NCBI GenBank assembly: GCA_015039365.1
Contig: WION01000023.1
Coordinates: forward strand, 62,001-126,000
Source of the DNA: Amanita rubescens
Taxonomy: Eukaryota > Basidiomycota > Agaricomycetes > Agaricales > Amanitaceae
Direction of reading: 5' to 3'
Length of the DNA stretch: 64,000 nt
The notes beneath the pieces were generated by a model. That model saw nothing but the letters and a program-made list of their open reading frames with translations, searched no databases and had not been told where the DNA came from. Below are positions 1 to 64,000 of this stretch, piece by piece. Position 1 is the stretch's first letter. Each line of letters opens with the position of its first letter. The position numbers were made by a program, and so were the translations under genes.

Positions 1-695
1 GTATGACCGCCGCAGGACTTTATGGCAATATCGCAATCAAGGTTATATACACCAATATAGTTGAAGACATGTTTAAAGGCCCTCGGCTTATGAGTTTCAA
101 AGGGTATTTTGTTTGGATGGGTAGGCAATTATTACAATTTTTTTACGTTATCACCGACTGATGCGTGCGATTAGGCCTCGTCATTGTATACTGGGCGATT
201 GGTGCGTACTAAATCCACCCCCCCCCAACGCGTATTTGTACGGTTAACATCGACTTTCCAGCATTCATAGTTGGCTCTGCCATTCCTCAAGTCCAAACAA
301 TCACTGGTATCATCGCCGCAGCTGCAATCATGCAATTTACATATACGTTCCCTCCTCTTCTTTGGTTTGGATACCAAGTTAAAGCCGACGCCATGATCGA
401 GGACAAGGCATACAGTCCAGGTGACGGAAGTAAAGGGCGGATAGACACTTGGAGAAATTGGTCACGTTGGAAGAGGGTAAAAGCCTCTGCTTGAAATATT
501 CGATGTTTGATGTGCTTACAAAGGATACAGGGACTCTTTAGCGGACGATGGCATTTCAAAATGTTCAATCTGACACTTGGCTTGGCGAGCTTTGCAACAG
601 CTTGCTTGGGAATGTGGGCCGCTGCTAAAGTGATTCAGGCGGCGTTCGCGATTTCTGGTGCTGCGACATCGTTTGGATGCACCGCACCCGTGTAA
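1..695 (+). CDS. amino-acid permease (Aa_trans/neutral amino-acid transporter type), 3' part
   Basis: This is the C-terminal half of a multi-pass membrane transporter; the 5' part lies outside the window. My exon model is 1-120, 175-201, 262-476 and 531-695, with GT-AG introns of 53-60 nt and a TAA stop at 693-695. The pieces join in frame to read AAGLYGNIAIKVIYTNIVED, then a hydrophobic AIPQVQTITGIIAAAAIMQF segment, FPPLLWFGYQVKADAM, a polar loop with DTWRNWSRWKRGLFSGRWH, and a last membrane segment ending in SFGCTAPV. The 'YGNIAIKVIYTNI' and 'IPQVQTI..I..A' blocks are typical of fungal neutral amino-acid permeases related to mtr. The family imports amino acids at the plasma membrane. Family assignment is from memory of conserved blocks; the substrate cannot be told. 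Confidence 0.82.
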
Positions 696-1544
696 TGTGT
701 GCGCATCGCGTGCTACGAACTGCGTCCATCTCTGGTTCCAGGTGTTTGGGCCGGGTACATCTGTTGAGGTTGGTATTCTGAGATTAGCATGTTATCGATA
801 GATGTGGCACGCAGATTGCCATCAGACCTTGAGCGTTTCTCTCCCCAAACTGCGGCATGCTCCAAGATTTCCTTAGGCTGACATCGTCACGTAAATCAGA
901 CATTATGCTGAAATCCTTGAATCTTTCGAACCATCCGCCCTCTCTCGGGGCAACACGCAGGCTGGCAGGCGTTCGGATTCAGGGACAAATAAGTGGCATT
1001 GCCTGATGGTATTATAATATTAATAGGTATCGAAACACGCACCGGTTCCAGGGGTCCCTCGTCGCGCATTCTCAACTCTTTGACAAACTCACCCCTTGCT
1101 ACACTCGCACTGCCCTGCGCGAGGCTCTCGACTCTTCGTTCAAACGTAGCAGTTTTACGCTGTCGCTTGAATTACTGTCACACGCGACGCGTGACACCCG
1201 CGTCCAACCTCTCTGATCGCACCCGGGCCATCTATTCCAAGCCTCACATACTAGTAGGTCGAGCCACATGACTCACAGCATGCTTATCACTGCTCTAGCA
1301 TCCATCTTTTTCTGAACCAGACACTCCATTCAAGTTCTTGCTTCACACACTCAATTCTCAACTGTGAACCGTCCAAACACATTATTGTTACTCCTTTCCT
1401 CTTTCTCATCTTCGCCCAATCCCGGCATCACTGTAGTCTCTTGCACTATCCCACTGCCAAACACTTTATTGCTAGTGATGGCAGATAGTGCACTTTCATT
1501 GAGTAATCCAATATGATATCTTTGGCATTATCATCCTCTAATGG
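696..1544. other. intergenic, no gene seen
   Basis: Between the permease stop and the GTPase start I see no convincing reading frame or repeat. The pyrimidine-rich stretch around 1380-1490 is compatible with a fungal promoter and 5' leader of the downstream gene. Confidence 0.5.
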
Positions 1545-4500
1545 ATGGAATCAGGCACAGATGAGACACATGTTAAACTGCTCAGGGAACAATATCTATG
1601 CCCATACTTTCGTATACTTGTCATTGGGAGGGCTATTGCAGGCAAGACAACCATCCTTGAGAAGGTTTGTGGTGTAGCAAAGGGGACAAAACCCATCATA
1701 TATGACAAGGATGGTAAGTCAGTCTGAGCTTGCTTGCGCTTCTTTTGATTGTTGAGTTTGTTGCAGGTAATCAGCTTGAACAGTCTGAAATACATTTGGT
1801 GCCATCACTTGAGGTGAGCCAGATAATGGTGTATGGATGTATCCATACACATGCAATGATGACAGAAACGCTTGCATAATATTGAGCATCAAATTACATA
1901 CCCTGGAAGTAACTTTATCTTCCATGACTCTCAGGGTTTTGAACCTGGTTCAACTGAGGAATTGGAGATTGCTTGGAAGTTCATTGAAAGGAAGTATGCA
2001 GAAACTGAGCTGAAGAATCAGCTACATGTAGTGTTGTGAGGTTAGGTTAAGTCCGGTTAATTGCCCCAAAATTGATTAACTGTAACTGATCAATATAAGT
2101 CAGAAACAAGTCCCAAATGCCAACAGCCTAAGTCAGAAGTATATTGTCCAATACAGAATGATAAACATAATGAAAATTGCATACAAATTAGAGCCTCACA
2201 ACAGCCATGCAAAACTTTGCTCCTCATCAGCATCCCAGAGAACTATGTTTCTGAGTGTGGTGAGGGAAATAGCTAGCAGATTGAACATGAGAAACTAATT
2301 GTATATTGCTTTTTGCATGTCATGGACCACATTGCTAATGAGAAACACAATAATTTTGACATCCCTTCACAAAATACTTCATATCTCATGAACCACTGGG
2401 CCAAATTACATGAATAAGGGCTCAAAATGAAGCTAAGGACCAGCTCTACAAGGTTGCACAATTTAACCGGTCATAACCGGTCATAACCGGTCCGGTTAAG
2501 GTTAGGGAAAGGGCCTAACCTTAACTGATAATTAACTGGTTGAGCAGTTAGGTTCAGTTAAGTTACAGTTAATTGCAGTTACATAACTTAACCTCCCATC
2601 ACTAGCTACATGCAATTTGGTATCTTGCTTTATCCCTTTACATTACTGACTGACCAAGCCACCTGTAGGTACTGTATACCCATGGACAACTCTCATCCTA
2701 TTCAACCTGCAGAACTTGAATTCTTCAACAAAGGGACAGGCAGAGGTAGGTCCTAATGAATTCATATCTCATCTTGTTGGTTTTGGAGGGATTGTTTTCC
2801 CTTAACTATTGTTACCTCCTTTCCATTGATCAACTTTTCACAAAATCTACTAGTACTGACTAGTAAATATTCATTTTACAGTTCCTTTAGTGACTATATT
2901 CACCAAATTTGATACTCAAATAGCCTGTGAATTTGACAAGTTGACTGATGCAAAGGATGAAGATGAGTGGGAGAGGGCCAGGGAAATTGCTGAAAGCACT
3001 TTTCAGACAGTTTATCTCCCTAAAGTTTTGAATGCTAAATATCCTCCTATAGCATATGTGAGATTAGAAGGTGAGAATAGTGAACATTTCTTCCTTGAAA
3101 ATAAAATAAAAATGCTGCTTTATAGACATGGATTTGCCAGAGAAGGATTGCCCTGAATTGACTCAGAAAACTGCTGATGCAATTGATACAAGCATACATC
3201 AACTGTTTGTTCTAACACAGATGAATAATCTGGACTGTTCAGTTAAATCTGCACTTCGGTGAGGGTCACATTCAAAATGTCATTTACTAACATTGACATT
3301 GTTTAGACATGTTCTGAAACATAAACATTGGACATGGGATGATGTCATCATCATAGTTCTTTCAAAATTTCCACATTCCTGGGTATGCATTTTTGTCAAA
3401 CTACACATCAGCATAGGAAATTCAAATGTCAATAGGTGGACAGGGAGGTAGGTGGCATTCATATGGAATGATAAATATCTGCAAAAAAGTTCATTAGGAG
3501 GTAAGTAACATTCCAATACCATCAGATGAAAACAAGATTAGTCATGCTTCAGATGGCTAATAAACAACTGAGTGAAACACAGGTTAGTTGTCACATATTC
3601 TTGGTGGCAGGATCTAATGTTATTGATATCAGTGGGTAAGTACATAACATTGAGCTAGGATAAATCTTATATATTGTCCCATGACAACAGTTTGTGAGTA
3701 ATGCTTCCTTTTGTGATCAGCAGTTTTGTCCCATAATCTACAGGAAGTGAGTAACACTTTTTTTTTTTGGTGAATTATCCCATGGCACATCATATGATCA
3801 ATAGCAAGTGAGTTAATCTATCACTCCAAGCAGACTTGTCAATCCAGTCTCTTGTGGACAGGGAGTGAGCAATACAACATTGCCTCACACCACATCTGAC
3901 CTGCTTAAAGAAAGTAAGCAACATTGATGTTTGTGCAGTTTATCAGATGTAACTCAAGGAACAATAGAAAGTCAGTGACATACTTTATCTGAAAGAGAGT
4001 CCCAGCAAACTTCATTGAATCAACAACAGGAAGTAAGTGACATTTCCTTTCTGTCTGCTGGTAAACTGTCCCAAAACAACAGACAGTAAATATTTTTCCT
4101 TTTCAAAATCTCTTCACAAGCTATTGCAAAACAAATAGGATGTATGTGATACTTGTGTGAGATATGAATTCATCATATGAAGTGCTATTGCAAAAGAGGG
4201 TCAGTGGCATTGTATTCTTTTCTCCCAACTCATTATACCAATTCAATTCTAAAAGGAAGTGAGTGATGCTGGCCACTCTGCTGCAAGACAATTTGGACAC
4301 ATTCTTTTGTTCTACAGACTGTGAGCGATATTGCAAGTTTTGTGAAAAGTAATGAAATCACATCTCCAACAGTCTGTGAGTGACATTGCACATTTTGTGA
4401 AATGCAGTCTCATCACATCATTTCCTATAACAAACAGCTAGTGAGTGATGTTGCACATTTTTTTGAAAGGCAGTCTCACCACATCTTTTCCTGTGACCAA

Positions 4501-6588
4501 TAGCCAGTGAGTAGCATTGCACATTTTGTGGAAGGCAGTCTGATCACATCTTTTCCTATTACAGCTTGTGAGTAGCAGTGGATATTTTGTGAAAGGTAGT
4601 CTCATCACATCTTCTGCTATGACCAACAGCTTGTGAGTGACATAGCACATTTTGTGAAAAGCAGTCTCACCACATCTTTTCCTATGACCAACAGCAAGTG
4701 AGTGACATTGTACACTCTGCAAAAGGCAGTCTCATCACATCTTTCTCTATGACCAACAGCAAGTAAGTAGCATTGCACATTTTGTGAAAGGCAGTCTCAT
4801 CACATCTTTTCCTATGACCAACAGCAAGTGAAGTGCATTACACATTTTGTGAAAGGCAATCTCATCACATTTTTTCCTATCACCAACAGGAAGTAAGTAG
4901 CATTGTACATGTTGTGAAAGGCAATCTCAACAAATCTTCTCCTATGATCAACAGTTTGTGAGTGACATTGCACATTTTGTGAGAAGCAGTCTCATCACAT
5001 ATTACAAACAGCCAGTGAGTGAAATTGCACATTTTGTGAAAGGCAGTCTCCTCACATCTTTTTCTATGACCAACAGCAAGTGAGTGGCATTGCACATTTG
5101 AAAGGCAGTCTCATCACATATTTTCCTATCATCAACAGCCAGTGAGTGACATTGCACATTTTGGAAAGGAGTCTCATCACATCTCTCCTTATGACCAACA
5201 GCATGTGAGTGGCATTTCACATTTTGTGAAAGGCAGTCTCATCACATCTTTTCCTATGACCAACAGCCAGTGAGTGACTTTGCACATTTTGTGAAGGCAG
5301 TTTCATTACATCTTTTCATGTGACCAACAGATTGTCAGTGACATTGCACATTCCGTGAAAGACAGTCTCATCACACCTTTTCCTATGACCAACAGATTGT
5401 CAGTGACATTGCACATTTTGTGAAAGGCAGTCTCATTGCATCTTTCCCTATGACCAACAGTTTGTAAGTGACACATTTGTGAAAGGCAGTCTCATCACAT
5501 CATCTCTTATGACCAACAGTTTGTGGGTGGCATTGCACATTTTGTGAAAGCCTGCAGTCTCATCACATGTTTTCCCTTGACCAACAGTTTGTGAGTGGCA
5601 TTGCATATTTTGTGAAAGGCAGTCTCATCATATGTTTTCCTTTGACCAACAGGTTGTAAGTGACATTGCACATTTTGTGAAAGGCAGTCTCATCACATCT
5701 TTTCCTTACCAACAGCCAGTGAGTGAAATTGCACATTTTGTGAAAGGCAACCTCATCATATCTTTCTTATCACCAACAGCCAGTGAGTGAAATTGCACAT
5801 TTTGTAAAGGCAGTCTGATCACATCTTTCCCTATGACCAACAGCAAGTGAGTGACATTGTACATTCTGTGAAAGGTGGTCTCATCACATCTTTTCCTATG
5901 ACTAACAGCTTGTGAGTGACATTGCACATTTTGTGAAATACAGTCTCATCATATCTTTTCCAATGACCAACAGCTTGTGAGTAACATTGCACATTTGTGA
6001 AAAGTCTCATCACATCTCCTCCCATGACCAACAGCAAGTGAGTGAAATTGCATATTTTGTGAAAATCAGTCTCATCCTATGACCAACAGCAAGTGAGCAA
6101 CATTGTGCATTGTTGTGAAACACACCCTTATCACATCTTTCCTATAAACAATAGCGTGTAAGTGACATTGTACATTGTTGTAAAACAGTCTCATTACATC
6201 TTGTCCCATGACCAACAGAAAGTGAGTTACATTGGATATTGTGTGAAAAGCAGTCTTATGTACTACAATATCAGGAAGTGAGTATTAGCCTCACCTTTTC
6301 TATTTCTTTGCCTTACATTATCACCCATAGATTATAAGATTCCTTTTCAGCTTACCCAATCCTGGGGCCTCATGTAATCATTCCTGACTTACATGATATC
6401 CTTAATTTTCAGGTAAGTGAAACTTGCTCATGAGACATTAATTTCATATCAGTTTGCATGCTAGTGTGTAGGTCTCATAGTACATTGAAGGATTTCCTCT
6501 TTCTTATTACTAGCATGCACTTTTCTCCATGTTTGGAGGTCAACAAGAGAACTTTGCAGTCAATGTATGGTTTTCTTTTCTATTGTAG
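1545..6588 (+). CDS. P-loop GTPase (AIG1/HSR1-like G-domain protein), MITE-interrupted, with a micro-exon array in its 3' half
   Basis: The start is ATG 1545. Exons that join in frame are 1545-1713, 1767-1813, 1887-2028 plus 2613-2619 (split by a MITE), 2669-2745, 2882-3070, 3126-3258 and 3307-3382. Motifs: P-loop GRAIAGKTT (G1), FHDSQGFEPGS (G3, DxxG), FTKFD (G4, TKxD). After ...KFPHSW come 3436-3447 (VDRE), a GAG codon, a 30-nt exon 3553-3582 (MANKQLSETQ), then 44 consecutive 3-nt exons (see the array entry). Terminal exons are 6351-6412 (YPILGPHVIIPDLHDILNFQ) and 6514-6588 (ending GGQQENFAVNVWFSFLL). The last micro-exon and exon 6351 differ in phase by one nucleotide in my model, so one junction is wrong or the gene is damaged. 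Agaricomycetes have many such orphan GTPases. The MITE puts a stop in exon 3, so this copy is probably inactive unless the MITE is spliced out. G-domain call is firm; the 3' half is a model. Confidence 0.72.
2029..2604. mobile_element. non-autonomous hAT-like MITE (576 bp)
   Basis: The ends are inverted repeats: TAGTGTTGTGAGGTTAGGTT on the left and the complement of TAACTTAACCTCCCATCACTA on the right. An 8-bp target duplication GCTACATG lies at 2021-2028 and 2605-2612. TAGTG termini and an 8-bp TSD fit the hAT superfamily. No transposase is encoded. Near the right end are repeated ACCGGT motifs (2466-2497). Removing the element and one TSD copy restores an open GTPase exon reading ...NQLHAIWYCIPMDN..., which confirms the boundaries. 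Confidence 0.88.
3498..6277 (+). repeat. array of ~45 tandem short introns separated by 3-nt micro-exons
   Basis: From 3690 to 6277 the sequence is a run of units of about 50-66 bp. Each ends in a 3' splice-site-like (C/T)AG, then exactly three nucleotides, then a 5' splice-site-like GTGAGT/GTAAGT/GTCAGT. In the 3' two-thirds (4370-6230) the unit is well conserved: GTGAGTGACATTGCAC near the start, CAGTCTCATCACATC in the middle, CCTATGACCAACAG at the end. In the 5' third (3690-4320) the interior is diverged and lengths range 46-59 nt, yet the AG-NNN-GT spacing is kept. Triplets include TGG 3633, TTT 3691, GAA 3744, CAA 3805, GGA 3862, AAA 3911, ACA 4083, GAT 4139, ACT 4318, CTA 4438, CCA 4504, CTT 4565, CAT 5202, ATT 5331, GTT 5653, CGT 6155, GAA 6275. 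None of the 45 is a stop. The triplet is the most variable part of the unit. It may be spliced coding sequence or a satellite born from an intron. Confidence 0.85.
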
Positions 6589-6707
6589 TGCAAAACTGAT
6601 ACTATTGCAATAAGCCTACTGCTTGCCAAATTTTAGTTTGTAAATTATTCCATCTCATTTGCTCTATTTATGCTGAAACTTTCAAGCAATGATTATCATT
6701 GCCAAGT

Positions 6708-9338
6708 CACCTGTTCAGCCGGCGAAATTTTGCTAATTAGCAGTGGTGACTCATTGAGTCACCCTTGCCAGTTAGCAAGCATTCAGGCTTTGTGGCACAC
6801 TTTCAATAATTGCTGAAATTATATAGAGCGATTTTGCACCAAGTCCAGTTTCCCACACCTAAAAATGAAGCATTACCATTTCTGGAAGGTGGGGATATGT
6901 TTGTACATGTTATGACATGGGAAATGGATCAAAAGAAAGGAACAAGGGGATAATTGCCTTATTTGGTAAGATGGGGAAATTCCAAATAAGGAAAGCAAGC
7001 TAGGATGCCATTTTTGGAAGGTTGTGAGGGTGTTTGTACATGTTATGGCACAATTTCCTTTTTTGGAAAAAGTGTCAAACTTCCAAATAAGGCACAAAAT
7101 GGGTCATTCAGGGTCGAATTTCCTAAAAAGGAAATGATTACATAATTTCAGGGTCAATCAATTGTGTAGCCTTGGTCAGTGGCTTTCTAAATGTGGTTGT
7201 ATGACAGTGTTTGGTGTTGATTTCATTGAGATATCCACTGATTGATTTTCAGGGTCAAATTTCCTAAAAAGGAAATGATGACGTAATCTCAGGGTCAATC
7301 AATTGTGTAGCCTTGGTCAGTGGCTTTCTAAATGTGGTTGTATGACAATATTTGGTGATGATTTCATTGAGATATTCACCAATTGTTTTTCAGGGTCAAA
7401 TTTCTAAAAAAGGAAATTGATAATGTAATGTGCGCTTTAGGATCCAGTGGCGCATTTCCAAAAATGGAAATAGCACCCTTCGGACTTGCCATTTTGGGAC
7501 ATATCTGCTCACTGTTGGTGATGATGAGCAGAAAGAAATTGCAATATCTCCCTTAATATTGAATGTTTTTGTGGCGCGTTTTTTGGAACATATTCCTTAT
7601 ATGTATATGCACCTATCCACTATGTTAGAATGTAAAAAATGCGAGTGGTTTCTGTCAGAATGCAACATGTCTTGCTCACTGTTGTCAACAGTGAGGAGCA
7701 AGAAATGACAATATCTCCACCAATACTGGTTATTTGTGTGGCGCTTTTTTTGGTATGTCCCCATTAGGCATATAGGAGGGTATTTGGCATGTCAGAATAC
7801 AAATTGTATGTACCAACCATGCCACAAATGAAATTGGTGTGCTCACTGTCTGCCATGATGAGCAGCCATATCTCCACCAAAACAAGATCTCCCTGTGGCG
7901 CTTTTTTTGATTTGCAATCACATATAACAAAGATAAACATTGGGAGGGTCTCAACAGAGGATCCTTAGGCAAGATTGAGTGGAATGTCCCATTCTTCCTG
8001 ACATGTCAAGTTGTCAGCCACTGTTTCTGTATCATGTTCAGACTTTTATCATGAAACTTAAAATTACACATTAATCAGCAGGGAACTGTGCTTCCAGACA
8101 CCCTGAATGACACTCTGTTATCATAGGAAATCAAGATCTAAAAAGGTGCCACAGAAAGATCTTGTTTTGGTGGAGATATGGCTGCTCGTCATGGCAGACA
8201 GTGAGCACACCAATTTCATTTTGGCATGATTGGTGCATAGAATTTGTATTCTGACATGCCAAATACCCTCCTATATGCCTAATGGGGACATACCAAAAAA
8301 AGCGCCACACAAATAACCAGTATTGGTGGAGATATTGTCATTTCTTGCTCCTCACTGTTGACAACAGTGAGCAAGACATGTTGCATTCTGACAGAAACCA
8401 CTCGCATTTTTTACATTCTAACATAGTGGATAGGTGCATATACATATAAGGAATATGTTCCAAAAAACGCGCCACAAAAACATTCAATATTAAGGGAGAT
8501 ATTGCAATTTCTTTCTGCTCATCATCACCAACAGTGAGCAGATATGTCCCAAAATGGCAAGTCCGAAGGGTGCTATTTCCATTTTTGGAAATGCGCCACT
8601 GGATCCTAAAGCGCACATTACATTATCAATTTCCTTTTTTAGAAATTTGACCCTGAAAAACAATTGGTGAATATCTCAATGAAATCATCACCAAATATTG
8701 TCATACAACCACATTTAGAAAGCCACTGACCAAGGCTACACAATTGATTGACCCTGAGATTACGTCATCATTTCCTTTTTAGGAAATTTGACCCTGAAAA
8801 TCAATCAGTGGATATCTCAATGAAATCAACACCAAACACTGTCATACAACCACATTTAGAAAGCCACTGACCAAGGCTACACAATTGATTGACCCTGAAA
8901 TTATGTAATCATTTCCTTTTTAGGAAATTCGACCCTGAATGACCCATTTTGTGCCTTATTTGGAAGTTTGACACTTTTTCCAAAAAAGGAAATTGTGCCA
9001 TAACATGTACAAACACCCTCACAACCTTCCAAAAATGGCATCCTAGCTTGCTTTCCTTATTTGGAATTTCCCCATCTTACCAAATAAGGCAATTATCCCC
9101 TTGTTCCTTTCTTTTGATCCATTTCCCATGTCATAACATGTACAAACATATCCCCACCTTCCAGAAATGGTAATGCTTCATTTTTAGGTGTGGGAAACTG
9201 GACTTGGTGCAAAATCGCTCTATATAATTTCAGCAATTATTGAAAGTGTGCCACAAAGCCTGAATGCTTGCTAACTGGCAAGGGTGACTCAATGAGTCAC
9301 CACTGCTAATTAGCAAAATTTCGCCGGCTGAACAGGTG
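6708..9338. mobile_element. large foldback (palindromic) element, 2631 bp
   Basis: Two near-identical inverted arms (about 6708-7935 and 8120-9338) surround a spacer of roughly 185 bp. The termini are CACCTGTTCAGCCGGCG and its complement. An 8-bp duplication TGCCAAGT sits at 6700-6707 and 9339-9346. Identical open frames of 92 codons (7430-7708 +, 8338-8616 -) and 74 codons (6873-7097 -, 8949-9173 +) occur in both arms simply because the arms are copies; neither looks like a protein. The arms are rich in short palindromes of the TTTCCTAAAAAGGAAA type and carry an internal direct repeat (about 7130-7250 and 7250-7395). The 8-bp TSD points to hAT or a P-like group, but the termini fit neither classic consensus. 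Confidence 0.85.
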
Positions 9339-9384
9339 TGCCAAGTTATCATTTTGGATCAATAAACCATTTCTGCCATCAGTC

Positions 9385-9643
9385 ATGGAAGCTTTTGATC
9401 AATTCAAGCAAAATGGCTTTATTGAGAAGCTGAAGACTGACATTACACCTCAGACTAATCTTATGCATTTTGGTCATCAAGAACTTGTTGAATTCCTCTA
9501 CAAACAGGTGACTGACATTGATGGTATGTGCTTTATCTACTCATGTGCCACATATGAACAATTTATGGCAAAGCAAACACTTCTTTGCTTTGGGATCGGG
9601 AGACAAAAAATGATGCAAGGGCAACCATGGCAGCATTGCTTGC
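9385..9643 (+). pseudogene. unrecognised host gene fragment, cut by gypsy A
   Basis: ATG 9385 opens a frame reading MEAFDQFKQNGFIEKLK and on through QELVEFLYKQVTDIDG, with a likely 5' splice site GTATGT at 9523. A second exon ending about ...WDRETKNDARATMAALLA runs into the gypsy A LTR at 9644, where the frame is lost. The protein looks charged and helical; I do not recognise the family. The 8-bp duplicated site of the foldback element lies 39 bp upstream of the ATG, so the palindrome may sit in this gene's promoter. Confidence 0.45.
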
Positions 9644-10159
9644 TGTTATGATCACGTCAATCTCCACCTACAATGTGTCCACGCTAAAAGCGCTTGACAA
9701 AGTAGACTAAGTCCAACGGACAAGTCAAACAATAGGTGAACGAATAAGCTAAGTGATAAGACGACTATGAGGAGTCTTATCCTTGAGGACGATAATGAAC
9801 GGAGTAGAAACGATGTTCTTTAGGCGAGATGAGGTGATATTGATAAAGACAAACTAAGTCGAACTTAAGGTTCAACGTTACAGTACATCGGTTTATATAC
9901 ATGTACAGAAACACATCCGTATCGTAAGTAGAACAAGGGCGATAGCAAGTATAGGTAGAACAGGAGGCATAAGGGATGGTACGCGTATGAACAAGGGGTT
10001 GGGCATAGGGTAAACGGAATGGGGATCGATAAGGGAACAAGGTAGTCCGTTTGATGAACATAATGGGGATATGTCAAGGGGATGGGTGTATACGAAAAAG
10101 TAAGCATGTCCGACGTGTCATGTAATCATAATGTAGGAGTCCGTACCATGTTTGTAACA
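9644..10159 (-). repeat. 3' LTR of gypsy A
   Basis: On the plus strand it begins TGTTATGATCACGTC and ends GTTTGTAACA, so TG...CA termini are kept. It aligns with the B and C LTRs (TGTTACAACACGG ... GAGTTCGTAACA when read in element orientation) but is longer and diverged. Next to it, on the internal side, CTAGCTCTCCTCTACG is the complement of the polypurine tract also found in element C (55168-55182). Confidence 0.85.
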
Positions 10160-10208
10160 CTAGCTCTCCTCTACGTTGTTGACCGCAACAACAATATGCG
10201 GGTATCCT

Positions 10209-11909
10209 CTAAGTGTCTAGGTTGTGGCGGGCGTTTTCATCGTCGTAAGGATGGTAGCCGGCTGAGTTGTCGACGAAGACGTCGAAGTCATTCATCTTGA
10301 TTCCATCCTCCTGCGTTCCAGTCGGTGGGTGTGTCCGTATACGTTTGGACGAGTTCTTCGTTATTGGCCTCAAGCGAGTTGAGGAGTTTGTGGAGAACCT
10401 TGAGGCGTCGGTTCTCTTCTTTGAGGAGCTTGATGATGCGCTCCTTGGATTCGTCGTCGGGACGAGGGACTGTTGGTGGTAGGGATGTGGCGGCAAAAAG
10501 CCGGACGTGGGACTGGTAGTGTAGGAAATCCGAGATTTCCTGGTGGATGCGGGCGAGGCGTTCTCGACCGTCGAAGGCGCCGATGCTGAAGGCGGTGGAG
10601 GTGGGTGATGCGGCGTTGGAGATAGTGGGGGTCTGTTGGGTCTGTTCTGCGTTCCCTTCCATAATCGATAGAGGTTGTGTTGGGGAATGAGTGAACGTCC
10701 AAGGTTCTTAAATCTTTCAGCGGTCTGGGCAACAGGCGTGGAAGGTATAAGATTCTGATGGAGATCTAATTCCATCATGACATGGGCAACTTCTTCGTAG
10801 GCATTATGAGAGAGTTGCTGCGGTTTAGCTCCTTTGGTAAACAGATCTTCTGTCCATCCGGTGGTCCGTCTAGAAGATTCGGCGATCTCCTTGATTCGAT
10901 CTGCCAGATCGGCTAAGGCGATTGCTCTGATTTCGGTTCTGTTTGTAAGCTCCAAAATATGCTGTGCATCTGGTGCAATCCTATGAGGGTCAAAGCTGTG
11001 GTGGATGGCAACGAGATCGTTGGGGTCGTCATTAAGGATGAATGGGGGGTGTATTTCATTCCTGACGTCTAGGATAGCTTGTTCATAGAAGCGTTCTATG
11101 TCAGCGGTGAGGATTCGGCGTAAGAGGTCGATTCCAAATTGGTGGATGGTGCATCCATGAGAGAGTTTGGTGTACCATTCCATACGGTCTAGATTGGTCC
11201 AGATTTCTATAAGATCTGCGCAGTGGTAGTTGTATCGTTCTCGAGCGTTGACGATGATTGCCTTGGCGAGTCTTGCGTCTGAAAGAATGCGCCAGAGTCT
11301 GGTAAGTCGTTCCAGTTCCTGAGAATTGATTGGCAGGCCGGAAAGTCTTTTAATGTCGTCAATAGTCTTTCGCATAAGAGCTGAGCTGTTATAGTCTGCG
11401 AATGTCGTAAAGATCGTCTGAGGTTCAGAGGGAGTGATGTCTGCCATGATTCGACGACTGCTAGGGCTAGTTGGGTTGTTATCATCGCTTCTGTCACGAA
11501 GATCGCCAATTGATTCCTTGTCGAATTCGACAAGAGAGTTGGGGTTATGATATATCTTTCGCATGTTATCAAGTATTTTCCTAGTTCTCCTTGTATCTTC
11601 ATTATGTCCTCTGTTATCTTGATCTTCTGTGGTGTCGTGAGGACTCGTAGCTCGGCTTGTTCTGGGTGAACCATCAGATCGATTCTCTTTGTCAGAATCT
11701 GAAGCGCTGTGATAAGGAACGAGGCGTGGCCTATTGGGTTCGGTGATCGTTGTCTTTCCGCTAGCATTCTGATTATTGGATGTATCGGGGGATCCGACGG
11801 TGGTGGTGGTGTTGTCGGTCTGGGTAAAGACTGAGTATGTCGGTGGTTCCGGTGATGGTGCTCTCGTTGTCGTTGGCGAGATCGTAGGTGAGGTTCTTGT
11901 CAATTCCAT
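10209..11909 (-). CDS. post-pol third ORF of gypsy A (566 aa), function unknown
   Basis: This ORF lies between the integrase and the 3' LTR, where some gypsy elements carry env. I see no signal peptide or membrane anchor, so it is not an obvious envelope. It has a Ser/Thr/Pro-rich N-terminus, a conserved centre with RYNYHCADLIEIWTNLDRME and IDLLRRILTADIERFYEQA, a proline-rich linker (PHHPPPPPSASAP), a Lys/Arg-rich stretch and the tail YHPYDDENARHNLDT. The 585-aa ORF in the same place in element C (53385-55142) has matching blocks (YNYHCADLIE, IDLLRRLLTADIERY) and a similar tail, while the flanks diverge. Conservation across two diverged copies says it is a real protein. A nucleic-acid-binding or capsid-related role is only a guess. 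Confidence 0.7.
   Translation of the reverse strand: MELTRTSPTISPTTTRAPSPEPPTYSVFTQTDNTTTTVGSPDTSNNQNASGKTTITEPNRPRLVPYHSASDSDKENRSDGSPRTSRATSPHDTTEDQDNRGHNEDTRRTRKILDNMRKIYHNPNSLVEFDKESIGDLRDRSDDNNPTSPSSRRIMADITPSEPQTIFTTFADYNSSALMRKTIDDIKRLSGLPINSQELERLTRLWRILSDARLAKAIIVNARERYNYHCADLIEIWTNLDRMEWYTKLSHGCTIHQFGIDLLRRILTADIERFYEQAILDVRNEIHPPFILNDDPNDLVAIHHSFDPHRIAPDAQHILELTNRTEIRAIALADLADRIKEIAESSRRTTGWTEDLFTKGAKPQQLSHNAYEEVAHVMMELDLHQNLIPSTPVAQTAERFKNLGRSLIPQHNLYRLWKGTQNRPNRPPLSPTPHHPPPPPSASAPSTVENASPASTRKSRISYTTSPTSGFLPPHPYHQQSLVPTTNPRSASSSSSKKRTDASRFSTNSSTRLRPITKNSSKRIRTHPPTGTQEDGIKMNDFDVFVDNSAGYHPYDDENARHNLDT
10288..10662 (-). CDS. overlapping ORF with coiled-coil segment in gypsy A (124 aa)
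   Basis: This frame (+2 relative to the 566-aa ORF) begins MEGNAEQTQQTPTISNAA and includes a heptad-like stretch around RIIKLLKEENRRLKVLHKLL. It covers the part where the main frame is low-complexity Ser/Pro/His, and by eye it is the more protein-like of the two. It may be a spliced or separately started product, or chance. I found no equivalent in element C. Confidence 0.25.
   Translation of the reverse strand: MEGNAEQTQQTPTISNAASPTSTAFSIGAFDGRERLARIHQEISDFLHYQSHVRLFAATSLPPTVPRPDDESKERIIKLLKEENRRLKVLHKLLNSLEANNEELVQTYTDTPTDWNAGGWNQDE
11207..11767 (-). CDS. overlapping +1-frame ORF inside the gypsy A third ORF (186 aa)
   Basis: It is wholly contained in the 566-aa ORF, in the +1 frame relative to it, with its own ATG. 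It reads MLAERQRSPNPIGHASF and contains a hydrophobic/helical stretch with QLAIFVTEAMITTQLALAVV. Element C has an open +1 frame of 180 codons at the matching place (53416-53958) with a loosely similar segment. No stop in 180+ codons in the same relative frame in both elements suggests possible overprinting, but it could also follow from composition of the main frame. Confidence 0.35.
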   Translation of the reverse strand: MLAERQRSPNPIGHASFLITALQILTKRIDLMVHPEQAELRVLTTPQKIKITEDIMKIQGELGKYLITCERYIITPTLLSNSTRNQLAIFVTEAMITTQLALAVVESWQTSLPLNLRRSLRHSQTITAQLLCERLLTTLKDFPACQSILRNWNDLPDSGAFFQTQDSPRQSSSTLENDTTTTAQIL

Positions 11910-12120
11910 GATTCATAGGTAGTTTCTGGGTGTTGTCGGTGCAATCTTTGCTCATTCAGAGTTTTCTACGTTTCTTATATTCGTCAAGGATTTCCTCGGC
12001 GTTTGACAAGTTCTTTTGGGGTTCCCAAGTGTTTTCGCTTGTATCATAGCCTTTCCATTTGACGAGAAACTGTAATTGTCGTCCGATCTTTCGGTGTGCG
12101 AGAATAGCTTCTATTTCGTA

Positions 12121-13424
12121 TTATTCTGATCCTTCTATTAGATCGGGTGGTGGACGTGTGTCGTTAGGTCCATGGAATTCTGTTTCTTTGAATGGTGATA
12201 GTAGACATGCATGGAAAACGCTGTGTATCTTCCATTGCTTTGGTAAGTCTAATTGATAGGTGACAGGTCCTAAGACTTTCTTTATCTTGAAGGGTCCTTC
12301 TCGTTTAGGTGCGAGTTTACGTGATTGATAAGGAATGCGTAGGTTTTTTGAATCTAGCCAGACCTTTTCTCCTTCTTTGAACGGTTTAGAGTGTTTCATC
12401 GTTCGTTGTGCCATTTTGAGACGTGCAAGGTCATGTGCTGCCAGAGCTTCTTCTCTTGCTTTGATCAGGAGTCTGATGCGTTCGTCTGCTACAGGGGTAG
12501 CTGACTGTTCTGTAACCTGGGGTAATGCCACAGGGTTAGATCCATACATGAGATAGAACGGTGATTGTTTCAGCTCTTCATGCGTTCTAGAATTATGAGC
12601 GAATTGCGCGATGGGAAGTATTTTGTTCCATTTGTCTGGTTCATAGGCGCAGAATATGCGGAGGTATACTTCAAGTACGGCGTTATATCGTTCCGTTTGT
12701 CCATCTGTTTGAGGATGAAAGGCGGTGCTCATCTTGTGTTTGATCTGAAGTGCGCTGGTTATCCCTTTGAAGACTTTTGCTGCAAATTGCGGTCCTCTAT
12801 CAGATATCATGATGTCTGGTAGTCCAAAGTTCTTGAAGACTTCTTTGATGTAGAGGTCGGCCGTTTCGGCTGATGTAATAGTTTTATTACAGGGACATAG
12901 AATTACTCCCTTTGAAAGTCCTTGGTCGACCACGACAAAGATAGAATCAAAACTGTCACTGGGCGGTAGATCGGTGATGAAATCCATAGTAATTTGTTGA
13001 AACGGTCGGTGTGCGTGGGATTTAATCGGCATTAGGGGTGCGGCGGTGGGGTGTGTATTAGGTTTCATCTGTTGACAGGTAAGACATCCGTCGATAAAAC
13101 TTTTGACAAGTGTTGTCATTCTAGGCCACCAATAGTGTTCTCTTAGCAGGCTAAGTGTTTTGAAGAATCCAGGGTGTCCTGCACTCGGTGCTTCATGGTA
13201 TTCTTTAATAATAGATCGGCGAAGACCGGAGTCCATTGGAACGTATGCCTTTTTTCTAAATATGATGATTCCGTCGTCTTCAGTCCAATCAGTGATTGCT
13301 GTGCGAAGGGGTGCTATTCCTTTTTCCTTTAAGCATCTTCTAATAGTTTCAGCAAACTCATCAGTTTGAGTTGCGTTTTTTACTTGATCTCGGAGATCTT
13401 CGGCGATGACTTGAATGAATAATG
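12121..13424 (-). pseudogene. gypsy A integrase (C-terminal part of pol), separated from RT by a transposon
   Basis: Read on the minus strand, the retroelement part starts at FIQVIAEDLRDQVK. The preceding ~20 codons, including the apparent ATG at 13488, belong to the inserted Tnp2 element. Features in order: the HHCC zinc-binding domain (GHPGFFKTL...CLTCQQMK), the catalytic core with DFITDLPPSDSFDS (first Asp), ISDRGPQF (second Asp) and TDGQTERYN (Glu region), then a GPF-type segment (EGPFKIKKVLGPVTYQL). The frame ends near PPDLIEGSE at 12121; frame-shifted bases further left (11990-12120) resemble the chromodomain seen in element C. It cannot be made as part of an intact polyprotein here. 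Confidence 0.9.
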
Positions 13425-13670
13425 CCCAGTGAGAAATCCCCCGGATAGAATCTGTTAGGTTCTGTTTGGCGCGGCGTCGGCCTACCATGCTCGGATCAAT
13501 TCTGGCGTATGGCCTTTTTCCTGCTCTCCTCTACTTGATTCTGCTCTGCCCCGTCCTAATACCGCACATGTACTTATTTTCTTTCAATCAAAAAATCTTT
13601 TACGTGCCCATCCTTGAAATCACTAAGTCCAACTTCAATTAATTAATTAATTCAGACCACAACGGCCTGA

Positions 13671-16600
13671 ATGGACGGCGATGTGCCCTCTGGACTCAAG
13701 CTCTGCCAGTGCCCGAAATGTTTACGAAACTCGGATAACGGCCAGCTTCTCAACCGGTCCACTTACTGGCGCCATACTAAACGGTTCCACGAAGAGCAAA
13801 AAACAGCGCAACGAGAAGCGCTTTTCGAACAATTCGGATTCGAACCGCCAACCGCTTCTTCGTCGTCGGCTAGCAGTTCAAATAAGACACGAAGAAGTAA
13901 AAAACGGGCAAAGGTACGTTGCATATCCTCTACAAGCGCACCATTTGCTAGAATGTGGACCACCTGCAGACAGTACACGCTGTTGAGCCACAGGCTCCAC
14001 CTGATGTCGACCAGGAGCTGGGGGAACCCTCAGGCAACTCTATACATGGTCAAGATGATCTATATCCTCAAAATCCCGAAGCTATGGACGAAATATACAG
14101 AGATTCGATTCAACAAGAGCTGCCACGCTCCCCGGCTTCCCCCCCTCCAAATTACGATCCCCCTCACTCGCCACTACCTGACCAGGACCCCTTGAATGAA
14201 GGGGAGAACTCCTCAGGCGATGAGAATATGGAAATGGCACCTGAAGATGATGATGAGGGCGACAACGACAACGACGGGGACATAGAGCTACCTTTTGTCA
14301 GCACGGACGATCCATGGCCTCAGCCGACTCTCCCGAAACTTGCTCTTGCAAAAGACATGATCGAGAATATCAGGAGCGCGCGTTTGGAAGATGACCTCGA
14401 CGAGGAGATGCTCGCAAAGCTCCGATGCCCCCCTGAGGAACCCGAGACGCTCGACAAGAAGACGCTCTTCTCCATCTCGATATTCAACAATCTTATTTCT
14501 CATTCGGAAAAAGCGTATCATGATGTCATCAAAACTATTCAACAATTCACAGACCTAGAGCTCCATTCGTACCACGTCGTCAAGAAGAAAATTGAAGGTG
14601 CCACAACGGTAACGCAGCTAAGGATCGACATGTGTATCAACAGCTGTGTTGCTTTCACAGGGCCTTTTAAGGAGTTGGACAAGTGTCCAAAGTGCAACGA
14701 GGATCGATACGAGGAAAACAAGAAGACTAAGAAGAAGCAGCCCAGGAAGCAGTTTTACACGATCCCAGTTGGACCACAAATCCAGGCAATGTGGCGCACA
14801 CCCGATGGCGCCGACCGCATGAGGTATCGAGATCGGAAAACGGCTGAAATCATTCAAACTATTCTTGCCACTGGCAAGATCCCAAAATTGGAAGACTTTT
14901 TACATGGCTCGGAGCACCTTGATGCCTGCCGCGAAGGCAGAATCGCCCCTGACGACACTCTACTGATGGTTTCACTTGACGGCGCACAGTTATACCGCGA
15001 TAAGGAATCAGACTGTTGGGTCGCTATCTGGGTCGTACTGAATCTGAGTCCAGATCTACGCTACCAAAAAAAATACGTCCTTCCCGCTTTTGTTGTCCCT
15101 GGCCCCAACAAACCAGACAATATGGAATCATTTCTTTTACCATCTTTCAGACACGTTTCAGCATTGCAAAAGGAAGGACTCACAGTTTACGACGGTCGTC
15201 AGAAGCGTCAAATCAGTTCTCGCCCCTTCTTTTGCTTTGGAACAGCCGACACAGTTGCTCTCCCTATTCTCAGCGGAACAGTAGGACATCATGGGAACAG
15301 TGGCTGCCGCCAGAGCTGCGGGATGCAGGGTCGGCACATCCCAGGCAAACCTACTTATTATCCCGCAGCTTTGAAACCCGATGACTATACGGTCGAGAAG
15401 TGTAATCACAACGATGTCAATGTACGCGAACTAGGGCTACCCAACTGCAGCAAATATCGAGAAGACTTGAAAACAATACTTGCTTCACGCAACGAAGCAC
15501 AGTTCAAGAAGTGCCGGCGCTTGACGGGGATATGTGAACCGAGCATGTGCCTCGGATTCCAGGAGAATTTGATGGTTCCTGTACCACGATGCTTTACGCT
15601 CGACCTCATGCACCTCGTATCTCTCAATATACCATCTCACTTGGTCTCAATCTGGCGGAATTCGTCAGATATAAAAATCACCTTCGAGAATTCCCCAAAG
15701 CCCGATTTTATCGTGTTGGATGACAACAAAATTTGGCAAGAACACGGGAAACTTGTCACGGCAACCCATCGCTATTTCCCTGACTCATTTGGCCGACTCC
15801 CTCGCGATCCTTCAAAGAAAATCAATTCCGGTTATAAAGCTATCGAATGGCTGAACTACTTCTGGGTACTTGGTCCCGCTCTTTTCCGACTTGTTTTGCC
15901 AAACGACCTTTGGAAACATTACTGCAAGCTCGTCTGCGGCATCAGACTTCTCCATCAGCGCGTCATCACAGAGGATGAACTCAAACGTGCTCACGACTTG
16001 CTGACGCAGTGGGAGTATGAGTTTGAATTATTCTACTACCAACGGAAGGTCAATCGACTCCACCTGGTGCGCCCGTGTATACACGCAGTCGTTCACATTG
16101 CTCGAGAAACTTTCCGATGCGGCCCACTCAATTTACTTGCACAGTGGGTCTTAGAAAACACGATTGGAAACCTGGGACGGGAAGTACATCAGCACTCCAA
16201 CCCGTTCATGAATCTTTGCCAGCGTGGCCTACTACGCGCTCAAACGAATGCGCTAAAGGCCATCATCCCAGAACTGGATCCCGAGCCTCCGTTACCACGC
16301 GGTGCGCAGTCAATCGGTGACGGTTACGTGTTGTTGACAGCTCGGGACGAAGAGGAAGGTTCGGTCAGAGATGTGATGCAGATTCGAGCGCTCACTAACT
16401 TCTTCACGCGACATGGAAAACCTGAAAGGGTTTCTGATGGTAAATTTTCATTGCTACGTTGGTCGCGATTAGGCCTTCCAAATGGGCAAATTGCGAGATG
16501 TGCCTGGAAGGAGATAGAGAATGGACTAACACGCAATTCCCGCAACGTAAAGGTATGTACTTCCACCTTCGTATTGCTTTAATTTGGTGTCTGAATTACC

Positions 16601-16986
16601 TCTAGTTTCGGGACAACGGCTCCACGCATTTTGGGGAAGTCCAGTATTACTTCCAGACGAAGATAGCAAATGAAGAAAAAGAACCACTTGTCACATATGC
16701 GATGGTCTCGGTATACGGGAAAGCGGACGCAAACTTGCTGAACGAGTCTTCTGATACACTTCGCGTTGTACGTTATGAAGGCTCAGAAGATCTTCGCGTT
16801 ATCGAAGCCAAGTCAATCACCTCAGTCGTCGCCTTATTTCCATTCACCTTGTCTGACGACGAAAAGAGAGATGCCAATATCCGTGCCCAATACTCGCAAT
16901 CTTTTTTCGTCGGAGAGAAACCATTCTTAGATTTTACAACCAATACCACAGATCCGTCACAGGAGGCCGTCGAAGAAGCCAGTTAA
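13671..16986 (+). CDS. Tnp2-family transposase (Transposase_21-like), ~1074 aa
   Basis: My model is exon 13671-13913, intron of 38 nt, exon 13952-16552, intron of 53 nt, exon 16606-16986 (TAA). The N-terminus has a C2H2-like finger (CQCPKCLRNSD...STYWRHTKRFH), followed by a long acidic linker, a second Cys cluster (CINSCVAFTGPF...CPKCNEDRY), and the conserved transposase core: MVSLDGAQLYRDKESD, GPNKPDNMESFLLPSF, FTLDLMHLVSLN and NTIGNLGREVHQHSN. The Asp, Asp and Glu in these blocks are candidates for the DDE triad. The family cuts and pastes its own element. No internal stops are seen, so the gene may be functional. The third exon (FRDNGSTHFGEVQYYF onward) belongs to the same conserved protein type in agaricomycetes. 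Confidence 0.85.
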
Positions 16987-17008
16987 TCGGTGGAGTGGCC
17001 TTTTACGT

Positions 17009-17826
17009 ATGTGCGTCACAGCAGATTCGCCGGGCGTCTCAAGAATGGGCCACGTCATCGATCGTCGTCAAGATATCGCTTCCAGAACCTATTTTATATA
17101 CAGTTACCACCAGGCTATGCTCAAATCGACCCTGCAATCCCACTCGTTCACTCTTATGCATCCAAAAGGGTCCCCTCCACAAGAACTTTCCACATTCCCT
17201 CAACCAATCGACGAAATGCTCGAGAAAATGTATGAGCATATCGGAAGGCTTAAAGCCCGCGCCGCGCGAGCCCCCCCAACGCCGTCGGGCTCGTCTGTGA
17301 CTGAGCCTGACTCCGATCCTGATAAAGATGAATCAGGCACAGTAAGTTTGTTTATACAGCCATGCTGCTCACTCGAACTTATTACGAATAGTCACCGCCT
17401 TGGCCTGACATCCCGGCGCGCGAGACCATTATGAACGTACACTTTCAGAGCCTCGTCGCGTTCTGCGACAACTACCCGCCTATTCGACGTGCATACCGGG
17501 ACTTCTTGCATGCCCAACCAACAATGGATCCGGAATCCTTCAAATTTGTATCAAGCAGGCTGTGTCAAGCTTCAGAAACAATCATTTTTCTTACAAAGTG
17601 TCTGTCTTATCACATGGCGCTAATGATGGGTGAGAAGACGAAGAACAATCGTATTTTCGTCGAGTATTTGGGAGGGGCCAGCGGGAACTTGAGAAAGGCA
17701 AAGGAATTCATCGACCTCGCTGCAGACGAGCTGCGCGCTTATCAGGAGGCGGAAGAAGAGCAGAGAAGCAGCGGTAAGTTGTATACTCTGCTGTAATTCA
17801 CGCTGCTCACGCAATGTACAGAATAA
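17009..17826 (+). CDS. hypothetical second protein of the Tnp2 transposon (~239 aa)
   Basis: Three exons join in frame: 17009-17341, 17392-17773 and 17822-17826 (ending GAA TAA). The product has a Pro/Ser/Asp-rich middle (APPTPSGSSVTEPDSDPDKD) and a helical C-terminal half beginning SPPWPDIPARETIMNVHFQS and ending in an Ala/Glu-rich segment (LRAYQEAEEEQRSSG). It starts 22 bp after the transposase stop on the same strand. I do not recognise a domain. The start is uncertain because other frames are open upstream. Confidence 0.5.
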
Positions 17827-18357
17827 TTAGTTCTTGTCATCTTGTAGTGCACCGTTGCATATCGAAATAAGAACTGCATTTGGCAATGAACGTGTGCGCG
17901 TGCGTGCGTCTTCTCCATTGACCCAACGCATCCAAGCTCTGTTTGCGCGCTTGTGTTTGCACAGTATACCCAAACTCTATCCTGCGCGCCCTTGTTTCTC
18001 CAATCACTCTCTACCTTTAACCGCTACCAAACAAACTCATCCTATCGTCAATCACTTCTAAGAGAACTAACTCGGAAAACGACTCGAAAACCGTTTCTTG
18101 ACCCCCACCGCCGTTTCTTTGAAAAACTCTGACAAAAAAGGTCATGTAATGTACTACTACTGCTGTACCTATTGTATACCATATACTCAGTCTATTGTCG
18201 CTCCATTGCGCCTATCGAACACGTCGAGACGGCCAAGCAGTATTCCATTGACGCGAGTATATGGTCTATTTTTGGATCTTAGATAAGATATGCGCTTTCC
18301 GTTTCCATAATAGGACAACCTCCCCTGTCTTCCTCGTCTTCGTACTTCGACATCGAC

Positions 18358-20624
18358 ATGTACCACGGATACGGTGGCCCATCGAATTATGGAAATAGAC
18401 AAGTACAACAGAATACAAATATAGGCTATGGAAGAAACAACGGCTATGGCCCAGGCTCGAGCGTGCAACCGGACTCCCCGCAGGTATACGACGTACCCTA
18501 CATATTTTGTTCGCTTATCTTTTCCTAGCCAAACTACGACCTCGCGAGGGATATTGTGGGACAAGCGACGCACGAGTTTCTTCTGGAAACCGGGAATAAA
18601 GAATATTCCCTTATATATGCAGAGGTACAAGAGTTGCGGTACGTGACTTCAACATCTTACTCGCATATACCTACTATCATCAAATGATACTAACATAATC
18701 TTACAGGAAACAAGTGATAAAACTAGAGACGCATGTTGAAGTGCTTCAATCGCTTCATGAAAAGGATCAAACGTGAGAGTTCGGAGTTGCATTTATATAT
18801 GCGCACTAACTACTATGTCCCCACGATGCCAGACTAATGATGACTATGAAGAATGCGGCTATCACAAATCTCCCTGCCGTTCCTGAGAGCCAAGCGAAGA
18901 TTCAAAACCGAGACGTGGCACTCCGGTCTGCTTTCCCAATGGCATTTGACACATCAATTGAAGATGCATCATATAAACATGGCGAGTACACGGCAGTCAG
19001 GTTCTGGAACCAGAAGGACTGGACCGGACGCAGGGGAACCCCACAGGGTACTATCGGACCGCGTTATCGCTTCCTCCAGGACGAGGATGGTGATATAATA
19101 ACTGAAGTACGACTCACTGAAATTCGCGCGTTCCTCCTTGGCGCATTCAATGAATTGCAAGAATTGGTCGGCAAAGATGCCCTCCCTAAGACATGGGCCA
19201 ACGCTACTAGGGGCCGTGCTGTGGTAACTGCGTGCCACTCTGAACTCCGTCGACGATTCGCCGAGTTTTCTTTTTGTAATGGAGATTGGAAAGCCCGTTC
19301 CTTCATGGTTGAATGGTACCCAAGCTGGGCTCGGAACCATCTAGAAGACGACATCGAAATAACCGAGACTGTACCGGCAAAACGTCCAGCGGCTTCGGAA
19401 TCTTCGAAGCAGCCAAATAAGAAGACGAGGATCGCGAAGGAGGAAACAGTCAAAATCCCTCAAATTCGGGATCCATTGTATGCATTTGAGAACGTGCTAT
19501 AACGTGCTAACACATGTCGCTCTAGGGGAACTATGGACACCAACTTCGCAACTGTTAATATGCCGTCGACACTATCATCTCAATTCCCACCGAATGGCTC
19601 GACTGAACCAATGACGCCAGCGATCAATTCCAATATGCAAGAAGTTTCAAGTTTCAATGCAACTACGCCGCCGCCAATGCCTAGCGGCATACCTGCACCA
19701 AGCACGCCGAGTAACGATTCCCCTTTCTTTCAATTTGACTTCAAACTCAGATGTGATCACACCAACAGTGCCAGGTGCACCCAACGTTACCCTCAAGCCT
19801 GCTGTTCCCGCACCGTCACCATCCAACGAGTCCGCCGCACCAAGCGTGTCCAACGTTACCTTCAAGCCTGCTATTCCCGAACCGGGACCATCAAACACTC
19901 TTGGACCCGCACCGAGCGCGTCCAACATTACCCTCAACAAGCCTGCTGTTCCCGCACCGTCACCATCCAACGAGTCCGCCGCACCGAGCGCGTCCAACGT
20001 TACCTTCAAGCCTGCTATTCCCGAACCGGGACCATCCAACGAGTCCGCGTCATCAAACGCTCTTGGACCCGCACCGAGCGCGTCCAACATTACCCTCAAC
20101 AAGCCTGCTGTTCCCGCACTGTCACCATCCAACGAGTCCGCCGCACCGAGTGCGTCCAAGCCTCCCATTCCCACACCAGCACCGAGTACCAAGGGAGTCG
20201 GCAAGAAGAGGGGAAGGAAACCCGGGGGCGTCGAGATTAACCCCAACACGACGAACCCTAAGTAAGTCATTGTTTCGTAATACTTGTTTTTTTACTCACA
20301 CACGCGGCTACGACCATAGGGAACTTTTCGGCTTAGAATGGCTAGCGTCGCAGGAGTCCAACGCGCCTCGCTCAACGGCGGCGCTTAACGCGGCGTGGAA
20401 AGAGCTTGGGGAAGCGGGGAAAAAGGTGCGTCCTGCTATAGTTTACTTGACTCGAACTTCTACTGATTCACTTCAACTTACAGCCGTACAAATCCCTTAG
20501 TAAGAAGCTAATAAGGTTCGTTATATTGATTTAGTAGCGTATCTAATTGATAACGTGCTACAGTGAACGTAAATCAATGGCTTTGGGAGCAGGGGAGGAA
20601 GGGGGAGAAGGAGGGGAGGATTAA
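18358..20624 (+). CDS. AT-hook protein of the Tnp2 transposon (~613 aa), candidate subterminal-repeat binder
   Basis: Nine exons give a continuous frame of 614 codons: 18358-18483, 18529-18638, 18707-18772, 18833-19477, 19526-19710, 19751-20261, 20320-20425, 20484-20515, 20564-20624. The N-terminus is Tyr/Gly/Asn-rich (MYHGYGGPSNYGNRQVQQ). A central folded region includes YTAVRFWNQKDWTGRRG and VVTACHSELRRRFAEFSF, followed by a basic KRPAASESSKQPNKKTR stretch. Then come degenerate repeats of the APSPSNESAAPSASNVTFKP type (19770-20150), and an AT-hook core KKRGRKPGG. In plant CACTA elements a second protein (TNPA) binds subterminal repeats; by analogy this protein may do so here. That role is inference. 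Splice phases all agree, which supports the model. Confidence 0.6.
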
Positions 20625-20800
20625 AGGGGGAGGAGGAGGAGGGGGAGGAGGGGGAGCGGAGGGAGCGGGGAGAAGCAGAAGTGAGCAGAGGGGAGCAGGG
20701 AGAAGCAGAAGCAAGCAGAGGGGAGCAGGGAGAAGCAGAAGAGGACAGGGGGGAGCAGAGACGAGCAGAGGGGAGCTGGGAGAGCAGAGGCAGCACGGAC
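20577..20800 (+). repeat. G-rich subterminal repeats of the Tnp2 transposon
   Basis: Short direct repeats of AGCAGGGAGAAGCAGAAG and GAGGAGGGGGAGG types fill this stretch, just inside the right end. The same word in complement (CCTGCTCTCCTC) occurs near the left end at 13521-13535. Such clustered subterminal words are the usual binding sites of the accessory protein in CACTA-type elements. The last codons of the AT-hook gene overlap the start of the block. Confidence 0.7.
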
Positions 20801-21010
20801 ACAACAGAATCACGCAGATTTGTGCAGAATACAGCAGAATAGAATTTTTTGGCTGTGCCAAATGTACAGGAATGGTCGAGGCAAAGTTTTGAGCAGAACG
20901 AAACAGATTCAACCCGAAAAACCCTCTCAGGTTTCATTTTCTCTGGTCCCCTCAGCTATCTCCAGCTGAACCGGGCAAAACTGATTTCGCCCGAGCATTT
21001 TCTCACTGGG

Positions 21011-22119
21011 AATAATGAGTCAGGGAGCATTGTGACTGTTTCGTCATCCTCTTCTCCATTAGTGTGATCAGGTCGGCGGGATAAGGCGTCCGCTTGAGTT
21101 AGTTTTGCTCCAGGTACATGAATTAGTTGGTAATTATATCTTGAGAGGTTATTCCACCATCTTGCTTGTCTAGCAGTGAGGCGTTGTGGTGCGCGGTAAT
21201 AGGTTAAGTTTTTGTGGTCGCAGTGTATAGTGAGTGTGTGTTCTGCTCCAAGCAGTAGGTATTTCCATTCGTCAAGGGCGTAAATTATGGCAAAGAGCTC
21301 TCGGTCGTAGATTTGCCAATTTCGTTCAGTAGGTGTAAGTGCATGTGAGAGATATCCACAAGGGTGTAAGTCTCCGTTTTCGTCTTTCTGCATTAGGGCG
21401 GCTCCGACAGCCCATTTAGATGCGTCCGTTTCAAGTATGAAAGGTTGATTGACATCTGGCATCTTTAGTACTGGTGCTGTTACGAAACTTTCTTTTAATG
21501 AGTCGAAGGCGACTCTACATTCTAGTGTCCATTCCCATATTTTGTTTTTCTTCGTTAAGTCGTGAAGGGGTCGTGCGAGGTGCGCGAATCCGGATATGAA
21601 ACGTCTGTAGTAATTTCCAAATCCAAGAAACGAGCGTACTTGTTTAACTGTTGTCGGAGGGGGCCAGTCTCTGATTCCAGCGAGTTTTATTGGATCCATT
21701 TTTATCGTGTTTTTCGTGATTATCATGCCTAAGAAGTCCACTTCTTCGGCGGCGGATTTGCATTTTTCCAGTTTTAAGTAAAGATCGTGTTCTTTTAATT
21801 TTGCGAGTACTAGCTTTGTTCTTTTCTCGAGTTCTTGTTTGTTGCGCGCGTGTATCAAGATGTCATCCATGTAAATGGCGATCCATCCTTCGTTCATGAA
21901 GTCTCTGAAGTAATCGTCCATCATAGCTTGAAATGTTGCTGGTGAGTTGCGTAATCCAAAGAACATAACTGTTGGTTCGAATAGTCCCTTATTCGTGATG
22001 AATGTGGCTTTCCATTCGTCTCCTTCTTTGATACGAACATTGTTGTATCCCCATCTGATGTCTAGTTTCGTAAAGTATTGCGATCCTTTAAGTTGTAGCA
22101 TCAGGTCGGATATGAGCGG
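21011..22119 (-). pseudogene. gypsy A reverse transcriptase and RNase H segment
   Basis: On the minus strand, immediately inside the solo LTR, the frame reads ISDLMLQLKGSQYFTKLDI, then FGLRNSPATFQAMMD, the catalytic IYMDDILIHA box, FLGFGNYYRRFISGFAHL, the RNase H segment (FILETDASKWAVGAALMQ, YDRELFAIIYAL, HCDHKNLTYY) and the linker DALSRRPDH. The RT/RNase H portion is open without stops up to the Tnp2 insertion. It is separated from its own N-terminus by the 397-bp solo LTR and from integrase by the 7.6-kb transposon. Confidence 0.92.
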
Positions 22120-22516
22120 TGAAACGATCAGAAGAAGGCCGATGCGGAAGTGCGTTCGGCCAAAGGGACTACGGAGGTCAGTCCGAAGGGAGTCTCGGGT
22201 GCAGAGAGGGTGCCGAAGGTGAAGGTGAACGAGTGGAAGGTGTCCGAAGCACCGAGGAATGAAGGGAACCGAAGGAATCAAACTCGGAGCAGTAATGGGG
22301 TGATAATTCGCTAACTACAACTACGTACACAATGGTATATATACTACGGAGGCACGAGGTGACCATGTGATGAATCCTGCACCAAGTCCGAGGCCTGTGC
22401 GTGCATCCGAACACAAATGATCATCCTCCGGGATTGAGCATAGGCTCGGAGTGCTTCGGGGAGCTTCGGAAGGTTTCGGAGATCGGTTCCAACGTAGCCG
22501 GAATCGGCTCGTTACA
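22120..22516 (-). mobile_element. solo LTR (397 bp) of the gag-only LTR family
   Basis: On the plus strand it begins TGAAACGATCAGAAG and ends CGGCTCGTTACA, i.e. TGTAACGAGCCG...GATCGTTTCA in element orientation. It matches the LTRs at 30985-31381 and 35511-35907 in length and sequence. A 4-bp duplication GCGG flanks it (22116-22119, 22517-22520), and excision with one copy restores PLPLISDLM in the gypsy A RT frame. Confidence 0.9.
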
Positions 22517-22842
22517 GCGGTAAGGGGTAAGAGTTTGGTTTCGTATGTTCGTTCAAGTATCGGTAATCTTGGCAGGGTCTGAGTGTTTTGCTGTCTTTTT
22601 TCTCGACATAAAAGAATGGCGCTGCCTGTGGAGATTTGGATGGTCGTATGTATCCTTTAGCTAGTTGTTCTTTGATCCATTCGTCCAGCGTATTTTGTTG
22701 TAGTGGCGATATTGGGTAGATCTTCCCTTTCTTTGGTATAAAATCTTCTCGAAGTTCAATTGCGTGATCCCATGATCTGCGGTCTGGGAATCGTTCTGAC
22801 ACTTGTTTTTCAAATATCTCTTTCCATTCGAGATACTCAGGA
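22517..22842 (-). pseudogene. gypsy A RT N-terminal fragment
   Basis: Minus-strand frame from ...PEYLEWKEIFEKQVSERFP through PKKGKIYPISPLQQNTLDEW to CQDYRYLNEHTKPNSYPLPL. It is directly continuous with the segment beyond the solo LTR. Upstream the element breaks off at the rearranged LTR block. It is clearly diverged from the same region of B (EYSAWKDVFEKKASERFPES), so A and B are separate elements. Confidence 0.88.
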
Positions 22843-23855
22843 GCCGATGCGGAAGTGTGTTCGGCCAAAGGGACTACGGAGGTCAGTCCGAAGGGAGTCT
22901 CGGGTGTAGAGAGGGTGCCGAAGATGAAGGTGAACGAGTGGAAGGTGTCCGAAGCACCGAAGAACGAAGGGAATGGAAGGAATCGAACTCGGAACGCAGA
23001 TGGGGTGATAATTCGCTAACTACAACTATGTACACAATGGTATATATACTACGGAGGCATGAGGTGACCATGTGATGAATCCTGTGCCGAGTCCGAGGCC
23101 TGTGCATGCGTCCGAACACAAACGATCATCCTCCGGGATCGAGCATAGGCTCGGAGTGCTTCGGGGAGCTTCGGAAGGATTTGGAGATCGGTTCCAATGT
23201 AGCCGGAATCGGCTCGTTACACCGGAAACCCTCGGCGACCCCATCGCCGAAGTCTTTATCATTTCCGAGCCATCTGGCATCCCGACAGCTGCCATTCCGA
23301 GACCTGATTCTGCCGAAATTCCGACCGCTGCCCTGACCGCCTGCACGATTGAAGAAAGCGAGATGAGAAGAACCCACCCACCACTTCCCTTCTACTTCCT
23401 ATCACCATCCGATCTCCCCGTCCTGACCAGGAGGTCAGTATTAAAAGTACCCAGGAGGTGTAACGAGCCGATTCCGGCTACGTTGGAACCGATCTCCGAA
23501 ACCTTCCGAAGCTCCCCGAAGCACTCCGAGCCTATGCTCGATCCCGGAGGATGATCGTTTGTGTTCGGACGCATGCACAGGCCTCGGACTCGGCACAGGA
23601 TTCATCACATGGTCACCTCGTGCCTCCATAGTATATATACCATTGTGTACATAGTTGTAGTTAGCAAATTATCACCCCATCTGCGTTCCGAGTTCGATTC
23701 CTTCCGTTCCCTTCGTTCTTCGGTGCTTCGGACACCTTCCACTCGTTCACCTTCATCTTCGGCACCCTCTCTGCACCCGAGACTCCCTTCGGACTGACCT
23801 CCGTAGTCCCTTTGGCCGAACGCACTTCCGCATCGGCCTTCTTCTGATCGTTTCA
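22843..23855. mobile_element. rearranged gag-only LTR element: inverted LTR, gag 3' fragment, LTR
   Basis: Three pieces adjoin. 22843-23221 is an LTR in minus orientation missing its terminal ~18 bp. 23222-23458 is a plus-strand fragment of the gag 3' end (from about PETLGDPIAEVF to LKVPRR), and 23459-23855 is a complete plus-strand 397-bp LTR. The left side abuts gypsy A in its RT N-terminus; the right side abuts gypsy B in its YMDDMLIHA box. Inverted LTRs around a truncated interior fit deletion of the inner part of a head-to-head pair like the one at 30985-35907. Confidence 0.8.
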
Positions 23856-25161
23856 GCGCGTGTATTAGCATGTCATCCATATAGATGACGAGCCATCCTT
23901 TTTCTGTAAAATCCCTGAAATAATCGTCCATCATAGCTTGAAACATTGCTGGTGAATTTCGTAGTCCAAAGAACATAACGTTAGGTTCGAATAAACCTCG
24001 GTTGGTGATAAAGGCGGCTTTCCATCTGTCGGATTCCTTGATTTGAACATTATTATATCCCCAACGGATATCCAGTTTCGTAAAGTATTCCGAATCTTTG
24101 AGTTTGATCATAAGGTCGGAGATAAGGGGTAATGGATATGCGTTTGGTTTAGTATATTCGTTCAAATATCGATAGTCTTGGCAGGGTCGTAGTTTTTGTG
24201 CTTCTTTCTTTTCTACAAAGAAGAAAGGTGATGCCTGCGGCGATTTCGATGGTCTGATGTAGCCTTTTTCTACGTGTTCTTTAATCCATTCGTCCAGTGT
24301 GTTCTGCTGTTTCGGAGATAAGGGATAGATTTTTCCTCTTTTTGGTATGAAATCATCGCAAAGTTCTATCTGGTGATCCCAGGATCGGCTTTCTGGGAAT
24401 CGTTCACTTGCTTTTTTCTCGAATACATCTTTCCATGCCGAGTATTCAGGAGGGAGCGTGTAAACCTCCTCTGTTTGATGGTATTTGTGTTCCATTTGTT
24501 GAGCTGGCATGTATCGTGCGATAGTTACTTGATCGTATTCGTCTTCTGACCAGCTTCCTATGTCCTCAAATGTATGCGTGTTCCATCCGTGATCTGTCAT
24601 CTGTGATCCTTTGTGTGACATCAAATATCTGATGACTAGTTCTTCTTCCCATTCAGGCATAGCTATTCTGTCAATCTGTTGACAGATGCTCTGAAGTGAT
24701 GCCTTGATCTTGTCCTGTTCAGAGTCTCGGAACTCTAGAGTCTTTTCTCTCCAATTTACGTCAGGGTTATGCTTCTCTAGCCAAGGAAGCCCCAGTATAA
24801 TCATTTGTTTTCCTATTGCTGATACGTAAAACCATTCGGTCATGCGTTTTCCGTTCATTTCGAAGGTGATAAGACATTGTTCATCAATTTCTCCTTCTTT
24901 GTTTATGGTGCCATTGACGTTATAAACTCTGATTGGTCGTGAAGTTTTTCGTTTTCTCCATTTGTGTGCTATCCTTTTGTCGATAAATATCCCTTCGGCT
25001 CCGCAGTCGATAAGGGCAACGAGGTTTTCAGTGTTGTTTTCAGTTTCAACTTTGATAGGGACAGATAATCTTTGTTTTGAAATAGATTGTACTGTTACAT
25101 GGGATATATCGAGAGTTGAATCTGATGTTTCTGGAACTTCATCCACCGTCATGAGTCCCAC
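23856..25161 (-). pseudogene. gypsy B protease and reverse transcriptase, truncated
   Basis: The ORF starts MGLMTVDEVPETSDSTLDI. A retropepsin-like segment contains LVALIDCGAEGIFIDK (Asp-Cys-Gly where Asp-Ser/Thr-Gly is usual; element C shares this). RT blocks are PSKSPQASPFFFVEKK, QDYRYLNEYTKPNAYPLPL, FTKLDIRWGYNNVQI and YMDDMLIHA, where the sequence runs into a foreign LTR. The ORF continues 80+ codons into the LTR by chance. No function is expected. Confidence 0.88.
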
Positions 25162-25163
25162 TG

Positions 25164-26880
25164 TTAAAAATCCTCGTCTTCATCGGCAAGAGATAGTAAT
25201 AGATCATTCTTTTCGTCGGTTGACATTCCTTTCATCAGCGCTCGGATGTTCTTGGTGTAATTTGGTTTAGACTCTCGGACTTCTTCTTCTTCCCAGTTTC
25301 TGTCACCATCTTCTGATGTGGCTCGAATGTGACGTTTGGGCGTGAATCCTCTTTTCTTTCCTCCTTTAAATCGACCTTTCCCTTTGTTTCTTTTCTTCTT
25401 TGGGCATTGCCCTGACATGTGTCCTTTAATTCTGCAGATAAAACATAAACCGTCTCTGATATAGCGTTCTCTTTCTTCTTTGGACATAGATCTGATCATA
25501 AGTTCTAATTCTGGGTCTTCGTCTTTTTCTAGATATTTATGATTGATCTGCATAGCCCATGATTCGTCGTTGTGAGAGGATGATGAGTAACCATTTCCAG
25601 ATCGAGGGGAATAAGCGTATGAACGGGTTCGGATGTTGTCGAGTTTGATAGCAATGTCGTACCAATCTTGCAATGTTTTTGGGTTCATGAGCATTGCTTT
25701 TTCGAACTCAGGTGCTGTAAGTCCTTTTCCGAACATATGGAATGCTGCTTCTCCTTCGATTCCGGCTTTCGTAATTTGTTCCTTGAACTGGTTGACGTAA
25801 TTAGGTAAGGTCATCTGTTTCTTTCCTTTCATGGACGATCTGTTCTGTAGATTGAGAATCTTCGTATACGCGTTTCCACTTGGATCTACTTCTCCCCAAT
25901 CTGTCAAGAATGACAGTTTAAATGCATCCCAATCATCGAATAAAGCAGGTCTCGTAACGCCTCCTTCGGTGGTAGCGTGAGATTTTCATAAATCTGCTAA
26001 TTTATTCTTCTTCCATTGTCTTGCTCCATCTGAGATTTTATTCAGGGCGGCAAGGATTTTTAAACGGTCTGTGTTCATCCGTTCCGGGTTCATATCAAAG
26101 AAGATTTCGATATCTTCTATGAACGTGTTGGCATCCTTTCGCTTTCCTTTGAATTCAGGAAGATCTCCGATGAGACTAGGGATTCGTGGGTTAGGTGCAG
26201 GGTGTGTGATTCCTCCAGACATTCTTGGTGATGGTGGGGGTGATGGATCTCTGCGAGGTGGAGTTGGGTCGGGTTTAGGTTCGTCTACTTTGATTCTGTT
26301 GGGGTCAAACGGGTCTTCTTCGTCCTTTTGTTCTTTAGGGTTCGAAGGACCTGATTCGGGATTGGTCGGTTGTTGGGCAGGTGTTGGTGTCGTTCCAACT
26401 GAAAGGTCACTGAGAAAACTAAGGGATAGATCGGGTTTTTGATCTGTATCTCCCTCTTTCTCGGATTCACTATCGTTTAGGCCAAAGTTTGCTTTCTTTT
26501 TGCCTTTTGTAGTTGTCGGTGTGGGAAGGAGAGTTCTTGGTCTTAAGTTCTCTGGTAGAGCGTCAACAGTCCCTTTTATCCAAGTAGGGGTGTTGAAGTA
26601 TTCGTTAGGGACAAAGTCTTGTGTTTCGGATGCTATCCAACGTTCTGTGAGGTGGTCGAATCTGATGTGCTGTTCCTGAAGATATAGATCTGCGAAGTAA
26701 TAATATGATTCGTTCGGAGGTCTAGTTTCTTTTTGTGGTATCCAGAATTCTTGTTCTTTAACTGGATTTCCTCCTGTATCTTCCCAGATTCGTTTTGCAC
26801 CGTTTAGTCTGACGTAGTATCCGTCAAGAACGTAGTTCCCTTTACGATCTCGTGTAGCTCTATTTGGTGGAGCTCTCCAA
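25164..26880 (-). pseudogene. gypsy B gag, with premature stop
   Basis: The frame matches element C gag: SGGITHPAPNPRIPSLIGDLPEFKG, the helical capsid-like region (FKEQITKAGIEGEAAFHMFG) and a zinc knuckle CFICRIKGHMSGQC (C-X2-C-X4-H-X4-C). A stop at about 25986 breaks the frame where C has a CGA codon (ADLRKSRA in C), i.e. a CGA-to-TGA change. Further upstream (26223-26880) the frame is also homologous to C. Confidence 0.85.
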
Positions 26881-26996
26881 TCCGTTTTGACAACGTGGCC
26901 AGTAACCTACGGGCTGGCTTTCCGGAAGTTCGTTAAAGTGTGTTTATCAAATGCCAATGAATCGATGTTCAGGCTTGTTGAAAAGTTTGACTTAAT

Positions 26997-27448
26997 TGTT
27001 ACGAACTCGTTAATCTCAACCTAAGTTGCAACGGCAACTCTAGTCACGATTACAAGTCTTAAGTCAAACGTTAAGATTACAAGTTCAATACTAAGTCAAA
27101 GCGTTGACTTAGGATCTGAGGACGATTGTGGTTGATGAGTGAGGAGTAAGATAATATTGCCAGACGACAATAAACAGCTAAGTCGAACTTAGGGTTCGAC
27201 TCTAGAATACATGCGGTATTTATACTAGCAAGTACAATGAGACGTACTAATTAATGTATAATGGTAAGTACGAGAGTAAGTATAAGGATGGCATCATATG
27301 TGGAACAAGGGATGGTATAAGTAAGGAAACGAGCTTGTCCGTATGAATCGAGCATAAGAGAGACGACAAGTAAGGTAGGCATAAAGGAAATGAACATGTC
27401 CGACATGTCATGTAAGCATAATGCGGGAGTCCGTACCGTGTTGTAACA
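26997..27448 (-). repeat. 5' LTR of gypsy B
   Basis: Plus strand begins TGTTACGAACTCG and ends GTGTTGTAACA. It is about 452 bp, against 451 bp for the C LTRs, and is very similar to them. Just inside it, 26983-26994 (AAGTTTGACTTA) corresponds to the C primer-binding site with one C-to-T type difference. Confidence 0.88.
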
Positions 27449-28180
27449 CTATTCCCCATGCCCTCGCGCACGGTTTTCCCACATCGCCCCCCATGGTCTT
27501 TTGGTACCATTCGCTACGTCACCACCCGTGGTTTTCTTACACCAGCACATCTATGGTTCTTGAGAACCATCCTCCACACTTCCGTCAGTGGTTTTCTTAA
27601 ACCAGGATGACCATGGTTCTTCAGAACCGTTTAACCCTGCCTTCCCGGCGGTTCTGTTATACCAGCTCCACCCTCATGGTTCTTTGGAACCGTTCGCCAT
27701 GTCCCCGCCCGCGGTTTTCTTACACCAGCACATCCATGGTTCTTGAGAACCATCCTCCATGCTTCCGTCAGTGGTTTTCTTAAACCAGGATGACCATGGT
27801 TCTTCAGAACCGTTCAACCCTGCCTTCCCTGCGGTTCTGTTATACCAGCTCCACCCTCATGGTTCTTTGGAACCGTTCGCCATGTCCCCGCCTGCGGTTT
27901 TCTTACACCAGCAAATCCACGGTTCTTGAGAACCATTCTCCACCCTTCCGTCGGCGATTTTCTTACGCAGCAGTGTTCCTCACACCATCGCACACGGTTT
28001 GCTTACACCAGCAACACCTGGTTCTGAAGAACCATCACAGTTTCCTTATACCAACACTACCCTGGTACGAAGAACCATTCCTTACACCCTCTCACACGGT
28101 TTTCTTATATCTGCGCCACTCTGGTTCTGAAAAACCAATCCTCACTCTCTCATACACAGTTCTCTTACACCAACACTCCT
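27449..28180. repeat. higher-order minisatellite with hairpin-forming monomers
   Basis: Monomers of about 61 bp carry words like ATGGTTCTTGAGAACCAT or ATGGTTCTTCAGAACCGT, which are inverted repeats. Three monomer types alternate (CCAGCACATC, CCAGGATGACC and CCAGCTCCACCC variants), giving a higher-order period near 183 bp for at least two full periods (27490-27900), then decaying towards 28180. It lies directly against the gypsy B 5' LTR. No coding role is apparent. Confidence 0.8.
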
Positions 28181-28262
28181 AGTACCATCGGCTTATGATA
28201 CATTTATCCTACCCATCATCATTTATATTCATTTACGCGTACGTGACACAGACATGCAGTGC

Positions 28263-30653
28263 TTATGAAAAACCGCTGAATTCCTCCGGTGGCCCAGGCA
28301 CCTTCATCTCCCCATCGTCTACAAGCTTCAATTTGGGTATGTCCAGCCTTGTTGCTACATCATTGTACTTTTCAATAATGCGTCCCAGCTGTGTAGAGAG
28401 CATCTTCTCTTGGTGTTGGTATCGTGAAAGGTTCCGATTGCCAGTGTAAAGGTCGTCAATAGTTAAGCATGCCATGTCTTCGATGGCCTTTATCATAAAG
28501 GCACGAACTCTCGGTGTCAAGCGCTGGTCTCCCATTGACTCCACGACTTTTTTACCATCAACGACACCTGTTATGGTCAATGTCTTCCATAAATACAAGT
28601 CCCACAGGCCAGCGTCGACGCTACAACCACAATTCAAGTAACCTTTACGGATGCGAGCATTTCTAAACTCCCCATTCGGCCGGAACAAAGAAGACTTTTT
28701 CTTTTTAAGCTTTTTGATAGCCTGTGGCAAGACTGTTTCCCGAGGAAGCAGGACCCCGTTCAATACGTACTTTTGCCCTGCCTTGCCATCAACTATTTTT
28801 CCGCCTTTATCGATTGTGTGATGGTAGGGACAGAACACATTGAACTGCTGTGTCGTAAGGCACTCCAATGCTAGCGCTCGACTTGTTGTACCAGCTTCAG
28901 GGACCACTGACTGATTTTCATGGATCAAGCGGCGAATATGTGCATCAATTTGCGTCTCGAGCGGGTCACTCAAGAAGTGACGAACGGCTTTCTTTGCTTC
29001 ACCTATATTCCGCTGTGAGAACCGGAGTGCGAAAGCCGTATGTCTAGTACTGACCCTCTTTTTTACATTTCCTCTCCTCATCCAGATCACGGTATTTCAG
29101 ATCCTTAGCTGCAACTTAAAATTCAATGATGACTCATTTGTTTCGGGCGACGAAGCATACTTTTTTTCGCATCTGTTTTTCCTTCCTTTGATGTATCTGA
29201 TTCACTACTACTACTGGTCTCCGATTCTTCATCACTACCAGCGGCCGAGTCCTCATAATCAGTGTCACTTTTCTCTGAAATTATACGTGAGATGGGAAAG
29301 ACCTGTAACGGGCAGACACGTACTAGCACGCTTCCTTGATTTCTTTGATTTCCGCGATCCCCGCTTGCGCTTGCGCGATTCCTTCTTCGATGACACAAGC
29401 TCCGACTTGTCGGAGTCATCTGTGCTTTCATCATCTTCACTATGATCGGAAACATCTTTCTTCGACCTGGACGCTTTGCCCTTGGACCGATTTTGACGTT
29501 TTTTCTTGTTGTGATGCACACGCTGGCCATCGTCTTCATCACCTGAACCACTATCAGTATGATCTGGTTCCTGCTTGCGCTTATTCTTCTTGTCAGGGCC
29601 AGCATCCCGCTTAATGATGTCCGCAGCAAGCGATAACTTTTCTCTGGTCGCACTGGCAGGAGCAATCGAGCCAACGTGCCAAGAAGTCTTGGCAACCGGT
29701 GCAAGTTGAGGTCCCATAGTGATGGTGCTATTGGCCACAAGACGGTCATGAGGAGTCTCGGTAACGGGTGCAGGTGAAGTAACGGTGCTATTGGCCACAA
29801 GATGCTCCCTGGGCTGTGGAGCCGGAATGTCCGCAGGTGAAACCAAGTCTCTGGATTCAGACGTAGAAAAAGTGGCTGCAGGAGGTTTCGGAGTGCCAGG
29901 TTGGGGAGGATGCATCAGAGGGGCTGGTACATTACGTAGTACTAGCCCCGTGTATGATGTCAGGTGCACACTGCTCAGCCTCGGCGCCTGGGGGTAATGC
30001 CATTCTGGGCTCTGGCGGAGCGGGTTCAACAGCCTGAGCGCGGGCCTTCTGAGTGGGGGCACAGGTCGATGTCTGACTCAGCGTCGCAGGGATGCCAGGT
30101 GCTGACGTCGGCGTCTCAGCTGGAGTCTGAGAGGCGTTTTCGTGAGTCTGCAAGATACCGTCGGTCTCTGTTGAACTAATAGCTTTGGGAGCAGTGGACT
30201 GCGTAGCAAACAGGTGAGCTGCATCAGGATCTTGGCCACAACATTCAATTAGGTCGGCTTTATTTTCTTCAATGAAGTTCCATGCGACTGACATCATGTC
30301 ATGCATCATGGCTACCTCACGAAGAGCGGCAATTTGCTCAAACAAGTTTTTCTTCCAGGGTGCAATATTGTTCAATTTACGCTTCAGAGGTGCACCTGCA
30401 CCGATTCAAAAGACTCTTAGTTGAGGTATGTCCTTGATAAACCTCATAATACATCGTACCTTTGGGACACTGAGATCCATTGATCTCTTTCGTAGCTTTT
30501 ACTATTTTTTCAAGCTGTTTTTTACACGGTTTAAGAGCACCGGAGACCACTGAGAAATGGAATATTAGAGGTGAAAATGTTTTGCGACCGATTATGACAT
30601 GATTTACCATTTGGTAATTCAATGTTCTCCACAGTATTCAAGTCCCCTTGCAT
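28263..30653 (-). CDS. unrecognised multi-exon protein gene with charged low-complexity middle
   Basis: The probable start is ATG 30653 (MQGDLNTVENIELPN); exon 30608-30653, exon 30460-30549 (VVSGALKPCKKQLEKI...), and exon 30395 leftwards (APLKRKLNNIAPWKKNLFEQ). The middle is Pro/Ala/Thr-rich, then has a Lys/Arg/Ser/Asp-rich, probably nuclear-targeting stretch (KKNKRKQEPDHTDSGSGDED; SRKRKRGSRKSKKSRKR). A Ser/Glu-rich exon follows after a 5' splice site GTACGT (about 29324). The C-terminal exon (stop 28263) contains VRHFLSDPLETQIDAHIRRL, KGYLNCGCSVDAGLWDLYLW and ends PGPPEEFSGFS. Two junctions (near 29940 and 29060) remain unresolved. I recognise no domain. It may be a host gene or cargo of an unrecognised element. 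Confidence 0.5.
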
Positions 30654-30984
30654 CACGGTATTGGGGACAGTGTCAAAAGGTAACGTGTTAGTTTTTTCAC
30701 CACTGTATCTTATGTTTACGTCGATTCCCCATCAATGAAAAAAACCTGTGCCGTCGTGTTGGCCGACTTGGACGTCAACGCCGACCATTACGTGTTTCAA
30801 AGCACCGTCTAATCGATATGTCCCATGCCAAATGGAATAACAAATATGCCTAGATGATAGTAGGCTACTGCAACCCGAAATACCCAGCATGCCTTACCCT
30901 TTAGCATATTTCAACATTTCCCCATCCAGCGTCCGCTCCTCTCCGTCGTTTGCACTAGTAATGCAATGAAATGGTGAAGGCCGT
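30654..30984. other. no gene seen
   Basis: This stretch holds the probable upstream region of the minus-strand gene. At 30924-30955 it contains GCGTCCGCTCCTCTCCGTCG, which recurs with one mismatch just right of the gag-only pair (35912-35932). Confidence 0.4.
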
Positions 30985-33584
30985 TGAAACGATCAGAAGA
31001 AGGCCGATGCGGAAGTGCGTTCGGCCAAAGGGGCTTCGGAGGTCAGTCCTGGGGGTGCCTCGGAGGCAGAGAGAGTGCCGAAGACGAAGGTGAACGAGTG
31101 GAAGGTGTCCGAAGCACCGAGGAACGAAGGGAACGGAAGGAATCGAACTCGGAACGAAGCTGGGGTGATAATTCGCTAACTACAACTACGTACACAATGG
31201 TATATATACTACGGAGGCACGAGGTGACCATGTGACAATTCCTGCACCGAGTCCGAGGCCTGTACATGCGTCCGAACACAAATGATCATCCTCCGGGATC
31301 GAGCATAGGCTCGGAGTGCTTCGGGGAGCTTCGGAAGGCTTCGGAGATCGGTTCCAACGTAGCCGGAATCGGCTCGTTACACCTCCTGGGTACTTTTAAT
31401 ACTGACCTCCTGGTCAGGTCTGGGAGATCGGATGGTGATAGGAAGTAGAAGGGAAGTGGTGGGTGGGTTCTTCTCATCTCGCTTTCTTCAATCGTGCAGG
31501 CGGTCAGGGCGGCGGTCGGAATTTCGGCGGAATCAGGTCTCGGAATGGCAGCTGTTGGGATGCCAGATGGCTCGGAAATGATAAAGACTTCGGCGATGGG
31601 GTCGCCGAGGGTTTCCGGGGTGGCAGAAATTGACGTAGCAGTGGTGGGGTCATCAGGAGCCTCGGAGGTCTCGGTGGTATCATGCGTTGTAGTGGTAGGA
31701 GCGTCGGAGGGTCTGGAGGGTTCAGAGGGTTCGGAGGGGGTGGTATTAGGGAGCGTGGATTGATTAGGGATCGTGGTGCTAATGTGTATGTGCGTCGGAG
31801 TCGTATGTACGTTTTGCAGTTCTTCAGTATTGACAGGCTCGGCGGTATGCGTTCCGGAGTGGTCTAGAGCTTCCAGGAAGTAGTTGGAGGACACAAATGG
31901 CTTCGGAGCGGTCGGCTGTGTGTACCTCAGCAGCCATACATCGATGCGTTCTTTGAACCATTGTCCGAAGTGGCGGTATTGGAATGCATTCAGTTCGTTG
32001 CCGTCCAAAAATTGAATCCGTCCATCGACTATTTTGATCTTCCCTTGCCTTGCGTATTCATCCCTGATATGGCACCAGGCTGTCCGATGATTGATATCTC
32101 CGCAGAAAATGCATCCGCTAAGGAGATGGGTGGAGGCTGTGCTCGGAGCGAAGGCAGTGCTCGGAGGGGGAGTAGGGATAGGTGTCGGAGGCGTCGGAAG
32201 CGTCGGAGCTTGTGGGGTGGTCGCGGCGAGCAAGGCTATAGCAGACCTTGAGCTGATAATGAATTGTGCGGCACTATTCATGTCTTTTAGATCATAGCCG
32301 TCATCGGGGTGGACATCCGGGTACTTGATTGTGAGCCGAGTAGTGATATCGGGTCGGAGCTCGGGAGGGAATGCGGACATGTACATGATACTTGCCTCAC
32401 GGCGTGTCATGCGGTGCTTTCCGATGAGGTATTGAGCTGTTCCGGAAAATTCCCTGTGATACTCAGCAAGGGCAGTCTCGGATGTGACATTTTGCGCTGA
32501 GAAGCGGTCGGAAATGGCGTGTAGTGCTGCAATAGTGTGGCGGCGATCGGGCTGTGCCTCGGGGTAGATCTCGGAGATCGCTTTCTTAAATGCATCCCAG
32601 GTTTTCGGATCCGATAGGGTGTCCCGAGCGGCTCTCCAGATCTCGGAAGATTTCTCATCGGTATAGTAGACAGCCCATTTGATCAGTTCGGCATCTCCGG
32701 AGCGTTGTCTATCCTCGCAGATCATCTCGATATCTTCGAGGTATCTCTCAAGACCAGCGGCAGTGCCTCGGAAGCAGGGTGCCTCCTTGTTCGTTCGGAT
32801 GGGCATGCGGCGGTTTGGTTCGGTCATGATGTTACTGGCAGGCCAAAGCGAAGCGAGCTGTTCTGATGGAAAGCGAGGTGGATTAAGCAAGAGGCTTCAG
32901 GGACGAAAGCTATTGATCGATCGGAGCTGGATCGGGAGTAGTGGAACGTGTGGGCGTTGTTCGGCTGATGCTGTGTCAGTGCTGTGGGGCCGAGTGGTGA
33001 AGGCTACTGCAGTGTAAAGAGCGGGGAGGGTATAATTGAAGAAAGGTCGGCGGGGTATGGTCTCTGGGCTATGGGAGGGCCGGCAGAGTGCTTGGAGTGG
33101 CTCGGAGCAGATTCCAAGTGACACCGGAACTTGTCCGATGCTTTCTGTGCAGCAGTTGGGTGAGAGGAATGACCGACGGACTGACCTAAGAGCCCCTCGC
33201 GGTGGGCTCCAGTTGAAACGATCAGAAGAAGGCCAATGCGGAAGTGCGTTCGGCCAAAGGGGCTTCGGAGGTCAGTCCTGGGGGTGCCTCGGAGGCAGAG
33301 AGAGTGCCGAAGACGAAGGTGAACGAGTGGAAGGTGTCCGAAGCACCGAGGAACGAAGGGAACGGAAGGAATCGAACTCGGAACGAAGCTGGGGTGATAA
33401 TTCGCTAACTACAACTACGTACACAATGGTATATATACTACGGAGGCACGAGGTGACCATGTGACAATTCCTGCACCGAGTCCGAGGCCTGTACATGCGT
33501 CCGAACACAAACGATCATCCTCCGGGATCGAGCATAGGCTCGGAGTGCTTCGGGGAGCTTCGGAAGGCTTCGGAGATCGGTTCC
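30985..33584 (-). mobile_element. gag-only non-autonomous LTR retrotransposon, copy 1
   Basis: 3' LTR 30985-31381 (397 bp, TG...CA), interior 31382-33213 with a single gag ORF, 5' LTR 33214-33584 lacking its outermost ~26 bp. The primer-binding site beside the 5' LTR is TGGAGCCCACCGCGAGG in element orientation; its complement ends ...GGGCT-CCA, and the unusual discriminator U would suit tRNA-Cys. No pol is present. The missing LTR end abuts copy 2. Confidence 0.88.
31286..32890 (-). CDS. Gag protein of gag-only element, copy 1 (534 aa)
   Basis: The N-terminal half looks like a retrotransposon capsid (NKEAPCFRGTAAGLERYLED, WRAARDTLSDPKTWDAFKKA, YHREFSGTAQYLIGKHRM). A zinc knuckle CIFCGDINHRTAWC (C-X2-C-X4-H-X4-C) follows at about residue 258. 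The C-terminal third is Thr/Pro/Glu-rich and the frame runs on into the LTR, ending PMLDPGG. The knuckle and capsid order point to RNA packaging; RT and integrase would have to come from another element. Start is ATG 32890; a later in-frame ATG (at NIMTEPNRR) is also plausible. Confidence 0.85.
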   Translation of the reverse strand: MLNPPRFPSEQLASLWPASNIMTEPNRRMPIRTNKEAPCFRGTAAGLERYLEDIEMICEDRQRSGDAELIKWAVYYTDEKSSEIWRAARDTLSDPKTWDAFKKAISEIYPEAQPDRRHTIAALHAISDRFSAQNVTSETALAEYHREFSGTAQYLIGKHRMTRREASIMYMSAFPPELRPDITTRLTIKYPDVHPDDGYDLKDMNSAAQFIISSRSAIALLAATTPQAPTLPTPPTPIPTPPPSTAFAPSTASTHLLSGCIFCGDINHRTAWCHIRDEYARQGKIKIVDGRIQFLDGNELNAFQYRHFGQWFKERIDVWLLRYTQPTAPKPFVSSNYFLEALDHSGTHTAEPVNTEELQNVHTTPTHIHISTTIPNQSTLPNTTPSEPSEPSRPSDAPTTTTHDTTETSEAPDDPTTATSISATPETLGDPIAEVFIISEPSGIPTAAIPRPDSAEIPTAALTACTIEESEMRRTHPPLPFYFLSPSDLPDLTRRSVLKVPRRCNEPIPATLEPISEAFRSSPKHSEPMLDPGG

Positions 33585-35907
33585 GCACTCTCTCTGCCTC
33601 CGAGGCACCCCCAGGACTGACCTCCGAAGCCCCTTTGGCCGAACGCACTTCCGCATCGGCCTTCTTCTGATCGTTTCAACTGGAGCCCACCGCGAGGGGC
33701 TCTTAGGTCAGTCCGTCGGTCATTCCTCTCACCCAACTGCTGCACAGAAAGCATCGGACAAGTTCCGGTGTCACTTGGAATCTGCTCCGAGCCACTCCAA
33801 GCACTCTGCCGGCCTCCCCATAGCTCAGAGACCATACCCCGCCGACCTTTCTTCAATTATACCCCCCCCGCTCTTTACACTGCAGTAGCCTTCACCACCC
33901 GGCCCCACAGCACCAGCACAGCATCAGCCGAATAACGCCCACACGTGCCGCCACTCCCGATCCAGCTCCGATCGATCAATAGCTTTTGTCCCTGAAGCCC
34001 CTTGCTTAATCCACCTCGCTTTCCATCAGAACAGCTCGCTTCGCTTCGGCCTGCCAGTAACATCATGACCGAACCAAACCGCCGCATGCCCATCCGAACG
34101 AACAAGGAGGCACCCTGCTTCCGAGGCACTGCCGCTGGCCTTGAGAGATACCTCGAAGATATCGAGATGATCTGCGAGGATAGACAACGCTCCGGAGATG
34201 CTGAACTGATCAAATGGGCTGTCTACTATACCGATGAGAAATCTTCCGAGATCTGGAGAGCCGCTCGAGACACCCTATCGGATCCGAAAACCTGGGATGC
34301 ATTTAAGAAAGCGATTTCCGAGATCTACCCCGAGGCACAGCCCGATCGCCGCCACACTATTGCAGCACTACACGCCGTTTCCGACCGCTTCTCAGCGCAA
34401 AATGTCACATCCGAGACTGCCCTTGCTGAGTATCACAGGGAATTTTCCGGAACAGCTCAATACCTCATCGGAAAGCGCCGCATGACACGCCGTGAGGCAA
34501 GCATCATGTACATGTCTGCATTCCCTCCGGATCTCCGACCCGATATCACTACTCGGCTCACAATCAAGTACCCGGACGTCCACCCCGATGACGGCTATGA
34601 TCTAAAGGACATGAATAGTGCCGCGCAATTCATTATCAGCTCAAGGTCTGCTATAGCCTTGCTCGCTGCGACCACCCCACAAGCTCCGACGCTTCCGACG
34701 CCTCCGACACCTATCCCTACTCCCCCTCCGAGCACTGCCTTCGCTCCGAGCACAGCTTCCACCCATCTCCTTAGCGGATGCATTTTCTGCGGAGATATCA
34801 ATCATCGGACGGCCTGGTGCCATATCAGGGATGAATACGCAAGGCAAGGGAAGATCAAAATAGTCGACGGACGGATTCAATTTTTGGACGGCAACGAACC
34901 GAATGCATTCCAATACCGCCACTTCGGACAATGGTTCAAAGAACGCATCGATGTATGGCTGCTGAGGTACACACAGCCGACCGCTCCGAAGCCATTTGTG
35001 TCCTCCAACTACTTCCTGGAAGCTCTAGACCACTCCGGAACGCATACCGCTGAACCTGTCAATACTGAAGCACTGCAAAACGTACATACGACTCCGACGC
35101 ACATACACATTAGCACCACGATCCCTAATCAATCCACGCTCCCTAATACCACCCCCTCCGAACCCTCTGAACCCTCCAGACCCTCCGACGCTCCTACCAC
35201 TACAACGCATGATACCACCGAGACCTCCAAGGCTCCTGATGACCCCGCCACTGCTACGCCAATTTCTGCCACCCCGGAAACCCTCGGCGACCCCATCGCC
35301 GAAGTCTTTATCATTTCCGAGCCATCTGGCATCCCGACAGCTGCCATTCCGAGACCTGATTCCGCCGAAATTCCAACTGCCGCCTTGACCACCTGCACGA
35401 TTGAAGAAAGCGAGACGAGAAGAACCCACCCACCACTTCCCTTCTACTTCCTATCACCATCCGATCTCCCCGTCCTGACCAGGAGGTCAGTATTAAAAGT
35501 ACCCAGGAGGTGTAACGAGCCGATTCCGGCTACGTTGGAACCGATCTCCGAAACCTTCCGAAGCTCCCCGAAGCACTCCGAGCCTATACTCGACCCCGGA
35601 GGATGATCGTTTGTGTTCGGACGCATGCACAGGCCTCAGACTCGGTGCAGGATTCATCACATGGTTACCTCGTGCCTCCATAGTATATATACCATTGTGT
35701 ACGTAGTTGTAGTTAGCGAATTATCACCCCATCTGCGTTCCGAGTTTGATTCCTTTTGTTCCCTTCGTTCCTCGGTGCTTCGGACACCTTCCACTCGTTC
35801 ACCTTCGTCTTCGGCACTCTCTCTGCCTCCGAGGCACCCCCAGGACTGACCTCCGAAGCCCCTTTGGCCGAACGCACTTCCGCATCGGCCTTCTTCTGAT
35901 CGTTTCA
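33585..35907 (+). mobile_element. gag-only non-autonomous LTR retrotransposon, copy 2
   Basis: Mirror image of copy 1 on the plus strand. A truncated 5' LTR (33585-33678, last ~94 bp only), primer-binding site 33681-33697, gag 34002-35606 and complete 3' LTR 35511-35907. The two copies are joined within their 5' LTRs, making an inverted repeat of more than 2 kb per arm with a spacer under 300 bp. Confidence 0.88.
34002..35606 (+). CDS. Gag protein of gag-only element, copy 2 (534 aa)
   Basis: Same length and domain order as copy 1: capsid-like region, zinc knuckle CIFCGDINHRTAWC, Thr/Pro-rich tail entering the LTR. It differs from copy 1 at scattered residues (for example ASLRPASN against ASLWPASN, ALQNVHTT against ELQNVHTT) and has no stops. 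Both frames being open with mostly mild changes suggests the protein was used until recently. Confidence 0.85.
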   Translation: MLNPPRFPSEQLASLRPASNIMTEPNRRMPIRTNKEAPCFRGTAAGLERYLEDIEMICEDRQRSGDAELIKWAVYYTDEKSSEIWRAARDTLSDPKTWDAFKKAISEIYPEAQPDRRHTIAALHAVSDRFSAQNVTSETALAEYHREFSGTAQYLIGKRRMTRREASIMYMSAFPPDLRPDITTRLTIKYPDVHPDDGYDLKDMNSAAQFIISSRSAIALLAATTPQAPTLPTPPTPIPTPPPSTAFAPSTASTHLLSGCIFCGDINHRTAWCHIRDEYARQGKIKIVDGRIQFLDGNEPNAFQYRHFGQWFKERIDVWLLRYTQPTAPKPFVSSNYFLEALDHSGTHTAEPVNTEALQNVHTTPTHIHISTTIPNQSTLPNTTPSEPSEPSRPSDAPTTTTHDTTETSKAPDDPATATPISATPETLGDPIAEVFIISEPSGIPTAAIPRPDSAEIPTAALTTCTIEESETRRTHPPLPFYFLSPSDLPVLTRRSVLKVPRRCNEPIPATLEPISETFRSSPKHSEPILDPGG

Positions 35908-36570
35908 CCGCGTCCACTCCTCTCCGTCGTTTAGAGTAACGCAAAATTGGGCTTTGTCAGGACTCAGCGCCATCACTGCCGTGCTCATAATTTGTTTTAC
36001 CAACATAGATGCACCATGCATAACGACAGTTCAAGGAGTCCAGGATCTTTTTTTTCCATCAGTGTGATTCATATCGAGTTATATCACGAGTCACTGTTGC
36101 CGTACAAGCTAACATGTCAACCACACCAGATGGAGATTCCGGATTGTTCCCCGAGCCACCGATATTGATAGCACGCAACAAGGTTACAGTCCTAGTCATT
36201 GGTCAGCATAAGCTTTCGCTCACCTTTCTCGTTCTTATCATTTCAAGTCAAAGGTATTGTCCAAGTCTGATTGTGCAAATCTTGCAATGCGGCCGTACGA
36301 CTTGCCTATTCCTTGAAATTCCAGTGGCCAAATGGAATCTTTCAACCTCATCGAGCGATCAAGCATTTCAATCGTAAATCTTTTCTTTTTTCGATCAGGG
36401 CCCAGGGGTGCATTTCAATACTAGCTAAGATAGGCTAACATGTGAACTAGAATCAGGGGCTGCACTTGGTTCCCTCTAATAGTGCTAGACAATGGCAAAC
36501 GTGATCTGTGGCTATCCTATTTATATCTGCTCAATGACTGCTGTCATGTATCATGTCTAATGGCGATGGA
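35908..36570. other. low-information region; possible gene fragment at 36114
   Basis: ATG 36114 opens MSTTPDGDSGLFPEPPILIA followed by RNKVTVLVIGQ and a GTCAGC splice-like site. This resembles the first exon of a P-loop GTPase, but I cannot find the rest of the P-loop downstream. Otherwise nothing convincing. Confidence 0.2.
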
Positions 36571-36840
36571 TCAGTTCTGATAGGAATTTGATAAGCTGCA
36601 GCTAGTAATCACTGATGAGCCTTTTAAGATGATGCCACACCCTGCCGCACCACGATCTTTAGATGAGCCTTTTAAGATGATGCCGCACCCTGCCGCACCA
36701 CGATCTTTACATTTACCCAGCGGGAAACACTTCTGAAGTTGAATCATGTTTACGTTTTCCCAATTCTGATGCCCAGCCTGGCCCAAAACAACAAGGAGCA
36801 TTGTGATTCCAAGGGCCAGATGTATCGGCAATGACGACAT
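36571..36840 (-). CDS. small secreted protein candidate (89 aa) with a perfect 16-aa tandem duplication
   Basis: The ORF begins MSSLPIHLALGITMLLVVLG, a hydrophobic N-terminus that looks like a signal peptide with cleavage around QAG. The mature part has CFPLGKC, then the unit KDRGAAGCGIILKGSS twice in a row (48 bp each, identical DNA), and ends SNSYQN. Cysteines number five, which would be four without the duplication. Small Cys-containing secreted proteins are common in basidiomycetes. No homolog is recalled and no intron is needed. It may simply be an untranslated ORF. Confidence 0.4.
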   Translation of the reverse strand: MSSLPIHLALGITMLLVVLGQAGHQNWENVNMIQLQKCFPLGKCKDRGAAGCGIILKGSSKDRGAAGCGIILKGSSVITSCSLSNSYQN

Positions 36841-37510
36841 AAAAAATGATGCGGAGTCTGCACAACTTGAGAGCGTGCCATGGATGCCATGGATTTCTTG
36901 ATGAGGATCACATTACGAGTACTATACTAACGATGCACATCTTTGCTCGGGAAATGGAATGGGAGTTGATCAAATGGATTTCTACTAGAGAGCAATTAGT
37001 TAGAGTGATTGTAAAATGTAGCAGTAAACTCACCCGTCAGTGATGCAGAGTCACAGTAACCTCTCATCTTCCACGATGGTGAAAAATTGCTCTCAAATTC
37101 ATTGAGCGTGAGGTCTGGGCATTTTGAACGGATAAATAATAGCGTATGTCTCTCCTTACGTGAGACAATGACGTTTGAGCATTCAAACGAGCATATCCGA
37201 CTCCTTATTGTTGCTCCACAAATGTCATGCAAACTCGCAATGTGGCAATCAATGATGAGTGTGGTGACTGTCGGATTGGATGTTGCTGCTGGTTGGGCCA
37301 GTGCAGAGTAGTTCACGGGGCGCGAATATCCAGACAGGTACAGGGCAGGGTGTGTGCAGGCAGCAGAAGGTACACAGAAGTCTTCTGGAAGTGTGGAGTG
37401 AAGGGTGCGCGGGGAGGTTAATTCGAGTGGATGGATTCAGGGGGACACACTGCTCACCTAGTATTGTAGTAGTTAGGCGCACCTGATTCATTATTTACAC
37501 CTCATGATTC
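36841..37510. other. no gene supported
   Basis: Only short frames in all six readings and no repeat structure that I could recognise. Confidence 0.4.
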
Positions 37511-37867
37511 TGTTAAACGGTAACACGCTAAGAGTAACCTCAGTTACGGATATTCGTACTAATATTGGGTTCATACTAACCTAAGAGTAACCTACGTGAT
37601 GTATGTTAGAAAGGGTTTTGTAAGAATTGTAAGGAACGTCTCACCTCAGTTACGGATATTCGTACTGAGGTGAGAGGGTAGAGAAGTATGCTATTTATAT
37701 GTTTACCAAGAGGTCCGTAAAGCGTAGAGAGACATGTAACAAAGGGTAAGCGAATGAATGTATGAAAGAGGTGAAAGAGGTGGAGACGCGCTTTATAGGT
37801 ATAAAGCGCGTCAATGCGAACAATGTTCGGCACTTAGCACGCCGAGATAGCGTTGTGATGTTCAACA
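37511..37867. repeat. possible solo LTR (357 bp)
   Basis: Termini TGTTAAACGG and GTTCAACA, flanked by GATTC (37506-37510) and GATTT (37868-37872), a near-perfect 5-bp duplication. It contains a repeated CAGTTACGGATATTCGTACT (37550 and 37650) and an A/T-rich CTATTTATATG promoter-like word. No matching internal region lies in the window. Confidence 0.5.
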
Positions 37868-38000
37868 GATTTGTCCAGAGAGCAAGCCAGTGAGATAGAA
37901 TGTGGTGGCAGAGCTAGCGCTGCAGCTGCCTCGGATGCCACTAATCAGTCATGTTCACTCATGTTCAAGGTTGTTCATGGTGGTTCACAGCTGTTCACAG

Positions 38001-40108
38001 GAGCGCTTTACTCTCCCCCCCCTAAGATTCTCGGACTCCGAGCAGAATCCGAGCAGTCCTAGGACTCAGCTCGGAGTGAGCTCGGAGTCCGAGCTCACTC
38101 CTCGGACTGAGGAAGTGGCAGGGATGCCACTCAAATCCTCAAGTCCGAGTCCGAGCTCAGTCCGAGCTCAATCCGAGCTGAGTCCGAGCTCAGCTCGGAC
38201 TTGGACTTGGAGTCCTCGGACTGAGGATGTCGGAGTCCGAGTGGAGTCCGAGCAATCCGAGTGGAGTCCGAGCAGTCCGAGCACCCCCAAGTGGCAAGAG
38301 CAGGGGGGGCAGTGGCGACATTGACAGGGCCTTATATACATATGGCCAGTCTGTTTGGCACTATTTGGCACTATTTGGAATTGTCTACACCTACAATAAA
38401 ATCCCAAAAAATATTTAAAAAATGCAGAAAAATCATGTGATTCCAGTCATACAAAAATGGTAAAGCCAAACAAGCCCAAACTTGAGATATTTGCAAAATA
38501 CTTTTTCAGACGCTTCATGTGAGAAATTTGAAAAGTCTGCAAAAAATCTTTAAAAATGCGGAAAAATCATGTGATCCAGGTCATATAAGAATGGTGAAGC
38601 TGAGTAAACTCAAACTTGAGATATTTGCAAAATACCTAAGTTTGATTGGGGCACTGGCATACAAAACAGTGTGGCTAGTATAGTACAATGTGGATCATTA
38701 TGAAGTTTTAATGCTGATGTGACCTGCCTTCCACAATTCTTCAATCTTACATACAAATCTGGCTGTGCAGCTTTCTTTACTGCACAAATCACCACATCTT
38801 TCAAGATAGCACTATTACTTCTCTCCAGCCTTACAACCTCTTAGATCAAACAGTTCATCAACCATCAAGTTCAAGGCTTGTGTGCTTCCACATACTGAGC
38901 ACATCTGAAATAGAGTCACCAGCAATGCTGACTCTTCCAACTTCTCAGTGAGAAATTGTCCAAGGGTGTTATTTGCATTGCCACTGATAGTTTCTTCATC
39001 CAATATAGCATCCTTAATAAGTATAAATTAAGTGAAGGAAGGACTTGTGAACTTGGTGTGCAAAAGTTTGTAAGATGTTTGCTATGAATCTATGATCTTC
39101 AAGTTCCAAGTTAATATACAATAAAGATGGCATCAGAATCACTGAATCCTGTTCATCTCCACTTTCCTTATTACCTTACCCAGGCTGTCATAAACAAAAC
39201 TCTGGTCCCCTATGGATTCGGATGATTGTGGTGGAGTATGAGGGTCTTCAAATACTGCTAGGAATCTAGGATGTCCAACCTTCCCCACCAACAGACTGAG
39301 TGGTTGCTGGAGGTATACATGACCAAAGTTGTGCAAGGTGAGGCTCTCAGGATGCTTCTACTACTGTAAAAGCTTTGGTAGGCTGCAAATGCTAGAACAT
39401 CATGATCATAACACAATATGCTGTTAACAACTACTCACTACCATGTACCATCACCAAAGAATTGTCAAGAACTCATATCCACCCCCTTCTCCCTTGAGAT
39501 AATATATTCACAGACCCCATGAGTCACATCTCCAACCCTCTCACATTTATTCATGAGCTCTAACAACTCTCTGCAATGTCATTGGTTGTTGGTAACAGGT
39601 GGGATTGTGGAAGTTGACTGTGAAACAAGTGGATGCTGAACTGCAACTGCCAGAAGTCTGCTGTGGGCATGCAGGCAGAGGTGACATTCATCATAACCAC
39701 CAGTATGGAATGACAGGTGTATGAGTGTACCATATGCAGATCACATAATTTTTGTACACTTCTTAAGATTACACTCACATCTGAAAACATATTTTGCAAA
39801 TATCTCAAGTTTGGCTTTGTTTGGCTTTACAATTCCTATATGACCTGGATCACACGATTTTTCTGCATTTTTTAAGCATTTTTTTGGTATTTTACTGCAA
39901 GTATAAACAACTGAGAGTGAACTCAGACTGAACTCGGAGTCTACTCGGAGTCTACTCAGACTCCACTCGGACTCCACTCGGACTCCGAGCACACCTCGGA
40001 CTGGACTCGGACTGGACTCAGACTGAGCTCGGAGTCTACTCGGAGTCCTCGGAGTCCTCGGACTGGACTCGGAGTCTATTCGGACAGGGGGGGGAGTGTA
40101 AAGTGCTG
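38001..40108. mobile_element. hAT-like non-autonomous element (2108 bp) with CGGACTC-rich ends
   Basis: Termini GAGCGCTTTACTCTCCCCC and the complement of GGGGAGTGTAAAGTGCTG; 8-bp duplication GTTCACAG at 37993-38000 and 40109-40116. The first ~300 bp and last ~200 bp are dense in GGACTCGGAGTCC-type words (subterminal repeats, many palindromic). The core (38350-39860) has flanking near-inverted A/T-rich segments and minus-strand frames that look like broken exons (DEETISGNANNTLGQFLTEK; RSNSAILKDVVICAVKKAAQ; SLLVGKVGHPRFLAVFEDP). No transposase seen; the core may be captured host sequence. Confidence 0.7.
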
Positions 40109-40116
40109 GTTCACAG

Positions 40117-41069
40117 CTGTAAACAACGGTTCACGGCGAACGAGAATGAACACTACATAATTTGCAAAACATATTGGATATTGTCCGATACGGTAAGTCC
40201 TAAGTAGTATTGCTTGTGCGAGAACGAAACTTGAAAGTGAGTCGTGAGACGCCGAACTTTACAAGTGATTGACACAAGAGTGAGTTTCAAGACTGGGCCA
40301 TACGGAAGCATGATTCAGAAGCCATACTCCTTCGGGCTGACACATATATTATTCACTGTAGCAGCTACTGTTAACACATTAATGTCATTGACAATCCATC
40401 AGAAAGGAATATCTGTAATATGTATTGAAGATGGTGTGATTCAGATTGACACTTGACTCGGACTGTGGACAACATGCCATCGTCTCAGGACAAAAACATA
40501 TCAACTTGAACACCTAAACGCATCCTGAAATGAGTTTCGACTTGAAATCCTCATTAACGCATACTATACCGTACGCTCACCAGCCCTGATTACCAGATTA
40601 TCATTTCAAGTCGCATCACGCATGTCAGACGTGCCTGATCTCAGTGCTGTATCACCTGCAGTATAACACTGGGCTAAACTCTTTCGCATCTCCTCCATTA
40701 TCCCATAGAACTGGTAGGGATTGTCTGGCGGCACATCGTCACGCAAATCCTTTATCATTTGTTCCATAACGTACCTGATCTGCCAGTGGCTGTAGATCAG
40801 TCACCGTGACATTTGATCGTCCCAATCCTGACATTGTCCTTGACTTCAAGGGGGAGTGCTGTATAGCTATTTATCTCCCATGCTCTGCCTCAAAGTATAT
40901 ATATACTACTAGTCTGTGCGGTGCGCGAGATGTGGAGATGGCAAAGGAATTGATTGCACTGCCACAGATAAGAATAGAAATATACTAAAAATAGGTGATG
41001 TGCATCAGTTCCTCGATCACGCATCGAAAACCTCGCTATTTGCTATTACTCGGCAGGATCGCTCGTCCT
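40117..41069. other. mostly non-coding; minus-strand exon fragment at 40624-40790
   Basis: On the minus strand 40790-40624 reads RYVMEQMIKDLRDDVPPDNP and on to ALRSGTSDMRDAT then a stop. Just upstream, in a neighbouring frame, is SNVTVTDLQPLADQ. It looks like the last exon of a host gene with a frame break or an unmodelled intron. Family unknown. The remainder shows nothing I can name. Confidence 0.3.
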
Positions 41070-41077
41070 ATCATATT

Positions 41078-42307
41078 TAGTGTTTAAAAGTCTGGTCATG
41101 AGAACCGGAAAAAAACCGGAACCGGACCGAACCGTAACTGGTTGTGACCGAACCGTCGGCCACGGTTTGGTCAGTTGGAAAAAATTGCAGTTACGGTTTT
41201 GAAAAATTTGGGAAACCATAGAACCAGTCATGACAGGGGTTTTTGAGGTCGCTGAATCCGATGGTAAAGTCAGCGTGGTGCGAAATTCATTAACAGATTT
41301 GCTAGAGCATTTTGAGACATTAGCACCCCAGAACTTAGTATGGCCTAGGACTATGACCAGCTGTCCCTATCTTTCCAACACTGTTTCTGGGGTTCCTGAG
41401 GTCGCTGAATCCGATGGTGAAGTCAGCGTGGCATGAAACTCGATAACGGATTTGCTAGAGCAGTTTGACACATTATCACCTGCCAGAACTTATAAGCTAG
41501 TAGCACTATGACAACATTTCCCTACATCTCTGACACTATTTTGGGGGTTTCTGAGGTCGCTGAATCTGATGGTGAAGTCAGCGTGGTGCGCGCTTCAGTA
41601 ACGGATCCGCTAGAGCGTTTTGACACATTATCACCCCAGAATGTATAAACTACTACACTATGATGACATTTCCCTACATCTCTGACACTGTTTTGGGGGT
41701 TTATGATGTCGCTGAATCCGATGGTGAAGTCAGCGTGGCGCGCGCTTCAGTAACGGATCCGCTAGAGCGTTTTGACACATTATTACCCCAGAATATATAA
41801 GCTAGCACTATGACCACCTTTTCATACACCTCTGAACTGTTTCTGGGGTTTCTGAGGTCGCTGAATCTGATGGTGAAGTCAGCGTGGCGCACGGTTCGTT
41901 AACGGATCTGCTAGAGCGTTTTGACACATTATCACCCCAGAATGTACTATAAATTACTATGACCATCTTTCCCTACACCTCCAACACTGTCTCTGTGGTT
42001 CCTGAGGTCACTGAATCCAATGGTGAGGTAGGCATGGTGCAAAATTTGTCAATAGATTCACCATAGATTCTCTAGTTGTACTATACAGTCCGAGTCTCAA
42101 TACTAGTACTTCAAGTGATACACAGTTCTAACCGGTTCTCTTGTGACCGGTCAGAACCGAAAACTGCATGCAACCGAACTGCACATAACCGGTTACGTGC
42201 GGTTCAGTTTCGGTTCTTGCTTTCGAGGCAAGCTCAGTGACCGGTCACGGTTGTGGTTTTCCCAAATTTGGGCAAAAAACCGGACCTAACCGGACTTTTA
42301 AACACTA
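41078..42307. mobile_element. hAT-like MITE (1230 bp) carrying an internal tandem repeat
   Basis: Termini TAGTGTTTAAAAGTC and the complement GACTTTTAAACACTA; perfect 8-bp duplication ATCATATT at 41070-41077 and 42308-42315. Subterminal ACCGG/ACCGGT words recur at both ends (41104-41165; 42130-42290). The centre (about 41230-42060) holds six units of roughly 150 bp, each with GAGGTCGCTGAATCCGATGG and GTTTTGACACATTATCACCC. It encodes no transposase. The element sits close to the 3' end of the minus-strand host exon at 42332. Confidence 0.85.
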
Positions 42308-42331
42308 ATCATATTGTCACTACCATAATTG

Positions 42332-42485
42332 CTACCCCGACATAGAAGGACCGGCAATCCCATGTTGGGCTAATAATACTAATGCTTCTGTCAGCTGTAC
42401 TTGCTTCGCAGCGAGAGTCGTCTGTGCATTGATGGCTGATTCCTCTGCCTCGACAAGTCTCTTTGCCATTTCAAGAGCTCCCTGT
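42332..42485 (-). pseudogene. 3' end of a host coding exon, cut by the copia element
   Basis: Minus-strand frame QGALEMAKRLVEAEESAINA and on to HGIAGPSMSG then stop at 42332. Across the copia TSD (CCCTG) this frame continues into 60674-60770 as ...SITRALLVSKHQG, so a helical protein tail was split by the 18-kb insertion. A second frame at 60679-60919 (WELWVVCDTFHLLKLTKGCQ) is also open and would end just after the junction, so which frame was coding is not certain. Confidence 0.45.
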
Positions 42486-42771
42486 GACGAAGAAGACAGG
42501 TCTACGCGAGAGCGTGTCCACAGCATGAGCAGGTGCAATAGCTTACCTATTGCGATATGATCTTAGCACTACCCTTCGGCGTAGTAGTGATAGTAAGAGG
42601 AAGAGAATGGATTGTCCTATTCTACGATACAGGACAGGTTTATATACTAAGAGAGAACAAATATGTGTCTACATATGTGTAAGCGTATAGTATAGATGGG
42701 AAGATATGGCGTGCTAAGCACACCATAAGGTGCGATCATGAGTCTATCATGATGTCACTATGATATCATAA

Positions 42772-43639
42772 CTTGATGGTATGGGCCGCTGCAAGGCACG
42801 GCAAGTCGAGGCCGCCCCTCTTGATTTGGACTGACCATACAAAGAACCAATAAGACAGGACCCCTTTTCCTGATGTTGCCGGACCCGGACCGTAAACCAA
42901 TGAAAAGAACACGTACATATCGCATTCCATCTAAACAAAATCAGACCCCGTATGCTGGCCGCAGCTCTCCATGGCTGATGGGCGCGTCTACGCAGTTCAA
43001 TGGCCTCTTCGAGACGGCCAGTGTGTATATGTGCATATAGGGATTGCAGCAAGCTTCTTTCGTAGCTCTACGCGCATAAATGAGAAAATATCCTTGATTT
43101 TTGTTCAGTGGCACTCACCGCATCATCCGAAGCTAGATGACCTCCACTCTTGCTCGTCGCGTCTGGATCGAGCGCATCTACTATCCCCGCGGCTGGCGTC
43201 GTAGACATTCTTTGACTTTGAACTAGCATATGCTTCGTAAAACTCCAGTATCCTGTGGTTGGTAAACTTCTGGAATAGACGGTTGAGCGGCAGTATCGTG
43301 TAGCCATTCGCGCACAATGACGAGTTCCGTCAAGAGCGGCGATACGCGCAAAATGGCTTGCGCAAGCGTCGACGTTGGTGTATATGGATTTGGATAAAAA
43401 GTTGGCTGCGGTGCTGACGTTTTCCTCACAGCCATGAACGCTTGGAGCAACATCCAATTGTTGAGCTCCAACCTTGCTAATTCAATTTCTTGCAGTATAG
43501 ACGCGTCTTGAGCGTCCTCTAGTCTCTGTCTGCATATTTTCACAATTCTGGGCGCGAATCCTGATTGTGGATTGAGTAGTGCATGAAGGTCAGGTTGTGC
43601 AACGGCGAGTACGCCGGCATACTGAGCAAAGATGGACAT
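42772..43639 (-). pseudogene. 5' part of a nuclear pore Nup107/Nup84-type gene, truncated and frameshifted
   Basis: ATG 43639 starts MSIFAQYAGVLAVAQPDLHA. It continues through LARLELNNWMLLQAFMAVRK and SPLLTELVIVREWLHDTA, then after a frame break near 43273 through TTGYWSFTKHMLVQSQRM and DALDPDATSKSGGHLASDDA. A GTGAGT...TAG intron follows, then YERSLLQSLYAHIHTGRLEE and RAHQPWRAAASIRGLILF. The blocks 'VIVREWLHDTA', 'TGYW.FTKH' and 'GRLEEAI.L.RRAHQPWRAASI' are hallmarks of Nup107/Nup84, the alpha-helical scaffold nucleoporin of the Y complex. Only the N-terminal third is here, ending at the LTR junction 42771. With truncation and a frameshift it is a dead fragment. Confidence 0.75.
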
Positions 43640-43784
43640 GCGTGGCGTGACAGTTACGTGTAAGTACGAGGGGTAGTAGTAATGGTAGTAAGAATGCCAA
43701 TCATCGTGTATAATACTAACAAGAATCCCAAAAATGATAACAAAAAAAAAAGCCTACTCCCTGTGGTACGCTTCTGTATTCAGC

Positions 43785-44418
43785 ATCTACGTAAAAGGTA
43801 TCTCAACACGCACCGATCTGTGAAAAGCCCAGGGAGATCTTTCATATCGAGGAGATGTTCACCAACCTCTTCCAATTCCGCCTCAATCTCTGCTTCAATC
43901 TTTTTTGCAGGAGTAATTCCACCACCATGGAGTACTTCGATCCTGTCATACGTCGCATGAGCACCGCGGATCAGAACGACTTCGTTCCCTCTGGCCAAAG
44001 CGGCATTTCACGTCGCGCGTATGGAAAAATCGGTTTGAAATCCTACCACGACGATCTCTGCATCGTCAGAGATGACCTCGCTTAGATCCGTGCCCGCAAA
44101 GGCATTATTCTTCATTTTGTCGATGAGGAGTTCATGTTCGAGTGGTGTGAAGATGAGTTGCCAACCTGGTGCACCTGGTTCGTCTGGATCACCGACGTCA
44201 CCTGCATTGCGAACGTGGATGATAAGTGGTGGTGGTCTGGCATCTCTTGCCTGTGTGAGGATGCGATCGAGGTTATTACGAATGGTGTGAGAAGCTGGTA
44301 CACCGATTGGAGGATCTGCGAGCATAGCGCCTTGAATGTCTAGGAGTAGAAGAACGTGATGCTCGTTTGGGATATCGCCATTCTGAGCAGAGTCTTCGCC
44401 TGGTGGTGGGTCCAGCAT
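43785..44418 (-). pseudogene. isochorismatase-like (cysteine hydrolase) family gene, inactivated
   Basis: ATG 44418 begins MLDPPPGEDSAQNGDIPNEH. Family signs: LLLLDIQGAM (first catalytic Asp region), IDKMKNNAFAGTDL (catalytic Lys region, the 'K..NAF.GT.L' block) and IVVVGFQTDFSIRAT, where the nucleophilic Cys normally precedes the Val/Ile. Here that position is Ser, and a TGA stop follows at 44008-44010. The same frame then continues as NAALARGNEVVLIRGAHATY and ends about DMKDLPGLFTDR before a GTGCGT splice-like site. Loss of the catalytic Cys and the in-frame stop both argue for a pseudogene. Upstream exons, if any, are in 44420-44749. Confidence 0.72.
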
Positions 44419-44749
44419 ACGGCGCGTACCTTCACAATGACAGCCCTTGAAGCGCGCCGTTATAACGCGTTCCGTACTAGGGTCGAGTAAATGGATTCAT
44501 GGTCGACTCGAAGTTCCGTTGAGTGAGCGGTTTGGTATGAATTTGCGTCATAGTGGTTGGCAGTGGTTGATGGCAGCGTAAACGCGTGTGCAAGGAAGGT
44601 GGAAAACTCCAGTCGCCCGGTCGGCGTGCGATTGAGGGGATCGTTGCACCGGCTCTTGTGTGCGGCGCTGGTGATGACGGGAACTGATTAGATAATCACG
44701 GAAGTTACCGGCGTGTCTCAGCGTTACGTGACGAAATCTCTCGGTATAA

Positions 44750-44802
44750 ATTGTAGTCAATCAGTAGTTAATCATTCTATAAATATAATTCTATATTTAA
44801 CA
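44750..44802 (-). repeat. distal piece of the copia 3' LTR
   Basis: Plus strand ATTGTAGTCAATCAG to TTCTATATTTAACA, matching 60621-60673. Directly to its right CACCCCTTCGC (44803-44813) is the complement of a polypurine tract GCGAAGGGGTG, as expected just inside a 3' LTR. Confidence 0.88.
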
Positions 44803-44824
44803 CACCCCTTCGCTTAGATATCCT

Positions 44825-47494
44825 TTATTTAAAGTCTATGATATTTTCATCATAGAAAGGATCTATATCCGATTCTTGTTGATCAATAAGACCATCAAGA
44901 AGTTCCATCAACTTCTTGTGTGATAGACGATCAATTCCATCTAATTCAAGATTTTGCCAATCAAGAATTAATTTCGTCAAATCACGGATTTCCTCAGTTT
45001 CTAATCGGTCTGGTCTTTTGATTAATGTATTTGTAGAAGTCGGATATTCTTCTAAAGAAAGTCCCAATCGTTCTCTAAAGAATTTGACCTTTTCAAAGGA
45101 TAAATTCTTAGTCATGAGATCCGCATTTTGCTCGTTGGTTGGTATGTATTCGAGGACTACTTTTTTAGTCTCGATCAACTCGCGAACGTAATGATAGTGA
45201 ATATCTATGTGTTTGGAACGATGTTCTTGTGCAGGATTTTGTGCCCAAAATATAGCGCCTTGGTTATCTACGCTAAGTAAGATGCTTTTAATGGGTGCAC
45301 CTATTTCGTGAAATAGATTTTCAACCCATGCAATTTGTCTTGCAGCATCTGATAAAGATATGTATTCTGCTTCAGTCGAAGACAGAGCTACAGTCTTTTG
45401 TTTTCTACTCGTCCAAGCTACCGCACCACCAGCTAACATTAAGACATAACCGTTTATAGATTGTCGTGTATTACGATCAGCGGCCCAGTCAGCGTCAGCG
45501 TAGGCTCTAAATTTATTATTGCCTTTGGCGCTATAAACAATTTTGGCGTTTAAGGTATGAGCAATGTATTTGACTATATACAATGCTTTTTGGATATGTT
45601 CTTGGGACGGGTTTGATGAAAATTGGGACATCAAAATTACTGCATAGATTATATCAGGCCTAGTTCCCAAGGCGAGATATAGAAGGGATCCTATTATCTG
45701 TTGATAATAAGAACGTTCCTGTGGTGTGCATTCTCCTTCATTTTTTATGGGAGCATACCCAGCAGGTAACGGTGTGCGTACAGACTTGCAATCTTCAAGT
45801 CCAAATCGCTTAACAACCTTCAAGGCATAAGGGCCTTGATCTATGACTAAGAATCCTAAATCACGGTTGTAATTGACTTGGATTCGTAAATACTCTTTGA
45901 TCTTTCCAAGATCACGACATTCCCACATCTCCATAAATTTCTTTTTAATGGATACGATGGTGGAATCGTCGTTTCCCATAAAGAGTATATCATCGACATA
46001 CAATATGCATATCGTGATAGTATTCTTGCATTTACGAACGTAAACGCCAGAATCAGACAAGCATCGCTCGAAATGCAACGATTTCAACGATTTATCAGCT
46101 TGTTTATTCCAGGCATATGATGCCTGTTTCAATCCATATATGGCTTTCCTCAGCCTATATACTTTAGATTCTTGTCCTTTTACAACGAAACCTTCTGGCT
46201 GGGCCATGTAAATATCTTCTTCAAGATCGCCATATAAGAAGGCAGTTTTTACATCTAGGGCTTGTATATCCCAGTTTTCAAGCACTGATGTGGCCAGAAG
46301 TATTCGGATTGTTTCATATCTCGCTACAGGCGAGAATGTTTCGTCGTAATCTAATCCGGGACGTTGACTAAAACCTTTAGCAACGACGCGAGCTTTTTTG
46401 CGTCCATCGGTTTTTAAGTCGAAAACCCAACGACATCTGATTAGGTTTCGTCCTTTTGGAAGATCAACTAACTCCCAAATATCTCTAGATTGAAGAGATT
46501 TAAATTCGTCATCCATTGCAATCTTCCATTGTTTATACAATTGAGGATTACTGGAGCGCATTTTAGATATATCTCTATAGTCATATGGAATATTATCCAC
46601 AAGGGGGACAGCCGCTTTTAGAAGAAAATGAAGAAATTCATTTCCAGATTCATTAATCATTCGGGTTAAATGATCATGTTCCGCAGATTTTAATTCAGAC
46701 TTTAAAGCGAAGATCTCTTTAAGTAGAGAAGCAGATTCATTCATTCTATCAGGGTTCCTGTCTGCTGACGGTGGATCCTGAGTCGAAGAACTCGGAGTTT
46801 TATCTTTTAACTGCTCTCGTAAAGCGTCTCGCTTTTGCTGAATTTCCGCTTCTATTTGTGCAGGAGTTTTATCTCCATACGCGTTGTCTCTTTGTACCCT
46901 TGGAACTGGAAAACGACCAGAACGGCGAGGACCTATTTGTACAGAGGGTGGACCAGGATCAGATATGATCGGTGGAGGAGGTCTAGGTCTCTGAGCAAAT
47001 TCTCTAAAACGATCTCTTTGACGTTGTTCAAATTGATCAAATTCTCGATCCGTCATAAATGGGTTTTCTATTTCATCACGATCTCTTTGATTCAAAGAGA
47101 AGGGATTATCTTCATCCATAGGACTACGAGGCGAAGGTGACCTAGATACATATGGTATCGGTGTTATAGGCCTAGAAGGAACAGGAGTCTCCTCTTTTAT
47201 TTGTGGAGAGGGAGTACGTCTAAAGGGTTCAGGAGTTTTACGTTTTTTAAACATATCACTCATTTGACGTTTGAATTGATCTCGTAAACGAGACTGTTTA
47301 TCAATTCCTTGACCCTTTTTCCAATCATCGCGTTGTCTACAATAATTGTCACGTCTTTCTTGTTCTCTTTCTTCCCTTTGCCTTCGGATATTATCATCCA
47401 AAAAATCTCTTTGACGATCGGCAAATTCATCACCGTCATCATCATCGCTTGAATCATCAGAAGGGTCTGATTGCTGTCTATCAGGAGATGCACC
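44825..47494 (-). CDS. copia polyprotein part 2: reverse transcriptase and RNase H
   Basis: The frame enters from the gypsy C junction (GASPDRQQSDPSDDSSDDDD), has a charged linker (QREEREQERRDNYCRQRDDW), then RT: DEFKSLQSRDIWELVDLPKG, RWVFDLKTDGRKKARVVAKG, DVKTAFLYGDLEEDIYMAQP, YGLKQASYAWN and the catalytic ILYVDDILFMG box. RNase H follows (YADADWAADRNTRQSINGYV; KTVALSSTEAEYISLSDAAR; VDNQGAIFWAQNP; SKHIDIHYHYVRE). Stop at 44825 after ENIIDFK. No stops are seen in 858 codons. If gypsy C and one TSD copy were absent, it would be continuous with part 1. Confidence 0.93.
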   Translation of the reverse strand, partial: GASPDRQQSDPSDDSSDDDDGDEFADRQRDFLDDNIRRQREEREQERRDNYCRQRDDWKKGQGIDKQSRLRDQFKRQMSDMFKKRKTPEPFRRTPSPQIKEETPVPSRPITPIPYVSRSPSPRSPMDEDNPFSLNQRDRDEIENPFMTDREFDQFEQRQRDRFREFAQRPRPPPPIISDPGPPSVQIGPRRSGRFPVPRVQRDNAYGDKTPAQIEAEIQQKRDALREQLKDKTPSSSTQDPPSADRNPDRMNESASLLKEIFALKSELKSAEHDHLTRMINESGNEFLHFLLKAAVPLVDNIPYDYRDISKMRSSNPQLYKQWKIAMDDEFKSLQSRDIWELVDLPKGRNLIRCRWVFDLKTDGRKKARVVAKGFSQRPGLDYDETFSPVARYETIRILLATSVLENWDIQALDVKTAFLYGDLEEDIYMAQPEGFVVKGQESKVYRLRKAIYGLKQASYAWNKQADKSLKSLHFERCLSDSGVYVRKCKNTITICILYVDDILFMGNDDSTIVSIKKKFMEMWECRDLGKIKEYLRIQVNYNRDLGFLVIDQGPYALKVVKRFGLEDCKSVRTPLPAGYAPIKNEGECTPQERSYYQQIIGSLLYLALGTRPDIIYAVILMSQFSSNPSQEHIQKALYIVKYIAHTLNAKIVYSAKGNNKFRAYADADWAADRNTRQSINGYVLMLAGGAVAWTSRKQKTVALSSTEAEYISLSDAARQIAWVENLFHEIGAPIKSILLSVDNQGAIFWAQNPAQEHRSKHIDIHYHYVRELIETKKVVLEYIPTNEQNADLMTKNLSFEKVKFFRERLGLSLEEYPTSTNTLIKRPDRLETEEIRDLTKLILDWQNLELDGIDRLSHKKLMELLDGLIDQQESDIDPFYDENIIDFK

Positions 47495-47945
47495 TGTTAC
47501 AACACGGTACGGACTCCCGCATTATGCTTACATGATACGTCGGACATGTTCATTTCTTTATGCCTACCTTACTCGTCGTCCCCCTTATGCTCGATTCATA
47601 CGGACAAGCTCGTTTCCTTACCGATACCATTCCTTGTTCCACATATGACGCCGTCCTTATACTTACTTTCGTACTTACCATTATTCATTAATTAGTACGT
47701 CTCATTGTACTTGCTAGTATAAGTACCGCATGTATTCTAGAGTCGAACCCTAAGTTCGACTTAGCTGTTTATTGTCGTCTGGCAATATAACCGTACTCTT
47801 GACTCATCTACCACAATCGTCCTCAGATCCTAAGTCAACGCCTTGACTTAGTATTGAACTTATAATCTTAACGTTTGACTTAAGACTTGTAATCGTAACT
47901 AGAGTTGCCGTTGCAACTTAGGTTGAGATTAACGAGTTCGTAACA
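47495..47945 (+). repeat. 5' LTR of gypsy C
   Basis: Begins TGTTACAACACGG, ends GAGTTCGTAACA. Contains a TATA box TATAAGTA at 47718-47725 and, 33 nt further on, TAAGTTCGACTTA (47751-47763), the likely start of the R region. A hairpin TAAGTCAACGCCTTGACTTA follows further on. Confidence 0.93.
47718..47763 (+). promoter_or_regulatory. LTR TATA box and predicted transcription start
   Basis: TATAAGTA at 47718 and the predicted start about 33 nt downstream at 47751. The predicted RNA 5' end, TAAGTTCGACTTA, is an exact complement of the primer-binding site at 47948-47960, as in self-priming Tf1-type elements. The start site is inferred from spacing only. Confidence 0.5.
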
Positions 47946-47947
47946 AT

Positions 47948-47960
47948 TAAGTCGAACTTA
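47948..47960 (+). other. self-complementary primer-binding site of gypsy C
   Basis: TAAGTCGAACTTA starts 2 nt after the LTR. It has no TGG start and no obvious match to a tRNA 3' end, but is the exact 13-nt complement of 47751-47763 in the same LTR. Confidence 0.55.
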
Positions 47961-48039
47961 TCAATAAGCCTGAACATCGATTCATTGGCATTTGATAACA
48001 CACACACTTCGACGAACTTCCGGAAAGCCAGCCCGTAGG

Positions 48040-49775
48040 TTACTGGCCACGTTGTCAAAACGGATTGGAGAGCTCCACCAAATAGAGCTACACGAGATCG
48101 TAAAGGGAACTACGTTCTTGACGGATACTACGTCAGACTAAACGGTGCAAAACGAATCTGGGAAGATACAGGAGGGAATCCAGTTAAGGAACAAGAATTC
48201 TGGATACCACAAAAAGAAACAAGACCTCCAAATGAATCATATTATTACTTCGCAGATCTATATCTTCAGGAACAGCACATCAGATTCGATCACCTTACAG
48301 AACGTTGGATAGCATCCGAAACACAAGAATTTGTCCCTAACGAATACTTCAACACCCCTACTTGGATACAAGGGACAGTTGACGCTCTACCAGAAAACTT
48401 AAGACCGAGACATCTCCTTTCCACAACTACAAAAGGCAAAAAGAAAGCAAAATTTGGCCTAAACGATAGTGAATCTGAGAAAGAGGGAGATACAGATCAA
48501 AAACCCGATCTATCCCTTGATTTTCTCAGTGACCTTTCAGTTGGAACGACACCAACACCTGCCCAACAACCGACCAATCCCGAACCAGGTCCTTCGAATC
48601 CTAAAGAAGAAAAGGACGAAGAAAACCCATTTGACTCTGACAGAATCGAAGTAGACGAACCTAAACCTGACCCAACCCCACCACACCGAGATCCATCACC
48701 CCCACCATCACCAAGAATGTCTGGAGGAATTACAGACCCTGCACCCAACCCACGAACCCCTAGTCTCATCGGAGATCTCCCTGAGTTCAAAGGGAAGCGA
48801 AAGGATGCCAACACGTTCATAGAAGATATCGAAATCTTCTTTGATATGAACCCTGAACGGATGAACACAGACCGTTTAAAAATCCTTGCCGCCCTGAACA
48901 AGATCTCAGACGGAGCTAGACAATGGAAAAAGAATAAACTAGCAGATCTACGAAAATCTCGCGCCATCACCGAAGGAGGTGTTACGAGACCTGCTTTATT
49001 CGATGATTGGGAAGCATTTAAACTGTCATTCTTGACAGATTGGGGAGAAGTTGACCCAAGTGGGAACGCATACACGAAAATTCTCAATCTACAGAACAGA
49101 TCGTCTATGAAAGGAAAGAAACAGATGACCCTGCCTAACTATGTAAATCAGTTCAAGGAACAAATTACGAAAGCCGGAATCGAAGGAGAAGCAGCATTCC
49201 ATATGTTCGGAAAAGGACTTACAGCACCAGAGTTCGAAAAAGCAATGCTCATGAACCCAAAAACATTGCAAGATTGGTACGACATTGCTATCAAACTCGA
49301 CAACATCCGAACCCGGTCATACGCTTATTCCCCTCGATCTGGAAATGGTCACTCATCATCCTCTCATAACGACGAATCATGGGCTATGCAGATCGATCAC
49401 AAATATCTAGAAATAGACGAAGACCCAGAATTAGAAATTGTGATCAGATCTATGTCCAAAGAAGAAAGGGAACGCTATATCAAAGAAGGTTTATGTTTTA
49501 TCTGCGGAATTAAAGGACACATGTCAGGGCAATGCCCAAAGAAGAAAAGAAACAAAGGGAAAGGCCGATTTAAAGGAGGAAAGAAAAAAGGATTCACGCC
49601 CAGACGCCACATTCGAGCCACATCAGAAGATGGTGGCGGAAACTGGGAAGAAGAAGAAGTCCGAGAGTCTAAACCAAATTACACCAAGAACATCCGAGCG
49701 CTGATGAAAGGGATGTCAACCGACGAAAAGAACGATCTATTACTATCTCTTGCCGATGAAAACGAGGATTTTTAA
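48040..49775 (+). CDS. gypsy C Gag
   Basis: The frame is open from about 48040 (GHVVKTDWRAPPNRATRDRK) with no ATG until 48717 (MSGGITDPAPNPRTPSLIGD), so either the short form is made or an upstream exon is spliced in at CCCGTAG (about 48038). Upstream part: ESYYYFADLYLQEQHIRFDH and an acidic/Pro-rich linker. Then come the capsid-like segment (LPEFKGKRKDANTFIEDIEI; FKEQITKAGIEGEAAFHMFG), a zinc knuckle CFICGIKGHMSGQC and a basic tail. Stop at 49773-49775, 11 nt before the pol ATG in another frame. Gag would package the element RNA. Confidence 0.85.
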
Positions 49776-49786
49776 CAGTAGGACTC

Positions 49787-52700
49787 ATGACAGTGGATGA
49801 AGTCCTAGAACCATCAGATTCAACTCTCGATATTTCCCATGTAACAGTACAATCTATTTCGAAACAAAGATTATCTGTCCCTATCAAAGTTGAAACTGAA
49901 AACAACACTGAAAACCTCGTTGCCCTTATTGACTGCGGAGCCGAAGGGATATTTATCGACAAAAGAATAGCACACAAATGGAGAAAACGAAAAACTTCAC
50001 GACCAATCAAAGTTTATAACGTCGATGGCACCATAAACAAAGAAGGAGAAATTGATGAACAATGTCTAATCACCTTCGAAATGAACGGAAAACGCATGAC
50101 CGAATGGTTTTATGTATCAGCAATAGGAAAACAAACGATTATACTGGGGCTTCCTTGGCTAGAGAAGCATAACCCTGACGTAAATTGGAGAGAAAAGACC
50201 CTAGAGTTCCGAGACTCTGAACAGGACAAAATCAAGGCATCACTTCGGAGCATCTGTCAACAGATTGACAGAATAGCTATGCCTGAATGGGAAGAAGATC
50301 TCGTCATCGGATATTTGATGTCACACAAAGGATCACAGACGACAGATCACGGATGGAACACGCACACATTTGAGGATATAGGAAGCTGGTCAGAAGACGA
50401 ATACGATCAAGTAACTATCGCACGATATACACCAGCTCAACAAATGGAACACAAGTACCATCAAACAGAGGAGGTTTACACGCTCCCTCCTGAATACTCG
50501 GCATGGAAAGACGTATTCGAGAAAAAAGCAAGTGAACGATTCCCAGAGAGCCGATCTTGGGATCACCAGATAGAACTTCGCGATGATTTCATACCAAAAA
50601 GAGGAAAAATCTATCCCTTATCTCCGAAACAGCAGAACACACTGGATGAATGGATTAAAGAACACGTCGAAAAAGGCTACATCAGACCGTCGAAATCACC
50701 GCAGGCATCACCTTTCTTCTTTGTAGAAAAGAAAGAAGCACAAAAATTACGACCCTGCCAAGATTATCGATATTTGAACGAATACACTAAACCAAACGCA
50801 TATCCACTACCTCTTATCTCCGATCTTATGATCAAACTCAAAGATTCGGAATACTTTACGAAATTGGATATCCATTGGGGATATAATAACGTTCAAATCA
50901 AGGAATCTGACAGATGGAAAGCCGCCTTTATCACCAATCGAGGTTTATTTGAACCTAACGTCATGTTCTTTGGATTACGAAATTCACCAGCAACGTTTCA
51001 AGCTATGATGGACGATTATTTCAGGGATTTTACAGAAAAAGGATGGCTCGTCATCTACATGGATGACATGCTAATACACGCGCGCACTAAAGAAGAACTC
51101 GAGATTCGAACAAAACAAGTACTTGAACGATTACAGAAACACGATCTTTACCTCAAGCTTGAAAAATGTAAATTCGCTGCCAAAGAAGTTGATTTTCTAG
51201 GCACCGTCATATCCAAAAACACAATAAAAATGGACCCGATCAAACTTGCCGGAATCAGGGACTGGCCAACCCCTTCTACCGTTAAACAAGTTAGATCCTT
51301 TTTAGGATTCGGAAATTACTATCGAAGGTTTATTTTCGGATTCGCCCACCTTGCACGACCCCTGCATGACCTAACGAAGAAAAACAAACTATGGACATGG
51401 ACCGCAGAATGCCAAGTCGCATTTGATCTATTAAAAGAACGCTTCACATCCGCACCTGTTTTAATGATGCCCGATGTTAACAAACCCTTTATTCTACAAA
51501 CGGACGCATCGGACCGCGCAATCGGAGCAGTTCTTATGCAAAAAGATGATAATGGCGACTTACACCCATGCGGATACCTATCCCACGCTTTAACGCCGAC
51601 TGAAACACGATGGCAAATCTACGACCGAGAGTTATTCGCCATCTACTACGCCCTTTACAACAAATGGAGATACCTGCTTGAAGGAGCAGAACACCCTGTC
51701 ATTATTCATTGCGACCACAAGAATCTACTCTATTATCGAGAACCACAACGTCTTACAAACCGCCAAGCATGATGGTGGAATGACTTGTCTCGATTTAATA
51801 TTAAATTAACCCACGTTCCCGGAGCAAAATTAATAATAGCGGACGCCTTATCCCGCCGACCCGATCATATGACAAAAGACGAACCAGAAGAGTTAATAAC
51901 AATGCTCCCAAAAGAACTCTTTGTTCGCACGATCGCCGAAGATCTCCGTGACAGAGCAATAGAAATAACTGTCAAAGATGAATTCGCTCAATCAATCAAG
52001 AAATGTCTAAAAGAAAAAGGAACACCGCCTTTACGCACAGCCCTTTCTAATTGGACCCTTGACGACGAATTAATCCTATACAAAGGGAAATCTTTTATCC
52101 CTCCTGACGCCGATCTTCGCCGAGATATTATTAGAGATTTTCATGAATCACCAACAAGCGGACACCCCGGTTTCTTCAAAACACTAGCCTTATTAAAGGA
52201 ATATTACTGGTGGCCACTAATGTCTAAGATGGTTAAACAGTTTATTGACGGATGCACGGCGTGTCAACAAATGAAATCAAATACTCACCCTACCGCCGCA
52301 CCTCTGATGCCAATCAAGTCTCACACACACCGACCCTTCCAACAAATAACTATGGATTTCATAACCGACTTACCCACAAGTGACGGTTTTGATTCTATCT
52401 TTATCGTGGTCGATCAAGGACTTACAAAGGGAGTAATTCTCATGCCTTGTAACAAAACTATCACCGCCGACGAAACCGCCGACCTCTACATTCGGAATGT
52501 ATTCAAAAACTTTGGTTTACCCGACGTCATGATCTCCGATCGAGGACCACAGTTCGCATCACATGTCTTTAACGGCATAATGGACTCATTAAAGATCAAA
52601 CACAAAATGAGTACCGCTTTCCATCCACAGACTGATGGACAAACGGAGCGATATAACGCCGAATTAGAAGCTTATCTCCGAATATTCTGTGCCTATGAAC

Positions 52701-53383
52701 CAGATACTTGGAACAAAATGATACCAATAGCACAATTCGCGCACAATTCACGCACTCATGAAGCGTTGAAACAATAGCCCTTTCAATTGATGTACGGAAC
52801 ATCTCCGGTTGCACTTCCCCTAGTCTCAAACAGGACAAATACACCAACCGCTGATAACCGCATCAACTCCTTGTTCCGCGCACGAGAAGAAGCACTCGCC
52901 GCACATGATTTAGCACGAGCTAAAATGATGGAAAGAACAACGAGAAAGACTAAACCGTTCAAAGTCAATGACAAAGTATGGTTAGAGTCTAGGAACCTGA
53001 AGATTCCTTATCAGAGCAGAAAGCTCGCACCTAAACGAGAAGGTCCCTTTTCTATTAAAGAAGTCTTAGGACCAGTGACATATCGTCTCACGCTGCCAAG
53101 ACAATGGAAAATTCATAATGTATTCCACGCCGCCTTACTAACGCCGTTCAAAGAAACTTCCTTTCACGGAACAACGGAAACGAGGCCCCCTCCCGATCTG
53201 ATCGAAGGAGAACAGGAATACGAAGTAGAAGCACTGCTTGCACATCGCAAGTTCAGAGGGAAATTACAGTTTCTTGTAAAGTGGAAAGGCTATGACACCA
53301 GCGAAAACACATGGGAACCAGAAAATAACTTGACGCATATGGAAGACCTCCTTCTAGAATATAAAAGACGAAGGAAACTCTGA
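49787..53383 (+). pseudogene. gypsy C Pol with C-terminal chromodomain, two nonsense codons
   Basis: Starts MTVDEVLEPSDSTLDISHVT. Order: retropepsin-like (ALIDCGAEGIFIDK), RT (QDYRYLNEYTKPNAYPLPL; FFGLRNSPATFQAMMDDYF; IYMDDMLIHA), RNase H (ILQTDASDRAIGAVLMQK; HCDHKNLLYY), integrase zinc domain (GHPGFF...CTACQQMK), catalytic core (DFITDLPTSDGFDS; ISDRGPQFAS; QTDGQTERYN), GPF segment and chromodomain (YEVEALLAHRKFRGKLQFLV; KWKGYDTSENTWEPENNL). In-frame stops at about 51770 (TGA after NRQA, where A has CGA-type Arg) and 52775 (TAG after EALKQ, where A has Ser). The chromodomain normally directs integration to heterochromatin via modified histone H3. As it stands only truncated products can be made. 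Confidence 0.93.
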
Positions 53384-53384
53384 G

Positions 53385-55142
53385 ATGTCATTCACATACC
53401 AAGTTACTATGCAGAATGGAAACGACACCACCGACACCGTTCAGCACTTCCCCTGGTCCGAATTTTATGCTGGGGAGACCATCGACACCCGATTCACCAC
53501 TTCCGCTGACCCCCACCGACCTCGACTCGTTCTTCATACCACCGACACCGACGAAGAAGACGTTGACCCGAACGACTTCGTTGATGTTTCCCACGGATCT
53601 CCCAATCAAACCTCGTCTCAGACGATCCCGATCACTCCCACCGAAACCCAGGAAACCCACCACGGAACATCAGAAACTCTGGCTGTACCTGGACGAATTA
53701 CGGAAGATCGCAATAGCCGACCGATCCCACCTAGAAACGCTGAAGACATTAGCGTTACCCTACATAGAGAGACGGTACTTGCCGGTCACGCTTCGACTCA
53801 ATCTCATAACGAACCTATTCGAGGCAACGACCAGAGTCACAGTACAGATGGGACTAACCGCGATATGGCTGGCTCCATCATACGAACCACCCCCGATCTC
53901 TATCTCAGTTATCACGGAATTACTACTTACACCAAGGTTAGAGACCGCGTCACTCTGATCTGTAACACCGCTAGATTACAGGTCGATATCTTTGACCAAG
54001 AAAGGATAGCTCGAGTCTGGCGACTTCTCATGGATTTCCGAACCGCCACTACCCTTGCCGGTCAAGCCCGAGATCAGTACAACTACCATTGTGCCGATTT
54101 AATCGAAACGTTTGTAAACGTTACGTCACTATACTGGGAAGACATTCATCCGAAAGGAGGAAACTTAGATCAATTGGCGATAGATCTATTACGACGACTT
54201 CTCACAGCTGACATCGAGCGCTACATCATCCTTGCTATAGAAAGCATCGACGATCAAAGGTTTGGACTAAAAATACAGCCTCACGATCAGAATAACCGCA
54301 TTGCTGTCAACCATTGGTTTCGCGCTACCGAAGCTACACCCGACCGACACCGAGCAACTAGATGCATTATGGAGACAGATCGTAAATCAAGAGAAATCTG
54401 GTGCCTCACCGGAAAGATCCGAGATCTCTTGTCCAGTATCCAAGGAGACATGGAATGGACCACAGCCGAATTCGCAGACGGAGTTCCCTTGCATCAACTC
54501 ACTAGCGACCACATTGCGCAGATCAATAATGCGATCAGCGATCTCGATCTTCATCGCCGAATCCGTACAACAGGCGATCTCATTGAGGAAGAACCGAAAC
54601 GAGATAAGAAGGCTCCTCCTCCTCCTCGATCCGCATCACCCCCAACCACCACCGTTATTCGCCACGGAGTCTGGAATATTCCTGTCCCCACTACTCGACG
54701 ACACGACTCTCCGCCTTCTCGACGACCTCAGACCCGCAGTATGACGAATGCCGCCAACAACCGCCCCCACCGCTATAACCGCTGCATCCACTGTCGAGGT
54801 AAACATGCCTCTGAGGATCACCATCTCGCTACTGCAATTCCTCCTATGCCTACTCTACCTCCACGCGCTCCCACGCGCCAACGCAATCCGACACCCGGTC
54901 CTTCCACTAAGAAGAAAGGACGTTCTCGAGCTATTACCGATGCCGCCAATACCTCCGCTTCCACTAGCCGCCGCTCTCACCAGCCGAAGAAGAAGGGAAA
55001 GAAGAAGGCACACCACGCGTCACAGTGTCAGGCATGTGTCAACGGACGACAGTGCGATGGAGCCGACGACGATGCCTGCGACCTTTATGGCGACTACGGC
55101 TATCAGCACGACGACATCGCCATGCACAACATGAACACTTGA
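53385..55142 (+). CDS. post-pol third ORF of gypsy C (585 aa), function unknown
   Basis: Begins MSFTYQVTMQNGNDTTDTVQ one nucleotide after the pol stop. Blocks shared with element A: DQYNYHCADLIETFVNVTSL, DQLAIDLLRRLLTADIERYI, and a similar C-terminal tail (HDDIAMHNMNT). Near residue 460 is a CIHCRGKHASEDH motif (zinc-knuckle-like, C-X2-C-X3-H-X4-H), then Lys-rich PKKKGKKKAHH and CQACVNGRQCDG. Possible nucleic-acid binding. No signal peptide or membrane segment, so not an obvious envelope. No stops in 585 codons although pol has two. Confidence 0.72.
   Translation: MSFTYQVTMQNGNDTTDTVQHFPWSEFYAGETIDTRFTTSADPHRPRLVLHTTDTDEEDVDPNDFVDVSHGSPNQTSSQTIPITPTETQETHHGTSETLAVPGRITEDRNSRPIPPRNAEDISVTLHRETVLAGHASTQSHNEPIRGNDQSHSTDGTNRDMAGSIIRTTPDLYLSYHGITTYTKVRDRVTLICNTARLQVDIFDQERIARVWRLLMDFRTATTLAGQARDQYNYHCADLIETFVNVTSLYWEDIHPKGGNLDQLAIDLLRRLLTADIERYIILAIESIDDQRFGLKIQPHDQNNRIAVNHWFRATEATPDRHRATRCIMETDRKSREIWCLTGKIRDLLSSIQGDMEWTTAEFADGVPLHQLTSDHIAQINNAISDLDLHRRIRTTGDLIEEEPKRDKKAPPPPRSASPPTTTVIRHGVWNIPVPTTRRHDSPPSRRPQTRSMTNAANNRPHRYNRCIHCRGKHASEDHHLATAIPPMPTLPPRAPTRQRNPTPGPSTKKKGRSRAITDAANTSASTSRRSHQPKKKGKKKAHHASQCQACVNGRQCDGADDDACDLYGDYGYQHDDIAMHNMNT
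53416..53958 (+). CDS. overlapping +1-frame ORF inside the gypsy C third ORF (180 aa)
   Basis: Starts 31 nt inside the third ORF in its +1 frame, as in element A. Begins METTPPTPFSTSPGPNF, with a helical/hydrophobic part RLNLITNLFEATTRVTVQMG and ISISVITELLLTPRLE. Further open +1 frames follow at 54301-54744 and 54748-55134. Possible dual coding; chance cannot be excluded. Confidence 0.33.
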   Translation: METTPPTPFSTSPGPNFMLGRPSTPDSPLPLTPTDLDSFFIPPTPTKKTLTRTTSLMFPTDLPIKPRLRRSRSLPPKPRKPTTEHQKLWLYLDELRKIAIADRSHLETLKTLALPYIERRYLPVTLRLNLITNLFEATTRVTVQMGLTAIWLAPSYEPPPISISVITELLLTPRLETASL

Positions 55143-55182
55143 ACGTTTTGTTGTTGCGGTCAACAACGTAGGGGAGAGCTAG

Positions 55183-55633
55183 TGTTACAACACGGTACGG
55201 ACTCCCGCATTATGCTTACATGATACGTCGGACATGTTCATTTCTTTATGCCTACCTTACTCGTCGTCCCCCTTATGCTCGATTCATACGGACAAGCTCG
55301 TTTCCTTACCGATACCATTCCTTGTTCCACATATGACGCCGTCCTTATACTTACTTTCGTACTTACCATTATTCATTAATTAGTACGTCTCATTGTACTT
55401 GCTAGTATAAGTACCGCATGTATTCTAGAGTCGAACCCTAAGTTCGACTTAGCTGTTTATTGTCGTCTGGCAATATAACCGTACTCTTGACTCATCTACC
55501 ACAATCGTCCTCAGATCCTAAGTCAACGCCTTGACTTAGTATTGAACTTATAATCTTAACGTTTGACTTAAGACTTGTAATCGTAACTAGAGTTGCCGTT
55601 GCAACTTAGGTTGAGATTAACGAGTTCGTAACA
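55183..55633 (+). repeat. 3' LTR of gypsy C
   Basis: Same length and, by eye, the same sequence as the 5' LTR, preceded by the polypurine tract GTAGGGGAGAGCTAG and followed by the TSD GCACC. Confidence 0.93.
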
Positions 55634-58600
55634 GCACCCCTTCGATCCAAACTGGGTGAGCGTCTTCTGCTCGGAGAACGTCTACGGTTCTCTGGGAGTA
55701 AGTCATCTAAATCCAAATTTTGTGGAGGGCGGTTAGGTTCCTCTTGAGGAATCGCCTCCCAGATCGGACCAAGATCTTCAGTAATTATATCTGCAGTCTT
55801 TCCTTTACGCGGAAACCTGTTTTCAAAGAATGTGGCCTGGGAGGATATGACCAGTGTGTTTGTCGACGTCATGAACCTATAGCCTTTGGTTCCTGATTCA
55901 TATCCTACAAAAGTACATAAAACGGATTTCTCGGACAGCTTATCCGGTCTCCGTTGATCAGGGATAAATACCCAGGCTTCACATCCAAATACTCGAAAGT
56001 ATGATACGTCTGGTTTTTTATTAAGAAGATTTTCCAGAGGGGTCTTCCATTTAGTCCTCTTTAGGGGAGTGCGGTTGTACACATGCACAGCCGTTCTGAA
56101 TGAGAACTCCCACCAAGATTTAGGACATCCTGCGTCTAATCGCATAGCCTCAGCTTTGTCTGACAAAGTCTGATTCATGCGTTCAACGCGACCATTTTGT
56201 TGTGGGGTGTAAGGAGCTGTCTGTTGATGTTTAATTCCTTTGGATTTAAGGAATTCTTCAAAGGCTTTATTTACAAATTCCCCCCCTCGATCAGAACGGA
56301 GGTGAGAAATAGGTTGTTCAGGATCTACAAACTCATTATACCATCCGGTAAAATATTCTAGAGTTTGATCTTTGGTTTTTAATAAACCAATCCACGTATA
56401 CGAAGTGAAATCGTCAACGATAACACCAATATATTTGTATTTGTGGTAAGATATGGCCGGTACGGTCATAAGATCCATATGGAGTAACTCAAAGGGATGA
56501 GTAGCTCTCTTCGAAGACAGTTTATAAGGTTTTGCCTTCATTTTGCCTTTTAGACAACCTTCACAACGTAGTTTTCCTTCTGGAAGTGTAACTTCTTTCC
56601 ATCCATTAACATTCAACGGTATCTTCGAAAAGACTTCCTTGGATGGATGACCAAAACGTTTATGCCAGGTCTCGTAGTCCAATAGTTTTTCTATAGACTC
56701 TGCGTTTGGTTTCTTTGTCGGTCTTCCAAGAATTAATTTAGAATTCCTGTTGGCTAAGCCAGGACCAGAAACCAGTGTAGGATTCATTATAATGATCCTT
56801 CCACGAGCGTAAACTAATGTATCTTCGGGCATAAGGTAATGTCCTTCAATACATGTTCTACCCGTGTCTTTAAAGGAAAAGACTACCATCTTTTCATCTT
56901 GTTTACAAGATAATCCTTGTCGGATCAATCTGCCGTTTGAAATCAAGCGTGCAGTTGCCCGTGGCATGTATAATACCGGGAAGAGCTTTACGAGTGTTAC
57001 TTCCCCTGTGGATAACTTGTGTTCAAGAATAACTGTGCCAAGTCCCTCAAGACGGTCTAAACCATTAGCGGTTTTGACACTGTGATTTTCATTTGCAGGA
57101 AATTCTCTGTATTCAGAGAAGTCTTTCCTACTAAAGGTAAAGTGATCGGATGCACCGGAGTCACACATCCATAGTGTATCTCCAGTACGCTTTTCAACAC
57201 ATTCCGGACAGGGACATGTTGGATGTACTTTATCCTTAAATTTTCTTTTATTGACCGCTAAACATGTAAAAGGTTTTTTAAACATGTTACCAATATTATA
57301 TGATCGTTCAATCATATTTGCATTATAAATGGCAGTATCACACGACTTATCTCTTACGAGGCAGTTTTCGTCTAAATTTTCTTTATAATTTATACTATCA
57401 TATAGTACAGATTGTTCAAAGAAGGAATTTATAGTACGACGATGATGTCCCAGTTTAGGGAACACCATTTTCATTGCTGCCTCTATAAAGAGAAAGTTAG
57501 CCATTTCCAGCTTCTTAATGGTTTCATACCATTGTTCGCCGTTATCTTCATAGTAATAATCGTCATAATATAGTTCAGCTTCCTGATCTATATCCATATT
57601 TTTATAATCGATATCGTCTGACGATATCCCCATTCCTCGGTTCGATTTATAGGACTCATAGTCCTGTTCGTCCTTTTCTCTTTGTTTGCCTTTGCTAGAG
57701 CCAGCAACTGGCTCAGTGATGTCATAAGGCCCAATACGGGCGACGGTATGTGCAGAACCCATAGTATGTTCTGCGGCTTTGGCAGCCTTCTTCTCGGCTG
57801 CATCTGCCTTTCGGCGTTCTCGGTTCCTTTCCCAGTTAGGACCACGTGTTTGGCCCTCAACTTTACCCGGCCAATTTTGATTTGCCGGAGGAGCATTAGG
57901 AGCCGGTGTCTGAGCGCCTTGTGGAGGCCTAGAATAAGGCCTCCCCCCACGTCCACGACCTGCTCCGCGGCCACGTCCGCGAGCACGTCCTCGTCCTCGA
58001 CCACGTACTTGTTGCCATGGTTGCTGCTGTTGTTGCGATGTATTAGCCATCGCGGCAGATTCAGGGTGCCTTCGGCGCCACTCATTCTGAATTAAGGGAA
58101 GTATCCCTTGGATCGTAAGATCCGATGGTTCTGTTGTGGCTAGAACCACAGCAGCAAAATTGTCCCAATGACGGGGGACAGCTGAAAGTACAATCATTGC
58201 CTGTACATTTGCAGGCAATGTAATTCCGCTTGATGCTAAGCGGTTTATGATGGCGAGGAGGTCGTTTAAGGATTGTGTGGGATCCTTTTTATCTTGGAAT
58301 TTCCAATTTATTGCTAATTGGAAATCGTTGTATATACCGGCAGACGTTGTCACGCCGTATTGTTCTGCTAAGTTCTGCCATAGAACTCGTGCAGAAACTA
58401 CATGTTCATTGATCTGCTGTATAGTAGCAGTGCATTTCATGTTTATGGATCCGAGGATGCGATCATCCTCGACGACCCAATCATCAAAGGCCTTTTTGAT
58501 AGCCTCTGCATCATCAATCATTTGTTGAGTGATGGCTAGTTGTGCCGGTTGTGCCGGCATTGCAGGTATCGCATCTTCAGTTTCCGTTTCCGGAACTGCT

Positions 58601-58815
58601 GCTGTTGCTGGAACAGCTGGAACAAAGGCTTGAACTCCTGTGTCCAGATAAAATTGTTCCAACGGCGTTATCCGCCTTGGACGAACATAATCGGTTTTTA
58701 GGTACCGATATAAACCTTTAGTTTGTAATAGGAAACGCATCATGCGTTCCCATTCTTTATAATTAGTTCCATTTAAAACGGGAATGGAACTGGGAATCGT
58801 CAAGTCGTTAGACAT
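55634..58815 (-). CDS. copia polyprotein part 1: Gag, protease, GAG-pre-integrase, integrase
   Basis: ATG 58815 begins MSNDLTIPSSIPVLNGTNYK. The first ~250 residues are a copia-type Gag (YKEWERMMRFLLQTKGLYRY; ARVLWQNLAEQYGV; LASSGITLPANVQAMIVLSA). Then come an Arg/Gly-rich stretch (RGRGRARGRGRGAGRGRGG), a CPCPEC cluster, the protease motif WMCDSGASDHF (about residue 550), the pre-integrase zinc region (WHKRFGHPS...LRCEGCLKGKM), and integrase with LLHMDLMTV, HLRSDRGGEFVNKAF and QTAPYTPQQNGRVERMNQTL (D, D, E). The last codons at the left edge belong to gypsy C. No stops are seen. With part 2 the original polyprotein would be about 1950 codons. Confidence 0.93.
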
Positions 58816-58816
58816 G

Positions 58817-59369
58817 TTAGACGAGGAAGGCGGAGGTGATGATTATGATATAGGCGGTTAAAAGACGCCAAAAGAAATGGAAGTTTCTTTGATTTTCGAG
58901 GTTTTCGACCTCTTGGTTATCTCTTTCGAGATTACGGCGTGTACGCCTATTTGCTATGTGTTGGGCTACTGTAGTGCCCCTGGGTGGAATCCAAAGATCT
59001 AAGGTGGGTGGAACACCTTCTTCAATAGCCTCTTGACGTCGACGATGTATTATTTCGTCTTGCAAGGTTCGACCGTTTCTTAGTCGTTCGGCTAGGAAGT
59101 GATTTCTTCGATCGTGAATTGTGACAGGTCCACAAGTTGTGACACCGAATCTGGTATCAGGGTTGACAACACGAACTATTGTCCTAGAATAGGACAAAGA
59201 TGGGATTGGTGCCGGTGTATCAATAAAAGTCCGGTCCCCTAGGATTAAGGGAAACGGTGGGATTGGAGTGTCGTAAGAAGGAGGTAATCTCCGGGTAGGA
59301 GGAAATGATTCTCCTTCGACTTCGTAAACTGGTAACGGAGTACTAGTTTCGGAATCCAGTTTTCTTTCC
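58817..59369 (-). CDS. extra leader ORF upstream of copia gag, with hydrophobic C-terminus
   Basis: The minus-strand frame is open from a 3' splice-like TCTCTTTTAG (about 59370) through SETSTPLPVYEVEGESFPPT, LPPSYDTPIPPFPLILGDRT and the ATG at 59197 (MSYSRTIVRVVNPDTRFGVT). It then runs through an Arg-rich segment (RRTRRNLERDNQEVENLENQ) to a membrane-like end FFWRLLTAYIIIITSAFLV, and stops 2 nt before the polyprotein ATG. Copia elements do not usually carry a leader protein. Start is uncertain; the shorter 126-aa form from 59197 is the minimal reading. Confidence 0.45.
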
Positions 59370-60254
59370 TAAAAGAGAATTTTAATGAGCTTAAAGCTTA
59401 ATTAAAGCTAAAAGTCTAATTCGTCTTTATTAAGTTACCAGGGTGCCATAGACTAGAATGTCAGACTATATAGAGTTCCTCGATTACAAGTACAGTCCAT
59501 ATTCGGTTAAACCAACCGACCCTGTGTAACTTAGTTACAAGCCAAGCTTAGATAAAGCTCAGGTCCACAGGTCCACTCGGTCTTGAAAGCTCGAATTATC
59601 CCTGAATGCTGTAAATGACATGCAAAATCAATCGCTGGCTCAAGCACTCTTGGGCGAACCACGGTTTTACCCGTTGCGATTGTAAATAGAAATAATGTCT
59701 GGTCCATAAACCCCCCAGACCATTATATGAGCACGACCGGTAATCAATATGAAACTTCTAAATGGGATTATGGGATCACCATAGAGCCCAAACTTAGAAT
59801 GATCCTAACGATCATTCCGACTAAAGGAGTCCCTAAGGGCGCATCCTTAATAGACTGCGTGTACCACCCACAATGAGGTGTCAGCACGTCCTTTATACTA
59901 GAAGTTTCTATATATGAGCCATATTGTATTATAAAGCCTCTAGGGGCTTATGATGTTATATCGTGCATGAATACCCCAGTCACATCACAGAGGGCAAGTA
60001 TAACTCTGTGGGGGCCGACGTTGCCATGCCAGCGTCGAGAAACATAGGTAGTACCCTTATCCCTGGGTGTCTAGGAGATCCCCCTAAAGCCCTAGGGTCC
60101 GGGCGCATGTCATTAGCACATATGCCATATCAAGGATCAGTGGTATCAAGATGATAAGACCATATCAGGCTCGCTGCGATACTATACCAGTGGGACATCA
60201 TGTCGGATGACGAGCAAGCGAGCGGCGATGTGGGTCCTGGCAATATCGACGGCG
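59370..60254 (-). other. copia untranslated leader
   Basis: Between the primer-binding site and the leader ORF; no convincing frame. Contains short perfect hairpins such as ATGATCCTAACGATCAT (about 59799-59816). Confidence 0.6.
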
Positions 60255-60266
60255 GGGCCCATAACC
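60255..60266 (-). other. copia primer-binding site matching the initiator tRNA-Met anticodon arm
   Basis: In element orientation GGTTATGGGCCC lies directly after the 5' LTR. It is the exact complement of GGGCCCAUAACC, the anticodon stem-loop of eukaryotic initiator tRNA-Met, so priming probably uses an internally cleaved half-tRNA as in Drosophila copia and yeast Ty5. Confidence 0.75.
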
Positions 60267-60673
60267 TGACGAAGAAGACAGGTCTACGCGAGAGCGTGTC
60301 CACAGCATGAGCAGGTGCAATAGCTTACCTATTGCGATATGATCTTAGCACTACCCTTCGGCGTAGTAGTGATAGTAAGAGGAAGAGAATGGATTGTCCT
60401 ATTCTACGATACAGGACAGGTTTATATACTAAGAGAGAACAAATATGTGTCTACATATGTGTAAGCATATAGTATAGATGGGAAGATATGGCGTGCTAAG
60501 CACACCATAAGGTGCGATCATGAGTCTATCATGATGTCACTATGATATCATAATGAAGTCATTATGATGTCATCTCTATGTCATACATAAAGGATGACGT
60601 GAGCGATATGAGTAACATTGATTGTAGTCAATCAGTAGTTAATCATTCTATAAATATAATTCTATATTTAACA
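60267..60673 (-). repeat. 5' LTR of the copia element (407 bp)
   Basis: Plus strand TGACGAAGAAGACAGG to TATATTTAACA; in element orientation TGTTAAATATAG...TCTTCTTCGTCA. It matches the two pieces of the 3' LTR (42486-42771 and 44750-44802) almost exactly. Followed by the TSD CCCTG. Confidence 0.93.
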
Positions 60674-60919
60674 CCCTGATGCTTTGAAACCAGAAGAGCC
60701 CGGGTTATAGAATGAAACTGGTTGATCAAGGAAACCGTATCTTCTTTGGCATCCCTTCGTAAGCTTGAGGAGGTGAAATGTGTCGCAGACTACCCAGAGT
60801 TCCCATGTTGTGCCATCACGGTGAGCCAACAACCGGTTTCTTCTGACAATCTTTCTGCCTAGTCTAGTATTACTGTTCCAAATCAGACTCAAATAATACT
60901 TTGATACGTACTCGAGCAA
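60674..60919 (-). pseudogene. upstream part of the host exon split by copia
   Basis: Two minus-strand frames are open: MLEYVSKYYLSLIWNSNTRL onward to PVSFYNPGSSGFKASG, and ATHFTSSSLRRDAKEDTVSL onward to LLVSKHQG. The latter runs in frame into the exon remnant at 42332-42485. No family recognised. Confidence 0.4.
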
Positions 60920-61235
60920 TTAGCGCGCCAATCTCACGATGGAATCATTTCGTTGATGCAGCCTGGTCTTCCATTCGGTTGCGTAAGGCCTGAGGACGTA
61001 TAATTTCTGCAATTCCTGTCAGATACAGCTATCACATTGTTGAAGGCTAACCGAGTTTTTTACTGCCACGCATTGCACCTCCCACGAACCCCGACGCGGG
61101 ATTTTTTTTCGTTACTTTGGCCTTTTTACGAACGAGGGAAGAAAAGGTAGCAGATGAGCGTAGAGGACATGAAGGAAGAGAGCTTGATTGTAAGGTAGCT
61201 ACAAGAGCTGCCTGAAGCCCTATGGATATTCATGA
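60920..61235. other. no gene seen
   Basis: Short frames only. The sequence up to CATGA (61231-61235) flanks the LTR that begins at 61236. Confidence 0.4.
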
Positions 61236-61425
61236 TGTTGGAGATCCAGAGGATCTCCAAGCCTGAAGACTGGGGAGTTGTGGACAACTCCCATAGATAT
61301 ACTGTATATAGTTGAAGTCACGTGTGACTGTATATTCACGCATTGACACATTACATAATCATCCTATACTTTACCCACCTACGCTACATAGCACGTCTCA
61401 AGAATATATCTTGGTCCAGTGCACA
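61236..61425 (+). repeat. probable 5' LTR (~190 bp) of a further retroelement
   Basis: Begins TGTTGGAGATCC and ends near CAGTGCACA, followed after 4 nt by TGGCGCAACGGGTG, a plausible primer-binding site. It contains two perfect hairpins: 61238-61260 (10-bp stem, 3-nt loop) and 61273-61292 (9-bp stem, 2-nt loop). The 3' LTR is outside the window, so the ends are provisional. Confidence 0.5.
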
Positions 61426-61609
61426 CTGTTGGCGCAACGGGTGTTTGTATAAGGAATAACCACTATCATCTTAACCTCTTTACACTTTTTTGCACTACCC
61501 TGTGCAGACGTGCTTGGCAACTTTCAAACTTGAAAGTTGAACATCAAATATATTCAAGATTAACACCCACTCGTTCTACACCCACATAGAGCGAACCAGA
61601 ATCACCCTA

Positions 61610-63199
61610 ATGGCCCCAGGAGGCTCCAGGAAGCCTCCACTGGATATCCCGAGGGAAACGAACCCTCGGGAAAACTTGAATCTCGCAATTGAGGAAACCT
61701 CCTCATTGCTCCTTCCCGAGAAGGAGAGGAGGTATCGTTCCTCACGAAAACGAATGAAAACTAAGTACTACGAGCTTGAGGCTCGTAGCGAGCAAATACG
61801 CAATGAAGTTCAGTTGAACTTCAGCTCAACATTGTCTCGTGAACTGGAAATAATATCCAGTACCCTTAAGAGCTGGCGGAAAGTCTTCCCCGCTCATAAA
61901 CGAGAACATTATCTTCAGTGTTCTCAACTCATATCCGATCACGCAACTGAGTTTGACGTGTTCGTCGTGACATACTTGAAGTCTCACTTCAGACTCAACG
62001 AGCATTCACGCGTCGTTCAACTCAACTTCCGCAACGCGTACCTATGCTTGCATAATGGTTCTTATGCCTCGGACACGTTACCCAAGCCATTCCTGAAGCT
62101 TGCTGAAATCTGGGATTCACGTGTACGCATTCAGCTCACTCACGACCTTACCCACTCGGATAGCCAACCTCCGACTCAAGACCCCGGTAACAAGCTGTCA
62201 CCACTATTGGCAACCGCCGAGACAACGAGGAAGAGTCCCGGAGTCATCTCAAAGGCGACTGTAGACAAGCGAGAACGCGTCCGAAGCACGTCAACGCCAA
62301 CACGTCCTGTCTCAACTCCGAGTAGGACCACCCTTCTCCCTATGAAGGACAAGCCCCGTCCTTCAACCGTTCCACGCAAACACGACTCTCCACGAGTCAA
62401 GTACAATGCTGGAAAGAGAGACTCGGCCCTTGAGTCTCCAGATACCCCGAGACGAGTTCAAGTCACTCGTACTCAAGAGCGTCCGAGCTCGTTGAAGCCG
62501 GATCTCACTCCCGCATCTCGTGAACTCCAAAGGAATTCACCGAGTAAGCCCAACGAGCCAGCAATAGCTCGTGGTTTAGATTCACGAGGGAAACTTCCCT
62601 CGGAATTGTCTAAGAAGATGGAATTGTCCGTCTCTCATACACCATCTCGGAAATCCAATACGCGTGATAAGCGTATAACGCCACCAATGTTAGAACCCTC
62701 CGTGTTTGTCCGGAAACTTCCAGACAAAAGTACGAGAGTTGTCGGAAACTCGTCTAAGTCACGAGTCGTTGCTGTTGCTACATGTTGCGCTCCTAGCCCT
62801 CGTGCTGAATCCAAATTGAAATCTCAAATTGGAAACAAGTCAGTTAACACGAAGGAACAAGTGAGCACAGCCGATTACGCACCTTTGTCCGAGAAAGCCC
62901 CCCCGCTGTCTAAACCCTTGCCCGTCTCCTCTATACGGGCCAGCCCTCCTGTTCAGCTCAATAATGGGTTAATTCTTGCACCCTCCTGGCTTTCCAAACA
63001 ATGCGAACCTCGTGTCGTCAACATGAAGTCAGTAGTGAGTAAGATTACTCACTTAACGGACGAAACTCATCCGAAGACTCTTCACCAAGCCGGAGACCCG
63101 CAGTTTGGTAATCCACCTCCCGTGCGAGAAGTCAATTCGGCTCGAACAAACCATAGAAGCGAAGGGAAGCTCGCCCTTGCTTCCCGAAATCTCGAATGA
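61610..63199 (+). CDS. Gag-like first ORF of the 61-kb retroelement (529 aa)
   Basis: ATG 61610 (MAPGGSRKPPLDIPRETNPR) lies about 185 nt after the putative LTR. A basic/helical N-terminal region (KERRYRSSRKRMKTKYYELE; FSSTLSRELEIISSTLKSWR; HFRLNEHSRVVQLNFRNAYL) is followed from residue ~190 by a long Ser/Thr/Pro/Lys-rich disordered part with many SPRV/TPRRV-like words. The stop is TGA 63197-63199, but a +1 frame is open across it. Position after LTR and primer site suggests Gag; there is no zinc knuckle, so the call is tentative. The DNA is dense in short perfect inverted repeats. Confidence 0.5.
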   Translation: MAPGGSRKPPLDIPRETNPRENLNLAIEETSSLLLPEKERRYRSSRKRMKTKYYELEARSEQIRNEVQLNFSSTLSRELEIISSTLKSWRKVFPAHKREHYLQCSQLISDHATEFDVFVVTYLKSHFRLNEHSRVVQLNFRNAYLCLHNGSYASDTLPKPFLKLAEIWDSRVRIQLTHDLTHSDSQPPTQDPGNKLSPLLATAETTRKSPGVISKATVDKRERVRSTSTPTRPVSTPSRTTLLPMKDKPRPSTVPRKHDSPRVKYNAGKRDSALESPDTPRRVQVTRTQERPSSLKPDLTPASRELQRNSPSKPNEPAIARGLDSRGKLPSELSKKMELSVSHTPSRKSNTRDKRITPPMLEPSVFVRKLPDKSTRVVGNSSKSRVVAVATCCAPSPRAESKLKSQIGNKSVNTKEQVSTADYAPLSEKAPPLSKPLPVSSIRASPPVQLNNGLILAPSWLSKQCEPRVVNMKSVVSKITHLTDETHPKTLHQAGDPQFGNPPPVREVNSARTNHRSEGKLALASRNLE

Positions 63200-64000
63200 G
63201 CATACACCGGTGCGCTCGTCTGATATTCTTGGATTTGTGAGCGCACCCAGCCATATTTCTTCATTCTCTGGTGAAATGGGGGAGAAACGGCACGTCAGTA
63301 ATGCCGTTGTTAATATACAGAACATCAAATGTGAGGAAGAATCCTCACCAGTCCCGGAAGACTTCATGCTGCCAGTCTCCGCTTCTGTCACCTCTCCCGT
63401 TCTCGCATTGCCGGTCGCACCCGTTTGGGCATCTCTCGTTAGTATACACAATAACGAAGATGAGGAAGTTTCCTCACCTGCTCTCCCTGCACGTAACATG
63501 CCTACTTGTCAATCTCCAGATGAGGCTTCACCACCGGCTGAGGTGGTATCGAGACGATGCAGCCTGAACATTGTCAATATATACAACAACGTAGACGAGG
63601 AAGTCCGATCCTCACCTGTCCCTCCTACTCGTGGTACTTCTCCTCATCGGTCTCCCAAGGTTACAACACCTATTGAGGTGTTACCGAGACAACGTAACTA
63701 TGACATTGTCAGTACACATCGAGGAAGTGAGGAAGCCTCCTCAACTGATGACGTGGCAGTCCCTACACTGTCAGCTCCCAATCCCATCATCCTTCCCGTC
63801 CTCTCTGTTCAAGCCGAACCCTCTGGTGAACCCGCAGACGAGGATGAATCATCTGCTAAGGTGGTATCACAACAATATGATCCAAACATCGTTAGCAGCT
63901 CAAAGCCATCAAGAGTGAGTAAAGTATACTCACCGTACCCTAGGACCGCTCGTAAGCAGTCCGAACTCTTGAAAACTCCTTCCGAAGTGTCAGAAGGAAG
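63180..64000 (+). CDS. continuation frame (+1) with ~45-residue degenerate repeats, open to the window edge
   Basis: In the +1 frame relative to the first ORF, LPEISNEHTPVRSSDILGFV runs on without a stop to position 64000 (over 265 codons). Units spaced about 45 residues share (V/I)VNI-N-(N/I) then EE-SSP: VVNIQNIKCEEESSPVP (63306), LVSIHNNEDEEVSSPAL (63437), IVNIYNNVDEEVRSSPVP (63569), IVSTHRGSEEASS (63704), IVSSSKPSRVSKVYSP (63889). The break near 63195 may be a mutation, a short intron or programmed frameshifting. Confidence 0.45.

Follow-up and report, generated by a model that had tools for sequence, protein, structure and literature searches.

The 64,000-nt stretch of the Amanita rubescens genome analyzed here (the window) contains a gene in which putative GTPase-domain exons are followed by 45 exons of 3 nt (3498-6277) and one ordinary 30-nt exon. 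The features at the locus are:

1545..3447, + strand: eight GTPase-domain exons joined by GT-AG splicing in one open frame (1545-1713, 1767-1813, 1866-2035, 2669-2745, 2882-3070, 3126-3258, 3307-3382, 3436-3447)
3498..3500, + strand: single-codon exon number 1 (GAG), from the AG-N(3)-GT pattern and the chain parse
3553..3582, + strand: ordinary 30-nt exon (MANKQLSETQ) between single-codon exons 1 and 2
3633..4440, + strand: 15 core single-codon exons, from paralogue comparison and the chain parse
4504..6277, + strand: 29 variable single-codon exons of the ~65-bp tandem part, the last being GAA at 6275-6277
6331..6333, + strand: additional codon-sized exon (ATT), from comparison with other loci
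6514..6564, + strand: exon HALFSMFGGQQENFAVN, the predicted start of the C-terminal domain, resembling LFSVFG of the homologues P0036 and P0044
6708..9338, no strand: palindromic insertion in the C-terminal-domain exon, with 1120-nt arms that are 100% complementary
9339..9519, + strand: rest of the C-terminal-domain exon (AKLSFWINKP...), resuming after the insertion

The original prediction of about 45 single-codon exons agrees with our count, which comprises GAG and then 44 exons running from TGG at 3633 to GAA at 6277. Between 3401 and 6600 the pattern AG-N(k)-GTRAG(T/C) occurs 37 times with k=3 and 0-2 times with each other k (0-12), and with k=3 it occurs only twice in the remaining window. 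The claimed uniformity of the 3-nt spacing is borne out by this dominance, but is interrupted by the 30-nt exon. An exon of this type was found by a strict pattern in 15 of 21 sequences, and matching residues stand before the WFE codons in the transcript-like homologue P0025. An apparent recursive site, or exon of zero length, with CAG|GTTAGT at 3582/3583 was ruled out, as it is simply the end of the 30-nt exon. The expected ~60-nt type of intron was recovered as well, with lengths of 46-65 nt from 3633 onward. The predicted divergence of intron bodies in the 5' third was also observed: the first 15 introns are mostly dissimilar (mean identity 57%, best pair 83%), and in the paralogous locus L033 the figure is 55%, versus 47% after shuffling the L033 introns. 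The core triplets (TGG TTT GAA CAA GGA AAA AAA GAA ACA GAT AGG GAA ACT TCT CTA) are each followed by an intron of 46-63 nt, mostly unlike the others, and core units 1-12, corresponding to WFEQGKKETDRE, are kept across paralogues while the introns drift. In the tandem part the ~65-bp unit consists of an intron, usually of ~62 nt, and one codon. The additional codon-sized exon at 6331-6333 is ATT in 8 and AAT in 4 of the 12 loci detected by a strict pattern, followed by GTAAG; the donor in the window copy is ATAAG. The reading frame of the array is fixed because the GTPase exons enter it in phase 0. As originally noted, none of the window triplets is a stop codon; on the other hand, stops had been noted in both other readings of the joined triplets and occur in only one, frame +1 being open.

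The GTPase exons predicted upstream of the array join into 291 open codons (C-terminal end ...FPHSWVDRE), and their product gave a weak match to the Pfam model MMR_HSR1 (score 17.5, under the cut-off of 21.9). The same model scored 25.2, above the cut-off, in the homologue P0088 and remained below it in P0044, P0055 and P0003. The window protein also contains GRAIAGKT, which we take to fit the Walker A pattern GxxxxGKT. This motif together with the G-domain match points to a TRAFAC-type (MMR_HSR1) GTPase, but the Pfam matches, mostly below the cut-off, gave the family no firm name. The best meaningful matches in the Pfam scans of five proteins were G-domain models, with no NACHT or ankyrin model among them, and P0044 had no sequence match in PDB. 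The protein has 318 homologues, of which 120 were listed and 30 examined together with P0121; the best named ones are in Amanita. A protein-like exon is indeed present downstream of the array from 6514, but it ends at 6564 rather than 6588. The 2.6-kb palindromic insertion is absent from the near-duplicate loci L031 and L032, and the window copy, whose C-terminal exon it interrupts, is probably broken.

The phenomenon is real and far from confined to the window, many paralogues being present in the same genome. The codon-exon signature gave 109 genomic matches (versus 1 in a reversed control). In the 21 arrays parsed (the window and 20 loci), 1004 of 1091 chained exons were exactly 3 nt long, although the chain parser permitted lengths of 0-15; without five near-duplicate arrays the ratio was 716 of 784. 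There are 23-85 such exons per parsed array, some arrays being cut by contig or stretch ends, and 13-71 variable codons follow the 15 core codons. Two loci (L045 and L034) have exons of 1, 2 and 4 nt, which means that some copies are degenerate or wrongly assembled, or follow a different rule. An exact degenerate pattern detected no contiguous genomic DNA encoding WFE[QKE]GKK. For entropy, codon and divergence counts the near-duplicates (L031, L032, L038, L041 and L042) were excluded; two chains without a TGG start (L047 and L050) were left out of core counts and counted whole among the 505 variable triplets, and column and pairwise counts used 62-nt introns only.

Two homologues provide a view of the probable product. 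P0003 (386 aa, from a 1446-bp contig) carries the GTPase exons followed by WFEKGKKESDREIEY, a variable tail and I-VRFHFRGSPNPTSC; the latter is close to the translated intron after the ATT microexon in the loci, so that the last array intron is apparently retained in P0003, the one such case observed. P0025 carries MANKQLSEAQ-WFEHGKK. In the parts that match, each shares 71-80% identity with its eight best loci, and their uninterrupted frames suggest that they were derived from RNA. Since these transcript-like homologues include the joined codons, and one of them apparently keeps the last array intron, splicing of the codons into mRNA is very probable. Of the 31 homologues examined, 7 have the WF motif and linker (P0003, P0016, P0025, P0036, P0044, P0055 and P0121). 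Between P0044 and P0036 the GTPase part is identical at 276 of 290 positions and the C-terminal part at 88 of 94, versus 10 of 31 (plus 17 gap columns) in the linker. A codon-encoded linker between the GTPase and C-terminal helical domains is thus supported in close homologues and would be expected in the window gene. In a structural model of a homologue most of the linker has a pLDDT under 50, while the domains on either side of it are for the most part confident, so that the hypervariable linker is probably disordered.

Among the 505 variable triplets a single stop occurs (22.5 expected), and the choice is nearly one codon per amino acid (GGA in 60 of 60 for G, CAA in 69 of 69 for Q, GAA in 53 of 53 for E), unlike that in the window gene's GTPase exons. 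The classes NRA (291), NYT (116), NRT (39) and NYA (28) were counted alongside a single NAG and a single NGT. The triplets avoid stops and letters that create rival splice sites, and the splice machinery may limit which of them are tolerated. Together with the stop deficit and the joined codons of the transcript-like proteins, the retention of 3-nt exons and core codon identity across paralogues despite intron change favors the single-codon-exon reading of the original prediction.

Codons and introns diverge very unequally in the family. As originally noted, no other columns of the unit approach the triplets in variability. In core units 1-12 the codons are 2.8% and the introns 6.6% divergent; in the variable units of 14 genes the values are 59% and 3.0%, and in the eight most homogenised genes 60% and 0.9%, the codon values being close to those of random triplets. 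Over all 15 core units the difference is small (6.6% versus 7.2%) because units 13-15 are already variable. Judged from these values, core codons 1-12 form a fixed motif under purifying selection and the segment after the 15 core codons is hypervariable. The flanks of L036 and L037 are 0.69% apart, and the alignment of their codon strings does not beat that of shuffled ones. We rejected the idea that the L036 array was recently moved in from elsewhere in the assembly, as no scored match came nearer than 96-97%. Among the 15 pairs whose flanks differ, but by less than 2%, 12 scored no higher than the best of 20 shuffled versions (L041, L047, L048 and L050 excluded), and most copies with flanks 0.7-1.6% apart share no codon order. 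Not all arrays have turned over: in L035 and L037, with upstream flanks 1.5% apart, most codons are still shared (differences at 9 of 153 codon and 9 of 3229 intron positions). L035 and L038, whose flanks are identical over 3697 nt, differ at 4 of 153 codon and 4 of 3233 intron positions, the window copy and L031 at 1 of 132 and 10 of 2709, and L040 and L042 at none of 252 aligned codon nucleotides. Block copies within L042 differ at 11 of 57 codon and 5 of 1181 intron positions (p=2.7e-12). A similar codon/intron contrast would be given by neutral codon change with intron-only homogenisation.

We consider it likely that the array is coding and is spliced codon by codon into a hypervariable linker of the GTPase, diversified via recombination of units and diversifying selection. 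Each ~65-bp unit would comprise a complete ~62-nt GT-AG intron and one phase-0 codon, and in the mRNA the codons would join as a linker between the GTPase domain and the C-terminal helical domain. Unequal exchange and gene conversion would add, delete or replace single residues, which is possible residue by residue because nearly identical introns separate every residue; between near-identical copies we observed gain or loss of one unit and a few codon replacements. Introns would be homogenised family-wide, and the codon/intron contrast suggests that diversifying selection holds the codons apart. Tandem duplication of an intron with its codon, as originally proposed, fits the one-unit length difference between the near-identical L040 and L042 arrays and the excess of identical adjacent codons (99 versus 63.4), but cannot by itself account for codons that differ beside identical introns. 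Isoforms may also arise by exon skipping, all the exons being 3 nt long. Such a protein would likely serve variable recognition in a non-self or signalling system based on GTPases.

A triplet-targeted mutator, or copying of introns only (e.g. by intron RNA/cDNA recombining back), could produce the codon/intron contrast in place of selection. We regard this as unlikely, albeit consistent with the 20- to 68-fold per-site contrast, with introns that match the consensus exactly and yet adjoin 23 different codons, and with a 1-kb piece of the L036 array that has no near-identical donor (next best 96-97% among scored matches). It would also fit the replacement between L037 and L038 of CGA CTA CTA versus GAA CTT GCA, CTA being found nowhere else in the L038 array. 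However, ordinary conversion explains the gain of one unit and replacements that use a codon already in the array (ATC GGA to CGA CGA), the codon set is restricted in most arrays, and units sharing a derived intron variant also share the 5' codon in 12 of 30 pairs (4.4 expected). Moreover, conserved repeats with hypervariable codons in the WD40 genes of Podospora are explained, in the available account, by concerted evolution and selection. A related and tentative idea, which we also rate as rather unlikely, is that the arrays are a dedicated generator of single-residue diversity, combining codon-sparing copying of the 62-nt introns, both among units and from gene to gene, or a codon-only mutator with somatic exon skipping; a gene copy could then quickly gain an unrelated linker of tens of residues on the same intron scaffold.

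Quite improbable, to our mind, is that introner-like bursts copied one intron between all codons of an old continuous exon, the codons being old and the introns new. The introns are almost identical across loci where the codons differ, and the homogeneous stretch stops exactly at GT and AG, as such bursts would have it. On the other hand, the codons are not old, because close copies with 0.7% flank divergence have unrelated codons, and neither the almost unique codon per amino acid nor the avoidance of rival splice sites resembles the window GTPase exons. Near-identical introns dispersed in unrelated genes were not found by exact matching, which misses diverged copies. Exact 20-nt intron ends in which the fourth letter of the exonic sequence that follows is not G number 22 genome-wide in absolute terms, 17 of them in L034 and L045; all sit on the array contigs (C13, C254, C599, C749) or on C190, C229 and C726, where other family hits are present.

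Highly improbable is the view that ratchet-like recursive splicing at AG-NNN-GT takes out the block as a single long intron, the triplets being absent from mRNA. Every unit does have paired splice sites, the public gene models among the homologues examined miss the array and end before it, and the model P0086 passes directly from HYWVMMKQ to LFALFTLFGG, so that the whole segment looks like an intron. Yet P0003 and P0025 contain the codons in frame, which argues against whole-block removal as the only product, and ratchet points need neither a scarcity of stops nor core codons more conserved than introns. A non-coding intronic satellite, with AG-NNN-GT merely its repeat consensus, would account for a 65-bp tandem repeat homogenised within the family but is scarcely credible, given the 3-nt spacing kept in the core despite mostly dissimilar introns, the highly variable, nearly stop-free triplets in phase 0 after the GTPase exons, and the occurrence of 17 of the 22 odd intron ends in just L034 and L045.

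On the coding reading, the A. rubescens arrays look like a means of varying a recognition protein quickly, and they are not without precedent. The original prediction knew of no described gene with such an array, but codon-sized microexons have been reported in Tuber melanosporum NACHT-ANK genes, which, in the accounts available, contain tens or dozens of alternatively spliced 3-bp exons (Iotti et al. 2012 via PMC4986451, PMC3689799, PMC9815663, PMC10197012). As described there, both are expanded fungal families with 3-bp exons in a variable protein part and a proposed diversified recognition, and tens of 3-nt exons per gene are found in the window gene and the parsed arrays alike. The Tuber genes, however, are ascomycete NLRs with reported alternative splicing, whereas this is a basidiomycete GTPase family in which Pfam detected no NACHT domain or ankyrin repeats (five proteins). 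In A. rubescens the array forms a linker before the C-terminal domain from tandem 65-bp units of near-identical introns and hypervariable codons. What is new relative to Tuber is the phylum, the family of genes and the contrast between codons and introns. We found nothing on this GTPase family in the literature searched on Amanita or agaric microexons. The finding suggests that in a second fungal phylum, too, and in an unrelated gene family, the spliceosome copes with dozens of 3-nt exons in a row. Conserved introns with hypervariable codons reverse the usual pattern, a natural experiment by which minimal-exon recognition and fungal recognition diversity outside NLRs become testable.

Similar tandem repeats, concerted evolution, a few hypervariable codons and repeat shuffling also characterize, as far as described, the HNWD (het-d/e/r) WD40 genes of Podospora anserina, where four variable codons lie inside each coding repeat. 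Homogenised repeats with hypervariable codon positions occur in the A. rubescens arrays too, where the repeat is an intron and a lone codon varies. Schistosome MEG exons generally exceed one codon. The coding region of these platyhelminth genes is described as built of very small symmetrical exons that give alternative-splicing isoforms (PMC4350168). Fungal introner-like elements (PMC4457414) likewise provide many near-identical introns per genome, while those of A. rubescens were seen only in arrays, with no isolated copies among the exact-search matches. Micro-Ex8 of Drosophila homothorax is described as a 3-nt exon between CAG and GTRAGT (PMC7392893), but it is a single isolated exon, whereas those of A. 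rubescens are arrayed.

In the window, eight exons of a GTPase domain are followed by a long series of exons that are nearly all one codon in length:

Exons of the window gene (window positions)
1545-3447: eight GT-AG exons of the GTPase domain, joining into 291 codons of open frame with a GxxxxGKT motif
3498-3500: single-codon exon, GAG
3553-3582: 30-nt exon, MANKQLSETQ
3633-6277: 44 single-codon exons

The top Pfam match of the 291-codon product is MMR_HSR1 (score under the cut-off). The spacing of exactly 3 nt claimed in the original prediction for AG-NNN-GT is borne out by a count of AG-N(k)-GTRAG(T/C) within 3401-6600, where k=3 occurs 37 times and no other k in the range 0-12 more than twice. 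The further claim that 3-nt exons persist despite diverged introns holds for the conserved core of the array (units 1-15), whose exons are 3 nt long while introns within one gene are mostly unrelated (mean identity 55-57% in two genes vs 47% when shuffled). The array is entered in phase 0; if unspliced, 3633-6277 would contain 54, 48 and 49 stops in the three frames.

The window array belongs to a family. A 301-bp array piece had at least 451 matches in the 75.7-Mb assembly (786 contigs) of the basidiomycete Amanita rubescens, and three successive core exons (TTT, GAA, then AAA, CAA or GAA), searched as a signature, matched 109 times genome-wide, as compared with one match for the reversed pattern. 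Parsing of 20 further loci together with the window (21 arrays; exon lengths of 0-15 and introns of 42-80 nt allowed) yielded 1091 chained exons, 1004 of them 3 nt long. Three kinds account for most of the others: a 12-nt exon preceding the array, the closing part of the 30-nt exon, and alternative edges for 3-nt exons. Exons of 1, 2, 4 or 6 nt total 25, with 16 in locus L045 and 5 in L034:

Loci with odd-length exons
C749:1-9900 (L045): several 1-, 2- and 4-nt exons amid 3-nt ones
C13:577500-587400 (L034): several 1-, 2- and 4-nt exons amid 3-nt ones

Possible explanations are degeneration of these copies, misassembly, or changes that compensate one another in frame.

The core is conserved at the protein level. 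In 14 non-duplicate genes the usual reading of its exons is W-F-E-Q-G-K-K-E-T-D-R-E-I-(K/E)-Y, and units 1, 2, 3, 5, 6, 7 and 10 do not vary in any of the 14. Between genes, codon positions of units 1-12 are 2.8% different and the introns 6.6%; with units 13-15 included the values become 6.6% and 7.2%, so the constraint on codons fades before the array turns variable. No contiguous DNA for WFE[QKE]GKK was found in the genome by an exact degenerate pattern.

Joining of these codons in mRNA is supported through transcript-like homologous proteins. Some homologues are JGI proteins on 1.1-1.9-kb contigs, with frames that cross the GTPase exons without introns, and we infer that they are RNA-derived. 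One such record, P0003, reads VDRAVTNEQLSETK-WFEKGKKESDREIEY, then a 43-residue variable tail with a final I, then VRFHFRGSPNPTSC. Its end resembles translation of genomic DNA from the ATT microexon onward (I-VRFHFSSPTPTSC in three loci, variants in nine others), and P0003 therefore looks like a transcript in which the array was spliced and the last intron retained. The end portion of P0003, searched from the last GTPase exon onward, has 83 genome matches, every one starting at residue 1 or 2 of that portion, within this exon. A second record, P0025, carries the 30-nt exon and the core (MANKQLSEAQWFEHGKKDTDKQIVY). As both are only 71-80% identical, over matched parts, to the eight best loci of each, they probably come from other Amanita genes or species. 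Two further homologues, P0036 and P0044, agree at 276 of 290 residues in the GTPase part and 88 of 94 in the C-terminal part vs 10 of 31 (plus 17 gap columns) in the linker that joins them; the structure model of P0044 is mostly confident in both domains, with pLDDT falling below 50 for almost every residue from 296 to 342. Those public A. rubescens gene models that were read (e.g. P0001, P0002, P0086) stop before the array or skip past it, leaving the annotated proteins either cut short or linker-less.

Judged by their composition, the variable triplets appear to behave as codons that are also constrained by splicing. A stop occurs once in 505 (TGA, locus L048) vs 22.5 expected from positional composition (shuffled triplets: mean 22.5, minimum 10). 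Synonym choice is nearly absolute (Gly GGA 60/60, Gln CAA 69/69, Glu GAA 53/53, Arg CGA 107/109); the window GTPase exons use most synonyms (GGA 1/11, CAA 5/12, GAA 16/27, CGA 1/11). Because GT comes directly after each triplet, an NYA triplet would yield a YAG acceptor and an NGT triplet an additional donor. Observed classes are NRA 291, NYA 28, NRT 39, NYT 116, NAG 1 and NGT 1; Val is encoded by GTT 17 times and GTA 0 times, Ile by ATT or ATC 16 times and ATA 0 times. Avoidance of rival splice sites fits the synonym choice but not the scarcity of first-position A and second-position C. Both are very rare in the 16 arrays, which leaves the A. rubescens linkers with hardly any N, K, S, T, A or P; N, P and A are present in that of P0003, which is of other source.

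The variable codons lie amid homogeneous introns. Column entropy, taken over 406 units of 16 arrays (62-nt introns only), is 0-0.44 bit in the intron and 1.58, 1.73 and 1.27 bits in the codon. Between 14 genes, variable codons are 59% different vs 3.0% for their introns; restricting the comparison to the eight genes with the greatest homogenisation gives 60% vs 0.9%. Loci L036 and L037 diverge by 0.69% over ~1300 bp upstream, and the alignment of their codon strings is at the level of shuffled strings (score -18 vs a shuffled mean of -18.9). Fifteen pairs have flanks that are not identical but diverge by less than 2%; in 12 of them the codon alignment scores no higher than the best of 20 shuffles, the exceptions being L034/L035 (barely), L035/L037 and L037/L038. 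L035 and L038, with flanks identical over 3697 positions, differ at 4/153 codon nt and 4/3233 intron nt, two adjacent codons having been replaced; internal block copies of L042 differ at 11/57 codon nt vs 5/1181 intron nt. Rapid turnover does not apply to every array, since L040 and L042 differ at 0/252 aligned codon nt and by one unit in length, and the window differs from L031 at 1/132 codon nt (10/2709 intron nt). Introns of the window array are 19% different from one another.

Homologous introns flanking each codon would allow unequal exchange and conversion, residue by residue. This is supported by the one-unit difference between L040 and L042, by neighbouring codons that are identical more often than expected (99 vs 63.4), and by derived intron variants: of 30 pairs of units with such a variant in common, 12 also agree in the 5' codon (4.4 expected) and 18 do not. 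Under selection for linker diversity, codons would then stay different as introns converge. Ordinary conversion with selection may suffice, or a mutator aimed at codons or a process that copies introns alone may be needed. Beside exact consensus introns 23 different codons were found, and among the scored genome matches no near-identical donor appeared for a 1-kb array piece of L036.

The arrays are real and striking, and codon-sized microexons as such are already known. The original prediction was unaware of any described array of this kind; according to papers that cite the original work (PMC4986451, PMC3689799, PMC9815663, PMC10197012), the expanded NACHT-ANK family of Tuber melanosporum precedes it, with alternative splicing of tens of codon-sized (3-bp) microexons. 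The likeness lies in building genes with codon-sized microexons, and the A. rubescens genes differ in not being NACHT-ANK. In the open-licence literature, searches found no paper describing such arrays for Amanita or for GTPase genes. The Podospora HNWD repeats likewise combine homogenised repeats with hypervariable codons, and by analogy with fungal non-self recognition genes the biological role may be recognition-like.

The window's own gene copy is probably not intact, because a palindrome interrupts its C-terminal exon and the donor after its ATT microexon is ATAAG:

Insertion in the window gene (window positions)
6708-9338: inserted palindrome of 2.6 kb; each arm is 1120 nt long, the arms are 100% complementary, and 391 nt separate them

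It is bordered on each side by TGCCAAGT, an 8-bp duplication whose length we take to be hAT-like, and is absent from the matching site of L031 and L032. The closest counterpart of the window's gene region is present in identical copies (L031 and L032) on contigs C61 and C363; C271 has the same GTPase matches as these two. This sharing may reflect haplotypes, recent duplication or assembly redundancy. Further tandem repeats of the window lie at 41236-42026, 27488-27966, 19781-20048, 38148-38281 and 39921-40085 (units of 152, 60/183, 69 and 11 bp).
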